Shown here in pieces: positions 1 through 64,000 of a stretch of 64,000 nucleotides of DNA. Numbering within the stretch: position 1 is the stretch's first letter; every line of letters starts with the position of its first letter. Origin of the DNA: Thermoanaerobacter sp. (lineage in GTDB: Bacteria > Bacillota > Thermoanaerobacteria > Thermoanaerobacterales > Thermoanaerobacteraceae); assembly GCA_014896455.1 (NCBI GenBank), contig JADBKJ010000011.1, positions 1 through 64,000 on the forward strand, read 5' to 3'. A model generated the notes under the pieces. The model made no database searches, was not told the DNA's origin, and saw only the letters and a program-made list of their open reading frames with translations. A program made the position numbers and the translations under genes.

Positions 1-3
1 CAT

Positions 4-2142
4 TTATTCCAAACTTATTATCCTAATACGGAATTTATCTAAAAAATTAAATACCCCTTCGATATCCACATTATGAGCCCCATGCATTTTTATTTGCAAT
101 TTTGGGGGAAGGAAAGGGCTATACTTGGAGATAAAAAATTCCTGTTCCCTAGTATAGGGCAATAAACTTTCTAGAGACCACTTTCTTCTCTTAATATCCT
201 GTAAAATATAAATCAATTCATCATTAACAGGAATCTCCATGTGTCCGATTCCGTCTGTTTTCACCACGTCAACTCCATAATAGCGCAACATCCATATCAA
301 AGTTCTAAAAATATTTGTGCCAGTAAAGGTTTCAAATAGTAAGCCCTCTTTCGTTTTCCAGATAATCCTTTCGTCTGGCTTAACATTGAAATATCTATAA
401 GGTGTCCTTAATTCTTCTAAAACAGTCTGGGCCCTCTCATCAATAAAATCAAACTTACAGTCTGAACACAATATTTCGTGCATGCGTTCAGGAATACGGG
501 GGTGCAATGGTCCTAGTCCACCTGAATATCTAGGAGGCTTTCCATCCACCGCTTTTTTTACATATACTTTATTTTTATGAAAATCTATTTCTTCTATTTT
601 CCACAACCGCCCAGCAAGAATGATATTGTCTCCTTCGTTTAAAAGAGAAGTTTTTTCGATTTCTCCTATATTTTTAGTTCCATAAAAAACTTCATAAACC
701 TCTGGAGTCATGAAGACCGAGTAAAAATCTTTCTGTCTTAGCAATCGTTCCCCCTCTAGTCCTACAATCAATTCCTGTGTATCGGCCAATATTTCTAAAT
801 AATCCTTCTCAATCATGTGCTCAATTAATATACGGATATCTGATTCCGGCAGTTCATGAAAGGTAGCGTTTTCACTTATCAATGAAACAAGCTCCTCAAG
901 AGGGATACCGTTCAGCTGGTGACATATAGAAATAATTTGATGAAATAAAATATCATATGGGTACGGATAGCCTTTGCTGGGTTCAGTCCAACCTTGCAAC
1001 AAGAGATCCATCACTGCAATAGATTGCAGCAACCCATATTTGTCTGTGGTATACATCTGTAAATATTGACCTTCCCCTTGCTTTCTTCCTGACCTGCCCA
1101 ATCTCTGCTTTAAAGAGGAAACTGTAAATGTACTATCCACCTGTATTACCAGATCGATTTCCCCTATATCAATCCCTAGTTCTAAGGAGCTTGTAGCTAT
1201 AACGCTTCTAATTTCAGCGGACTCTGTCATCAGCTTCTCCACAAATTCCCGTTCGGCCTTAGCTATTGAAGAATGATGGGCATAATACCTTTCTCCCAGT
1301 CCCTCCCTTTGAGCTAAACGATTTAAAATTACTGTAGCCTCTTCTACTGCCGCCCGACTATTAAAAAAGATCAAAGAGGTATAGTTCCGGGTCAGTTCTA
1401 GAATATCTTCGTATAATTCCAGAGGATAATTTCCTGTTTTAGTTTTTTCAAAATGCATTAAACTGTAATAGATGTCCCTCTCAAATCCCTTTACTTCAAT
1501 GATTTCCACATTATCTGGATTGTTGCAATTAACCCACTTTTTAATGAGAGAAAAATTATCGATTGTTGCTGACAACCCGATGATCCGAGGGGGCTTTTTG
1601 CTGTATCGCTCAATACGAGATAAGAGAGATCGGAGCTGAACTCCTCTTTCTGTATCAATAAAAGCGTGGAGTTCGTCAATTACAATAAATTCGAGGTCAT
1701 GAAATAATTGCTTCAAAGAGCGGGTTCTGTTTATGAACAAGCTTTCAATGGATTCAGGAGTAATCTGTAATATGCCAGCAGGATTATCAATTAATTTTTT
1801 CTTACTGTGTTGGCCCACATCACCATGCCACCTATGCACAGGAATATTCATCTCTTCACATAATTTTTGAAGGCGCTCAAATTGATTATTAATCAAAGCC
1901 TTTAGAGGAGAAACGTAAAGAACCTTCAAAACGCTAGGAGCTGTCTTCTCGATTTTACTAATGATGGGCAAAAATGCAGCCTCAGTTTTTCCAGAAGCTG
2001 TACCTGACGACAACACCACATCTTTTTCTGTATCGATAATCACCGGGATTGCTTTTTCTTGGATAGGGGTAAAATGTTTCCATCCCATGTCCCATATTTT
2101 CTTTTGCACTTTATCTGATAGCTTATAAAATATTTGGCTCAT
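4..2142 (-). CDS. sngC: Superfamily II DEAD/DEAH-box helicase, Shango SngC-like (Lhr-like)
   Basis: Walker A-like SSGTASGKTEAAF, motif II VIDELHAF, SATIDN, motif VI QRLGRSGRKQG; third gene of an ATPase/TerB operon. Confidence 0.7.
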   Translation of the reverse strand: MSQIFYKLSDKVQKKIWDMGWKHFTPIQEKAIPVIIDTEKDVVLSSGTASGKTEAAFLPIISKIEKTAPSVLKVLYVSPLKALINNQFERLQKLCEEMNIPVHRWHGDVGQHSKKKLIDNPAGILQITPESIESLFINRTRSLKQLFHDLEFIVIDELHAFIDTERGVQLRSLLSRIERYSKKPPRIIGLSATIDNFSLIKKWVNCNNPDNVEIIEVKGFERDIYYSLMHFEKTKTGNYPLELYEDILELTRNYTSLIFFNSRAAVEEATVILNRLAQREGLGERYYAHHSSIAKAEREFVEKLMTESAEIRSVIATSSLELGIDIGEIDLVIQVDSTFTVSSLKQRLGRSGRKQGEGQYLQMYTTDKYGLLQSIAVMDLLLQGWTEPSKGYPYPYDILFHQIISICHQLNGIPLEELVSLISENATFHELPESDIRILIEHMIEKDYLEILADTQELIVGLEGERLLRQKDFYSVFMTPEVYEVFYGTKNIGEIEKTSLLNEGDNIILAGRLWKIEEIDFHKNKVYVKKAVDGKPPRYSGGLGPLHPRIPERMHEILCSDCKFDFIDERAQTVLEELRTPYRYFNVKPDERIIWKTKEGLLFETFTGTNIFRTLIWMLRYYGVDVVKTDGIGHMEIPVNDELIYILQDIKRRKWSLESLLPYTREQEFFISKYSPFLPPKLQIKMHGAHNVDIEGVFNFLDKFRIRIISLE

Positions 2143-2160
2143 ATTTATTTGCCTCCCAGG

Positions 2161-3492
2161 TTATGAAAGCTGGGTTCTTTTAAAACGTTTATGGATGTCG
2201 ATGACTTTTTCCGAGAAGTTGTTTTCTCTAGTCTCTTCTCCTATATATAATTCTTCAAAATTCAGAGCAGGATGTTCCATCTTAATATTCAAAAAGCTGA
2301 TAAACTGTCTGATCACATCTCCTAAAATAATGTGCTTTTCAGCACCTGGTCGTTTGTATGTCCACAGTAGATACTTTCGAATTTCTTCGTCCGTCACATT
2401 TATTTCATAACCATAATGGGCTGCGTGGATATCCCGTATATTCATCAATAGAATCAAGGTTTCTTCAGGTGTAAGGGGAGTTAATTTCATTACTGCCTGC
2501 CTTAAATCTTGATATTCTTCCTTTTCCACCGCTGGCTTCAAACGTCGCTTCAATGCCTGGTAGCTGTAAAGCCCACGGCGCTCATCCTCTAAAAACTCAG
2601 GGGTACCGCTAAACGTTATATACAAACCCTCAACTGAACCTTGCAAAATGTCATTGTAGATCATCAGGATATAGTCATAATTTTTTTCTCTGGCTTCCCT
2701 ATGAGTAATCTTATATAGATTGACTGCTTCATCTAAATTGATAATCAAGCCTGAATACCCTGCTTGCCTTACAAATTTACACAGCACTTTTAAGTAACCA
2801 TAATAATTGCTATCATTAATGATCTCTCTAATTCCTAAGTCCCGCATTGCATCGGTTTTGGTCAAATATTCTCCTCTGAGCCACCTCAAAGCTTGACGCT
2901 GTTTTTCCTTATCTTGCTTTACAAAACTTTTATAGTAAATACTTAGAACTTTTGCAAAATCGTAACCACCCGTTAACTCATCTAAATGAGAAACAGCTTT
3001 AACAATTTCTTTCTCTACTGCTTGAACAAATACACTCTCCTCCAAAACAGCTCTATCTTCATAATCTAGGTCTTCCATTACTTTCTTTTGCAAACCCATT
3101 ATCCACTGATCTAAAATAATGGGCAGGGTGTTCCCTTGGGGTGCGGATTTGGTTGATAGATTTTTTATCAATTCATTGTACAAGGCCAGAGCTTGATTAT
3201 CGCTTCCATACAATCTTCTATGGGGAGTAAAATCCGCATTGGTAACTACAAATCCTTCTTCTAGACCCACTTGCCTAACAAAATTTTGCATAAAACTTTT
3301 CCCAGTTCCATAGGCGCCGACAAAAAACTTGATCATAGAGTTTCCATTTTCTTTTATGTCTCTTAACTCTTCTCTTATTTGTTTCATTTCCGCTTCCCGG
3401 CCCACCATTATATACTGGAGACCTCTTTTAGGAACCACCCCGCCTGCCAATGCACTTAAAATATCTGCTGAATCTCTCCTTTTAATTTTCAT
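2161..3492 (-). CDS. sngB: P-loop ATPase of the BREX/DUF2791-like type, Shango SngB-like
   Basis: Walker A FFVGAYGTGKSFMQNF and LIINLDEAVNLYK; sits between a TerB protein and a helicase. Confidence 0.7.
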   Translation of the reverse strand: MKIKRRDSADILSALAGGVVPKRGLQYIMVGREAEMKQIREELRDIKENGNSMIKFFVGAYGTGKSFMQNFVRQVGLEEGFVVTNADFTPHRRLYGSDNQALALYNELIKNLSTKSAPQGNTLPIILDQWIMGLQKKVMEDLDYEDRAVLEESVFVQAVEKEIVKAVSHLDELTGGYDFAKVLSIYYKSFVKQDKEKQRQALRWLRGEYLTKTDAMRDLGIREIINDSNYYGYLKVLCKFVRQAGYSGLIINLDEAVNLYKITHREAREKNYDYILMIYNDILQGSVEGLYITFSGTPEFLEDERRGLYSYQALKRRLKPAVEKEEYQDLRQAVMKLTPLTPEETLILLMNIRDIHAAHYGYEINVTDEEIRKYLLWTYKRPGAEKHIILGDVIRQFISFLNIKMEHPALNFEELYIGEETRENNFSEKVIDIHKRFKRTQLS

Positions 3493-5326
3493 GCCGATTA
3501 CTCCTCTCCACTTCTTCCCATACAGTTACCAGCTCTTCGTTTATCACATACTCTTCTCCTATGAGCTCAATAAAGACATCTTCTAAATATTCCTCCGCTT
3601 TAGCATTTATCTGCTCGACAAAAATCGTTACAGGAACACCTTGATCTCTCAACTGTTCCTCTGCTTCATTTATGCTTTTCTTTCTATTGGAAAATGTGCT
3701 GATAAATTTAAATTCCTCTTCTGTTAAGGAAGAAATAAATCCTTCCACATCAACTTCTTCGTCAGACAAGCGGATTCGAGACCTATTTTCGGGAATGTCT
3801 ATTTCAGGCAATTCCAGTTCAGGTTCAGTTTCCTCGCCGTCTATCCCTGTGGTTTGGACTGGTCTTGGAGGTATAATATGTTTCGGCCCTTCCTTTTCCT
3901 TCGATGCTACTTGAGAAAAACGATTCTTTATTTTTTTATCTGGAGAAAAACGGCTTTTTAGTCCTACATCCTCTGTTAGATCTAATCTCTTTATTTCCTC
4001 TAATAAAGCTTCTTTAAACCCAGGAGGCAACAATTCTTCGTTTACTTGAAGCTGTCTGGTAATTCCAGCGAGCAATCGAGCAACATTCTCTGAAAGCCGG
4101 AATAAAGCTGTTACTTCATTGTAAAAATAATCTGTAGGCACATATTGTAAGTACTTTATAATACGGCTTGGAACATTTCGCCCTATTACTGCACTACTAA
4201 AAAAGTGGTAGGTCTCTATTTTTTCTTCTGGTCTAAACCAGGCTTTCTCCAGATCTAATCCCTCTTCTATGTTTATCCTTTGAAATAATTTTAAAGCCTG
4301 TTCAAAAACAGCGTATACTCTTTGGGCATTTGTCTTAAAAAAGGTAGTTTCTGAATATCCATATAGAACCTTTCGCCATTCTTCCATAGGTATTTTGCTA
4401 ATATCTTCTTGATATTCTTTGAAAATCTGATAAAAATTGAGCCCAGAATACGGTTCTGCCCCTAATCCCCATTTATAAGCCAATTCAATTTCATTCAGTT
4501 CTACCAACATATCCCTTATCCAGGGCACAATATACCTGTCCAGATCAGGAAGTCTATCCTTGTACGCCTCCCGTAAGCGGACCATCGTACTAACGTTGAA
4601 CGCAGCACTTTGATTGAATGTATAGTTCAAGAGCTCATAAACAAACAAAATAACGTAGCTCAAATCTGTGTCCAAATAATTGCCGTTTAGTGCCTGATAC
4701 CTCCAGTAGAAATACCACCTCTTCTGCCTTTCGTCCAAATCTCTAAAAGTAGTCCAATACACCCTCAACGGCACAAAATCCGCCTTGTTGAGTTTCATAT
4801 CAGCGTATTTAATTGAATCCTTCATAAACTCCGTTTCACGAGTGGAAAAGGTAATTTCTATAGCAGGCGAGCTCGACTTTTTGGCTTTGACAGAATTTTT
4901 TAGTTCCTCAATTTCTTTTCTTATGTAGAGAGGAGTTTCAAGATGAGCATATTCTGGCAGTATGATATCTTCTTCCTTGTAAAATTTCTCTTTTCCTTTT
5001 TGAAGTAAAACTTTTTCTGGAGAAGGTTCAAGTTTTTTGACTTGAGTAACTTCCTTCGTAAAAGGAAGCTGAGTTGGTGTTTCGGGAAGCCTCTTTGAAA
5101 CCTTTTCTTCCCTTTCTGAATACTCCTTCTGCCATTTCTTAATAAAAAACATATCTATCCAACCCAATACCATAGTCAAAGGGAGCAATTTGCCTGCGGA
5201 AAATATGACAATCAAGAGATATATCACGGTCTTTAGATATTTTTGATAATAAAAAAGATGTGCTCCAAAACCCCCCAAGAAAAATGCCAATAAATAACCT
5301 ACTGTTGGAGACTTGCCTTTTTTCAT
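3482..5326 (-). CDS. sngA: TM2-domain + TerB_N/TerB_C protein, Shango SngA-like
   Basis: N-terminal TM2-like GYLLAFFLGGFGAHLFYYQKY; TerB_N-like RVYWTTFRDLDERQKRWYFYWRYQ; acidic C-terminal TerB_C-like region; overlaps the ATPase gene by 11 bp. Confidence 0.65.
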   Translation of the reverse strand: MKKGKSPTVGYLLAFFLGGFGAHLFYYQKYLKTVIYLLIVIFSAGKLLPLTMVLGWIDMFFIKKWQKEYSEREEKVSKRLPETPTQLPFTKEVTQVKKLEPSPEKVLLQKGKEKFYKEEDIILPEYAHLETPLYIRKEIEELKNSVKAKKSSSPAIEITFSTRETEFMKDSIKYADMKLNKADFVPLRVYWTTFRDLDERQKRWYFYWRYQALNGNYLDTDLSYVILFVYELLNYTFNQSAAFNVSTMVRLREAYKDRLPDLDRYIVPWIRDMLVELNEIELAYKWGLGAEPYSGLNFYQIFKEYQEDISKIPMEEWRKVLYGYSETTFFKTNAQRVYAVFEQALKLFQRINIEEGLDLEKAWFRPEEKIETYHFFSSAVIGRNVPSRIIKYLQYVPTDYFYNEVTALFRLSENVARLLAGITRQLQVNEELLPPGFKEALLEEIKRLDLTEDVGLKSRFSPDKKIKNRFSQVASKEKEGPKHIIPPRPVQTTGIDGEETEPELELPEIDIPENRSRIRLSDEEVDVEGFISSLTEEEFKFISTFSNRKKSINEAEEQLRDQGVPVTIFVEQINAKAEEYLEDVFIELIGEEYVINEELVTVWEEVERSNRHEN

Positions 5327-5451
5327 TTAATGTCCCTCCCGAAATTTTTCAGGTAATATTCATAGCCTTATTTGCCGTTACCTTTAAATATGTCAATAGC
5401 TGAATAAAATCAACCTATTTTAACGGTTTTAAATTGAGCCACCCTGCGTAA

Positions 5452-5946
5452 TTAACCCCTCCATGCACTTATTACCAACTGAAAGAAGAAATTAATCGAT
5501 GGGAAAAAATTAGCTATATCTGATTCTACTACAAATTCATTTTCATTCTCTTCTGATACAATAAATTTAGTTGTTAGAGTTTGGTGACGTAGCCATTTAT
5601 CAAACCAAGTTTCATATTCACCTATAGGAGTCATCTTAACGTTTTTACGGCTAAAATTAACATAATCCGGAAAATCACTTAGTAGTTCCTCTTCAAGGGA
5701 TTCGGAGATAGAATTAAAAATTAATTGATCTTCAATTTCTAAAAATGCTAGTGGTCGTGTCATACCATCACGCTTTGCAGCGCGAATTATAGTTGCAAAA
5801 GTAGGTGTATACCTATCATGTTTAATTCTATATATTAGATAACCTAAATTACCATCAAGATTTGCTTCATATGCGAGATGATCAATTGGGTCTCTTATTA
5901 GTTCTTCTGACAAATTTGTTTTAATATTTTTCCATACTTTTTTCAA
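5452..5946 (-). pseudogene. Truncated reverse transcriptase (UG/Abi defence-type), 5' fragment
   Basis: RT-like N-terminus (RYTPTFATIIRAAKRDGMTRPLAFLEIEDQLIFNSI) through motif A (ESDIANFFPSI), then loss of frame; no palm YADD motif nearby. Confidence 0.65.
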
Positions 5947-6126
5947 ATAATCTTTATTAATAACCTTTTGAAAGGTAATTTTAGTCTCTTGGACTATTTT
6001 ATCCCTCTTTTCGAGAGCTCTCTATGCTTAATGAAATTCTTCTTTTTTTTAAATTGCTTTATTTATCAATTCGATTAAAGTCTTTTTTATTTATGTGTTT
6101 AAAATCCCTTCATCTAAATCTAGTAA

Positions 6127-6633
6127 CTAATCTTTAGTTATAGTTTCTAAAAAATCGAACGACCTTTTAATTTCCTCATCAGTGTAATATTTATCCGATT
6201 TAACTATTTTTATTTTTCTAATGATATCTTCTTTTACATATTTTTTCTCTTCTTTAAAATACATAATTGTAGCAACTAATTCCAAGAATCTAGAATTCTC
6301 TCTATTTAATCTATATATCACTTCTTTGTAGTTTTCTAGATCACCTTTTACACCAATGTCATCAATATTTAATTCATAAGTGTAAGTGGGGAAATAATTA
6401 TCATGCTCCTTAACATCTTCTTTTATCACATTAATCGATTTAAGCTCTTCAAGTTCTATTGTCAAAACATCCGAATATGGACCATAGTAATGGAAATAAA
6501 AATCTTCTTTAAAATCCGCTCCTAAATTTTTCAAAATATAAACCATCTTCTGTAATTTTTTTCGTCCTTCAATCTTTCCTGCAATTCGTAAAAGTTCAAT
6601 AATATTTGCATAATTTTCTAGAAAACTACTCAT
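6127..6633 (-). CDS. YwgA-like protein (possible DUF4065/Panacea-like fold)
   Basis: GRKKLQKMVYILKNLG...FHYYGPYSDVL; 4-bp overlap with the upstream HD gene. Confidence 0.6.
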   Translation of the reverse strand: MSSFLENYANIIELLRIAGKIEGRKKLQKMVYILKNLGADFKEDFYFHYYGPYSDVLTIELEELKSINVIKEDVKEHDNYFPTYTYELNIDDIGVKGDLENYKEVIYRLNRENSRFLELVATIMYFKEEKKYVKEDIIRKIKIVKSDKYYTDEEIKRSFDFLETITKD

Positions 6634-7967
6634 TGACCTTCCTCCCCCTCCTTAATAATTTTAATAAGCTCATCAGTTATATCTTCTCCTTCATAATTAG
6701 CTCTCGTAAAATATAGGCAATATCTATACTTTTTAATACCCGCTAAACTTTTTATTGAATCTGAAAATCTTGTAATTGAGTTATATTTCCCCTCTTTATG
6801 TATTAAAATCACCGGTTTTTCTCCTTCTTCTCCTTCTACGTAATAGTCATATGTAACATTACTAGGCCTATCTATTCCAAAATAGTACTCTACATTTTCT
6901 TCCTCAAATCCATATTGTATCAATTTCTCTTTTAGTTTATTTTCTATTTTTCCTATATGATGAATATTGTCTTCTTTGAGTTCATACGCTTTATATAGAT
7001 CTCTTCTTAAATATCTATTACATAGGTCTCGTAGCACTTTGTCTTCCGAATCACGCCATAATGAAATTGCATACAAAATTATATTGTCATTTAACTTTAT
7101 ATAATCTTTTATGTCCATTTCATTTCCTTTTCTAAATACAGGAATTAAAGTGTCTATTCCTTTATCCAATCTATTTTGCTCATATAAATATTTTGCTCTC
7201 TTTAGAATATTTTCTAATAATAGTTCGTACCCTCTTGTCGTTTTGTGGTAGTACACTTGCCAGTACATGTAATATCTTGCGTGAATATATTGCTCAACTG
7301 CGTATAATCCTTTATAATCTATTGCTATAGATTCTCCATGAATCTGCATCGATTTGAAAATCATGTCAGGATCAAATAATCCATATTTTACACCTACGTA
7401 ATAACTATCTCTTAACAAATAATCCATCCTATCCACGTCTAACTGACTTGATAGCAAATAAACAATATATTTACGTTCATATTCCTTGCTAATAACACTT
7501 GCAATTTTTTGTGGCAAACTTTTATCTTTATCCTGCAAAACTTGATTTATTTCTGTATCACCAAGAATGATATTAATTGTCCATTTTTCATGATCTGAAC
7601 CAATTACCTTTTCAAAAATATGAGAAAAAGGACCATGTCCTATATCATGCAATAGAGCTGCCGTTAAAGCAGTCATTTCGGTTTCTTCATCTATACTAAC
7701 TCCAATACTTTTCAATTGGGATAAAGCTTTTTCCATTAAATACATAGTGCCTATTGAATGAGAAAACCTGTTGTGATTCGCCCCGTAATATGTAATTTCA
7801 GAAGTACCAAGTTGTTTAATCTGCCGTAATCTTTGAAACTCTTCAGTATCTATTAATTCTAGAATATAATCTCTCGTTATTACGATAAAATTATGAACTG
7901 GGTCTCTAAAATATTTTGGCTTCATAATAACCTTATTTTTCACCCCTAAGAATTTCTTATTAAACAA
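6630..7967 (-). CDS. HD-superfamily phosphohydrolase (YwfO/dNTPase-like)
   Basis: NHNRFSHSIGT ... AALLHDIGHGPFSHIFE HD motif. Confidence 0.85.
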   Translation of the reverse strand: MFNKKFLGVKNKVIMKPKYFRDPVHNFIVITRDYILELIDTEEFQRLRQIKQLGTSEITYYGANHNRFSHSIGTMYLMEKALSQLKSIGVSIDEETEMTALTAALLHDIGHGPFSHIFEKVIGSDHEKWTINIILGDTEINQVLQDKDKSLPQKIASVISKEYERKYIVYLLSSQLDVDRMDYLLRDSYYVGVKYGLFDPDMIFKSMQIHGESIAIDYKGLYAVEQYIHARYYMYWQVYYHKTTRGYELLLENILKRAKYLYEQNRLDKGIDTLIPVFRKGNEMDIKDYIKLNDNIILYAISLWRDSEDKVLRDLCNRYLRRDLYKAYELKEDNIHHIGKIENKLKEKLIQYGFEEENVEYYFGIDRPSNVTYDYYVEGEEGEKPVILIHKEGKYNSITRFSDSIKSLAGIKKYRYCLYFTRANYEGEDITDELIKIIKEGEEGQ

Positions 7968-8175
7968 GTAATCTTTCTGAAAACATTTTTTCTTGCTTTT
8001 ATCTTAATATCATTATATCCTATAACTTGTCACTTTCAAATAACAACTTTAACTCTTGTTGAAAACCTATACAACAAGCAGTTTCTTTATCTTTATTCAA
8101 AAATGCATAAGTATTTCTTTCTTCTAAATTACTTTTATTACTATAGTTGGTGTTTTTATCTTATTTTTTAATGTC

Positions 8176-8254
8176 TTGACAAAAAATTTTTTTGATATAC
8201 AATCACCTCTAGGGGGGATTAATAATGAAAGAATTTTTGTATAATTTGCCATAA
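8176..8254 (+). promoter_or_regulatory. Sigma-A type promoter followed by RBS and a 9-codon ORF (MKEFLYNLP)
   Basis: TTGACA-N16-TACAAT, then AGGGGGGATTAATAATG; next stop after 9 codons. Confidence 0.4.
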
Positions 8255-8427
8255 GAAGAGAGTGAACCATAAAATATGAGCGATAAAAAATTCCCCCTCT
8301 TTATTCACAACTTAAATACAACATAATCGTCGCCTGAAGTTTAATAATTTTATTTCTATCATCTTTTTATAAATTCTTATAAATATAAATATTACGGCAT
8401 TTTCACTTCTCTTTCTCCGCTGCCACC

Positions 8428-9354
8428 TCATCCTCTACATATCTCACCTTTATAATACTCAATTGTCTCTTTTAACCCCTCTTCCAAACTATACTCCGGT
8501 TTCCATCCAAACACATCTAATGCTTTTTTATTATCAAGATAACTATGCACTATATCTCCTTTTCGAGGTTCTGTATAAATAGGCTCTAAAGAGGTATTCA
8601 TGATTTTATTCATCATTTCAACAAGCTCATTTATACTTGTAGGTTTATTCGTGCTTATATTTACAACCTCATTATCTCCCCTCTCCAGTGCCAAAAGATT
8701 GGCTTTAGCCACATCTTTTACATAAACAAAATCACGTGTTTGCTTTCCATCTCCGAAAATAATAGGTCTTTCCCCTTTAAGCATCTTATCTATAAAAATA
8801 GATATTACTCCACCTTCTCCTTTTGGGTCCTGTCTTATCCCATATACATTTGCATAGCGCAAAATCGTATACTTTAAGCCATACAATTGCCTGTATACTT
8901 CAAAATAATGCTCTGGTGTGTGCTTTGATATGCCATAGTAAGATATGGGATTTATTTTATGTACTTCATCAATAGGAAGATACTCAGGATTTCCATACAC
9001 TGCTGCTGATGAAGCGTATATAACTTTTTTAACACCACTTTTTCTGCAGCACTTCAGTAAATTTACTGTTCCAAGTATATTTACTTTTGCATCAAATACA
9101 GGATTATCAATTGATTTCTGTACATCTATTTGAGCTGCTTGATGTATCACATAATCAGGTTTTTCTTTTTCAAATATTTCATATAAGTCATCATCTGTGA
9201 TGTCTTTTTTATAAAAAATGGCCTTTTTATTTATAAATTCTTCTTTTCCTGTTGAAAGATTATCCACTATTACGACTTCATGTCCATTTTCAATCAGCAA
9301 ATCTACTATGTTTGAACCTATAAAACCTGCACCGCCTGTGACTAAAACTTTCAT
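8428..9354 (-). CDS. NAD-dependent sugar epimerase/dehydratase (UDP-glucose 4-epimerase-like)
   Basis: MKVLVTGGAGFIGSNIVD; YGISKHTPEHY (YxxxK). Confidence 0.85.
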   Translation of the reverse strand: MKVLVTGGAGFIGSNIVDLLIENGHEVVIVDNLSTGKEEFINKKAIFYKKDITDDDLYEIFEKEKPDYVIHQAAQIDVQKSIDNPVFDAKVNILGTVNLLKCCRKSGVKKVIYASSAAVYGNPEYLPIDEVHKINPISYYGISKHTPEHYFEVYRQLYGLKYTILRYANVYGIRQDPKGEGGVISIFIDKMLKGERPIIFGDGKQTRDFVYVKDVAKANLLALERGDNEVVNISTNKPTSINELVEMMNKIMNTSLEPIYTEPRKGDIVHSYLDNKKALDVFGWKPEYSLEEGLKETIEYYKGEICRG

Positions 9355-9388
9355 CGCATATATCTCCTCACTTATTAAAATTCAAAAA

Positions 9389-11275
9389 CTATTCTATTTC
9401 AGTAACAGCAACTTCTTCCATTAAGGACCGCTGATAATCAGGATTATACTCTGGTACAAGGGACTTTATAAACTCTCTTATTTCATCCTCATCCATATCA
9501 TCTATCTTATCTTTATATTTTTCTAATGTTAAAATTAAATTCCCATAATCTACAGAAACAGGTTTTTCAATAAAAATTTTTTCATGCTTCGTCGACACGT
9601 ATTTATCATCACTTATTAATAATTCCTCAAATAATTTCTCTCCTGGTCTTAAACCAATAATCTTAATAGGTATATCCACATCAGGTTCAAAACCTGATAA
9701 TTGAATTAACGTTCTTGCTAAATCTATAATTTTAACCGGCTCACCCATATCAAGTACAAATATTTCGCCACCCTTTGCCATAGCCCCTGCTTGTATAACC
9801 AACTGAACTGCTTCTGGTATTGTCATAAAGTATCTTTTAACTTCTTCATGGGTAACTGTTACAGGTCCACCTTCTGCAATCTGCTTTTTAAAAAGAGGTA
9901 TAACACTTCCATTGCTTCCTAACACATTTCCAAATCGTACTGCAACAAACTCAGTTTTACTTCTTTTATCATATTCCTGGATTATCATCTCACATATGCG
10001 CTTAGAAGCTCCCATCACACTCGTGGGATTAACAGCTTTGTCTGTCGAAATCATTACAAAGCGATTGACATTATATAAGTCAGAAACTTTTACAAGATTT
10101 AATGTGCCGTATACATTGTTTTTAATAGCTTCATGAGGACTTACCTCCATTAATGGAACATGTTTATGAGCAGCTGCGTGAAAAACAATATCAGGAGTAT
10201 ATTCACTAAAAATTTTATTTATCTTCTTTTCTTCTCTAATATTTGCGACTAAGCAAATTACATCAAGTTCAGGGTATTTTCTTTTTAATTCCTGTTCCAC
10301 TTCATACATATTGTTTTCGTATATGTCTAATATAATGAGTCGAGAAGGTGAAAACCTGGCTACTTGTCTACAAAGTTCAGACCCAATGGACCCTCCTCCC
10401 CCTGTAACCATAACCTTTTTACCTTTTATGTAACTACTTATTTCCTCTAAATCAACTTTGACAGGTTCTCTGCCTAACAAATCATTTATATCAACATCTC
10501 TTATACTACTTATTGATATTGTTCCATCCACCAGTTCATAGATTGCAGGTAATGTTTTAACTTTTATGCGCATTTCACTACATTTATCAATAACTTTTTT
10601 CAAAACAGTTCTAGGCGCAGAAGGGATAGCAAAAATAACTTCATCAATTTCCTTCTCCGTAATAACTTCCTGAATATCATCAATTTTCCCCACAACAGGC
10701 ACATCATCAATACTTCTGTGTAATTTAGACACATCATCATCTACTATTGCTACAGGCTTAAGGCCTGTTTCTGGATGATTTTTTATCTCCCTTACAAGTA
10801 TACGCCCAGCATCTCCAGCACCTACTATTAGCACTTTTTTGTATTTTACATTTTTTACTTTGACTTTACTGTTATTTTCCATATAACTTCTATAAGCAAT
10901 ACGACTTCCACCTATTAGCAATGCACTCAAAAACCAGTATAAAGGATAAATAGAACGTGGCAAATGTATTTGTAGAAACAGTAAAACAAAAGCAGCCATA
11001 GCGCTGCCAATGGTATTAAAAATAATCAAATCCATAATATCATGTAAACTTGCATATCTCCAAATTTTATTGTATTGTTTGAAAAAGATAAATGTTACGA
11101 CAGTCACTGTAACTACTATGTAAAAGGTTTTTTTGTATAAGAGGAAATATTGGTGAGGAATATTATAGTCAAAACGCAAATAAAAAGCTAGAAAATATGC
11201 TATATTCAACAGGATAATGTCAATAAGCAATAATAAAATTTTTCTCTTGTTTTTCCACATATAAATCTCTCCCAT
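9389..11275 (-). CDS. pglF: Membrane nucleotide-sugar 4,6-dehydratase (PglF/CapD-like)
   Basis: N-terminal TM helices, two Rossmann motifs (VLIVGAGDAGRIL, VMVTGGGGSIGSELCRQ). Confidence 0.8.
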   Translation of the reverse strand: MGEIYMWKNKRKILLLLIDIILLNIAYFLAFYLRFDYNIPHQYFLLYKKTFYIVVTVTVVTFIFFKQYNKIWRYASLHDIMDLIIFNTIGSAMAAFVLLFLQIHLPRSIYPLYWFLSALLIGGSRIAYRSYMENNSKVKVKNVKYKKVLIVGAGDAGRILVREIKNHPETGLKPVAIVDDDVSKLHRSIDDVPVVGKIDDIQEVITEKEIDEVIFAIPSAPRTVLKKVIDKCSEMRIKVKTLPAIYELVDGTISISSIRDVDINDLLGREPVKVDLEEISSYIKGKKVMVTGGGGSIGSELCRQVARFSPSRLIILDIYENNMYEVEQELKRKYPELDVICLVANIREEKKINKIFSEYTPDIVFHAAAHKHVPLMEVSPHEAIKNNVYGTLNLVKVSDLYNVNRFVMISTDKAVNPTSVMGASKRICEMIIQEYDKRSKTEFVAVRFGNVLGSNGSVIPLFKKQIAEGGPVTVTHEEVKRYFMTIPEAVQLVIQAGAMAKGGEIFVLDMGEPVKIIDLARTLIQLSGFEPDVDIPIKIIGLRPGEKLFEELLISDDKYVSTKHEKIFIEKPVSVDYGNLILTLEKYKDKIDDMDEDEIREFIKSLVPEYNPDYQRSLMEEVAVTEIE

Positions 11276-12394
11276 TTACCTACTATATATCTTTATCGCC
11301 TCTTTTAACTTATCGACTACATAATCAATTTGTTCATCCGTTATTTTATTGAAAAAAGGTAAAGCTATTGTAGATCTTGCCACTTTCTCTGTTATAGGAA
11401 AATCTCCTTCTTTATGGCCAGTTAATTCTTTTATGTAAGATTGTAAATGTACTGGCGTAAAATAAGGTCTACAACCTATACCATTGTCAATTAAATACTG
11501 CATAACCTTATCTCTGTCTATGTTTTCATCTACCCTTATCACATAGACAAACCAACTCATCTTATTTACTTCAGGAGCAATGTATGGTATTTTAACTCCC
11601 TTGACATCTTTCAACCGTTCATTATATTTCTCAGCTATTTCTGAACGCCTCTTAATTATCTCTTCTATCCTTTCTAACTGAACTATTCCAAGAGCAGCAT
11701 GTAATTCACTAAGACGGTAATTAAAGCCCAACCTCTCATGTTCTAACCATAATCCCGTGATAGGCCTTCCCTGACTTCTCATGCTTTTACTTAGCTGTGC
11801 AATTTTTTCATTATCTGTAACAATTACCCCACCTTCAGCAGTTGTAATCTGTTTATTGGGATAAAAAGCAAAAGCACCTGCATCACACAATGTTCCCGCT
11901 TTAATACCTTTGTATTCTGAACCTAACGCCTCGCAAGAATCTTCAATAACTTTAAGTCCATATTTTTTAGCTATCTCATTTACCTTCTCCATGTCCATTG
12001 GTTGCCCAAAAACATCTACTGTTAAAATTGCTTTGGTTTTTTCTGTTATTTTTTCTTCTATTTTGTTAATATCCATGTTCAGTGTGTCTGGATCTATATC
12101 CACAAAAACAGGCTTTGCCCTTTCAAATAAAAAACAGTTTACAGAGGCTATAAAAGTAAAAGGTGTAGTTATAACTTCATCTCCATCTTTTATCCCTAAG
12201 GACCTTACTATTAAATGCAAAGCGCTTGTCCCACTATTTACTGCAATCGCATATTTTTTCCCTACGTAATCAGCTATCTTTCTTTCAAATTCTTCTATCT
12301 TGGGTCCAATACTTAAAATATCTGACTTCAAAACCTCTACGACTGCATCAATTTCTTTCTGGGTAATATCCGGTTTTGACAAAGGAACTTTCAT
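11276..12394 (-). CDS. pglE: DegT/DnrJ/EryC1 PLP aminotransferase (PglE-like)
   Basis: AVNSGTSALHLIVRSLG, AFAFYPNKQITTAEGG. Confidence 0.85.
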   Translation of the reverse strand: MKVPLSKPDITQKEIDAVVEVLKSDILSIGPKIEEFERKIADYVGKKYAIAVNSGTSALHLIVRSLGIKDGDEVITTPFTFIASVNCFLFERAKPVFVDIDPDTLNMDINKIEEKITEKTKAILTVDVFGQPMDMEKVNEIAKKYGLKVIEDSCEALGSEYKGIKAGTLCDAGAFAFYPNKQITTAEGGVIVTDNEKIAQLSKSMRSQGRPITGLWLEHERLGFNYRLSELHAALGIVQLERIEEIIKRRSEIAEKYNERLKDVKGVKIPYIAPEVNKMSWFVYVIRVDENIDRDKVMQYLIDNGIGCRPYFTPVHLQSYIKELTGHKEGDFPITEKVARSTIALPFFNKITDEQIDYVVDKLKEAIKIYSR

Positions 12395-13054
12395 TTATTT
12401 TGCCTCCTCATGAAATTTTATTGGCTTTGCTGGAACTCCCACTGCTGTACAATAAGGCGGTATATCATCAACAACGACTGCCCCTGCACCTATAATTGCA
12501 CCTTTCCCAACTTGTTTGTTTTGTATTATTGTAGCACCTGAACCAATTAAACATCCTTCATTTATCACTACATTTCCTGCAATATTTACATCCCAAAGCA
12601 AAGTTACAAAATCATCAATAAAAGTTTCGTGTCCAATGCCACATTTGGGACTTATTATAACATGGTCCCCTATTTTTATATTCGTGGTTAATATGCAACC
12701 TGGATATATTATTACCCCCTTACCAAGATGATTTGTTTTTGAGATATAAACAGATGAATGAATTATGTTTACAAATTCTATATGGTCATAATGTTCTAGT
12801 TTTGTAACAATTCTTTTTCTAGATTTATAATCTGCAATTGCACATACAGTATAAATCTTCCTCTTAAGACTTAATAAATACTCAATTCCTCCTAGCACTT
12901 TTACCCCGTTTATAGTTCTACCATGAAAATCCTTATTATCGTCAATAAAGCCAACAGTATTCCAAGTAGGACTTACACTATTTATTTCTTCTACAATCCA
13001 AGCAACCTCTTTACCAACACCACCTGCTCCAATAATAAATAGATCTTTTAACAT
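12395..13054 (-). CDS. pglD: Sugar N/O-acetyltransferase with left-handed beta-helix (PglD/NeuD-like)
   Basis: DLFIIGAGGVGKEV, hexapeptide repeats, C-terminal GVPAKPIKF. Confidence 0.8.
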   Translation of the reverse strand: MLKDLFIIGAGGVGKEVAWIVEEINSVSPTWNTVGFIDDNKDFHGRTINGVKVLGGIEYLLSLKRKIYTVCAIADYKSRKRIVTKLEHYDHIEFVNIIHSSVYISKTNHLGKGVIIYPGCILTTNIKIGDHVIISPKCGIGHETFIDDFVTLLWDVNIAGNVVINEGCLIGSGATIIQNKQVGKGAIIGAGAVVVDDIPPYCTAVGVPAKPIKFHEEAK

Positions 13055-13075
13055 ATTTCACTATCCTTTCACTTC

Positions 13076-13681
13076 TTAATCTTTACTCCCTGTAAATTTG
13101 GGCATTGTAGCATAACCTTCAGCAGAAATGCCCTCCCTCTTTATCACTTTTATAAGTGTTAAAAATAATATTTTAAAATCCAGCCATAAACTCCAATTAT
13201 CTACATACCATACATCAAGCTTAAATTTCTCTTCCCAAGAAAGATTATTGCGTCCATTTACTTGTGCCCAACCAGTTATACCTGGCTTTACATCATGACG
13301 TCTCATTTGTTCTTCTGTATAATAATTCAAATATTCCATAAGTAAGGGTCTTGGCCCCACTAAGCTCATATCTCCTTTTAAAACATTAAATAATTCCGGT
13401 AATTCGTCAAGACTTGTACTTCTAAGAAATCTACCTATTTTAGTTAGGCGTTTCTCATCTGGTAAAAGATTGCCATATTTATCTTTTTTATTACTCATTG
13501 TCCTAAACTTATATATTGTAAAAGGCTTTCCTTTAAACCCCGGTCTTGTCTGTTTGAATATAACAGGAGGCCCCATCGTAATAAAAATAATTAAGGATAT
13601 AATAATTAGCAGAGGTGACAAAACAATTAATAGAAAAAGAGATACAAAAATGTCAATTAATCTTTTTATAATTAACCTCAA
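13076..13681 (-). CDS. pglC: Undecaprenyl-phosphate phosphoglycosyl transferase (PglC/WcaJ-like); TTG start at 13681 proposed
   Basis: KRLIDIFVSLFLL...KQTRPGFKGKPFTIYKFRTM...GVKPGITGWAQVNGRN; ORF track extends to 13762 inside the upstream gene. Confidence 0.8.
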   Translation of the reverse strand: MRLIIKRLIDIFVSLFLLIVLSPLLIIISLIIFITMGPPVIFKQTRPGFKGKPFTIYKFRTMSNKKDKYGNLLPDEKRLTKIGRFLRSTSLDELPELFNVLKGDMSLVGPRPLLMEYLNYYTEEQMRRHDVKPGITGWAQVNGRNNLSWEEKFKLDVWYVDNWSLWLDFKILFLTLIKVIKREGISAEGYATMPKFTGSKD

Positions 13682-14478
13682 GAATAACGTCCCCCTTTTT
13701 CTAAAAATCGCGAGAGGAATCGCCAAGCAATTCCAATAGACATCAAAATCCTTGAGGAACAATCACTTTCGTCCGAAAGGCCGGGGTGAGAACCTTTGGT
13801 GCCAAGAATTTTAAAAAGAGCACGCACTAACTCTGCCTCTTCCTTAGTTAAAAACCCTATTGTTTCTAGAAATTGGCGTCTCTCTCCTCCAGGAACTAAC
13901 CCTTCTTTAGGAAAATTCGGCATATACTCTGCTATATTATCAAATATCGCCTGGAGAAAAGAACGAATAGACGCATTAGCCGCCGCCCACCGCTCTTCAG
14001 CGTAATTTTCTCGAGCATCTTGGAAATGTTGTAAAGGGACAAACCAACCTAAATCAACTAATTTTTGTTCAAGTCTATCTCGTATGTGTGTAGTTTCTGT
14101 GGATGCAGGCAAATCCTTAATTATCTTTCCATTTTCAATTTGATACCCATCTAGTGCTAAACACTCTTCTAATTTCCTTATGTTCTCCATTACCAGACTC
14201 GAACCCGGTGCTCTCTCTTCTATTTGCTTAATTGTTTTAACCGTTTCTATAACAATATCATCCCAAATCTTGTCTTTGTTTTCAGTGATATTAAGTTGAT
14301 TAAGGTAAGCAATAACTTCTTGAATTCGTTTTAACTTCCCTGTACCTTGGGGTAAACGACGATAAATATCAAGTAGACCAAACCTAGAAAAAAAATTTTG
14401 CAATTCTGCGTCTGAAAAAAGTTCAGATAAAATCTTTCCACAAATAGCCATTGTCCTATCAGAAAATTTTCTTGCCAT
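13678..14478 (-). CDS. HEPN/Abi-C-like protein (abortive-infection-type C-terminus)
   Basis: C-terminal LFKILGTKGSHPGLSDESDCSSRILMSIGIAWRFLSRF; ATG at 14478 preceded by AAGGAGGG (ORF track reaches 14532). Confidence 0.55.
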   Translation of the reverse strand: MARKFSDRTMAICGKILSELFSDAELQNFFSRFGLLDIYRRLPQGTGKLKRIQEVIAYLNQLNITENKDKIWDDIVIETVKTIKQIEERAPGSSLVMENIRKLEECLALDGYQIENGKIIKDLPASTETTHIRDRLEQKLVDLGWFVPLQHFQDARENYAEERWAAANASIRSFLQAIFDNIAEYMPNFPKEGLVPGGERRQFLETIGFLTKEEAELVRALFKILGTKGSHPGLSDESDCSSRILMSIGIAWRFLSRFLEKGGRYS

Positions 14479-14521
14479 AAAACTTCCCTCCTTCCTTAGC
14501 GGAAGTGGTGGTAAAGCTATC

Positions 14522-15148
14522 TCACCAATCATTTAAAATCCTATTCTTATTCTTCCAAGCAATATATTGAATGAGAATACTCGTGAAATACGTACGATCT
14601 GCATATTTATCATGCAAATAAGATCTAATCCGTTTATGGATAAATTTGTCTATCTCATCAAGACTTAGATCAAGCCAGGTCTTTTTAATTTCCCTTGTTT
14701 TCTCCGTAACTAATACTTTAGCTATAATCCAAGAAGATTCCTTTACATACTTTTGTTCTACCAAATTTTCATGAATACGCTGAACATCATCTCGAGGGAA
14801 AATTCCAAAACGATAAAGTGCAGTTTTAAGTCTTTTAGAAGAAAAAGATTTTTCTATTTCACTTCTCTTCACATTTTCTCCTGATTTTACTTCTACAATC
14901 AAAGCCAAATTAACTTTTTCAATATCAAATCCCCATTCTGAAAATTTTTCTCTATCCCAGTCGTTACTTTGTCCTCCAATCTCTTCGTAAACATAAGGAA
15001 ACCTAATTGCCAGTAAATCACTATCTGCTGTTCCTCTTTCTTCTCCTTCTCCAATGTTATGCAATACATAATTTTGTAATAAGAAAAATCCATTTAAGCG
15101 AAAATACCAATACGTCAAGTCTTCGGCAAAATTATTCATTTTCCTCAC
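14522..15148 (-). CDS. Putative PD-(D/E)XK restriction-endonuclease-like protein
   Basis: TADSDLLAIRFP ... LALIVEVKSGE (D...ExK pattern). Confidence 0.55.
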   Translation of the reverse strand: MRKMNNFAEDLTYWYFRLNGFFLLQNYVLHNIGEGEERGTADSDLLAIRFPYVYEEIGGQSNDWDREKFSEWGFDIEKVNLALIVEVKSGENVKRSEIEKSFSSKRLKTALYRFGIFPRDDVQRIHENLVEQKYVKESSWIIAKVLVTEKTREIKKTWLDLSLDEIDKFIHKRIRSYLHDKYADRTYFTSILIQYIAWKNKNRILNDW

Positions 15149-15168
15149 CTCAAAAAAATTCTTATTAG

Positions 15169-16290
15169 TTACAAATACAGGCTATATATCTCATCCATTT
15201 CTTTTAAAACTTTTTCAATAGCATAATCTTGTATAATTTTTCTACCCTCTTCTCCCATTCTTAATCTTAAATTTTTATTTGAGGCTAATTTTGTAATTGC
15301 TTTAGCTGTTGCTTCTACATCATTTACAGGAACCAAGTACCCATTAACACCATCCACAACTAAATCTCTATTTCCTCTTACATTTGTAGCAATAATAGGT
15401 TTACCTGCTGTCATTGCTTCCATTATAGCTCTTGGAAGACCTTCCCGTAAAGATGTTAATGCAAAAATATCAATAATATTTAAAATCTCTGGAATGTCTT
15501 CTCTATATCCTAAAAATTTTATTCTGTTTCCTAGATTGCTGATTAAAACATAATTTTTTAATTCTTTTTCCTTTTCACCTGTACCTACAATAAGGTAGTA
15601 AATATTACTGTAATTTTTAAAAGTCTTTATAGCGTCAATTATCTGCATATGATTTTTATTAGTATTTATTTCTGCTACAGTCAATATCAAAATATCGTCT
15701 TCTGAAAACCCTAATTTTCCCCTCAACTTTTTTCTTCTTTCTTCATCATTTCTAGAATATCTTTCAATATCTATACCAACGCCATGTACATAAAACACTA
15801 CATCTTTTCTTCTCAGTTTAAATTTTTTCGCAATATCGAAATCCTCTTCATTCATAGTTATAAGTCCATCTGTCCAATGAGCAGCTATCTTCTCCATTGT
15901 GTAATATATAAGCCAGTTTTTTAAAGGAGCTCCTTTATAAAAATGAAATCCATGGGCTGTATAAAGTACAGGTTTTGTATTTGTAATTTTCGCTGCCAAT
16001 CTTCCTAAAAAAGCCCCAACAGGAGTATGTACATGTACTAATGAGAATTTATTCTCTCTCATTACTTTTATTAATTGATTTAGTGCTCTTATATTACTCA
16101 AAGAATAAGGAGAACGTGAAAAATCAATATTGTGACATATAACATTTAAATTTTTTAGCTCACCCTGCCTATTCCCTAATTTTGTAGCTGTGTGAACTTC
16201 ATATCCTTTATTTTGAAAATATCGTATAAAAGGAATGTGAAAATTTAAAATATGAGATTTAACAGTTGCAATAAATAAGATTTTTTTCAT
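15169..16290 (-). CDS. GT4 family glycosyltransferase
   Basis: VHVHTPVGAFLGRLAA; SLREGLPRAIMEAMTAGKPIIATNVRG. Confidence 0.85.
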   Translation of the reverse strand: MKKILFIATVKSHILNFHIPFIRYFQNKGYEVHTATKLGNRQGELKNLNVICHNIDFSRSPYSLSNIRALNQLIKVMRENKFSLVHVHTPVGAFLGRLAAKITNTKPVLYTAHGFHFYKGAPLKNWLIYYTMEKIAAHWTDGLITMNEEDFDIAKKFKLRRKDVVFYVHGVGIDIERYSRNDEERRKKLRGKLGFSEDDILILTVAEINTNKNHMQIIDAIKTFKNYSNIYYLIVGTGEKEKELKNYVLISNLGNRIKFLGYREDIPEILNIIDIFALTSLREGLPRAIMEAMTAGKPIIATNVRGNRDLVVDGVNGYLVPVNDVEATAKAITKLASNKNLRLRMGEEGRKIIQDYAIEKVLKEMDEIYSLYL

Positions 16291-16351
16291 GAAATATCAC
16301 CACTATTCTAATTTCTTAGTATTTTGAACTTCCTTCATCTCAAGCTTGTTT

Positions 16352-17482
16352 TTACTTATTTACCCCTTTATTTTTCGTGAATTCTATGTATAATTCTTCC
16401 CACATATCAACTACATGTTCTAAACTGTAATTTTCTTTAATATATTTGCGTCCTGCTTGCCCCATTGATTTTCTTAATTTTTCAGGTAAATCCATCATTT
16501 TCAACATAGCCTGAGCTAAAGCTTCTGAATTTTTAGGAGGAACAAGAAAGCCAGATTTTCCATCTATAACAACCTCTCTATTCCCTCCAACATCTGTAGT
16601 TACTATAGGCAAACCTACAGAAGAAGCTTCTAAAAGCACAAGGGGCATACCTTCCCAAGAAGAAGACATAACATATGCATCAGCAGCATTCATTAGAGCA
16701 GGAATATCTTTACGCACTCCTAAAAAATAAACATGAGTTGTAATATTCAAGTCGTCTACTAAATGCTTGGCTTTTCCCATTAACGAACCCTGTCCTGCAA
16801 TTAGAAGTACAGAATCATTTCTCTCTAAAACTACCTTAGCAAAAGCATTTAACATATTTGGGTAATCTTTGGCTTCCTCAAATCTCCCCACAGCCAACCA
16901 TACAAATTTGTCTTCAATCCCTAATTCCTTTCTTAAACGAGTTCGTGCTTCTAAATCAGGTTTAAATATTTCAGTATCAATCCCATTAGGTATATGTATT
17001 ACTTTATGGCAAGGTACCGCCCCTATTTGTACATACCTTTCCAATCCTGCACGGCTAACTTGTGTAGTTAAATCACATAACCAATCAGTAAGACGATATG
17101 CAATTTCTCTTTTTCTCCCTCCTTCAATGATATTATGAGCTGTACAAATAAGTATAGGAGTTTTAAAAAAAATTCTGGAAATCCTTCCTAAGAGATTAGC
17201 ATGAACCATATGGCAGTGAAGAATTTGAGGTCTTTCACGTCGCAAAATCTTTACCAATCGAAATAGTCCTCTTATATCCGGCACACCTCGTCGCATTCTT
17301 AAAGAATAAACAGGTATTCCTTCTCTTTTAAGTTCTTCTACATAAGCGACGGGAGAAATCATAGAAATTACTTGCACATCCCAGCCTCGCTTTTTAAGGC
17401 GAACAGCTAAATGCACAAGCTGTGTCTCTGCACCGCCGTAATTAAGGCCTGTAATAAGAAAAGTAACTTTAGTTTTTTGCAT
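16352..17482 (-). CDS. GT4 family glycosyltransferase
   Basis: GLNYGGAETQLVHLA; SSSWEGMPLVLLEASSVGLPIVTTDVGGNREVV. Confidence 0.85.
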   Translation of the reverse strand: MQKTKVTFLITGLNYGGAETQLVHLAVRLKKRGWDVQVISMISPVAYVEELKREGIPVYSLRMRRGVPDIRGLFRLVKILRRERPQILHCHMVHANLLGRISRIFFKTPILICTAHNIIEGGRKREIAYRLTDWLCDLTTQVSRAGLERYVQIGAVPCHKVIHIPNGIDTEIFKPDLEARTRLRKELGIEDKFVWLAVGRFEEAKDYPNMLNAFAKVVLERNDSVLLIAGQGSLMGKAKHLVDDLNITTHVYFLGVRKDIPALMNAADAYVMSSSWEGMPLVLLEASSVGLPIVTTDVGGNREVVIDGKSGFLVPPKNSEALAQAMLKMMDLPEKLRKSMGQAGRKYIKENYSLEHVVDMWEELYIEFTKNKGVNK

Positions 17483-18971
17483 ATCTGAACACCTTACTTT
17501 GTTTTATTATGTTATTGTGAGATTTATAACCGAAATATTTTGTTGATAACCTAATACTTGACATAATTGAGCGTAAAACTAGTAACAATAACCCAACAAC
17601 AACAAAATACATCCCTTCTTGAAAAACCCACATAAAGTCTATTCTATTGAGATTTAGTACCTGCGGAATAAGCAAAGAATAAATTATTAAACCTTTTTTG
17701 TCCTTAAATCTCAAGCGACTAATTAATTCCCAACAAATGGTAAAAATGAAAAAAACAATAAATGGTCCTAAAAAACCAAAGTTATTATAAGCTTCTGCAA
17801 CAGGACTATATCCCCAACCAATAATAGATTCTCTAGTTGGCATATATTCTTGATGAATAAAGATAGCAAAAATTTGAGAAATTCCCAATGGCTTTTCTCC
17901 TGGATATAAACTCCTTGGCAATAAATTGGGAATAGCTTGCAAATAAGTTGTTCCTAATAATGGAGCTTCTTTAGGCCAGGAATATTGAAGACTGTAAAGC
18001 AAGGTAAAATAAGGACCAGCAAACTCATTTTTTCCAGGTATAAACCAATCTAAAGAAAAGTTATTTTGTATCCATTTAAAAGTTTCTCCTAAACTCATTT
18101 TTCCAGCAAGTATCAAAGGAAACATCCAACGAATCTGGGCAAAGAAGAAAAAAGTCAATAACAGTACTGCAAGTAAAATGATGTATTTGCCTTTAATCTG
18201 CAATTTAGGATAGCGTATCGCTGTATATGTGAAAAAGCTGATTAAAATTCCATAAGTCAAAAATCTCCGGTCTCCTTGTAACAGCATAAGCAGAATCCAA
18301 ATACCTAATAAAAGATATGGCCAAAATTTACCTATTCTTCGATAGGAATAATCAGCCCAAACCATAGCTAAACCTACAAAAACAAAAGGCGCATATGGCA
18401 AATTCCCTCTTAAACTTGAAAGAAGCATTCCTCTCACGCCACGTGCTAAAGATAATGCATATACAAACCCGCCTATCCTTTGAAAATCAAGGAAAAAGAG
18501 TAACAAACCAAACAAAAAAGCAAATAAACCGATTTTAAAAAATGAAGAAGATATTTCGGTTATATAAGTCCTAGAAGCGAGGCTTTTCTTACTTGAAAAT
18601 AACATTATCAATACAGTACCCACTAAAAGTCCTGCCGATGCCAGACAGCTTGTAATCGAGGCTTCTAAAAATGTATTGTAAGAAAAAGTCACGGGATATA
18701 ATAGCAGTGGTTCTCTGCCATTAGCAAATTCCCAAGCTACCTGTAAAGAAAGAACACCGTTATACAAGAGAAATACTGTTGTAAAAAGTAAAAGAGGATC
18801 ATTTGCTCCGTGATTACGATATCTCAGCCATATAGTCAAACCAGAAAAACTAAAAATCAAGAAAGTTATTAATAAAATTATTCCTCCATCCAAATTTGAT
18901 AACAAAACTATTAAAATACCTATAATCAAAGAAATTATTATCGTAAAGCTTACTAATAAAATACTTTTCAT
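17469..18971 (-). CDS. O-antigen/oligosaccharide repeat-unit polymerase (Wzy-like), multi-TM
   Basis: Many TM segments; SLYPGEKPLGISQIF; location among glycosyltransferases. Confidence 0.65.
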   Translation of the reverse strand: MKSILLVSFTIIISLIIGILIVLLSNLDGGIILLITFLIFSFSGLTIWLRYRNHGANDPLLLFTTVFLLYNGVLSLQVAWEFANGREPLLLYPVTFSYNTFLEASITSCLASAGLLVGTVLIMLFSSKKSLASRTYITEISSSFFKIGLFAFLFGLLLFFLDFQRIGGFVYALSLARGVRGMLLSSLRGNLPYAPFVFVGLAMVWADYSYRRIGKFWPYLLLGIWILLMLLQGDRRFLTYGILISFFTYTAIRYPKLQIKGKYIILLAVLLLTFFFFAQIRWMFPLILAGKMSLGETFKWIQNNFSLDWFIPGKNEFAGPYFTLLYSLQYSWPKEAPLLGTTYLQAIPNLLPRSLYPGEKPLGISQIFAIFIHQEYMPTRESIIGWGYSPVAEAYNNFGFLGPFIVFFIFTICWELISRLRFKDKKGLIIYSLLIPQVLNLNRIDFMWVFQEGMYFVVVGLLLLVLRSIMSSIRLSTKYFGYKSHNNIIKQSKVFRYAKN

Positions 18972-20089
18972 TTAAAAAATAATACCTCCTCATATTGGTG
19001 AAGTACTGTGTCTAGTTGAAATAGTTTATAGCTATCAGTTACGATTTTCTTCTTTCCTTCATAAATAGTTGCTTTTATATTCTGAGCAAGTTCTTTTTCA
19101 TTCCCCAGTGCCACCAATCGTCCATATTCACCGTTATTTAAAATCTCTCTTGGCCCACTAGGACAATCTGTTGAAACTACAGGTATACCTAAAGCCAAAG
19201 CTTCAATAAGTACTGTAGGTAATCCTTCCCATTGAGATGACAAAACAAATACAGCCGCACGTTTCATATATTTATAAGGGTTATCTACAAATCCAGGTAA
19301 ATCAACATCCCTTTCTAATCCAAGCTCTCTAATTAAAGCTTCAAGTTTGAGTCTTTCTTCTCCTTCCCCCAAAATCATAAGACGTACTGGCATTCCTTTG
19401 CGCACTAAAGCAAAAGCTTTAATAAGTGCAGGATAGTCTTTTGCAGGAGTTAATCTGCCTACACTTATTACCACAGGAGACTCACCTGATTCAAACCAAG
19501 GATGATCTAAAGGTTCATCAGCTTTAGTAAAAAGTTCAGGAGTTATTACTGGGTTGTATATTACATGGACTTTTTCACGAGGTAAATTGGTAAGCCGTAT
19601 AAGGTCATCAGCTACCCCTCTTGAAACAGCAACAACTGCATCTGCCCAAGGATAAAAGATACGTATAAACAGTGGAGTGAGCTTTTCCCGTAAAATTCTA
19701 GGATTGGCACTAGCTTTACTGATGGTACTATGTACACTTACTACTACTCGGGTTGGCACACGCGATAATTTTTTTGCCCACAAGGCTATAATATTAGCAT
19801 GATCTAATGCTGATAATAGAGCGTGAGGCCTTTCTTGACGCAAATATCGAATAAATCCAGGTAGACTGTATAAAACTCGCGGGCTCTTAAGGTCAATCAC
19901 TCGTACATTATCCGGAACTTGTGAAAGATATGGTCCTTCTGCCTTAGCGAGAACTAAATCTACCTTATAGCCCTTCTCTGCAAATCCTCTTGCCAAATTT
20001 AACATAACCCGTTCTGCTCCACCACCACGTAGAGAAGGAAGAAATAATGATATTAATTTGTTGTTGTAGTTTTCCATTAAGCTCCTCAT
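18968..20089 (-). CDS. GT4 family glycosyltransferase
   Basis: LPSLRGGGAERVMLNLARG; SSQWEGLPTVLIEALALGIPVVSTDCPSGPREIL. Confidence 0.85.
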   Translation of the reverse strand: MRSLMENYNNKLISLFLPSLRGGGAERVMLNLARGFAEKGYKVDLVLAKAEGPYLSQVPDNVRVIDLKSPRVLYSLPGFIRYLRQERPHALLSALDHANIIALWAKKLSRVPTRVVVSVHSTISKASANPRILREKLTPLFIRIFYPWADAVVAVSRGVADDLIRLTNLPREKVHVIYNPVITPELFTKADEPLDHPWFESGESPVVISVGRLTPAKDYPALIKAFALVRKGMPVRLMILGEGEERLKLEALIRELGLERDVDLPGFVDNPYKYMKRAAVFVLSSQWEGLPTVLIEALALGIPVVSTDCPSGPREILNNGEYGRLVALGNEKELAQNIKATIYEGKKKIVTDSYKLFQLDTVLHQYEEVLFFK

Positions 20090-21033
20090 CTATCTTTCCC
20101 CCTATTCAGCCACAAAGCTGTTCGATAACGTAACGATTTGGGTAATCGCCATAATAATTTGCCAAATAAGTTTGGTTTTTTTATTCCTAAAGATAATGCT
20201 TCTTTAAACTTTTTCTGTTTCAATAAAGTAGCAAAAGTATTGTATTCTTTTTCTTTGTTAATCTTTTCTAACTGTTTTTCAAATATAATTCGCTCTCTGT
20301 CCGAAAAATTTTCTTCCAAGAGAAGTCTTTCATTCATCTTTATAAGATGTTCTAGTCTATTTGGATTGGCAGTCAAGGAACCCGGAGTTATTCTATAAAG
20401 ATAAAGGCTCTCACATACTAACCGGAGCTTAAGCCCATTTTTAAGTAGTTGTATCCAAAAATATAAATCTTCTCCAAAATAAATATCTTCTGGAAACCAT
20501 ATATTCAAGTTTTTTATCTTTTTTAATGGAATTAAAGGCTTTATCCCCGGAAAACTAAGTTGTGCAAATTTTTCTAAATCTATATCTTTAAATTCTCCTT
20601 TGCAGTTAAATTTGTAATATATTTTCCAGGAACTCCCCCATACTTTAAGCCCAGAAGGAGTATCAAAAACCAATAATAAATCATCAGCAATGAAGTATTC
20701 TTCTCCTGCTTTTAGAGCAATTTTCATCAACTTCTCAAGTCTTTCCGGCAACCATTGATCATCAGCATCTAAAATTGCCATCCACTCTCCTTTAGCAGCT
20801 TCTATAGCAGTATTGCGAGCAGCCCCTGGACCACGATTCTTATCATGCTGAATTAGTCGGATTCGATCATCATTAAATGAACGAACTACCTCCACAGAGC
20901 TATCAGTCGAAGCATCATCTACGATAATTAGTTCAAAATAAGGATATGTTTGACTAAGCACAGATTTTATAGCTTCACCTATGTATTTTTCGGCATTATA
21001 AGCAGGAACAATAACTGATACTAAATTATTCAT
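20086..21033 (-). CDS. GT2 family glycosyltransferase
   Basis: VSVIVPAYNAEKYIGEAIKSVLSQTYPYFELIIVDDASTDSS; ILDADDQW. Confidence 0.9.
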   Translation of the reverse strand: MNNLVSVIVPAYNAEKYIGEAIKSVLSQTYPYFELIIVDDASTDSSVEVVRSFNDDRIRLIQHDKNRGPGAARNTAIEAAKGEWMAILDADDQWLPERLEKLMKIALKAGEEYFIADDLLLVFDTPSGLKVWGSSWKIYYKFNCKGEFKDIDLEKFAQLSFPGIKPLIPLKKIKNLNIWFPEDIYFGEDLYFWIQLLKNGLKLRLVCESLYLYRITPGSLTANPNRLEHLIKMNERLLLEENFSDRERIIFEKQLEKINKEKEYNTFATLLKQKKFKEALSLGIKKPNLFGKLLWRLPKSLRYRTALWLNRGKDR

Positions 21034-21350
21034 TTTATAAAATAAAACTCCTTTCTTTTACAAACTCATATGTATCCAACCATTCTGCATTTACCCAATT
21101 AAAAGAATCCAATTGATCTACGGTAGAAAAATTAAAACATTATTTTATTTTTTGAGTCTCTCTTTGGGACTTAATTGTCATCTTATTTGTATAAGTTTAT
21201 TAGCTATTATTTCACTTTAAGTAATTAAAACATAAAAATAAAAAACTCCCCCATCCACCCAATTATACTAAATTATGATTTCGTACAATTAGTTTCTCTT
21301 TCTGCTTTTTCTCCCTTAGGTAAGAGAAAATAATTCAAACTCATCACAAT

Positions 21351-22454
21351 TTATATATATTTCTTCAACTCTTCTAATTTCTCTATCTTTAAAATGTCTT
21401 TTGCTAACTGAAGTAAAGTTTTATCATCCAATTTTGCAATACCTTCCAAATATTCTGCTGGAATATCTGTGAATTTTTCCTTGAGCTGTTCAAACACTAC
21501 CATACGTATTCCTTCTATTTTCCCTTCTATTTTCCCTTCTATTTTCCCTTCTATTTTCCCTTCTATTTTCCCTATTTTCAGGCCTTCTAGTTTTCCCTTT
21601 TTCAATCCCTCTTGTAATGCTTCTCTTCTCGTTTTCCTGAATTCTTCTCTTAAACTTCTTTCAAGATTAGAAATCATTTCTTTCACCCCCTCACTTTGCA
21701 TCAAAATCTCTTTTACTTGCTTTTCTTTATCTTTTGGCAGAAACCTCGCTACAACTGAGAAAAGCCAATTTCTAAGTATTATGAACTCTTCCTCAGATAT
21801 GTTCTTTAAAGTATCCGCTACTTTTCTCAATTTTTCAAGCAGTTCTTCTTTATCTATTCGCCTATCGAGAAGAAATATACTGCTTATCAAATTAGATAGT
21901 TCCAAAAGTTCTTCTTCATCGTATCTATTTACATCAATTAACACATACCTGAAATCTATTAAGTTCTCTCCAAATAATTGATATGAGTCTATTATTTCTT
22001 TGAAGTTTAAAGAAGCAGTCCATCTGTTGACTCCATTGTACAATACAATAGGAATAACTGCAGGCAATTTGAAATCTTTCCTTTTTTGCTCCCCTATTGG
22101 AATATCTCCTAATATTTCCCTCCAAACTTCCACTATGTACAAAAGCAATCTGTAAGGCATTTGAAAGTCAACTTTTGATTGAAATTCCATCAATATGTAG
22201 AAAAAAACATCTCTATCTTTTAATTTTGCCCTGTATATGAGATCCGCTTCTTTGTTTTTAAAGTCCTGCAGTATAAAAGATTTATTTATACGGATTAAGC
22301 TAGATTCATCTATTTCATTTACCCAGTCCTTCTTGACAAAACTTCTTAAAAGCTCAATAAAGACTTTTTTGTGAGAAAGCAGGTATTTATAACCCTTATC
22401 GTGAGGATCATTTAAAAGATCTACATTTTCATTATTTTTCATAATATCTCTCAC
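21351..22454 (-). CDS. Rpn family recombination-promoting nuclease / putative transposase
   Basis: HDKGYKYLLSHKKVFIELLRSFV ... ADLIYRAKLKDRDVFFYILMEFQSKVD; C-terminal KIEG repeats. Confidence 0.85.
   Translation of the reverse strand: MRDIMKNNENVDLLNDPHDKGYKYLLSHKKVFIELLRSFVKKDWVNEIDESSLIRINKSFILQDFKNKEADLIYRAKLKDRDVFFYILMEFQSKVDFQMPYRLLLYIVEVWREILGDIPIGEQKRKDFKLPAVIPIVLYNGVNRWTASLNFKEIIDSYQLFGENLIDFRYVLIDVNRYDEEELLELSNLISSIFLLDRRIDKEELLEKLRKVADTLKNISEEEFIILRNWLFSVVARFLPKDKEKQVKEILMQSEGVKEMISNLERSLREEFRKTRREALQEGLKKGKLEGLKIGKIEGKIEGKIEGKIEGKIEGIRMVVFEQLKEKFTDIPAEYLEGIAKLDDKTLLQLAKDILKIEKLEELKKYI
21511..21569 (-). repeat. 12-bp tandem repeat (CCCTTCTATTTT on +), five units encoding KIEG
   Basis: Direct reading; protein GKIEGKIEGKIEGKIEGKIEG. 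Confidence 0.95.
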
Positions 22455-22768
22455 CTATATTATATCATTTTAAGAAAAAAGGAAATACTCTTCCTTAGGG
22501 ATTAGGTGTTTTTGAAAAACACCCTCCCCTTTCTTTTGCTCCTATTACCACCAGCAGGACTCACGGGCGCCGAAGCAGCCTCATAAATCCTATCGGATCA
22601 TGCCAAAATTTAGCGTGAACAATAATATATATTCGACGTAAATTTACATTTTCCTTCTTTTCCAAAGGAATTTTTTATAATTTTATAGAATGATATTCCA
22701 TGAAAAGATTATAGTAAACCTTCGAAGTCTATATTATTCCTTCCTGATGCTGGATAACTTTCTTCTCC

Positions 22769-23723
22769 TTACTCTTCAAATATTTTGTAATCTCCTTTTC
22801 CTATAAATACCACTAATGCTTTCTTTAAATTTTGTTTACCTTTAAATTGCATACTTCCACGGTATCTCTTTAATTGCTCTTTCCATTTTTCTATTATCTT
22901 CCCGATATATTTTTCGTCACTTTTCTTGACATACTTTAGCTCTATCAACCATTCGTATTTTACATCTGGCATTCTTATGTCTTTTTCTAAATAAATATCT
23001 ATATAACCTCCCCCTGTTTCTTTCTCACTTATAGGCTTGTATATGTTACTCATTGTCAAGTATGAAAAGAGTATTATTTTTATATATTTTTCATCAAATT
23101 TTATTGTATCTCTATTGGATAATACTTTTAGAACTTTTTCACTTATAAATTTTATAAAGTTCTTTATTTTTCCTTCAAATGCCATTTCCCATATAGCTTT
23201 TGCTATTTCCATCATTTTGTATTTTATGTTGTTTTCTTCCTTTAATTTTCTACCGAAGTACTCCCAATACATTGTTTTTATTACGTAATTAGGTATGTCA
23301 AGTTCTAAGATATTGTACTTGTAATCTTTTATTGTTAATAAGCCCATATAAAATAGAAGAGAAATAAAGTATTCTTCGTCGTATATTCTGTTAAATGAAA
23401 ATTTTGTTACTATCTCCGCTACTATCCCTTCCTCTTTTATGATCCTATCTAGCAATGCCCTGTTCTCTTCATTCATTGTAAGCCTGTTTAGTCTGCCATA
23501 GTCTGTCTTTACATTGTCGTCTATTAGATACTCTGGATATCCTCCTATGTTTTTGTATTGTGCTAAAAAGTTATAGTACCATGTCTGGATTGTATACTTA
23601 TGAAAACAGATATTTGCTGTTTAAGTTCTCTATCTTCTCTATATACATCGTTTTGTCTAGATACAAGTATCCTTCTTCTCTCATCGCTCTGAAATTGGAC
23701 ATCCCATAGGGTATTTTCTTCAT
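22769..23723 (-). pseudogene. Decayed AAA-ATPase-like/DUF1703-type PD-(D/E)XK protein with internal deletion
   Basis: N-terminal fragment MKKIPYGMSNFRAMREEGYLYLDKTMYIEKIENLNSKYLFS* from 23723; C-terminal ORF retains GGGYIDIYL...YEWLIELKYVKK. Confidence 0.7.
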
Positions 23724-23932
23724 CTTTACCCCCTCCTACCTTTCTTTTTTAATACTTTTTTGCATTTTTTCGTATTCCTTTATGCATGAGATTCTTCGGC
23801 TTAAGGCTTCGTTTCACTTCGGCTCAGCGTTTACTGCTATACTTTACAAAAAAAGACACACTTTATAGTAGAGTGAGAAGTAACTGGTACCATAGCAGCA
23901 CCCATAACGGCGCAGGTCGTCTACGCATCCCA

Positions 23933-24391
23933 CTAATCATCCAGGTGTGGAAAGTTAAGGTTTCCTGTTTGTAATTTTTGATACACAATCTGAACAGCTC
24001 GACATACTTCAGAAGATATTGGCATGCCAAAACCTACTGCTGCAGGCTGAATACCAATAAAATATACTTCTGGCACTACTTCTCTCAAAGCGGAAATAAA
24101 AAAGGTCAAAGGTAAATTATGCGTGGACAGGATGAACTTGCAAACAATATGGCTTTCTGAAATCAGTCGTATACTGCCAGCTTTTAAATTCATTTCACAT
24201 GCATCGACTACTACTACAACATCTGGTTTAAGATACCGTATTTTATGCAAGTAATTCTCAGGCACCGAGCCACCATCAATGACCTGCCATCCAGGTATAG
24301 GGTTTTGTTCTAAAAGCCGGGCTAGTAAAGGCCCAGCTCCATCATCCCCCATCAGCTCGTTGCCTACAGTAATCACTATTCTCTTCACCAA
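23933..24391 (-). CDS. hycI: Hydrogenase maturation endopeptidase, HycI family
   Basis: VGNELMGDDGAGPLLARLL; DGGSVPENY; FILSTHNLPL. Confidence 0.85.
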   Translation of the reverse strand: MVKRIVITVGNELMGDDGAGPLLARLLEQNPIPGWQVIDGGSVPENYLHKIRYLKPDVVVVVDACEMNLKAGSIRLISESHIVCKFILSTHNLPLTFFISALREVVPEVYFIGIQPAAVGFGMPISSEVCRAVQIVYQKLQTGNLNFPHLDD

Positions 24392-24785
24392 GTCTCACCA
24401 CCACATATATAGCTGGTTCTTTTTGTATAGAATGGAGAAGCTTAAGCAAACAGTTAGCCCATTCTTTTTCTTCTGGTAAAAAACTAGGAAAAGCTTGGGA
24501 TAACGCTGACACTAACAAATCAACATGTTCTCTATTTATCTCGATTTCTCCCCATTTTATCAAGCCTTCCAATTTTCTTCTGACCTTTCCTGTTGGCAGT
24601 TTACTGACCCATTTAAAATAGTCTTTTTCTTCCATAGTCATAACAGGCGACAAACAATCAACTATCCCTATATGGTGACCAATAGCTAAAGCGTAGTACT
24701 TTAGCTGTTCGACTTCGGCAGGAGCGTCTTTTTCGTCCACAAACCTTTTTGAGAGTTTAAAGAACTTTACTTTACCCGGCATCAT
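24342..24785 (-). CDS. hycH: Formate hydrogenlyase maturation protein HycH family
   Basis: KFFKLSKRFVDEKD...YYALAIGHHIGIVDCL. Confidence 0.75.
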   Translation of the reverse strand: MMPGKVKFFKLSKRFVDEKDAPAEVEQLKYYALAIGHHIGIVDCLSPVMTMEEKDYFKWVSKLPTGKVRRKLEGLIKWGEIEINREHVDLLVSALSQAFPSFLPEEKEWANCLLKLLHSIQKEPAIYVVVRLGEENSDYCRQRADGG

Positions 24786-25533
24786 GACCTACCCTTTCCA
24801 TGTAAATCTTATGCAGGTTCAAGAGAATTTCGGCCAGTCGCGGATCTTTCTCCTGCTTTACCAGCTCTTTAACTTTCCGGTCGACCGCCAGCGGGTCTTT
24901 TTCCCTCACGAACTCGAGATATTGTGCAGCTATGCGCCGGCCATACAGATAACCGCTCAAACGGCGGGCCTCCCGCTCGATCTCTTTAGCCAGGTCGGGG
25001 TCCACCCCTTCGTATTTCGGAAGAACGGGGGTAACTTCTTTTTCCACCCACTGCTCTCTTTTGATCTTTTGTTGGAGCAAATCCAGGGCCATAGCCAGGC
25101 CATATAAGGTAGCTGCCGGAGTGGGAGGACATCCGGGAATATAGACATCTACCGGGAAGATGGCGTCAGCCCCTCCCCACACACCGTAAGAGTCATGGAA
25201 GATACCGCCGCTACAGCCACAAGCGCCGTAAGCCACCACGATTTTGGGGTCGGGGGCCGCTTGATACGCCCGTATGGCCGGCAGCCGCATGGCCCTCGTC
25301 ATGGCCCCGGTGAAGAGCAGAAGGTCGGCATGCCTTGGGGAGGACACCACCTTGATCCCAAACCTTTCCACGTCATAAACCGGTGTGATGGCACCGAAAA
25401 TCTCGATCTCGCACCCGTTGCAGCCACCACAGTCGACCCGGTACACATAGACAGAGCGTTTGATGACATTTTTCAACTTTGCTTTAAGTTCTTGTAACTT
25501 AGCTTCTGGTTCCATTTTCCTCCCTCCTCCCAT
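24772..25533 (-). CDS. hyfI: Group 4 [NiFe]-hydrogenase small subunit (HyfI/HycG, NuoB-like)
   Basis: DCGGCNGCEIEIF; GACGCSGGIF; VYIPGCPPTPAATLYGL. Confidence 0.9.
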   Translation of the reverse strand: MGGGRKMEPEAKLQELKAKLKNVIKRSVYVYRVDCGGCNGCEIEIFGAITPVYDVERFGIKVVSSPRHADLLLFTGAMTRAMRLPAIRAYQAAPDPKIVVAYGACGCSGGIFHDSYGVWGGADAIFPVDVYIPGCPPTPAATLYGLAMALDLLQQKIKREQWVEKEVTPVLPKYEGVDPDLAKEIEREARRLSGYLYGRRIAAQYLEFVREKDPLAVDRKVKELVKQEKDPRLAEILLNLHKIYMERVGHDAG

Positions 25534-26068
25534 TTAAATCAACATGCCAATTACTTAGTGCTGCTATCCTTGCTACTTTATGACGCCTACATTTTGGACA
25601 CACTTTAAGAAATTGAACCCTACTTTCCGAGCTCTTCTTTGTCAAACCTACCTGTTCTAATATTTCTCGTACGTATTCTATTTCACGAAATGTTTCAAAG
25701 TATTCCCCGCAAAAGATACATCTGCAAAGCTTTAACTCAGCTCGACAGTACATATCCTCTTTTTTAATAACAGCCAGTTCAAATTCTTTCGAAAGTACAA
25801 TAGCTCCTGTAGGACACACCTCTTCACAACGACCGCAAAAGATGCAGCGGCCGTAGTTTATATTCCAGGACTTAATCCCCCGCTCTAAATCGCAGTCCAT
25901 GGTAATGGCATTGGGTGGGCAAGCAGTAGCACAAGCCCCACAACCTATACACCGGCTGAAGTCATACGCCGGCTTCCCGCGAAAACCTTGAGCTACTTCT
26001 ATCGGCTTAAAAGGATACTCAACTGTTGCTTCTCCAACCTCAAGCGCCTTTTTAAGCAGTCTTAACAT
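25499..26068 (-). CDS. hyfH: Hydrogenase 4Fe-4S subunit (HyfH/HycF-like)
   Basis: CIGCGACATACPPNAI and CIFCGRCEEVCPTGAI; extra CxxC pairs near the C-terminus. Confidence 0.88.
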   Translation of the reverse strand: MLRLLKKALEVGEATVEYPFKPIEVAQGFRGKPAYDFSRCIGCGACATACPPNAITMDCDLERGIKSWNINYGRCIFCGRCEEVCPTGAIVLSKEFELAVIKKEDMYCRAELKLCRCIFCGEYFETFREIEYVREILEQVGLTKKSSESRVQFLKVCPKCRRHKVARIAALSNWHVDLNGRREENGTRS

Positions 26069-26109
26069 CTTTTCATATCCCCTTCCTTGCTTTTATAGTT
26101 ATAGTTAAG

Positions 26110-27852
26110 CTAATTTTTCAGTGGTGAATATTTTCTTTCGCGACAGTATTGTTCCAATTCTTGATATTGGATAGTTTTTGCTTTCTTTTTACGCACATCC
26201 ACCACCGTCACCCTTTCCGTACAGGAATAACAGGGATCGATGCTGGCCACGATGAGGGGAGCATCGGACACCGTGTTACCGCGAAACATGTAGCGGAGAG
26301 ATGGCCAGTTATTATAGGTCGAGGCTCGCGACCTCCACCGGTAAACCTTCTGTTTGTTTCCGGTCATGACCCAGTGGACGTCTTCTCCACGAGGGGCTTC
26401 CACATATCCCAGGGCGTAGGTGCCCGGTTTATAGGTAAACCCCTCCACCAGGACCGGACCGGGAGGCATTGCGTCCAGGCACCTCTCAATAATTTTAAAA
26501 GACTCATATAGCTCTTCTGCCCGCACCAGTAGTCTGGAAAGAACGTCGCATCCGTTTTTGGAAATGACGTTCCAGGACACACGGTCGTAAGCCCCATAGG
26601 GATGGTCCGCCCGCGTATCGCGGGTATACCCGGAACCCCGGATATTTGGACCTACCGGGCTGAAGTCCCTGGCCACCTTGGGATCCAGGCGCCCTACTCC
26701 CTGGGTTCGCGAGATAAAATTAGGCGTATTTACCAGCATATCGAGGAGGTCATCCAGTTCAGACCGGAGCTCGGCAATTAAGCGCAAGACCTGGTCCCTT
26801 TGTTCTTTTAAAATATCCCGGCGCACGCCGCCAATCAGGTTCATGCCGTAGCTTTTACGGCTCCCCGTAAGAATCTCGGCCATTTGCATGGCCTTCTCCC
26901 GGACACGGAAGAAATGCATGAAACCCGCATCGAAACCCACCAGGTGGGCCGCTAGCCCCAGATTAAGGAGGTGGCTGTGCAGCCTCTCTAGCTCCAGCAG
27001 GATGGTGCGGATGTACTGGGCCCGCGGCGGGACCTCGATCCCGTTGGCCGTCTCCACCGCCGACGCATACGCCACGCTATGGGCGTAACCGCAAATGCCG
27101 CAGATCCGCTCGGCCAGGAAGTTGACCTGGTCGTAGTCCATGCGGTTTTCGGCCAGTTTCTCCATCCCTCGGTGCACGTAGAAAAGGCGGTAGTCGGCGT
27201 CCACTATATACTCGCCGTCGACATAGAGCCGGAAGTGCCCGGGCTCGTCGGAAGTAATGTGAAGCGGTCCCAGTGGTACCTCGACAATACCCTCCCCTTC
27301 TACGCCGATAAACTGGTAGTTTTCTTCCTCTGCCACCGGGTCGGGACGGAAGCGGTAATCCATAGCGTCCTTCCGCAGGGGATAAAGGTTATCCGGCCAA
27401 TCATCGGGCAACACAAGTCTTCTCGCATCTGGAAGCCCCACCGGCTCTAGGCCGAACATATCCCGCACTTCCCGCTCGTACCATACGGCGGCCGGCACCC
27501 GCGGGGTCACCGAAGGAAACTCTGGTTTGTCAGCAGGAACCAAAGCCTTAATTGTCAGCCAAAGGTTTTTATTCGGGTCTTTTTCAGCCTCAATGGATAA
27601 AACATAGTATACCGCAAAATGTCCGTTTATGCTGCGCTCATCGTTACCGATAACATTTGACAGCCACCCTCCCTGTCCGTAATATGCCTCTTCTACAATT
27701 TCTGGAAGTGTATTTAGCTTTACTGTCAGAGTTACTTGATCCTGTGTTTGCCACTTCTCTTCAAGGATGCTAGCACCAAACTTTGAGTACAAAGCCCTAA
27801 CATATTTTTTTCTGTCTTGTTGTCCCTTTATTTCATTCTCCATCCTTTTCAA
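26110..27852 (-). CDS. hyfG: Group 4 [NiFe]-hydrogenase large subunit fused to NuoC-like domain (HyfG/HycE)
   Basis: RICGICGYAHS and DPCYSCTERVTVVD. Confidence 0.93.
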   Translation of the reverse strand: MKRMENEIKGQQDRKKYVRALYSKFGASILEEKWQTQDQVTLTVKLNTLPEIVEEAYYGQGGWLSNVIGNDERSINGHFAVYYVLSIEAEKDPNKNLWLTIKALVPADKPEFPSVTPRVPAAVWYEREVRDMFGLEPVGLPDARRLVLPDDWPDNLYPLRKDAMDYRFRPDPVAEEENYQFIGVEGEGIVEVPLGPLHITSDEPGHFRLYVDGEYIVDADYRLFYVHRGMEKLAENRMDYDQVNFLAERICGICGYAHSVAYASAVETANGIEVPPRAQYIRTILLELERLHSHLLNLGLAAHLVGFDAGFMHFFRVREKAMQMAEILTGSRKSYGMNLIGGVRRDILKEQRDQVLRLIAELRSELDDLLDMLVNTPNFISRTQGVGRLDPKVARDFSPVGPNIRGSGYTRDTRADHPYGAYDRVSWNVISKNGCDVLSRLLVRAEELYESFKIIERCLDAMPPGPVLVEGFTYKPGTYALGYVEAPRGEDVHWVMTGNKQKVYRWRSRASTYNNWPSLRYMFRGNTVSDAPLIVASIDPCYSCTERVTVVDVRKKKAKTIQYQELEQYCRERKYSPLKN

Positions 27853-27882
27853 CCTCCTTTTATTCTGACATATACCTAATTT

Positions 27883-29322
27883 TTAACTTAACAGCGCCAA
27901 AGCAATGTATTGGGATATAAGAGTCATAATTATGAGAAAGGCAAGGACAAACTTGATAGCCAGCGGAGGTTTTCCAGCAGTAGCCACCGTTTCGGAAGGT
28001 GTACCAAAGACATTTGTTCCCATCCATTTGAGAAACCATATAAAACTTCCAACAGACTCAATGACAGTTATAATAGTTAAAATAAGAATCAATAAATTGT
28101 GCCTGCCAATCTCAAAACCGCTAATTATGATCATAATTTTACTGAAAAAGCCATTAAAAGGAGGAACACCAGTTATGGCCATCGAAGCCGCAATATATCC
28201 CAGTCCAACGACAGGCATTTTTTTTAAAATTCCTCTGAACATTAGAAGCTTACGGGTACCAGTTGTATAAGACAGTGCTCCTGCCACCAAGAAAAACAGG
28301 CTTTTGCCAAAGGCATGGTTAAAGATATGGGCTACCCCTCCTTTAAAAGCCATTTGTGAACCCAAAATGAAGATAGAAATAGCCAGAAAAATATAGGAAA
28401 GCTGGGTGATAGTAGAATAAGCAAGCAGTCGCTTCATATCCTGCTGTGGAAAATACATGATAAATCCATATATCATGGTAATTACTGCCATAATAGCCCC
28501 AACCTGGCCGATTACTTCTGGAACTTTCCCCGCCGCCAGCACAGTTCTGGCGTAGATATAGACTCCGACTTTGACCATTGAAGCAGCATGCAAATAGGCA
28601 CTGACGGGAGTAGGTGCCACCATCGCCCGCGGAAGCCAGGGATGAAAAGGAATTTGTGCAGACTTTCCCCAGCAAGCGATCAGGATTCCTATAAAAGCAA
28701 TGGTTTTTTCCGCCTCCGTCAATTTGCCAAGAGCGGTTACAGAAAAGCTGCCCGTCTTTACGTAAAGATAAGCAGTAGCCACATAAAGTCCCAGTGCAGC
28801 AGAATGAGTAAGTGCAATTGCCCAAAGGGCGGACTTTCGGGATTTTTCATCTCCATAAAATCCAATCAAGCTCCATGAACAAATACCGGTAATTTCAAAG
28901 AAAAACAAAAGTCCAAGTAATGTTGAAGAGAAAACCACCCCCGCCATAGAACCGATAAAAAGCAGCATGAGAGAATAAAACCTGTTAATCCCCTCGCAAA
29001 TTGGATGCTCTCTGTTATCGGGGCTCATATATCCCGCTGAATAGATACATATAAGCCACCCAATTAAAACAACTAAAAAGTTGGTCAAAACGCTTAAAGT
29101 ATCTACAGTAATCCCATAGCAGGTTACACCATTTATAGCCACCAATTCACGGCTAAAACTTTCACCGGTTAGTGCAAAAGAGACCAATAAGGCCAAGCCA
29201 CACAAAAAGGCCAGGAAAGAGAACAACTGACCTGTCTTTTTTACCTGTTGTTCTGGCAAAAACAGCACAACTAAACTTCCTAACAATGGTAGAAGGATGC
29301 TGCCCAGTGCATACCAAACCAT
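27883..29322 (-). CDS. Antiporter-like (NuoL/M/N, MrpD-like) hydrogenase membrane subunit
   Basis: FEITGICSWSLIGFYGDEKSRKSALWAIALTHSAALGLY; PFHPWLPRAMVAPTPVSAYLHAASMVKVGVY. Confidence 0.85.
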   Translation of the reverse strand: MVWYALGSILLPLLGSLVVLFLPEQQVKKTGQLFSFLAFLCGLALLVSFALTGESFSRELVAINGVTCYGITVDTLSVLTNFLVVLIGWLICIYSAGYMSPDNREHPICEGINRFYSLMLLFIGSMAGVVFSSTLLGLLFFFEITGICSWSLIGFYGDEKSRKSALWAIALTHSAALGLYVATAYLYVKTGSFSVTALGKLTEAEKTIAFIGILIACWGKSAQIPFHPWLPRAMVAPTPVSAYLHAASMVKVGVYIYARTVLAAGKVPEVIGQVGAIMAVITMIYGFIMYFPQQDMKRLLAYSTITQLSYIFLAISIFILGSQMAFKGGVAHIFNHAFGKSLFFLVAGALSYTTGTRKLLMFRGILKKMPVVGLGYIAASMAITGVPPFNGFFSKIMIIISGFEIGRHNLLILILTIITVIESVGSFIWFLKWMGTNVFGTPSETVATAGKPPLAIKFVLAFLIIMTLISQYIALALLS

Positions 29323-30816
29323 TTATATCGTCCCTCCTAAAACAATGGTCACTGCCCTTTGCAATAGTTGACTTAAAGTAGAAGGCAAATGTAACCCCAG
29401 CGCTACCATAAACACAAACAAGATACCGATTGGTAGTAGTGTCAACCAATTGACATCGCCCTTAGGTAAATCTTCTGGAGGAGAGCCAACAACCGTCTCA
29501 CTTATCAACACAAAAAACGCCACGAAGACAACCACAAGTAAAACAAGGAATAATATCATCGTCCAAAAATGCCCAGCTTCTATGCCAGCTATCACAGTTA
29601 CGACCTCACTTATGAAAATGTTAAAAGGAGGTGAGCCAACTAATGCAAGAAGCCCCGCTGTCCACAGAAAGGCAGTAATAGGAGCTACCTTGAATATTCC
29701 TCTAATTTTTTGTGAATCTCTTGTACCGTACTTTACAATCACATTTCCAGCAGTACAGAATAAAAGGGATTTAGTGACACTGTGGTTTATGGCGTGAAGA
29801 AGAGCACCCAGTACTCCAAAGGTTCCCCCAACACCAAGGCCCGTAGCTATAATGCCTACATGCTCTACACTGCTGTAGGCCAATTTCCTTTTGATGTCCT
29901 TCTGCACCAGGATAAAAAAAGCCGAAACACCTACCGACACAAGTCCAAAAATTAGAAGCAGTGTCTCTAAAAACTCTTTGCCAATAGCCTGCAGAGCAAT
30001 TGCGTAATACTTTATTATCGCAAACAGCGCACATTTCATGAGTACACCAGATAACAGTGCACTAACAGGGCTTGGAGATTCGCTGTAAGTATCAGGTAGC
30101 CATGTATGCATGGGAACTAAACCCACTTTGGTACCAAACCCGATTAAAATGAACACAAAAGCCAGTTTCATCACTTGCTGGTCTAAACGAGGAGCCATTT
30201 TTATAAGTTCAGTCCACAACATAGCTTTATGGGCATCCTGCACCATGGCAAAAGCATTAGAGTAGGTTAGAATAGTCCCGTAAAGCGCAAAGGCCAACCC
30301 AACGCTGCAGATCAAAACATACTTCCAGGCAGCTTCCGCCGATGCTTTGTGTTTATAAAACCCAACCAAAAAGGCTGAACCCAGAGTAGTTGCTTCCAGC
30401 GCTACCCACATAATGGCAATGTTGTTGGATAAAGCGCAAAGCACCATCGTAAACAAAAGTATATGGTAAAAGCCGTAATAAGAGGAGATTTCCTTCTCAT
30501 CTATTTCTCCACGGCTAATGTCATATCTCATATGTCCTATAGAGTAAAAACCATTTAAAAACCCCACAACTCCAATAATAAGGAGCAAAATCGCCACCAG
30601 ACTATCAGCGTAAAGCATATCACCAAGAGCAAACAGCCTCTCTTCCCTTATTACATACTGCACCATCTGTAAAGAGAGGAAAGCCTCTATACTTATTCCT
30701 GCAAAGTGTACAGCCTCTACTAATCGTCGGGACTTTATGCCAAAAGCCAGAAAAGAGGTAGCCAGCGGTACCGCAAGCAACAAGTAAAACAAAATACTTT
30801 TTTCCACCTCAATCAC
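29323..30816 (-). CDS. hyfF: Hydrogenase-4 subunit F-like antiporter-like membrane subunit
   Basis: VALEATTLGSAFLVGFYKHKASAEAAWKYVLICSVGLAFALYG; PMHTWLPDTYSESPSPVSALLSG. Confidence 0.9.
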   Translation of the reverse strand: MIEVEKSILFYLLLAVPLATSFLAFGIKSRRLVEAVHFAGISIEAFLSLQMVQYVIREERLFALGDMLYADSLVAILLLIIGVVGFLNGFYSIGHMRYDISRGEIDEKEISSYYGFYHILLFTMVLCALSNNIAIMWVALEATTLGSAFLVGFYKHKASAEAAWKYVLICSVGLAFALYGTILTYSNAFAMVQDAHKAMLWTELIKMAPRLDQQVMKLAFVFILIGFGTKVGLVPMHTWLPDTYSESPSPVSALLSGVLMKCALFAIIKYYAIALQAIGKEFLETLLLIFGLVSVGVSAFFILVQKDIKRKLAYSSVEHVGIIATGLGVGGTFGVLGALLHAINHSVTKSLLFCTAGNVIVKYGTRDSQKIRGIFKVAPITAFLWTAGLLALVGSPPFNIFISEVVTVIAGIEAGHFWTMILFLVLLVVVFVAFFVLISETVVGSPPEDLPKGDVNWLTLLPIGILFVFMVALGLHLPSTLSQLLQRAVTIVLGGTI

Positions 30817-31533
30817 CTAACCTTTTAGTAGTGTAAACTTATCAGTGTCCAGAGTACCAAAATCTTTAAAAAGGCGTCTGGCAATAATTGTCATAATCAA
30901 TACAGCAAAAACAGCGTCTGTCAGAATGCCAATTTCCACCGTTTCAGGGGCATTGTAAGCCATAATAGCCAGAGTCAAATGGGACCCATTCTCCATAAGA
31001 CAGTAACCCAATATCTGTTTGAGAGCATTTTTGCTGGCGAGTATGCAGAGTAGGCCCAGCATAAAATGAGCTATGGAAACTGCCAGGGCCACTCTCAATT
31101 TTAGTACTGCTTGCATGTGAAAAGGTTCCACCACTGCGAAGGATAAAGCTAAAATGCCCACAGCCAGAATAATCGTTAATTTCTTGTCAATAGCCACTCC
31201 CTCTTCCTGTTCTTTTACCCTTTTGATAACCTTGAAGATGAGATATGGCACTAAAAAAGTTTTTGTAATAAGGGCAGTGATTGACCAAATGTACAGAGGT
31301 TTTGCTTCCATAAACACAGCAATAGAAAGAAAAATAGTAACCAAAACTAAAGATTGGAATCTGTACATATATGCCGCCATCCGTAACTTCCTTGTTTCCA
31401 CTACTAACATAGAGGTCAGGATGAGCAGCACAGATAAAACATTAACTATATTAGTACCAGACATTAAGTATCTCCTCCCGAATCTTTTAGACATTAACAA
31501 GGAAGAAAACAAAAGACAGCAAAGCGAACCCAA
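30817..31533 (-). CDS. hyfE: Hydrogenase-4 membrane subunit HyfE-like
   Basis: AHFMLGLLCILASKNALKQILGYCLMENGSHLTL (NuoK-like); likely true start at internal MSGTNIVN. Confidence 0.8.
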   Translation of the reverse strand: MGSLCCLLFSSLLMSKRFGRRYLMSGTNIVNVLSVLLILTSMLVVETRKLRMAAYMYRFQSLVLVTIFLSIAVFMEAKPLYIWSITALITKTFLVPYLIFKVIKRVKEQEEGVAIDKKLTIILAVGILALSFAVVEPFHMQAVLKLRVALAVSIAHFMLGLLCILASKNALKQILGYCLMENGSHLTLAIMAYNAPETVEIGILTDAVFAVLIMTIIARRLFKDFGTLDTDKFTLLKG

Positions 31534-32428
31534 AGGCAGCCCAGGTTACTTCATGGGCCATGAAAAGCCGTAGTCTGGCCATACTGTTTTCCACCAAAGC
31601 TGCAATCACGTAAAAGATAGCAACTTTCAGCAAAAATACTGCCGTAGACTTCAGAATAGAAAAACCACTTACAACTGCCGCATTTCCAAATGGGAAAAAG
31701 ATGGCCATAAACAAAGCAATCACCACAACCTGCTTCATAGACAAACTCCACTTGAGAAGAGCGAGGGAGCCTCCCGAATATTCCGTAAGCGGTCCTTCCT
31801 GGATTTCCTGTTCTGCTTCTGCCAAATCAAAAGGCAATTTGCCAGTTTCAATAAAAGCGGCAATAGAAAAAGCCGTCATCGCAAGCCAAACCGTGGGACT
31901 ATAATATGATATTTCACCAGTTGCCACTTTTTGACTTATTACACCTATATCAGTCGAACCGGCAAGGAGCCCCATCACAAACAAAACTAATATAATAGTT
32001 GGTTCCACAAGCGCTGCCAGTGTCATTTCACGGCTGGCACCTATCCCAGCAAATCCACTGCCAGAATCTAGACCTGCAGCAGCGAAAAAAAACCGCCCCA
32101 AAGCAAACAAATAAACAATTGCAATTAAATCCCCCACCATCCTCAATGGCGATTGTAAAGTTAAAATTGGGGTCATCATTGCGATGAGCAAAATTGTCGC
32201 CATCATTACGTAAGGAGTCAAACAAAAAATTAAACTGCTCTGCGCCGGCACTACTCGCTGTCTTTTTATTAATTTGAAAATATCGCGGTAATCCTGAAAT
32301 ATACTTGGACCTTTCCTCGAATGAATTTTCGCCCTTAAAACACGGGCAAAGCCCGAAAAAAATGGCGCTACTGCCATTACCAATAATGCCTGCAGCAAAC
32401 CCACAAAAAACAATTTACCATCCAACAT
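31487..32428 (-). CDS. hyfC: Hydrogenase membrane subunit HyfC/HycD (NuoH-like)
   Basis: RAKIHSRKGPSIFQDYRDIFKLIKRQRV; ETGKLPFDLAEAEQEIQEGPLTEYSG. Confidence 0.9.
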   Translation of the reverse strand: MLDGKLFFVGLLQALLVMAVAPFFSGFARVLRAKIHSRKGPSIFQDYRDIFKLIKRQRVVPAQSSLIFCLTPYVMMATILLIAMMTPILTLQSPLRMVGDLIAIVYLFALGRFFFAAAGLDSGSGFAGIGASREMTLAALVEPTIILVLFVMGLLAGSTDIGVISQKVATGEISYYSPTVWLAMTAFSIAAFIETGKLPFDLAEAEQEIQEGPLTEYSGGSLALLKWSLSMKQVVVIALFMAIFFPFGNAAVVSGFSILKSTAVFLLKVAIFYVIAALVENSMARLRLFMAHEVTWAAFGFALLSFVFFLVNV

Positions 32429-32439
32429 CTTTTTACCTC

Positions 32440-34461
32440 CTATCTCACCGTCGCTATCAAAAGAACCCCAAGAGTCAGGATTATATAAAGGCAGTACATC
32501 CGGACATTGCCTGTCTGGAAAGTTTGTGCACGTTTACCTATATAGACCATGAAATGAAGCAAAGGATAGTATATGTAACGTTCCCACATCAGCTCTATCT
32601 GTGATATATACGCCATCGCCTTTTTGAAAAGCAAAATAGTGAAACGACCAGCCTCTGTAAAGGCAGTCCTAAGCAAATATACTGGACTGAAAAGCGGGTA
32701 CAGTGAGTGGGCAAAAGCTGTGGATGTCCACGCCATGCGAGATGAATATTTATAGCCACATGCCCAGGGTTCAAAGTCAACTCGCCTTCCCGCTCGCTTT
32801 CCACCTGTTCCAATAATTAATAGGGGCAATATCGCAAGTCCTACGACAAAAACAAGCACAAGTGGCGTAGAAAGCATGGCCTGCTCACTGCTTTCTGGAA
32901 ATATCGACAGACCGTCACTTAACTGGGGTGAAGATACATGTAGCAGCGCTGAAGCCACATTCGCAATATATCCAACACCAATTGGTGCGCCAAGCCCCAA
33001 AACAAAACAGCCTATTGCTAAAAGCCCCATCCCTATAAGCATGGTCACAGGAACCTCTTTAATCTTTAATTCATTGCCACCTCGAAAAGGTCCAGTAAAA
33101 GTCACTCCATACGCTTTTACAAAACACAGAGACGTCAAAGCTCCTGTTAGGGCTAAAGCGACTGCAGCGAGCGGAAATGCCATTCTAATCAGCGCACTTC
33201 CTTTTGTGCTGGCAGCAAACAGAGTATGATATGTAAACCATTTGCTTACAAAGCCATTTAGCGGAGGAAGGGCGGAAATCGACAAAGCGCCTATAAAGAA
33301 GGTCAATCCAGTCCATGGCATATATCTGGCCAATCCTCCCATCTCCTCCATATTCCTTGTGTGGAGGCGGTAAACTACCGAGCCTGCCCCAAGAAAAAGC
33401 AGCCCCTTGAAGACAGCATGATTTATCAAATGATAAAGACCCGCCAGAATACCTAATATGCCTACACTAACTTGCCCTGTGGCTATTCCCATCATTCCCG
33501 CACCGACTCCCATCAGGATAATTCCCACATTCTCTATGCTGGAATAGGCCAACAAGCGTTTAAGGTCATTTTCACTAACAGCATAAAGCACTCCAAAAAC
33601 TGCTGAAATAGCCCCAAAGGCAAGGACCGTAAGACCCCACCACCATGCAGAAGCCCCCAAAAAGTCCACTCCAACTCTTATAATTCCGTAAATAGCTGTC
33701 TTAATCATGACACCAGACATAAGAGCAGAAACATTAGAAGGAGCGGCAGGATGAGCCTGAGGCAGCCAGAAATGGAAGGGAACGATGCCTGCCTTAACCC
33801 CAAATCCCAAAAAAGCCAGAAGAAAAGCTAAATTCTTGGTAACAGGCGAAAGATTTGCATTCCTAAAAGCGGCAAAATCAAAAGTACCGGTATAAACATA
33901 AAATAATATAAACGAAATCATTATCAAAACTGTACCAACATGGGCCATTACAAAATACACAAATCCAGCTTTTATTGCCTCTCTGTTTTCCTGTTCAAAA
34001 CAAACCAGGAAATAAGAAACCAGCGTCATCAGCTCCCAAAAAACTAAAAAATAGAAAGCGTTGTCAATAGTAACTACCAAAATCATTGAAGCAATAAAGA
34101 TATTATTTAAAAAACCCATTACGCCGGTGCCTTTCCCAATATACTCTTCCTGATAAGAAATAGAATAAATACCTGTGGCAATACTAAGTAGCGAAATAAC
34201 CAATGTCATAAAAGCTGAAAGAGGATCAACATTAATTGTAAATCGCCCAAAAGGGATAAACTCCATGCCTTCCAATATAAAACCTTTCCCTTCAATAAGG
34301 ACTGGAACAGCCGAAGCGACTCCAGTGCATCCCGCCAAGAAAGCAGTTGTTCCCGAAACATAATTTGCAATTTTGCCGTCCCTATTTAATCCCAAAGAGA
34401 TTAGTGCCCCGACAACATATAAGAAAATAGATAACAAAAATAACTGTTGAACAGTCATCAA
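32440..34461 (-). CDS. hyfB: Hydrogenase-4 subunit B-like antiporter-like subunit (NuoL-like)
   Basis: FWELMTLVSYFLVCFEQENREAIKAGFVYFVMAHVGTVL; PFHFWLPQAHPAAPSNVSALMSG. Confidence 0.9.
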   Translation of the reverse strand: MMTVQQLFLLSIFLYVVGALISLGLNRDGKIANYVSGTTAFLAGCTGVASAVPVLIEGKGFILEGMEFIPFGRFTINVDPLSAFMTLVISLLSIATGIYSISYQEEYIGKGTGVMGFLNNIFIASMILVVTIDNAFYFLVFWELMTLVSYFLVCFEQENREAIKAGFVYFVMAHVGTVLIMISFILFYVYTGTFDFAAFRNANLSPVTKNLAFLLAFLGFGVKAGIVPFHFWLPQAHPAAPSNVSALMSGVMIKTAIYGIIRVGVDFLGASAWWWGLTVLAFGAISAVFGVLYAVSENDLKRLLAYSSIENVGIILMGVGAGMMGIATGQVSVGILGILAGLYHLINHAVFKGLLFLGAGSVVYRLHTRNMEEMGGLARYMPWTGLTFFIGALSISALPPLNGFVSKWFTYHTLFAASTKGSALIRMAFPLAAVALALTGALTSLCFVKAYGVTFTGPFRGGNELKIKEVPVTMLIGMGLLAIGCFVLGLGAPIGVGYIANVASALLHVSSPQLSDGLSIFPESSEQAMLSTPLVLVFVVGLAILPLLIIGTGGKRAGRRVDFEPWACGYKYSSRMAWTSTAFAHSLYPLFSPVYLLRTAFTEAGRFTILLFKKAMAYISQIELMWERYIYYPLLHFMVYIGKRAQTFQTGNVRMYCLYIILTLGVLLIATVR

Positions 34462-34564
34462 GTTTTACCTCCTGCCTTCAAAATATCCACATAATAACAG
34501 TAGTTCTTTAAACTTGTTTAATTTTTTATTTTCTAACTTTCTATTAGTTGGAAGACGATTTTGA

Positions 34565-34603
34565 TAAAGGAAGGTAGAAAAGTAGTCTTTCTACCTTCCT
34601 TTA
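34565..34603. other. Perfect 16-bp inverted repeat (7-nt loop) between cooF and hyfB
   Basis: TAAAGGAAGGTAGAAA-AGTAGTC-TTTCTACCTTCCTTTA; no T-tract on the transcribed strand. Confidence 0.9.
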
Positions 34604-34612
34604 TTAAGGATA

Positions 34613-35098
34613 TTATTTTAATGAAGTAACAACTTCACGACGCCGGTCAGCTTCAAATTCTTCTACAGTCTTAAAAACCAAGGCACCAGTGGGGCATGCT
34701 CGAACGCAGGCTGGCACACCTTCCTCATCCAAGCACTCCCGATCGCACTTTATAGCTTTGCCATCGCCCCGGCTCACCGCCCCGAAGGGGCAGGCCAAGG
34801 CGCACATCCAGCAACCAATGCACTGGGGCAAATTAACCAGGTTGAGGCCATCCTCCCGCCTGTGCATGGCCCCCGTTGGGCAGACCGCCACGCACGGGGC
34901 GTCTTCACAATGCCGGCAGACGGCCGGCGCTTTCACTGGACCTACCTGGTCTACCCATAGGAGCTTCTGTGCCTTTTCGCCTCCCAAGATAGCCCCAAAC
35001 AAGTCTCGGGCCGCGGTATGGCTTATGGCGCAGGCCAGCTCACAGGAATGGCAGCCTACACATCGATCATAACGGACGAAGATCTCTCTCCGTATCAT
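34613..35098 (-). CDS. cooF: CO dehydrogenase-associated iron-sulfur electron carrier CooF
   Basis: CVGCHSCELACAISHT, CRHCEDAPCVAVCPTGAM, CIGCWMCALACPFG; overlaps the stop of cooS. Confidence 0.92.
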   Translation of the reverse strand: MIRREIFVRYDRCVGCHSCELACAISHTAARDLFGAILGGEKAQKLLWVDQVGPVKAPAVCRHCEDAPCVAVCPTGAMHRREDGLNLVNLPQCIGCWMCALACPFGAVSRGDGKAIKCDRECLDEEGVPACVRACPTGALVFKTVEEFEADRRREVVTSLK

Positions 35099-37032
35099 CG
35101 CCGCCCACCTCCCGGAACGCTGAGCCCCAGAGCAGCCCTGCGCTCGTCAATGGCCGCCAGGAGCTTTTCGGCCGCGGACTCGGGGTCTAGGTCCACGATA
35201 AAGTAACCACCGGTCAACTCCTTGACTTTGTCTGTCAGCACTTTGGTAACCAGAGGGCCCCCCAGGACCGGCAGCATGACTCCCACGTGGGTTGGTAAGC
35301 CCAGAGCCACGGCATAGGTCCCGATGGAGACGGCTTTCTCCGCCACTGCCTCAGCAGCCGAAGCCACCACCGGCAGCTGATCCGTATCTACGCCCAGCCG
35401 GTCGGCCACTGCCACAGCCAGGGCCACCGCCCTCGAATTGTCCACGCAGGAGCCCACATGCAGCACCGGTGGCAGCGGCCCACCCAACCCGTTGGCCTCA
35501 CCTATAGCGGTCAGGACCGCCTTCAAACCTTCTCCGCAGAGCTCGCCCACGTTGGCCGGATCCATGAACCCATGGCGCATGAGCGCACCTGCTCCGCAGC
35601 CGGTAGCCAGGACCAGCACGTTCTCCTTAAGTAGCCTGCGAGCTATGGCGGTAAAATTCTGGTCCTGCGGAACCTTGACGTTGTTGCACCCGGCGAAGAG
35701 GCAGACTCCTCGTATATTGCCGGCGGCGATCTGGTCGATCAGGGGTTTCAAAGGATCCTCGGCATTTAGCTTAGAGAGGGCTTTCACGATGGCTTCCACG
35801 GAAAAGCCTGCAACCACTTTGGTCTTATATGGCGGTATGTCCACCGGCTTACCCCGGCGCCGGGTGAAAGTCTCGATGGCCAGGCGGAGGATCTCCCGGG
35901 CTTTCTCCCCGGCTTTCTCCTCTGAAAACTCGATATGGATGGCACCGGGGATTTTGGCGATCTCCATGGTAGTGATGAGCTTAGTGCCCATACATTCGGC
36001 CACCGTGGCCAGGGAGGGCATGATGCACTGGTAATCCACCACCATGGCATCCAGCGCACCGGTTACCAGGGCCATCTCCTGGCTCACCGAGTGAGTGCAA
36101 GCCGGAATGCCGTGCCGCATCAGTACCTCATTGCCTGTACAGCAGATGCCCACCACATTGATGCCAGAAGCGCCGGCCGCCTTGGCCTCGGCCTCCATCT
36201 CCTTGGCCACCGCAACGATCACTTCAGAAAGGACGGGGTTATGGCCGTGAACCGCCACGTTTACGGCATCGGCCTTCAACACCCCCATATTTGCCTCCGT
36301 CACCACCGGCTGGGGAGTGCCGAAGAGGATGTCAGCCATGTCTGTGCCCATATAGCAACCGGCCAGGTCTGCCACTCCACATCGCAACCCGCCCAGAAGC
36401 AGGTTAACGGGGTCCGCATCCACGCCGTAATGGGTACGGTGCATGATATCGGATACTTCGTAGTCTATACCCTTGGGGAGCAAACCTTTTTCCTCAAATA
36501 GTCTAGCCCGCTTCTTAGTCACAGTGGTGGCTGCCCACATTACCGGTGTGTCTTTCTCGTGGAAATCAGCCAGGGCCGCTTCCGCCACATCTAAAGCAAT
36601 CTCGGCGATATTTCTCCCCTCGGTGGGGATGCCGAGTCGCGCAGCCACAGAGCGCAGCTTGGCTTTGTCTTTAATGGTGTAGTCCCGCGCCTTGCCCTTG
36701 GCCGCCAGCTTCAGGGTATGGGCCAGGTGTCTGGCATGGCCAGAATGGGACGCCGCCCCCGCTGCAATAGCGCGATCAAGGCCCCGGGCTACAATGACGT
36801 CCGCAGTAGCCCCGCATATGCCGAGCTTGGGTTCGCCTCCGAAGGGATCAATGCGGCAGGGGCCTTGCAGGCAGTGCCGGCAGCACAACCCGGTTTCACC
36901 AAAGCCGCACTGTGGGAGCATGGCCTGGTAGCGGTCCCAGACCGTCTCCACCTTCGCGCTCCTGGCCTTTTCTACCATCTCGCAAACCGCCGGATCCAAA
37001 GATACCTTACACTGTTTAGTCATAAACATCAA
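35095..37032 (-). CDS. cooS: Anaerobic Ni-Fe carbon monoxide dehydrogenase catalytic subunit
   Basis: CGFGETGLCCRHCLQGPCRIDPFG...GICGATADVIVARG; HVGSCVDNSRA. Confidence 0.96.
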   Translation of the reverse strand: MMFMTKQCKVSLDPAVCEMVEKARSAKVETVWDRYQAMLPQCGFGETGLCCRHCLQGPCRIDPFGGEPKLGICGATADVIVARGLDRAIAAGAASHSGHARHLAHTLKLAAKGKARDYTIKDKAKLRSVAARLGIPTEGRNIAEIALDVAEAALADFHEKDTPVMWAATTVTKKRARLFEEKGLLPKGIDYEVSDIMHRTHYGVDADPVNLLLGGLRCGVADLAGCYMGTDMADILFGTPQPVVTEANMGVLKADAVNVAVHGHNPVLSEVIVAVAKEMEAEAKAAGASGINVVGICCTGNEVLMRHGIPACTHSVSQEMALVTGALDAMVVDYQCIMPSLATVAECMGTKLITTMEIAKIPGAIHIEFSEEKAGEKAREILRLAIETFTRRRGKPVDIPPYKTKVVAGFSVEAIVKALSKLNAEDPLKPLIDQIAAGNIRGVCLFAGCNNVKVPQDQNFTAIARRLLKENVLVLATGCGAGALMRHGFMDPANVGELCGEGLKAVLTAIGEANGLGGPLPPVLHVGSCVDNSRAVALAVAVADRLGVDTDQLPVVASAAEAVAEKAVSIGTYAVALGLPTHVGVMLPVLGGPLVTKVLTDKVKELTGGYFIVDLDPESAAEKLLAAIDERRAALGLSVPGGGRR

Positions 37033-37091
37033 CCTCCTTTAATAATAGGCGGCAACGCCGCAAGCTTTTAAGTATTAGTGCTTGTTTTAAG

Positions 37092-37232
37092 TTAAAAATT
37101 GCTTATGGCATAAAGCCCTACCTGTAGCATCCATTTTCTCGCTCTAGGCCCATTCAGCTTTACCCACCCCCAAACCGGAGGGTTTCTGCAGCAGCTATTC
37201 CTACTGCACTCGTGGCCGTCATTAAATATCAT
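37092..37232 (-). CDS. Candidate 46-aa small protein in the cooC-cooS spacer
   Basis: ATG-initiated ORF: MIFNDGHECSRNSCCRNPPVWGWVKLNGPRARKWMLQVGLYAISNF*; AAGGAGG 14 nt upstream. Hypothetical. Confidence 0.25.
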   Translation of the reverse strand: MIFNDGHECSRNSCCRNPPVWGWVKLNGPRARKWMLQVGLYAISNF

Positions 37233-37334
37233 TTAGTTAAACCTCACCTCCTTGGTTTTTGCTCCCTTAATCAAGGCCACGGCTATCTCTGCGGAGAACT
37301 CCGGTTCTCCGGCATACGCTCGGGCAACATCTAG

Positions 37335-38081
37335 TTAGCTTAACAACCTAGTAGCCAGTTCGGTAATACCTGCTGCCGTAAAAGACTGCTCGCTGTTAAA
37401 ACCGGCAGCCTGGTCTAAAATTTCCGTTTGGAAGGGAATCAGGCCAATAACATCACCTGGGGGCAGGTGGCTAAGAATAAACTCTTCATCCTTGGGTTGA
37501 CGAAGTTTATTGCCCACAAATTTTATCTTGGAAATACCAAGTTCTGCGGCCAGTTTTTGAACGACTCGAGCAGTTTGGATACTCACCAGGGTGGGTTCTG
37601 TGACAATTAGCATAAGATCTACCCCTCGGGCAGTCCCTCTTGTAAGATGCTCAATTCCAGCACTCATATCCATAACTACAATTTCTTTGCGTTTTAAAAT
37701 AATAGAATTTACAAGAGCATTAAGTACCGTGTTTTCCCGGCAATAACACTCAGAACCCCCCGGTTTGACGGCTCCCATTTTTAAAAAAAGAATATTGCCA
37801 TTTCGAATAGTGTAATCTTCCAAAATACTGTCTACATCCGGATTTAAAGAAAAAAAAGCACCATTTCCCCCTGTCCTTTCAGCAATCAATTCCCGCATAG
37901 CTACAATGGGTTTAAGACTGCCAATCCTTTCCTCAGGAAGCCCTAGTACCATCCCCAAACTGGTATCAGGGTCTGCATCTACAGCATATACTTGGTAACC
38001 CTTTTGTGCAAAATATTTAATTAAACCTGCAGCTATAGTGGTTTTACCTACACCACCTTTCCCAGAAATAGCGATTTTCAT
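37335..38081 (-). CDS. cooC: CO dehydrogenase nickel-insertion ATPase CooC
   Basis: MKIAISGKGGVGKTTIAAGLIKYFA; VVMDMSAGIEHLTRGTARGVDLML. Confidence 0.92.
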   Translation of the reverse strand: MKIAISGKGGVGKTTIAAGLIKYFAQKGYQVYAVDADPDTSLGMVLGLPEERIGSLKPIVAMRELIAERTGGNGAFFSLNPDVDSILEDYTIRNGNILFLKMGAVKPGGSECYCRENTVLNALVNSIILKRKEIVVMDMSAGIEHLTRGTARGVDLMLIVTEPTLVSIQTARVVQKLAAELGISKIKFVGNKLRQPKDEEFILSHLPPGDVIGLIPFQTEILDQAAGFNSEQSFTAAGITELATRLLS

Positions 38082-38134
38082 TCAAATACCTCCAATCCTT
38101 ATATGGTGCACCTGAAATCCATTTCTATATGTTT

Positions 38135-38150
38135 AGCAAAAATCGTGCCA
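38135..38150 (-). promoter_or_regulatory. Sigma-54 (-24/-12) promoter of the cooC operon
   Basis: Minus strand TTGGCACGATTTTTGCT; exact fit to YTGGCACGRNNNTTGCW. Confidence 0.92.
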
Positions 38151-38181
38151 AAAAAAAAGACCGTTAAAATCAACCGGTCTT
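38149..38181 (-). terminator. Intrinsic terminator of the V4R/sigma-54 activator gene
   Basis: Minus strand AAGACCGGTTGATTTTAACGGTCTTTTTTTTTG: stem AAGACCG/CGGTCTT plus T-run. Confidence 0.8.
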
Positions 38182-38190
38182 GTTGTCTAT

Positions 38191-38216
38191 CATGTCAAGT
38201 TAAATTTACACGTCAA
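38191..38216 (-). promoter_or_regulatory. Candidate upstream activator sites (direct repeat TTGACRTG, 18-bp period)
   Basis: Minus strand TTGACGTG-TAAATTTAAC-TTGACATG upstream of the sigma-54 promoter. Confidence 0.4.
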
Positions 38217-38228
38217 AAAAAATTAACA

Positions 38229-40061
38229 CTATTTTTTAAGCAATCCATAGCGAACCATTTTAGCATAAAGAGCTTGCCGAGAGATACCTAATGCTTTAGC
38301 AGCACGTGTTTTTTTGCCACCAAAAGCTTCTAAAGTTCGAATAATAGCTTCTTTTTCTGCTTCCATTTGGACTTCACAAAGTGGCGAAATTTTCTTTATA
38401 CTTTTATTTTGTCCAAAATAGTCTATCATTAAATGTTGAGGCTGAATTTCTTGGCCCTCAGCCAATATAGCAGCCCTCTCTAAAACATTTTCCAATTCCC
38501 TCACATTGCCGGGCCAAGAATAGCTTAAGAGATATTCCATAGCTGCAGGAGAAATCCGCAACTTTTCCCCACATTCCTCGTTTATTCTCTTTAAAATATC
38601 TTCCACCAAGAGCGGTATGTCTTCTGGCCTTTCTCGTAAAGGAGGAAGTAACAACTTAACTACGTTTAAGCGATAAAAAAGGTCTTCCCTAAAAAATCCT
38701 TCTTGCACCATTTTTTTCAAATTTCTACTAGTTGCTGCTATCACCCGCACATCTATTTTTCTTACCTTAGTACTCCCCAATCTTTCTACCACTTTTTCTT
38801 GCAAGACAGTTAAAAGTTTTGCCTGCATGTTAAGAGGCATCTCTCCAATTTCATCTAAAAAAATAGTCCCTCCATCTCCCAATTCAAATTTACCAGGCTT
38901 TCCGCCCCTCTTAGCTCCAGTAAAAGCACCTTCTTCATAACCAAAAAGTTCAGATTCAAGAAGTTCATAAGGAATAGCAGCACAATTCACTCTTATAAAA
39001 GGACCATGGCGGCGAAAACTTTCCTGATGAATAGCCTGTGCTAACACTCCTTTTCCTGTACCACTCTCACCTACAATTAAGATGGTAGCATTAGTTTTAG
39101 CTGCTTTTTGGGCTAAAATTAAAACGTTTTTAAAACACCGATTTAAAGTGCGAATATGATTAAATTGAAAAGGTTTAGAGCAATCGTCTTCTCCAACTTT
39201 GTAGTTATATTCAATTCCTATTTCTGACTGTGTAATGGATTCTAAAAGATGATGTACCAGTTCTCTTTCAGCAGGCAAAAGCTGAAACAGCATGTATTCA
39301 TTTTTAACACGGGCACTAAAAGGCATGCCTATCACAATAATAGTCTCACCTTTTTCGCTTTGCAAAGTCCATACTTGAGGTTTACTCGCAGTAAGTATTT
39401 CAGAATAATTAGTTAAAGGTATTATCTCTTCTAACAATCGACCTTGCACCCTTTGTCCACCAATGCCTAGCATATGAACACTAGTTTTATTTATTTCTAC
39501 TACTTTCCCCTGGCTATCAACAATTATAAGGCCAAAAGGCATCATATGGAAGAGGGTTTCCACGTTGCTTAAAGATAGTTCTTTCACGTCGTTAATATAT
39601 CCTAAGAGGGCCTTTTGATAGTTTTTATTTGCTTGAACAGATTGAACAGCAAGCGCTAAAAGTAATTTATTGCTTTCTTCTGAAAAAATGAAATTAAAAC
39701 TCTTATTGGTAGAAGTAGGATAGATGGTAGCTTCCATCTCACAATACTTTTCTCCTGTCCCCCAACACTTAGTCTCTTTTACTTCCACTTTCTTTTTAAA
39801 AAGTTTGTTAAGAACCCCCGCTAACAAACCTGTTTCTAAATAGCATTGAGGCTCACCTATAGTAGGCAAATGCGAACATGTTAAACACTCATACCATTTG
39901 ACTATTATCTTGTCATTTTTTGCACTTTGCAGCTTAAAGTCTCCCATTCCAAGTTCGCCTATTTTAGCAGGCACTTCTTCTAGGTCATTTACAAGAAGTT
40001 GACTGCCAATAGAGTAACCTGCCTGATAATAAATTTCGTACTTCGAGGTATTGATTAACAT
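38229..40061 (-). CDS. Sigma-54-dependent transcriptional activator with N-terminal V4R domain, PAS-like domain, AAA+ and Fis-type HTH
   Basis: V4R-like CLTCSHLPTIGEPQCYLETG...KCWGTGEKYCEME; GESGTGKGVLAQAIH; GAFTGA; C-terminal KKTRAAKALGISRQALYAKM. Confidence 0.93.
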   Translation of the reverse strand: MLINTSKYEIYYQAGYSIGSQLLVNDLEEVPAKIGELGMGDFKLQSAKNDKIIVKWYECLTCSHLPTIGEPQCYLETGLLAGVLNKLFKKKVEVKETKCWGTGEKYCEMEATIYPTSTNKSFNFIFSEESNKLLLALAVQSVQANKNYQKALLGYINDVKELSLSNVETLFHMMPFGLIIVDSQGKVVEINKTSVHMLGIGGQRVQGRLLEEIIPLTNYSEILTASKPQVWTLQSEKGETIIVIGMPFSARVKNEYMLFQLLPAERELVHHLLESITQSEIGIEYNYKVGEDDCSKPFQFNHIRTLNRCFKNVLILAQKAAKTNATILIVGESGTGKGVLAQAIHQESFRRHGPFIRVNCAAIPYELLESELFGYEEGAFTGAKRGGKPGKFELGDGGTIFLDEIGEMPLNMQAKLLTVLQEKVVERLGSTKVRKIDVRVIAATSRNLKKMVQEGFFREDLFYRLNVVKLLLPPLRERPEDIPLLVEDILKRINEECGEKLRISPAAMEYLLSYSWPGNVRELENVLERAAILAEGQEIQPQHLMIDYFGQNKSIKKISPLCEVQMEAEKEAIIRTLEAFGGKKTRAAKALGISRQALYAKMVRYGLLKK

Positions 40062-40521
40062 ACCTCTCCCCCCTTTAAGTGTACTTAATTGTTAATCATT
40101 CAAAAACTTCACACATATGCTAAATAAGTGTCATAATTAATTCATCTTTATGTTATGCCTCAAATACCTGTAAACTTCAATATCCCTTTTCATGTCCGTT
40201 CCCTTCAAAACAAAATATTTTAATTTTAGCTTACCATGTTTTTAAAATTCTTTCAAGAAATCAAAATGCTCTGTTAAAATTCCAATAAACCTTCCTATGC
40301 TACCGTAAATCACCCTGTGCAACATTATAGGTTATTCTGCCCTTCAGCTTGTTCTTCTCATCGCCCTTCTAATAAGCACCAGCTACTGAAAGCAATTTAA
40401 TAGCCTTTACCATGCCTGTAGAGGGGGAGGTGAGGTCTCCTACACATCACAAGGGGTTGTCTTTTGTTTTTTCACTTAAAAAATCCTAGAATAATTTTAC
40501 ACTATGAAGAGATATACACTT

Positions 40522-43014
40522 TTAATGTATCTCTTGAAGCGTCTTTTGGGATTCTTCTATTATCTGTTTGGTCATTTCAGTCATAGGCTTTGGCTCTAAT
40601 GATTTGGAATTTGCTTTGTCAAACATTTTTTGTACATCTACCGCTTTTTGCAAAAATTCTTTTGCCTTTTCTTTATCTCCATTGTTTAAATAATACATGC
40701 CAACTTTGTTATAAGCATCAGCTAATTGCTGATAATTTTCTGGCCTCAATGGTTGTACTTCCACTGCTTTTAATACATATTTAAGGCCAAGGTCAATTTG
40801 TCCATGAGCAAGATAGAAAGCTCCCAGTTGGGCATTAAGTTGAGAATTAAAAGGCTCTAATTGCACGGCTTTTTCTTCCTCAAGCATCGCTTTTTGAAGC
40901 TTTTCAGCATCCTTTAACTGGTCACCAAGGGCAGTGAGAATTTGCCCGTATGTCATTCTGAATTTTGCGTTCCACGGGTCATAGGATACTGCTTTTTCAT
41001 AATTTTGTTCCGCCAAAATAAGATTTTGTTGTCTTAAAAGATTATCTCCTTTTACGGCATAACTTAACGCTACTGACATAGAAGTAGACATAAACATTAC
41101 AACAAAGGCTACAACTATTGCTAAATAGTTTAAGTAAATTTTTTTATTTTTTACTTTAACTTTTAGTATGTCCAAAGAATTTATTACACCAATTAACGCC
41201 CAAAGTGCAATAGATACTGCAGAAAGCGAAAGGTCAAAATCCATTGCAGCATGAGCGTAAAGACTTACTATTGCTGTTATAACAGCAGAAATTAATATTC
41301 TGTCTTTTCCCTCCAAATATCCCTTATACACTCTGTACATACTCCTAAATAGTGACAAAAGCAAAAACATTATAGCGATAGCTCCAATAATACCCGCATC
41401 TAAAAGCACTTGCATGAAATAGTTATGGGTTTGTGTAGTCCAATACAGATAAGATTGGTATTTAAAATATAGTGATGCCCATGCGCCGCCACCTGCTCCA
41501 AATATAGGGTAATCTTTGAAAATTTTAAATCCATCTTTATAAAATTGCATCCTCTGCGAACTACTGCGGCTGGTAAAGTCTATATCTTGTACACGTGATG
41601 CAATATCCTCTGGCAAGTACTTGTATTTTAACATTATGTTTTGTACTTCATAAGGAGCATTTTTAGGATATATTTGCGCCTTTGTAAAAGTTACTGAGGT
41701 ATTTTGAAAGTTATTCACAAATGTTATGGCAAGCCTTTTTGTGTCTTTTAAAGTAGAAAATTCTATTGTTTTTTCTCCTATGAAATTGTCTTTGTCGTAG
41801 AATTCTGCAATTTTAGTCGGTTGGTCATTTTCATTTCTGCTGTTTATTATTATGCCATAAGCCCAATCCTTATTCGAGGGATTTTTGACTACAACATCGT
41901 ATTTTAATACATAAACTCTATCAGGTTCTGCACTCACAAATCTCGTGACACTTTTTATGCTGTCAGGCTCCTCTACATCATGTTTCAAAGTCAAGGGGAC
42001 TTGTGTCGTAAAAACTATGTATCCTGCTGCCAACATAAAGATTCCAATTGCAGCAGCAATAGCTATTCCAACTTTCACATTTATTTTATTGACAACACTT
42101 ACAATAAAGCTTATTGCGTATGTAACAATTAATGAAGCAAAAACCCCAATCAAATACCATTTGATTAAATTGAGAGCTACACCGCTGGCAACTGCCGAAT
42201 TAAACTTTACTATAGGAAGTGCTGAAGCAATTAAAACCCCTACAAAATACATAAAAGGTTCTATTCTTTTGCCCCTTGGCATCAAAAACATAAGGATAAT
42301 GCCAAGAAAAGGAAGCATAAGCCATGCTCCGCGAGATAAGGTAAATACATAGGCGTAAAACTGTGTATAAGCAGTTACGCCGTATATTGCCTTTAAATAT
42401 TTATTATCAGTATAAGAAATTAAAGCTAAATTGACAAGGAAAAAAGCCATCAAAAATGAAGCTGTTGTATTGGGGTACTGAAAAGTAGAGTTTATCCTGC
42501 CTCCTACCCATGAACCATTGTAGTGGATGAGATTAACTGAAGATCCCAGCCCCACAACCGCTACTACAAAAGAGCTTAAAACTAGCACATTTAACAGCAT
42601 AAAAATTTTTTTGTTATCTTTTACGGTTCTACTAACCATAAAATACATGAACAAATAATCAAAATATCTCAAAACTTCCCCTATGCCCGCCCTTATATTT
42701 ACAGCAAAAAAACTAGAGATTATATACGCCCCTACAAGAGATAAAGCAGCGTAGTCTAAGCTAGTACTTATTATGGGTTCTTTTTGCACAATTTTAAAAA
42801 TAGCCCATATAATAAATACCGCAGAAGTCAATGCAATCGTGGGAAACATTTCTTTTTCAAAGTACATGCCTCTAAAAAAAGGTGGATAAAATACGAGAAC
42901 TAAAAGCAATATATAAAATATTGTGTCTAAGCTTGCAAAACTTCTATATGCCTTTTTTGTTTGTTTTTTTAATGTCTTTCCTTTTTTTACAGCTACTTTT
43001 TGCGCCATTTTCAA
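40522..43014 (-). CDS. O-antigen ligase-like (Wzy_C) membrane protein with C-terminal TPR repeats
   Basis: GAGGGAWASLYFKYQSYLYWTTQTHNYFMQVLLDAG; TPR-like repeats from about residue 690. Confidence 0.8.
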   Translation of the reverse strand: MKMAQKVAVKKGKTLKKQTKKAYRSFASLDTIFYILLLVLVFYPPFFRGMYFEKEMFPTIALTSAVFIIWAIFKIVQKEPIISTSLDYAALSLVGAYIISSFFAVNIRAGIGEVLRYFDYLFMYFMVSRTVKDNKKIFMLLNVLVLSSFVVAVVGLGSSVNLIHYNGSWVGGRINSTFQYPNTTASFLMAFFLVNLALISYTDNKYLKAIYGVTAYTQFYAYVFTLSRGAWLMLPFLGIILMFLMPRGKRIEPFMYFVGVLIASALPIVKFNSAVASGVALNLIKWYLIGVFASLIVTYAISFIVSVVNKINVKVGIAIAAAIGIFMLAAGYIVFTTQVPLTLKHDVEEPDSIKSVTRFVSAEPDRVYVLKYDVVVKNPSNKDWAYGIIINSRNENDQPTKIAEFYDKDNFIGEKTIEFSTLKDTKRLAITFVNNFQNTSVTFTKAQIYPKNAPYEVQNIMLKYKYLPEDIASRVQDIDFTSRSSSQRMQFYKDGFKIFKDYPIFGAGGGAWASLYFKYQSYLYWTTQTHNYFMQVLLDAGIIGAIAIMFLLLSLFRSMYRVYKGYLEGKDRILISAVITAIVSLYAHAAMDFDLSLSAVSIALWALIGVINSLDILKVKVKNKKIYLNYLAIVVAFVVMFMSTSMSVALSYAVKGDNLLRQQNLILAEQNYEKAVSYDPWNAKFRMTYGQILTALGDQLKDAEKLQKAMLEEEKAVQLEPFNSQLNAQLGAFYLAHGQIDLGLKYVLKAVEVQPLRPENYQQLADAYNKVGMYYLNNGDKEKAKEFLQKAVDVQKMFDKANSKSLEPKPMTEMTKQIIEESQKTLQEIH

Positions 43015-43199
43015 TCCCCTTTTCTTGTAGCATTTTAATCCATTAAGACCACAGTATATACATATTCGACAAAAATTTCACTTTTCCTTCTTTTTATCAA
43101 ACTATCAATTACAAATTTAAAATCGCAAAAAGGCATAATTTGCCTCAATCACACATTTTAATTGAAAGAATATAATAAAGTGAAAATAGAAAAAGGGGG

Positions 43200-44216
43200 A
43201 TGGGTATGAGGCTTAAGTACTTAATTGTATTCCTGTTAGTATTAGCCCTTACAGTTTCTTTATTTTCAGGGTGTACAAATAAAAGTCAAAAACTTACAAA
43301 AATTAATTTTGTAGAAACAGTCCATTCTATTTTTTACGCTCCCTATTACGTAGCTGTAAGCCAAGGCTTTTTCAAAGAACAGGGGCTGGAACTCGTCATT
43401 ACAACTGCTCAAGGGTCAGATAAAGCTGCAACGGCCGTTTTATCTGGCACAGCAGACATAGGACTTCAAGGACCCGAAACCACTGTATACGTACTTAAAG
43501 AAGGTAGAGATGATTATCTTGTAAACTTTGGGCAGCTCACACGAAAAGATGGGTCTTTCCTTTTAGGAAAAAAGCCTGAACCGGACTTTAAATGGGAAAA
43601 TTTAAGAGGCAAAAAGGTAATAGGTGGAAGGCCTGGCGGAATGCCTCAAATGACACTGGAATACATTTTAAAAGAGCACGGCATAAATCCAAAAACAGAT
43701 TTAACCCTCATCACCAATCTTCAATTTACAGCTGCAGCGGGAGCTTTTATGTCTTCCGATGCTGATTACGTCGCGTTATTTGAACCTACAGCTTCCCTAG
43801 TTGAAAAACAAAAAGGTGGATACATTGTAGCATCAGTTGGCGCTTCCAGTCATGAAGTTCCTTATACGACTTTTAATGCAAGAAAAAGCTACATTGAAAA
43901 ACATCCCGATATAATACAGCGTTTTGTAAATGCAGTGTATAAAGGAATGCTGTGGGTGGAATCTCATTCTCCTAAAGAAGTAGCAGAAGCAATTAAGCCT
44001 TTCTTCCCAGATGCTGATGTAAACCTTATGGCAACAGCAATTGAAAGGTACAAAAATCAAAACACCTGGGGCACTACTCTAAAAATGAAAGTTGAAGACT
44101 TTGATTTTCTACAAAATATACTTTTAGATGCAGGTGTAATAAAAGAAAAGGTGGACCCACATCTTCTAACCAACAACACTTTCGCTGAAAAAGCTGAAAA
44201 AATGAACAAAAAGTAA
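43200..44216 (+). CDS. ABC transporter substrate-binding lipoprotein (NMT1/SsuA-like)
   Basis: Lipobox LFSGC; FYAPYYVAVSQGFFKEQGLELV. Confidence 0.85.
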   Translation: MGMRLKYLIVFLLVLALTVSLFSGCTNKSQKLTKINFVETVHSIFYAPYYVAVSQGFFKEQGLELVITTAQGSDKAATAVLSGTADIGLQGPETTVYVLKEGRDDYLVNFGQLTRKDGSFLLGKKPEPDFKWENLRGKKVIGGRPGGMPQMTLEYILKEHGINPKTDLTLITNLQFTAAAGAFMSSDADYVALFEPTASLVEKQKGGYIVASVGASSHEVPYTTFNARKSYIEKHPDIIQRFVNAVYKGMLWVESHSPKEVAEAIKPFFPDADVNLMATAIERYKNQNTWGTTLKMKVEDFDFLQNILLDAGVIKEKVDPHLLTNNTFAEKAEKMNKK

Positions 44217-44223
44217 AGTTTTA

Positions 44224-44261
44224 AATTGTGTTCAATATGTCATTCCATATTGAGCACAATT
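44224..44261 (+). other. Intercistronic stem-loop downstream of the binding-protein gene
   Basis: AATTGTGTTCAATATG ... CATATTGAGCACAATT. Confidence 0.8.
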
Positions 44262-44304
44262 CCCCTTTTATTAACTGACTTTTCACATAGAAGGGAGTGC
44301 TTTT

Positions 44305-45051
44305 ATGAATAAAATAATGGTAAACCTCAAAGATGTATCCTTTAATTATCACACTTTAGAGGGTGAAACAGAAGCTTTAAAAAATATTTCTTTTGATGTG
44401 TACGAAGGAGAATTTGTAGGGATTATAGGCCCTTCTGGTTGTGGCAAATCTACTCTTCTTTCTATTATTTCTGGTCTTTTAAAGCCTTCTTACGGAAGTG
44501 TAGAGGTAAATGGAAAAATAGGCTATATGCTTCAAAAAGACCATCTTTTTGAATGGCGAAATATATGGCAAAATGCGCTACTTGGACTTGAAATACAAAA
44601 AAGTCTAACAGAAGAGTCTAAAAAATACGTAGAAGGTTTGCTTGTAAAATACGGCCTCGGCGAGTTTAAAAACCATTATCCTAATCAATTGTCAGGTGGG
44701 ATGCGACAAAGAGCCGCTCTCATAAGGACATTGGCTTTAAAACCAGACATACTTCTACTAGATGAGGCCTTTTCTGCTTTAGACTACCAAACAAGACTTG
44801 CTATATCCGATGAAGTGTATAAAATTCTTAAATATGAGCAAAAAACCGCGGTCATAGTAACTCACGATATCTCAGAGGCAATTTCTATGTGTAACAGAAT
44901 TGTAGTGCTATCAAATAGGCCTGCCCATGTAAAAAAGATTTATGATATTGTTTTAACTTGCGAAGATCGAACTCCCATAGGCTGCAGAAAAGCTCCTGAG
45001 TTTAGAGAATATTTTAATTCTATTTGGAAGGAGTTGGATGTCCATGTATGA
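44305..45051 (+). CDS. ABC transporter ATP-binding protein
   Basis: GPSGCGKSTLLSIISGL; LSGGMRQRAALIRTLALKPDILLLDEAFSALD. Confidence 0.92.
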   Translation: MNKIMVNLKDVSFNYHTLEGETEALKNISFDVYEGEFVGIIGPSGCGKSTLLSIISGLLKPSYGSVEVNGKIGYMLQKDHLFEWRNIWQNALLGLEIQKSLTEESKKYVEGLLVKYGLGEFKNHYPNQLSGGMRQRAALIRTLALKPDILLLDEAFSALDYQTRLAISDEVYKILKYEQKTAVIVTHDISEAISMCNRIVVLSNRPAHVKKIYDIVLTCEDRTPIGCRKAPEFREYFNSIWKELDVHV

Positions 45052-45856
45052 AGCAGCAACCCCTCATATTTCAAAAGAGCACAGGGAATTTCTAAAAAAA
45101 GTAAAGAGAAAAAATGTATTAATACGAGTTACTCAATTTGCGCTATTAATCGTCTTTTTCGCTACATGGGAAATTGTCGCAAGGTATAAAATTGTAGACC
45201 CTTTTTTAGTCAGCCAGCCTTCAAGAATGTTAAAAACTATGATGATTTTAAGTCAGAATGGTTCTCTTTTTATGCACATATGGGTAACTTTAAGTGAAAC
45301 GATAATAGGTTTTACTCTAGGTACAGTAATTGGCATGATAATCGCTATACTTCTGTGGTGGTCAGACTTTTTGTCAAAAGTAGCAGAACCTTATTTGGTT
45401 GTACTTAATAGCCTCCCTAAAATTGCACTGGGTCCTATATTTATAGTTTGGATGGGAAATGGAGAAGCTCCAATAATTACAATGGCTCTCGCTATTTCAT
45501 TGATAGTAACTATAATCAGTTTACAAACGGGTTTTAAAGAAGTTGACGACGAAAAAATAAAACTTTTAAAGACTTTTGGTGCCACAAAAATGCAAATACT
45601 TACAAAATGTATTCTTCCCGCCAGTATCCCAACGATTATTTCCGCCATAAAAATAAACATCGGACTTTCCTGGGTGGGAGTAATTACAGGAGAATTCTTA
45701 GTTTCTAAAGCAGGTTTGGGATATTTGATTGTCTACGGCGGTCAAATTTTTAAGTTGGATTTGGTAATGACAAGTGTCCTGATACTCTCAATACTTTCTG
45801 CCTTGATGTACATTTTTATAGTGTATCTTGAAAAAAAGCTGATAAGATGGAGGTAG
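45038..45856 (+). CDS. ABC transporter permease (SsuC/TauC-like)
   Basis: Multi-TM BPD-type permease; LPKIALGPIFIVWMGNGEAPII. Confidence 0.9.
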   Translation: MSMYEAATPHISKEHREFLKKVKRKNVLIRVTQFALLIVFFATWEIVARYKIVDPFLVSQPSRMLKTMMILSQNGSLFMHIWVTLSETIIGFTLGTVIGMIIAILLWWSDFLSKVAEPYLVVLNSLPKIALGPIFIVWMGNGEAPIITMALAISLIVTIISLQTGFKEVDDEKIKLLKTFGATKMQILTKCILPASIPTIISAIKINIGLSWVGVITGEFLVSKAGLGYLIVYGGQIFKLDLVMTSVLILSILSALMYIFIVYLEKKLIRWR

Positions 45857-45927
45857 AAAACAGTGTTTTTTGCCTTTTTATGTGCTAAAATATGTATTGT
45901 AGTACTATAAATGCGGGGTGAAAACTA

Positions 45928-47559
45928 ATGAAAATTGCATTAGCACAAATAAATCCAGTTGTAGGAGATATAAAAGGAAACTTTAAAAAGATAATAGGGT
46001 TTATAAATACAGCAAAATACCAAAAAGCTGACCTTGTGGTGTTCCCTGAACTAGCTACTGTAGGTTATCCTCCTAAGGACTTTTTGCTTATGCAAGATTT
46101 TTTAGAGGCCAATGAAAAATATATAAATGAAATAATCTTGCCCGCTACTTATCAAATCGGAGTAATACTTGGTACTGTAAGACAAGACACAGAAGGCAAT
46201 CTTTATAATTCTGCTTTTTTTATTTATGATGGTAAAATAGTCGAGGTTTTTGATAAGACTTTACTTCCCAACTATGACGTATTTGATGAAAAAAGGTATT
46301 TCAAACCAGCACAAATAAGAAAGGTAACTCCTTTTAAAGGAGTAAGATTAGGAGTTAATATATGTGAAGACATATGGAAAGATTATGTTTTTGAGCCAAA
46401 TGTAGATTATTCTGTTGATGTTTTGGAAGAACAATTTAAGCTAAAACCTGATATTTTTATAAATATTTCAGCATCTCCTTACTACTTGGGTAAGCAAAAT
46501 ATGAGAGTAGAAATGATAGAGAAAAAAATAAAAAAGTACACAATTCCTTTCGTTTACGTGAATCAAGTTGGTGCTAATGATGAATTGATATTTGACGGTT
46601 CTAGCTTTGTAGTAAATGAAAAAGGCAAAAGAGTAGTGCAGCTTAAAGCTTTTGAGGAAGACATTAAAATTGTCGATATGGAAGAGCTTAAAAATTTTAG
46701 AGAGTTACCTGAGATAAAAGAGGATATATCATGGGTATACAATGCTCTCGTAGTTGGTGTAAGAGATTATTGTAAAAAATCGGGTTTTAAAAAAGCAGTA
46801 GTAGGCTTAAGCGGAGGAATAGATTCTGCAGTAGTTTGTGCCATTGCAGTAGAAGCTTTAGGAAAAGAAAATGTTCTTACAGTTTCAATGCCTTCAAGAT
46901 ATTCCTCTGAAGGAAGTAAAACTGATGCAAGAATACTGGCTGAAAATTTGGGAGTTGAATTTAGAGTAATCCCAATAGAGCCTGTGTTCAAAAGTTATTT
47001 ATCTGTTTTCAATGGGGATAACAAAGTTATAGGTGACCTGGCAGAAGAAAACATACAAGCAAGAATAAGAGGTAATTATTTAATGTTTATATCAAATAGG
47101 GAAGGACACATTGTTTTAACTACAGGAAATAAATCAGAATTAGCAATGGGATATTGCACTCTTTACGGGGATATGAGCGGAAGTCTCGCACCAATTGCAG
47201 ATGTACCTAAGACAATGATATACGAACTTGCGAGATATATAAACAGAGAAAGAGAAATAATTCCAATTTCTATAATTGAAAAAATTCCTTCTGCAGAATT
47301 AAGACCTAATCAAAAAGATGAAGACTCATTGCCTCCTTACAAGATTTTGGATGAAATATTAAAAATGTATATAGAGGAAAACAAGTCAGCAAAAGAAATA
47401 ATAGAAAAAGGATATGATGAAAGATTGGTAAAAGATGTTATAAATAAAGTCAACAGCGTAGAGTACAAAAGAAAGCAAGCAGCACCTGGACTCAAAATCA
47501 CCACCAAAACCTTTGGAACAGGAAGACGTATGCCAATCGTTCACAACTTTAAACTATGA
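45928..47559 (+). CDS. nadE: Glutamine-dependent NAD+ synthetase
   Basis: N-terminal nitrilase domain; GLSGGIDSAVVCAIAVEALG. Confidence 0.95.
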   Translation: MKIALAQINPVVGDIKGNFKKIIGFINTAKYQKADLVVFPELATVGYPPKDFLLMQDFLEANEKYINEIILPATYQIGVILGTVRQDTEGNLYNSAFFIYDGKIVEVFDKTLLPNYDVFDEKRYFKPAQIRKVTPFKGVRLGVNICEDIWKDYVFEPNVDYSVDVLEEQFKLKPDIFINISASPYYLGKQNMRVEMIEKKIKKYTIPFVYVNQVGANDELIFDGSSFVVNEKGKRVVQLKAFEEDIKIVDMEELKNFRELPEIKEDISWVYNALVVGVRDYCKKSGFKKAVVGLSGGIDSAVVCAIAVEALGKENVLTVSMPSRYSSEGSKTDARILAENLGVEFRVIPIEPVFKSYLSVFNGDNKVIGDLAEENIQARIRGNYLMFISNREGHIVLTTGNKSELAMGYCTLYGDMSGSLAPIADVPKTMIYELARYINREREIIPISIIEKIPSAELRPNQKDEDSLPPYKILDEILKMYIEENKSAKEIIEKGYDERLVKDVINKVNSVEYKRKQAAPGLKITTKTFGTGRRMPIVHNFKL

Positions 47560-47590
47560 TTTTTAAGTAACTTCTGAGGAGGAATTTAAG

Positions 47591-48454
47591 TTGTCCAAAC
47601 AATTAAAAAGCGACATTGTGCTCACCGTAGTAACTATGGTGTGGGGGGCTACATTTATAATAGTCAAAAATGCTATTCAGACACTTCCTGTATACAATTT
47701 TCTTTTTATACGCTTTTTATTGGCTTTTTCGCTTCTTGCAATAATCTTCTATAAAAAGTTAAAAACCGTTGACAAAAAAACATTGGCTGTTGCTTCAGTA
47801 ATTGGGACGATGCTTTTTTTAGGTTATGCCTTTCAGACAATGGGACTTAAATACACTACAGCGTCTAAATCAGGATTTATAACAGGGTTTAGCGTAGTAT
47901 TAGTACCCATACTGGAGGCCATACTCCTTAAAAGAAAACCCACCAAGGCAGCTACCGTGGGAGTAGTGCTTGCTTTTACAGGCCTTATACTTCTTACAAC
48001 AAATATTGACCTCAGTATCAATATAGGAGATTTTCTTACTCTTCTCTGCGCCTTTGCCTTTGCCATGCACATAGTTTTGATATCAAAATACGCGTCAAAG
48101 ATGGACACATACCTACTTGCTACCATTCAAATTGGAATAGTGGCACTCTTAAGTGGCATTGTAAGTTTGATATTTGAAAAGCCTTTTATACCCACTTCTC
48201 TTGATATATGGTCAGCTATAATAATAACAGGGGTATTCGCAACTGCGTTTGCATATGTTGCCCAAAACACGATGCAAGCCTACACTACTGCCACTCATAC
48301 AGCTTTGATATTCGCACTGGAGCCAGTTTTCGCTGCAATAGCTGCTTTTTTAATTGCGGGAGAAGTGATGTCTTTTAGAGCAATAATAGGCGGAATTTTT
48401 ATGTTTGCAGGTATAGTGCTTTCCGAACTGCCCGAAAAAGAAGTGAGTAAATAA
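47591..48454 (+). CDS. EamA/DMT family transporter (TTG start)
   Basis: Duplicated EamA TM repeats; GAGGAGGAATTTAAG RBS. Confidence 0.85.
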   Translation: MSKQLKSDIVLTVVTMVWGATFIIVKNAIQTLPVYNFLFIRFLLAFSLLAIIFYKKLKTVDKKTLAVASVIGTMLFLGYAFQTMGLKYTTASKSGFITGFSVVLVPILEAILLKRKPTKAATVGVVLAFTGLILLTTNIDLSINIGDFLTLLCAFAFAMHIVLISKYASKMDTYLLATIQIGIVALLSGIVSLIFEKPFIPTSLDIWSAIIITGVFATAFAYVAQNTMQAYTTATHTALIFALEPVFAAIAAFLIAGEVMSFRAIIGGIFMFAGIVLSELPEKEVSK

Positions 48455-48456
48455 TA

Positions 48457-48506
48457 AAAACCTTCCTACTGCTTTTTAAAAATCATCAGTAGGAAGGTTT
48501 ATTTTT
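48457..48506. terminator. Bidirectional terminator between eamA and atpC
   Basis: AAACCTTCCTACTG...CAGTAGGAAGGTTT flanked by A/T runs; convergent genes. Confidence 0.85.
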
Positions 48507-48927
48507 ACATTTTTTGATATTTACTAGCAATCTGCAATCTCATTAAAGCCCTCTTTAAGGCTGCTTCTGCCAGAAGATGTTCCTGTTTGCTTCTTTTTTG
48601 CCTAAGTTTTTCTTCTGCTCTTTCTTTGGCTGCTTGAGCACGAGCTATATCAATTTCTTCTGGCCATTCTACTGCACTGGACAAGATTGTCACACTGTCT
48701 CTTTTGACTTCCATAAAGCCGCCAGAAATAAAAGCTTCTCTCCACTGTCCGCCTTTTTTTATCTGTAAAGTACCTGTACCTATGGCTGCTGTCATGGGAA
48801 TGTGGCCTTTTAAAATACCTATTTGACCTGTGGTTATGGTCACTATTATTCCTTCCACATCCCCTTCGTAAAATTTTCTATGAGGAGTTAAAACCTCGAG
48901 GTGAAAATTTTTATCCATTCTTTTCAC
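48505..48927 (-). CDS. atpC: F1 ATP synthase epsilon subunit
   Basis: FHLEVLTPHRKFYEGDVEGIIV; operon context. Confidence 0.93.
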   Translation of the reverse strand: MKRMDKNFHLEVLTPHRKFYEGDVEGIIVTITTGQIGILKGHIPMTAAIGTGTLQIKKGGQWREAFISGGFMEVKRDSVTILSSAVEWPEEIDIARAQAAKERAEEKLRQKRSKQEHLLAEAALKRALMRLQIASKYQKM

Positions 48928-48928
48928 C

Positions 48929-51212
<2,284 letters not shown>

Positions 51213-51213
<1 letters not shown>

Positions 51214-52733
51214 TAATTATCACCCTTTGCGGCATACTTTTCCTTATACTCTACAATTGCAGCTTTTAATTTTTCTTCTGTCTCGGAAATTAAATCTTTT
51301 GTCTCTCTTATAGATTGTTTTATTTCCGGATAATTTGAATCCAAAAAATCTAAGAGCCCTTTTACAAAAGGTCTCACCTTATCCACTTCAATATCAGTGA
51401 CATATCGATTCATCACTGTGTATATAGCTATTACTTGGTCTTCAACAGGCATAGGTTGATATTGAGGCTGTTTGGTAATTTCAACAATCCTTTCTCCTTG
51501 TCTTAAAACTTCAAGTGTTGCTTTATCCAAATCCGAACCAAACCTAGCAAAAACTTGTAGCTCTCTATACTGGGAAAGTTCCAATCTTAATCGGCCAGCT
51601 ACTTTTTTCATGGCCTTTATTTGTGCGGCACCGCCAACACGGGATACAGATAGACCCACATTTATAGCTGGTCTTATTCCTGAATAGAAAAGCTCCGACT
51701 CAAGGTATATTTGTCCATCTGTGATTGAAATTACATTTGTAGGAATGTATGCAGATATATCTCCCGCCAATGTCTCAACAATTGGGAGTGCCGTCAAAGA
51801 ACCTCCCCCATATTCATCTGCAAGTCTTGCAGAACGCTCAAGAAGCCTTGAATGAAGGTAAAATACATCACCAGGGTATGCTTCTCTTCCAGGTGGCCTT
51901 CTCAAAAGCAAGGATATAGTTCTATAAGCAATAGCATGCTTTGAAAGGTCATCATAAACTACCAGTACATCTTTGCCTTGATACATAAAATGTTCTCCCA
52001 TAGCGCAACCTGCATACGGAGCAATATACTGAAGTGCAGCTGAATCACTGGCAGTCGATGCGACAACTGTTGTATATTCCATAGCCCCATACTTTTCTAA
52101 CATGTTTACAATTCCTGCAACAGTTGAAGCTTTTTGCCCAATAGCTACATATATACAATATACTCCTTTGTCTTTTTGATTTATTATAGTATCTATAGCA
52201 ATAGCAGTTTTACCTGTTTGCCTATCTCCAATTATTAATTCTCTCTGCCCTCTTCCTATAGGGATCATAGAATCTATAGCTAAAATACCTGTTTGTAAAG
52301 GTGTATCCACAGATTTCCTTCTTACTATTGGTGGAGCAGGATATTCAATGGGGCGTTTTGCTTCATAGTTTATTGGCCCTTTACCATCAATGGGCTCCCC
52401 TAAAGGATTTACAACTCTTCCTAACATTTCTTTTCCAACAGGCACTTCCATGATTCTGCCTGTTCTTTTTACTATATCCCCTTCTTTAACTTTTTCGGGG
52501 TCTCCAAGAACAACAACACCCACGGTATCTTCTTCAAGATTTAAGACCATTCCAACGATTCCACTTTCAAACTCCACCATTTCTCCGTAAATAGCATTGT
52601 CAAGGCCATAAATCCTCGCTATTCCATCACCTGATTGGATGACGTGTCCAATTTCCTGTGTTTCAAGGTTAAAATCGAAATTTTTTATTTTTTCTTCTAT
52701 AACTGAGCTTATTTCTTCAGGTCTTATGCTCAT
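51213..52733 (-). CDS. atpA: F1 ATP synthase alpha subunit
   Basis: [18 protein letters not shown]. Confidence 0.98.
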
Positions 52734-52758
52734 ATTCTTTCACCTTCTTAAATTCATT

Positions 52759-53292
52759 TTACACAGCTTGTTGCATATTTTTTAGAAGTGCAGTAAGTCT
52801 TGCTTTGACTGAACCATCGATTATTGTATTCCCAATAATAAGTTTTAAACCGCCTAGTATGCTTTTATCTACTATTGGTTCGATATTGATGTGTCTTTCT
52901 AACTTTTTCTCTAATTTTTCTTGAAGCTTTTGCAATACTTCTTCTTTTAGTGGATATGCAGAAACGACTTTTACATCTGCAATATTAAAATGCTCTTTGT
53001 ATAGCTTTTTAAACTCCTTTCCAATGTCTTCAATTAGACCTTCTCTATGTTTTGATATTATTATTTTGATAAAATTGATAACTTCTTTATCGGTATCCTT
53101 TAAAATCTGCTCCACAAATTCCATTTTCTTTGCTTTATCAATACTTTTATTCTTAAAAATCCGCTTTACTTTATCCACCTGAAAAATTTCAATTGCTTTA
53201 TTTAACTCCTCATAATACTCTTTCACTTTATTTCGCTGCTTCGCAACATCAAAAAAGGCATAAGCGTATCTCTTCGCGATTAGTTGTGCCAT
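52759..53292 (-). CDS. atpH: F1 ATP synthase delta subunit
   Basis: RYAYAFFDVAKQ; GGLKLIIGNTIIDGSVKARL. Confidence 0.93.
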   Translation of the reverse strand: MAQLIAKRYAYAFFDVAKQRNKVKEYYEELNKAIEIFQVDKVKRIFKNKSIDKAKKMEFVEQILKDTDKEVINFIKIIISKHREGLIEDIGKEFKKLYKEHFNIADVKVVSAYPLKEEVLQKLQEKLEKKLERHINIEPIVDKSILGGLKLIIGNTIIDGSVKARLTALLKNMQQAV

Positions 53293-53789
53293 GATGCCCC
53301 CGCCTCCTCGATAACCTCATTGATGAGGTCTTCGTCAGCAACAGGTAGCTTTTTTTTAAGCACACGGGAAGCGGCATCTATGACTAATTGCGATATCTCT
53401 GTCCTTAAATCATGCATAGCTTTGATTTTCTCTAACATTGCCTCTTCTTTTGCCTTTTCTATTATATTTTCTGCCTCTTTATTGGCATTTTCTATAATTT
53501 TGTTTGCTTTGTCTTCTGCTGCCTTCTGTGCCTTCTCAATAATAGCTTTTCCTTCATTATCAGCATTTTTTAGTAATTCTTCGTACTTAGCTTTTAAACT
53601 GTAGGCCTCTTGTCTTTCCTTGTCAGCCTCTTCTAAAGAGGATTTAATTTTATTTTCCCTATCTTCTAGAAATTTAGTTACGGGTTTAAATAAAAGCCTT
53701 TTTAAGATAAAGTAGAGTACCAATAGGTTAATTATTGTAATAACGAACGTCCAAACATTGAAAAGAGCCAACTTATTCCCTTCTTTCAT
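53280..53789 (-). CDS. atpF: Fo ATP synthase b subunit
   Basis: Single N-terminal TM and long coiled coil; operon context. Confidence 0.93.
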   Translation of the reverse strand: MKEGNKLALFNVWTFVITIINLLVLYFILKRLLFKPVTKFLEDRENKIKSSLEEADKERQEAYSLKAKYEELLKNADNEGKAIIEKAQKAAEDKANKIIENANKEAENIIEKAKEEAMLEKIKAMHDLRTEISQLVIDAASRVLKKKLPVADEDLINEVIEEAGASWHN

Positions 53790-53818
53790 TAGGAAATTTA
53801 TTGAAGGACTTTTTTAAA

Positions 53819-54040
53819 TTATGGTTTGAACATTATTAACATAATCGCCACAAGCAACCCGTAAATGGCTGTTGCCTCTGCAAGAGCACCACCTAACAAA
53901 AGAAGTTGCATAATCCTTCCACCTGCTTCCGGCTGCCTTGCCACAGCTTCAACTGCTTTTCCTGTCGCAATACTTATACCAATACCTGCACCCATACCTG
54001 TTAATGCAGCAATAGCTGCTGCTATAGCTACTAAATCCAT
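53819..54040 (-). CDS. atpE: Fo ATP synthase c subunit
   Basis: 73-aa hairpin, [30 protein letters not shown]. Confidence 0.97.
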
Positions 54041-54108
54041 TTAAATCCTCTCCTTTTCTTTTTTGTTTTATTAAAATTTTTTAATCATTTCATTATTTTT
54101 ATTATACA

Positions 54109-54780
54109 TTATTCTATAGCTTCTTCAATATATAACATTGTCAAAAACACAAATACCAACATCTGTAATAATCCATCAAAAAGGTCAAAATATAAACTAA
54201 ATACTGCAGGAACTACTATTGGCACAGCCTTTTCAATAAGCTCCATTATTATAACTGCTGCAAAGATGTTGCCAAAAAGTCGCGCAGCCAGAGATAAGGG
54301 TCTTACAAATAAATCTAAAACATTAATAAAAAGGTTTATAGGAGACTTAAAAAAATACTTTAAATAGCCTGTAAAGCCTTTTGCTCTTATTGAAGCTATG
54401 ACAACTGTGGTAATTGACATAATAGCAAGAGCAGAAGTGGTACTAAAGTCCTTTGTAGGAGGGGTTAAACCAAAAATGCTTATAGTATTAGATAAAGTCA
54501 AAAAAGCTGCTACAGTTCCTAAATAAGGAGCATAATTTCTCCAGTGTTCTCCTAAAGCCCCTTCTACAAATTTATTAAATCCCTCCACCATAAGCTCTAC
54601 AACATTTTGTGCACTTTGTGCACTCTCAGGAACAAGCTTCCATCCCTTAGTACCAACAGCAGCACCCAAAATTAATACAGCCATTATAATCCATTCTACC
54701 ACTATTGTTTCTGTAATGGGAATACCTCCCAATAATGGTATAGTAAATACCACTGAAGATCCTATCTCCAATAACCTCAC
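54109..54780 (-). CDS. atpB: Fo ATP synthase a subunit
   Basis: LSLAARLFGNIFAAVIIMELI. Confidence 0.95.
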   Translation of the reverse strand: MRLLEIGSSVVFTIPLLGGIPITETIVVEWIIMAVLILGAAVGTKGWKLVPESAQSAQNVVELMVEGFNKFVEGALGEHWRNYAPYLGTVAAFLTLSNTISIFGLTPPTKDFSTTSALAIMSITTVVIASIRAKGFTGYLKYFFKSPINLFINVLDLFVRPLSLAARLFGNIFAAVIIMELIEKAVPIVVPAVFSLYFDLFDGLLQMLVFVFLTMLYIEEAIE

Positions 54781-54884
54781 CTCCTCTTATATATCCTCAA
54801 CATATACAATTATATATTTATTGCAAAAGATTGTCAATTTAGTATATTTACTGTGCTGTTAAAAACTAACAATTTATTTGATTT

Positions 54885-55247
54885 TTACCTGCTTCGCAAC
54901 TCTTCTTCTAGATTTTTGTCTAACACAAATAGATAGACGTATTCTCCTTTTTGAGGATTCATATCCTTATAGATGCCCATAACATTACAACCTGTAAGGC
55001 GCATTATCATCTCCTTAAACTTGGGTTTTAATATTTCATCCAATAGTTCCCTTAATTGTTTTACCAGCCTTTTACCCTCTTCAGTAGATATAATTTGCAT
55101 CTCCTCATGGCTCAAAGATTTAATAAGCCTTACAATAATCATATCCTCGCAAATTCGGGTTTTTGCTGCCTCTGCACCTCTTCCAATTGCTTCTTTTGTG
55201 AGTTTAATCATTTCTTCGTTTATTTTACTTTCTAATACCCCTTTCAT
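54885..55247 (-). CDS. DUF2294/MpsC-like protein (start probably at internal Met)
   Basis: EAIGRGAEAAKTRICEDMIIVRL...LTGCNVMGIYKDMNPQKGEYVYLF. Confidence 0.65.
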   Translation of the reverse strand: MKGVLESKINEEMIKLTKEAIGRGAEAAKTRICEDMIIVRLIKSLSHEEMQIISTEEGKRLVKQLRELLDEILKPKFKEMIMRLTGCNVMGIYKDMNPQKGEYVYLFVLDKNLEEELRSR

Positions 55248-55376
55248 TATTTTCTCCCTCCGCACAAATAAAAACAAAAATTTTTATCAATGGTTAATAA
55301 AAATTATACCCCTTATAATGTTCTAACACAACAATTTTAATGCTAATTTTTTATTTCACCAAAAATAATCAAAAAT

Positions 55377-55961
55377 TTATTTTTTTGTCCACTCCTCAAA
55401 AATTGATAATAGTTGGGATACTCCCATTTTCTTTAAAGAAGAAAAAACTATAATTCTTTCGCTATCAATGTTAAAAGTTTTACAAATGCCTTCTACTGCA
55501 TTTACTATCTCTGATTTATTGACCTTATCAGCTTTTGTTAATACTACTGTAAAAGGTAACTCTTTATGTCTAAACCAATTTATCATTAAAAAATCCTCTT
55601 CTGTAGGAGTTCGACGTATATCTATTAAAAGCAAAGCATGCCGCAGATTCTTAGACGTATTTAGAAAAGTCTCTATGTTATGTGCCCAGTGTTTCTTCAT
55701 TTCTTTTGAAACTTTTGCATACCCATATCCCGGCAAGTCTACTAAATAAAAACCATCATTTATCAAATAAAAATTTATGCCCCTAGTTTTTCCAGGTTTA
55801 GAACTTGTCTTTGCGAGATTTTTTCTGTTTAATACAGTATTTATCAAAGTGGATTTGCCCACATTTGACCTTCCTACGATTACTATCTGAGGAAAATTAT
55901 CTTTAGGATACTGCTCTTCACTAAAGGCAGTACGAACCAGCTCTACAGTTTTAATTTTCAT
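55377..55961 (-). CDS. engB: Ribosome biogenesis GTPase YsxC/EngB
   Basis: [36 protein letters not shown]. Confidence 0.95.
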
Positions 55962-58287
55962 AAATGCCCTCCTTAGACAAGGCATAGTCAAGAACTTCAT
56001 CAATTTTTTCAACAAATTTAAATTCTAATTTTTTCTTTACGCTTTGAGGAATTTCATCCAAATCTCTTTTATTTTCCAAAGGAAGTATAACCTTGCGTAT
56101 CCCTGCTCTGTGAGCTGCTAAAACTTTTTCCTTTACTCCTCCTATAGGTAAAACTTTGCCGGTTAAAGTTATTTCTCCTGTCATAGCTACATCTTTTTTT
56201 ACAGGAACTTTTTTAAGTGCAGACACCATAGCAGTAACCATAGTTATTCCCGCTGAAGGACCATCTTTTGGAATTGCACCTTCAGGTACGTGTATATGTA
56301 TATCGACATTTTTGTAAAAATCTTTATCTATATTCAGTTTCTCGGCATTCGCCCTTATATAGCTAAAACCAGCTTGTGCAGATTCCTTCATGACATCCCC
56401 TAATTGCCCTGTGAGATTGAGCTTGCCACTTCCTGGCATTATAGAAGCTTCTACAGTTAAAATTTCTCCCCCTATCCTTGTCCATGCAAGTCCAAAAACT
56501 GTCCCTACTTCGTATTTTTGATCTGCTTTATCAGGGCGGTAAATAGGCTTGCCTAAATAAGACTGTAGATTTCTTTTTCCCACTTTTACTACTTGTACGT
56601 TTTCTTCAACTATCTTCTTTATAGCTTTCCTCACAATTTGAGATAAATTCTTCTCTAAGCCTCTTACTCCTGCTTCGCGAGTATATTCTGAAATTATTCC
56701 GTAAATAGCAGATTCTTGGATTAATATTTTGTTATCTGGCACCCCATGTTCTTTTAAAATTTTAGGTATTAAATAATCTTTTGCAATATGAAGTTTTTCT
56801 TCTTCAGTATATCCAGAAACATATATAACTTCCATTCTATCTAAAAGAGGTGCCGGTATGGTATCTACTGTATTAGCCGTTGTTATAAACAATACCTTTG
56901 AAAGGTCAAAAGGTAAATCAAGATAATGGTCTCTAAAAGTGAAGTTTTGTTCTGGGTCAAGAACTTCAAGCATTGCAGAGGCAGGGTCTCCTCTAAAATC
57001 TGAGCTCATTTTATCTATTTCATCCAGTAAAAAAACAGGATTTTTTGAACCGGCTATTTTTATGGAATTTATAATACCTCCTGGTATAGCTCCGACGTAG
57101 GTACGCCTATGTCCCCTTATTTCTGCTTCATCTCTCACTCCACCAAGGGATAATCTAACAAATTTTCTGTTCATAGCCCGCGCTATAGACCTGCCTAATG
57201 AAGTCTTACCAACACCTGGAGGACCTACAAGGCATAAAATAGGACTTTTAATTTTGTTGTAAAAACTTCTAACTGCTAAAAACTCTATTATCCTCTCTTT
57301 TACTTTCTTTAAGCCGTAATGGTCCTCATCCAATATTTTTTGTGCTCTTTTTAAATCTAAAATATCTTCTGTTTCGTAATTCCATGGCAAATCCAAAATC
57401 CAATCCAAATAAGTTCGCACTACAGAAGCTTCTGCAGAACCAGGCGCCATTTTAGAAAGGCGTTTTAATTCCTCTTTCGCCTTTTTTCTAACCTCTTCGG
57501 GTAAATCTTTTTCATTTATTTTCTTTTCATACTCCTCAATCTCTTGGTCAATCTCATCTGTCTCTCCTAATTCAGCTTTTATAGCTTTTAACTGTTCTCT
57601 TAAATAATATTCCTTCTGTAATTTGTCAATTTGACTTCTAACTTTGGCATTTATCTCTCTTTCAATGTTTAGTATTTCTAATTCCTTCATTAAAAACCCT
57701 AAAAGAGTCTCTAGCCTTTTATTTACATCAAAACACTCCAAGAGCTGCTGACTTTGATTTGTATTTAAAGATATGTGAGCCGCAATCATATCTGCAAGTC
57801 TTCCAGGCTCTTCTATGCTTATAACACTGTATAAACTATCTATAGGCAGTCTCGAAGTCATATTTACATATTCTTCAAAAGCAGAAATAACACTTCTCAT
57901 TAAAGCTTCAAGCTCTGGTGTCTTTTCAATTTCTTTTTGCTCTTCTTTTTCTATAACTTCTACTTCAAAAAATTCATCATCTCTTATCACTTGCTGAATT
58001 TCAGCACGACTTATCCCTTCTACCAAAACTCTTATAAGTTCTCCAGGCAGTTTTAGCATCTGTTTGACTTTTGTAATAGTGCCAACTTTGTAAACGTCAT
58101 CAATAGAAGGGTCTTCTATCTCAGCTTCTTTTTGCGTTGTAACAAATATCAACTGATTTTTCAGAAAAGCTTCTTCCAAAGCCCTAATTGTCTTTTCTCT
58201 TCCTATATCAAAATGAAGCACCATGTATGGAAAAATAGTTAATCCTCTTAAAGGAATCATTGGCAATATATACTTTTTTTCTGTCAT
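55951..58287 (-). CDS. lon: ATP-dependent protease Lon
   Basis: [20 protein letters not shown]; catalytic [11 protein letters not shown]. Confidence 0.97.
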
Positions 58288-58320
58288 ATCTTCACCCTCT
58301 TTTATGCAATATAATCCAAG

Positions 58321-58363
58321 CCCCCTTCCCATTCACTATTTTAGTATGTGAAGGAGAAGGGGG
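58321..58363 (-). other. Stem-loop between clpX and lon
   Basis: CCCCCTTC..TTCAC / GTGAA..GAAGGGGG. Confidence 0.6.
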
Positions 58364-58386
58364 ATTGATGTAAAAATTTTATTTTT

Positions 58387-59661
58387 TTACGAAACAGACT
58401 CCGTCTTTTTTATTTTCTTTTTAGCTTTTTGAGCATCTGAGTAAACCAATGTTGGCGGAGCCTTCTTTAGTACCGTCTCCTCTGTAATTATACACTTTTC
58501 TATGTTGTCACTGGATGGTATTTCGTACATTACATCCAACATAATTTCCTCTAAGATTGACCTCAGTCCTCTTGCGCCGGTCTTTCTCTCCAAAGCCATA
58601 TCTGCAATGAGCCCTAAAGCTTTCTTATCAAATTCAAGTTTTACCCCATCTAATTCAAACAATTTTTCGTATTGTTTTGTCAGCGCATTTTTGGGTTCTG
58701 TTAAAATCCTTACTAAGTCACCCTTACTCAATGGGTCTAATGTAACTACTATTGGCACCCTTCCTATAAACTCGGGTATCATACCGAATTTAAGAAGGTC
58801 CTGTGGCATTATATGACTTAAAATCTCGCTTAAGTCTTTTTCTTTTCTGCTCTGTACTTCTGCGCCAAATCCTAAGCTCTTTTTCCCTATTCGGGATTCT
58901 ATTATTTTTTCTATGCCTTCAAAAGCGCCACCACATATAAACAATATATTGGTTGTGTCAATTTGTATAAACTCTTGATGAGGATGTTTTCTCCCACCTT
59001 GTGGCGGCACATTTGCAATGGTCCCTTCTAAAATTTTTAACAAAGCCTGTTGTACGCCTTCTCCTGAGACATCACGAGTAATAGAAGGATTTTCTGACTT
59101 TCTCGCTATTTTATCTATTTCGTCAATGTAAATTATACCTTTTTCAGCTTTTTCTATGTCATAATCTGCTGCTTGTATGAGTTTTAAAAGTATATTCTCT
59201 ACGTCTTCACCGACGTATCCAGCCTCAGTTAGAGAAGTTGCGTCAGCTATTGCAAAAGGAACATTTAGAAGTTTTGCTAGTGTCTGAGCCAATAAGGTTT
59301 TCCCAGAACCTGTGGGCCCTAAAAGTAAAATATTGCTCTTTTGAAGTTCTACATCGTCTGGCTTTATCCTGCTGTTAATTCTCTTGTAGTGATTGTAAAC
59401 AGCAACAGCTAAAGCTTTTTTGGCCTTTTCCTGCCCAATTACATATTGGTCAAGAAATTCTTTTATTTCCTTTGGCTTCGGAAGTTCTCCAATTCCCATA
59501 TCCATATCTTCTTCAAATTCTTCATTTATGATTTCTTGGCAAAGTTCAATGCATTCATCACAAATATACACACCAGGCCCTGCAACTAGCCTCTTTACCT
59601 GGTCCTGTGTCTTTCCGCAAAAGGAACACTTTAATTGTTTTTGATTATCGTATTTAGCCAT
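58387..59661 (-). CDS. clpX: ATP-dependent Clp protease ATP-binding subunit ClpX
   Basis: [18 protein letters not shown] zinc finger; [15 protein letters not shown]. Confidence 0.98.
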
Positions 59662-59682
59662 AATTCCACCTCTTTCGGGGCG

Positions 59683-60279
59683 CTATTTTTTCTTCCTGAA
59701 AAGGACCTCGTCAATAATGCCGTAAGCTTTTGCCTCCTCCGCGTCCATGAAAAAGTCTCTTTCAGTATCAGCTTTTATCTTTTCAATAGGTTGCCCCGTA
59801 TTTTCTGCTAATATTTTATCCAGCTTATCTCTTAATTTCAAAATCCTTTCTGCATGAATTTTTATGTCTGTAGCTTGGCCTTGCATTCCTCCTAAAGGTT
59901 GATGAATCATTATTTCACTGTTAGGAAGTGCAAACCTCTTTCCTTTTGCACCTGCTGCTAGTAAAAATGCAGCCATAGATGCAGCCATTCCAACGCACAA
60001 AGTCACTACATCTGGCTTTATATACTGCATGGTATCGTAAATTGCAAATCCTGCAGTTATTGAACCGCCTGGACTGTTTATATAAAGCCAAATGTCTTTG
60101 TCTGGGTCCTCAGCTTCCAAGAATAAAAGCTGAGCAATAACTAAACTTGCTGTAGTATCATTTATTTCTTCTCCTAAAAATACAATTCTGTCTTTCAAGA
60201 GGCGAGAAAATATATCGTAAGAACGTTCGCCTCTATTTGTCTGCTCTACAACAATAGGTACAAGACTCATAATAATCAC
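59683..60279 (-). CDS. clpP: ATP-dependent Clp protease proteolytic subunit
   Basis: [33 protein letters not shown]. Confidence 0.98.
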
Positions 60280-61574
60280 TCCTCTTTACTTATTATTTTA
60301 CACTCACTAAAAATAAAGTCAATCGTCTTATAATACGCTATATCTTCTTTTATGCCATTTATCTGGTTTTCAGTCAAGCTTTTCTTGAATTCTTCCAGAT
60401 TTATTCTGTAACTCTCTGCCATTTCCTTTAATCTTTTTTCTAATTCTTCCTCTGTAACTTGAATATTTTCCACTTTGGCAATTTTGTCTATGACAAGTTG
60501 AGTTTTTACTCTATTTAAAGCCCCATCCCACATCTCTTTTCTTAAATTTTCTAAGGTCTTCCCTGTAATTGATAAATAGCTATTTAAATCCAAACCTTGA
60601 TATCTCAAATTATAATCTAAATCCCTCAAAGAAATATCTATTTGCCTTTCCACCATAACATCTGGTATATCAACTTTTGCATTTTCCACAACTTTCATTA
60701 CTACTTTTTCTTTCATCTCATTTTCTGCATCTAATCTATTTTTCTCTTCTAATTTCTTTCTTATGTCGGCTTTTAACTCTTGTAATGTCTCAAACTCACT
60801 TACATCTTTCGCAAACTCGTCATCCAATTCAGGCAATTCCTTTTTATTTAAAGCCTTAAGAGTGACTTTAAAAACAGCCGATTTGCCTCTTAATTCTTCT
60901 ACCTTATAATCTTCAGGGAAAGTTACACTTACATCAAAAGTCTCATTTACATTATGGCCTATTATTTGGTCTTCAAAGCCAGGAATAAAAGTATTGCTAC
61001 CTAATTCTAATTGATAATTTTCCGCCTTGCCACCTTCAAAAGGCTTGCCATCTATAAAGCCTTCAAAGTCTATTACAGAAATATCTCCACTTTCTGCTGC
61101 TCTTCCTTCAATAGGTATAATTCTCGCATTTTGCTGCCTTAATTTTTCTAATTCGTATTCTACATCCCCATCGTACACATCATACTCTATTTTTTCAATT
61201 TCTATGCCTTTATATTCACCTAACTCTACCTCAGGCATGACGGGTACAGTTGCTTCCAAAATCAAGTCTTTTCCTTTGCCGATTTGTAAAATGTTAATAT
61301 TCGGATAATCTACTGGCTCTAAATCAAATGTTTTAAGAGCTTCCTTGTACGCTTCGTCAAAAACATACTCTACAGCATCTTCGTAAAGGACACCTTCACC
61401 ATAATATCTTTCAACAATTGCTCTTGGCGCTTTCCCTCTTCTAAAACCCGGTACATTAAATTTTGAAGCATTCTTTTTAAAAGCAAAATTTAAACCCTCT
61501 TCAAACTTTTCACTTGGTATTGTAAGTTCAATCATCGCGATACTTTTCTCTAATTTTTTAAGACTCGCACCCAT
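60276..61574 (-). CDS. tig: Trigger factor
   Basis: [20 protein letters not shown]. Confidence 0.96.
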
Positions 61575-61748
61575 TCAAGTAAATCCTCCTATTCTCTTTC
61601 TTTCGTATAAAATCTTCTAAACTTATAATATTATAACATAAAAAAACGGTGAATCAAACTCAAGTTGTCATAATTTTATGCAAAAAAAATAATGCCTACT
61701 GCATTATTTTCTCCGTCAAATATATATTTTTCTCGCTTAAATTTTTAT

Positions 61749-61833
61749 TGGTGCGGGCAAAGGGACTTGAACCCCCACAGGTAACCCCACCAGATCCTAA
61801 GTCTGGCGCGTCTGCCAGTTCCGCCATGCCCGC
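61749..61833 (-). tRNA. tRNA-Leu (anticodon UAG), CCA encoded
   Basis: GCGGGCATGGCGGAACTGGCAGACGCGCCAGACTTAGGATCTGG...GGGTTCAAGTCCCCCTTTGCCCGCACCA. Confidence 0.95.
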
Positions 61834-61842
61834 ATATTAAAA

Positions 61843-61885
61843 TGGTGCGCCATTAAGGACTCGAACCCCAGCCCCGCTGATTAAG
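61843..61885 (-). pseudogene. 3' tRNA fragment (T-arm, acceptor 3' strand and CCA only)
   Basis: Minus strand GGGGCTGGGGTTCGAGTCCTTAATGGCGCACCA; no matching 5' half adjacent. Confidence 0.65.
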
Positions 61886-62075
61886 AATTTACGCAAGACC
61901 ATTTTATCAAAGTTTTTTTAATATGTCAAGAATAACTAACAGACATACCAATGGCACCATTAAAAGCTTTTGCTGATTGTATAATCATGGCTGCTGTCCA
62001 TCCAATCAATTGTAGAATGTTTAGTTATCCTAAAAAAATTACTACCTCTATTATTAAAACAACTTTAATGCAAAT

Positions 62076-62867
62076 TTATAAAATAATTTTTTTATCTTTT
62101 TCTATTATCTCCGGCGTGAGATTATATATCTCATCAAAAAATATCACTTTAAAACTGCCGGGCCCTTTGACATTGCTGCTTTGAGCGGCTCTTTCCCCTG
62201 CTATTCCAAAAGCTACAAAAGCTTCTACTGTAGCTGCAAAATAATCTTCACATACTCCGCAGAAGCTCGCTACTACAGAGGTAAGCATACAACCTGTGCC
62301 GGTGATAGTACCCATCATAGGATGCCCATTTTTTACATACGCAATTCTTTTTCCATCAGTAATTATGTCAGTAACACCTGACACTGCTACTACAACGTTG
62401 TACGCGTTTGCTAAATCTTTTGCAGCTTCAGAAATATCATCAGCTACGCTTTGAGATTCTACACCGCGTATCTTCCCACCTTTGCCTGCAAGTATTGAAA
62501 TCTCAGCACTATTCCCTTTTATCACAGAAATTTTTACCTCTTCTAATATCTTTTTTGAGCTTTGTGTCCTAAACTTCGTAGCTCCCGCTCCAACAGGGTC
62601 TAATATAACTGGTACTTTAAGTCTATTTGCAGCCTTCCCTGCCTTTATCATCGCTTCTACTTGTTCATTTGTAAGAGTGCCTATATTTAAAACTAAAGCA
62701 TCTGCTGCACTTACCATTTCTTCTACTTCTTCCAAGGCATGTGCCATGACTGGCAGTGCTCCTATAGCCAATGTTATATTAGCACAATCATTGACAGTAA
62801 CTATATTTGTAATATGGTGAACTAAAGGCTTTTTCTCTCTTAAAACTTTCAACAATTCTTTTTTCAT
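62076..62867 (-). CDS. thiM: Hydroxyethylthiazole kinase
   Basis: [39 protein letters not shown]. Confidence 0.95.
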
Positions 62868-63505
62868 TTAAAATTCCTCCTATCGTTTATCGCCTTTGCT
62901 ATAACCTCCAAAAGTTTTCTTGTATTGTTTTCTATATCCCCATAAAATACAGCTGAAACTGAAGATATCCCGTCTACTCCCGACTTTAACATGACTTCAT
63001 AGGCATTATCTTTTGTTATACCTCCTATTGCAACGACTGGAATAGTAACAGCCTCTTTTATCTTTTTCAGTCCTTCTATTCCAATGGCTTCCGCCTCCGG
63101 CTTTGTAGGAGTCTTAAACACCGCTCCCACTCCTAAATAATCCGCTCCATCTCTTTGTGCTTTTAAAGCTTCTTCCACTGTCCTCGCTGATACCCCTACT
63201 ATTTTATCATGACCTATTACTTTTCTTACAACATCTGCTGGCAAATCCTCCTGTCCAACGTGAACTCCATCTGCATCTACTGCTAAAGCTATATCCACTC
63301 TGTCGTTAATAATGAGAGGAATTTTATTTCTTTTTGTCACTTCTTTAACTTTAAGAGCAATTTCATAAAATTCCCTACTTGATATATCTTTTTCTCTCAG
63401 TTGAATTACTGTTACACCACCTTTTATTGCTAGTTCTACTGCCTCAGCAATATCCATATCCTTTATGTAAGACCTATCCGTTATAGCATAAAGGGTTAAG
63501 TCCAT
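62864..63505 (-). CDS. thiE: Thiamine-phosphate synthase
   Basis: [33 protein letters not shown]. Confidence 0.95.
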
Positions 63506-63525
63506 ATCTCACACCTTCCTTATTT

Positions 63526-63642
63526 CTATATTCCAAAAATGGTTGGTGGACCTACTCCATGCCCTATGCCCATTGAATGTTTTATAGCCCCTGCCTGTCT
63601 CCCCCCAGAGTCATAACCGGCAATAGTAAGGGCTAATTTCAT
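63526..63642 (-). pseudogene. thiD: thiD remnant: N-terminal and C-terminal ends joined by a large internal deletion
   Basis: MKLALTIAGYDSGGRQAGAIK joined to HSMGIGHGVGPPTIFGI*; a +1 frame near the end reads GPTNHFWNI, matching ThiD C-termini. Confidence 0.75.
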
Positions 63643-63663
63643 AAAAACACCCCCCAAATAGTA

Positions 63664-63695
63664 AAATAAGCCCACCTGTTAGGTGAGCATTTTTA
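63664..63695 (-). terminator. Terminator hairpin of the TPP riboswitch expression platform
   Basis: Minus strand GCTCACCTAACAGGTGGGCTTATTTTA. Confidence 0.7.
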
Positions 63696-63710
63696 CAAAT
63701 GTTCTAAAAA

Positions 63711-63800
63711 GTATGCTTCCCTACGCAGGCATTACCCTGACAGGTTCAAAGGGTCGGGAACGAATCCCCTCTCAGCCACTTTCTGGCTCCCCTAGCACTT
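63711..63800 (-). ncRNA. TPP (THI-box) riboswitch
   Basis: Minus strand GGGGAGCC...GGCTGAGAGGGG...GACCCTTTGAACCTG...GGGTAATGCCTGCGTAGGGAAGC. Confidence 0.95.
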
Positions 63801-64000
63801 GTCATATTTAGTTTCAAGTAAATTGTTTAAGTAAATTATACCATAAGCGCAAAAGAATTCAATAATTATTTTGAAAAATAGTGTCAATGGGACATCGGAG
63901 TGCCGATGCAAAATATCTCCTTTGAACATTTTTTTACTTTGTCAACAAACTGAATTATGCATACATATTTCCATAAGGTCTTTTGCCTATCGGATGCAAT

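What the first reader, a model, noticed from the sequence alone, without database searches (positions are those of the whole stretch)
4..5326. Shango-like sngABC operon whose TerB protein carries a TM2 membrane domain
TerB_N/TerB_C protein, P-loop ATPase and SF2 helicase occur in order A-B-C with tight spacing, matching the published three-gene Shango anti-phage architecture. The N-terminal TM2-like segment would tether SngA to the membrane, which may be a variant arrangement.
Basis: partly seen in the sequence, partly recalled or inferred. Interest (0 to 1): 0.6.

Follow-up and report, generated by a model that had tools for sequence, protein, structure and literature searches.

The report
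Membrane-anchored Shango phage-defence operon
A heat-loving bacterium of the Thermoanaerobacter group carries the known three-gene anti-phage system Shango, whose TerB protein is fused to a small membrane anchor; comparison with about 100 relatives shows that such anchors are common and varied in Shango, occurring even in E. coli, so the fusion is real but one of several versions.

Summary
On the minus strand at 5326-4 lie three tightly packed, intact genes that PADLOC models recognise as SngA, SngB and SngC (135, 512 and 716 bits), and SngA carries a genuine N-terminal Pfam TM2 domain (aa 4-45, 33.3 bits, cut-off 27.9).

The 'variant' reading is only partly right. TM2 is not universal (14 of 97 SngA proteins with a complete N-terminus) and is not limited to this lineage: it sits in three separated parts of the SngB+SngC tree (Bacillota, Bacteroidota/Ignavibacteriota, haloarchaea). 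A further 23 SngAs carry other N-terminal membrane segments, including E. coli and Klebsiella SngA; 60 are soluble. Charge patterns place the TerB part in the cytosol wherever they are clear. TM2 is conserved between genera (51-56% identity in six of seven comparisons) while the adjoining linker is not (16-33%).

Most likely mechanism: an ORC/Cdc6-like ATPase (SngB) and an Lhr/BrxHI-type helicase (SngC) act on invading DNA, and SngA tethers or positions them at the membrane. The anchor is a swappable accessory. New variant of a known kind; moderate interest.

The parts
3482..5326 (-). sngA: TM2 - disordered linker - TerB_N - middle region - linker - TerB_C, 614 aa
   Evidence: PADLOC SngA 134.9 bits; Pfam TM2/TerB_N/TerB_C; AlphaFold2 model mean pLDDT 77
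5192..5317 (-). TM2 membrane domain (SngA aa 4-45)
   Evidence: PF05154 33.3 bits vs cut-off 27.9; modelled as a helical hairpin, helices 7-19, 30-42, 48-79
4475..4858 (-). TerB_N domain (SngA aa 157-284)
   Evidence: PF13208 93.7 bits
3527..3805 (-). TerB_C domain (SngA aa 508-600); model shows a winged-helix-like fold, weak structural matches only
   Evidence: PF15615 36.2 bits; Foldseek hits to winged-helix DNA-binding domains, E 1.8 and worse, best probability 0.8
5334..5340 (-). Shine-Dalgarno-like GGGAGGG 7 nt before the sngA ATG
   Evidence: sequence
2161..3492 (-). sngB: BrxC/BrxD-family AAA+ ATPase, 443 aa
   Evidence: PADLOC SngB 511.8 bits; PF10923 472.8 bits; fold like Orc1/Cdc6
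3292..3318 (-). SngB Walker A GAYGTGKSF (aa 59-67)
   Evidence: pattern present in 97 of 97 SngB
2725..2739 (-). SngB Walker B NLDEA (aa 252-256)
   Evidence: D254 and E255 invariant in two alignments
4..2142 (-). sngC: Lhr/BrxHI-like SF2 DNA helicase, 712 aa
   Evidence: PADLOC SngC 715.9 bits; DEAD, Helicase_C, WH_Lhr; complete stop codon
1978..2010 (-). SngC helicase motif I SSGTASGKTEA (aa 45-55)
1666..1677 (-). SngC motif II DELH (aa 156-159)
1084..1107 (-). SngC motif VI QRLGRSGR (aa 346-353)

Best explanation
This is an intact Shango (sngABC) locus of a Thermoanaerobacter genome. Inferred mechanism: SngB, an ORC/Cdc6-like AAA+ ATPase of the BrxD family, assembles on DNA and loads or regulates SngC, an Lhr/BrxHI-type SF2 helicase that translocates on invading phage DNA. 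SngA, with cytosolic TerB_N and TerB_C domains, ties the pair to the cytoplasmic face of the membrane through its TM2 hairpin, where phage DNA enters, and may link activation to an envelope signal. The anchor is an exchangeable accessory: other Shango lineages use a single helix, a different hairpin, a signal-peptide/SH3/transmembrane arrangement, or none. Shown by computation: family assignment, intact motifs, TM2 and its conservation, repeated occurrence of anchors. Inferred: topology, complex formation, DNA target, defence role in this host.
For: Family models for all three genes; catalytic motifs intact; SngB model (pLDDT 84) matches Orc1/Cdc6 bound to DNA and TnsC-type AAA+ proteins; SngC is nearest to Lhr-type helicases in the PDB by sequence (that these top hits are Lhr proteins is own knowledge, WH_Lhr domain) and a published tree puts SngC with BrxHI, DruE and DpdJ (PMC12278908). 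N-terminal (first 70 aa) hydrophobic segments in 31 of 97 SngA against 0 of 97 SngB and 0 of 97 SngC. Single-helix anchors mostly have no K/R before the helix and 3-7 after it; TM2 hairpins have positive charge on both sides: both patterns leave the TerB part inside. TM2 51-56% identical between the window and L029-L031, L041, L055, L056 (30% for L057) while the next 57 residues are 16-33% identical. TM2-SngA proteins in three separated parts of the tree; one clade rejected, p-AU 5e-49. Shango restricts phages when cloned from P. aeruginosa PA14 (PMC10250203).
Against: 60 of 97 SngAs have no detectable membrane segment, so the membrane is not needed for the core activity everywhere. No interaction, localisation or phage data exist for this locus. 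PF05099 is not detected in this SngA. SngA's model has pTM 0.51 and no PDB match, so what TerB_N/TerB_C do is unknown. TM2 could sense or gate rather than anchor.
Confidence: 0.6

Rival explanations
1. SngA is a membrane effector: on activation by SngBC the TM hairpins oligomerise into a pore that depolarises the cell (abortive infection), as the CRISPR effector Cap1 does with an N-terminal two-helix hairpin and cytosolic sensor domains.
For: Same layout as Cap1: N-in two-helix hairpin, then cytosolic domains (PMC12642688). TM2 is conserved while its linker is not. SngA has no recognisable enzyme domain.
Against: 60 of 97 SngAs lack any membrane segment while keeping the same SngB/SngC; many anchors are single short helices or helices joined to a periplasmic SH3 domain, which does not suggest a conserved pore.
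Confidence: 0.13
2. The TM2 domain is an incidental fusion with little effect; this is plain Shango.
For: Most SngAs are soluble; the anchor lies outside the part covered by the PADLOC SngA model.
Against: TM2 is kept across genera at an identity similar to TerB_N in the more distant relatives, and membrane segments recur in unrelated forms across phyla.
Confidence: 0.17
3. The operon serves a DNA-repair or metal/stress response in this thermophile rather than phage defence.
For: TerB-type domains were first described in tellurite/stress loci (own knowledge); SngC resembles Lhr repair helicases.
Against: Patchy presence (3 of 10 genomes of the genus, 7 of 20 of the family), location in a variable block, far better match to Shango models than to any housekeeping family, and published anti-phage activity of homologues.
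Confidence: 0.08

Closest known systems
Shango (SngABC) of Escherichia coli / Pseudomonas aeruginosa PA14
   Same: Same three genes, same order and tight spacing; SngA recognised by the same PADLOC model; E. coli SngA is also predicted to be membrane-anchored.
   Different: Anchor is a TM2 hairpin instead of one helix; PF05099 TerB is detected in E. coli SngA but not here; SngB 37% identical to the E. coli plasmid type. PA14 SngA itself was not available to check.
BREX BrxD-BrxHI pair
   Same: SngB belongs to Pfam BrxC_BrxD and matches the PADLOC BrxD model; SngC matches BrxHI.
   Different: Scores much lower than for Shango (BrxD 180 vs SngB 512 bits; BrxHI 456 vs SngC 716) and no other BREX protein adjoins the operon in the window; the NCBIfam BrxD cut-off is not reached (181 vs 350 bits).
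Cap1, type III CRISPR membrane effector (PMC12642688)
   Same: N-terminal two-helix hairpin with cytosolic domains behind it.
   Different: No CARF-type domain was found in SngA by Pfam; resemblance is of layout only.

Membership tests
Shango | SngA-family protein with TerB_N and TerB_C | tested here: met
   PADLOC SngA E=1.7e-39 over 90% of the profile; PF13208 and PF15615 above cut-off
Shango | SngB ATPase with intact Walker motifs | tested here: met
   511.8 bits; motifs
Shango | SngC DEAD/DEAH helicase | tested here: met
   715.9 bits; motifs I, II, VI
Shango | Three contiguous genes in the order A-B-C | tested here: met
   same in 21 of 22 Bacillota loci with TerB_N that were read out, the other cut by a contig end
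Shango | Central PF05099 TerB domain (listed for Shango in PMC10952713, but not a separate requirement of the three PADLOC protein models) | tested here: not met
   No PF05099 match; also absent by Pfam from other PADLOC-recognised SngAs L029, L037, L041, L064, L089. Treated as non-defining: lineage divergence
Shango | Anti-phage activity | not testable with these tools
   Reported for P. aeruginosa PA14 and E. coli Shango (PMC10250203), not for this locus
TM2 domain (PF05154) | Score above gathering cut-off and two-helix hairpin | tested here: met
   33.3 vs 27.9 bits; hairpin in the model at moderate confidence
BREX | BrxD above the curated cut-off with other BREX genes | tested here: not met
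   NF033438 181 vs 350 bits; no other BREX model hit among the six ORFs of 1-8 kb scanned

The most novel reading that the evidence does not exclude
The SngA N-terminus is an exchangeable envelope module: non-homologous anchors (single helix, TM2, other hairpins, signal peptide-SH3-helix with or without TM2) have been swapped repeatedly in front of the same cytosolic TerB protein, so that anchored Shango surveys DNA entry or envelope damage at the membrane, in some lineages through a periplasmic SH3 sensor.
Probability: 0.35. Interest if true: 0.6.

Novelty: new variant of a known kind. Interest (0 to 1): 0.4.

Why it matters
Shango's mechanism is, as far as the papers read here show, unknown. 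That over a third of the SngAs sampled, including those of E. coli, are predicted to sit at the membrane through unrelated anchors points to the envelope as the place of action in those lineages and gives a direct test (delete or swap the anchor). I found no statement of this in the papers searched, which exclude most subscription journals, including the first description of the system.

Tried and rejected
Extended operon: a metallophosphoesterase + SMC-like ATPase pair follows sngC in Thermoanaerobacter sp. A7A (L032) and in Natrinema (L147), but the proteins of the two loci do not match each other by BLAST, recur in no other locus, and were not found as relatives in the window's own genome beyond one weak partial hit; rejected as part of the system. 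Missed anchors upstream of 'soluble' SngA starts: in-frame upstream regions checked, only one weak case, L109. Phage carriage: no SngA match and no SngB match in phage records; two viral contigs only. Structural relatives of SngA: none significant in PDB or viral models. Promoter and terminator scans did not exceed shuffled expectation.

Full report
What is there. The minus strand of window 5326-4 holds three complete genes with an 11-bp overlap (sngA/sngB) and an 18-bp gap (sngB/sngC). PADLOC assigns them to SngA, SngB and SngC with E-values of 1.7e-39, 4e-154 and 2e-215. Pfam finds TM2 (aa 4-45), TerB_N and TerB_C in SngA, BrxC_BrxD in SngB, and DEAD, Helicase_C and WH_Lhr in SngC. A Shine-Dalgarno-like GGGAGGG stands 7 nt before the ATG that begins the TM2 reading. 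SngC ends at the very edge of contig C3 with its own TAA stop and is as long as in relatives. Walker A, Walker B, DELH and motif VI are intact.

Host and distribution. A relative in the same genus, G006, lies on a contig of the same length as one titled Thermoanaerobacter sp. A7A in the public record, so the host is a Thermoanaerobacter (inference). TerB_N occurs in 3 of 10 genomes of the genus, 7 of 20 of the family and 23 of 399 of the phylum. In 21 of the 22 phylum loci I read out, a SngB/SngC pair follows; the other is cut by a contig end. sngB-like DNA is in 480 of 5,426 E. coli genomes and in several hundred plasmids.

Locus dynamics. In A7A (L032) and G004 (L033) sngA abuts the sugar-epimerase gene that lies at 8428-9354 in the window; here about 3.06 kb (about 5391-8446) lies between them, holding a reverse-transcriptase remnant, a small YwgA-like gene and an HD-domain gene. 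Shango thus sits in a variable block beside a cell-surface sugar gene cluster.

Is TM2 unusual? I collected 97 Shango loci with SngB, SngC and a complete SngA and scored the SngA N-terminus by hydropathy and a TM2 profile, confirming TM2 with Pfam on representatives. Fourteen have TM2, 23 other membrane segments, 60 none. One of the 23 (L144, E. coli) was counted on a hydrophobic stretch that lies upstream of the annotated start and has no ATG, GTG or TTG start codon before it, so that case is doubtful. As a control, a hydrophobic 19-mer in the first 70 residues occurs in 31 of 97 SngA but in no SngB or SngC; the rest of the 37 are TM2 proteins just under the hydropathy threshold, SH3 proteins whose helix lies further in, or the doubtful L144. 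E. coli and Klebsiella SngA start with one helix followed by a run of lysines and arginines. Christiangramia and an Ignavibacteriales bacterium have an SH3_3 domain, a further helix and TM2; two haloarchaea have TM2, in one of them (L138) missed by the deposited start site.

Tree. On the SngB+SngC tree TM2 rows fall in three separated places (Bacillota; Christiangramia with Ignavibacteriales; haloarchaea), needing 5 changes of state, at least 4 forced by well-supported branches; holding them together is rejected. The count cannot tell gains from losses, so an old TM2 with many replacements is not excluded, but either way anchors have been exchanged repeatedly.

Constraint on TM2. Between the window and seven other Bacillota TM2-SngAs, TM2 is 51-56% identical in six (30% in the seventh, L057), the following linker 16-33%, and TerB_N 49-72%. 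Within the genus TM2 shows 5 synonymous to 2 nonsynonymous codon differences against each relative, while the linker shows 2 to 9 and 2 to 6. The domain is therefore being kept; the counts within the genus are small.

Topology. TM2 hairpins carry positive charge before the first and after the second helix; most single-helix anchors carry none before and several after. By the positive-inside rule both leave TerB_N and TerB_C in the cytosol. In the SH3 proteins the SH3 domain would be outside. These are inferences from charge, without a trained topology predictor.

Likely mechanism. The SngB model (pLDDT 84) matches Orc1/Cdc6 initiators, TnsC and RdrA: AAA+ proteins that form assemblies on nucleic acid. 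SngC resembles Lhr helicases and, in a published tree, groups with BrxHI, DruE and DpdJ (PMC12278908). SngB-SngC is thus the counterpart of the BREX BrxD-BrxHI pair. I infer that SngB loads or governs SngC on foreign DNA and that SngA fixes this machine at the membrane in anchored lineages. SngA's own biochemical role is open: its model has no PDB relative above noise; the C-terminal domain looks like a winged helix, with weak support.

Known versus new. Family, gene order and domains are published (PMC10250203, PMC10952713). A search of open-access papers found no mention of TM2 or membrane anchoring in SngA; this is weak negative evidence because the library lacks most subscription papers. 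I file the locus as Shango, of a Bacillota subtype with a TM2 anchor and no recognisable PF05099 domain.

Limits. The 97 loci are those nearest to the window in SngB plus a phylum sample and hand-picked plasmid and E. coli records, so proportions are descriptive. P. aeruginosa PA14 SngA, an experimentally studied one, could not be read. No functional data exist for this locus.

Noticed in passing
window 5452-5946 (-): N-terminal third of a UG13a-type defence reverse transcriptase (107 bits, profile 22-175 of 589), ending after 164 aa: a DRT remnant directly upstream of sngA.
   Followed up: partly
window 6127-7967 (-): YwgA-like 168-aa gene (name from own knowledge) plus HD-domain phosphohydrolase gene (PF01966 + HD_assoc_2); similar DNA (about 70% identity) lies near Shango in two other Thermoanaerobacteraceae (L031, L028).
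   Followed up: partly
window about 5391-8446: 3.06-kb block present here and absent from two congeners, in which sngA abuts the epimerase gene; defines one end of a variable defence site.
   Followed up: partly
L032:845-4212 (-) and L147:8751-11320 (+): Metallophosphoesterase + SMC/AAA-type ATPase pair directly downstream of sngC in a Thermoanaerobacter and, with proteins that do not match by BLAST, in a haloarchaeon.
   Followed up: partly
L144:2640-2850 (+): Rarer E. coli Shango type: a TM-helix-like stretch lies in frame upstream of the annotated sngA start but has no ATG/GTG/TTG start codon before it.
   Followed up: partly
L138:2503-2673 (+): Deposited start of Halocatena SngA leaves out an in-frame N-terminal TM2 domain of the longest ORF.
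   Followed up: yes
L034:6764-10456 (-) and L051:5096-9391 (+): Giant SngA proteins of 1230 and 1431 aa with long N-terminal extensions that have no Pfam match.
   Followed up: no
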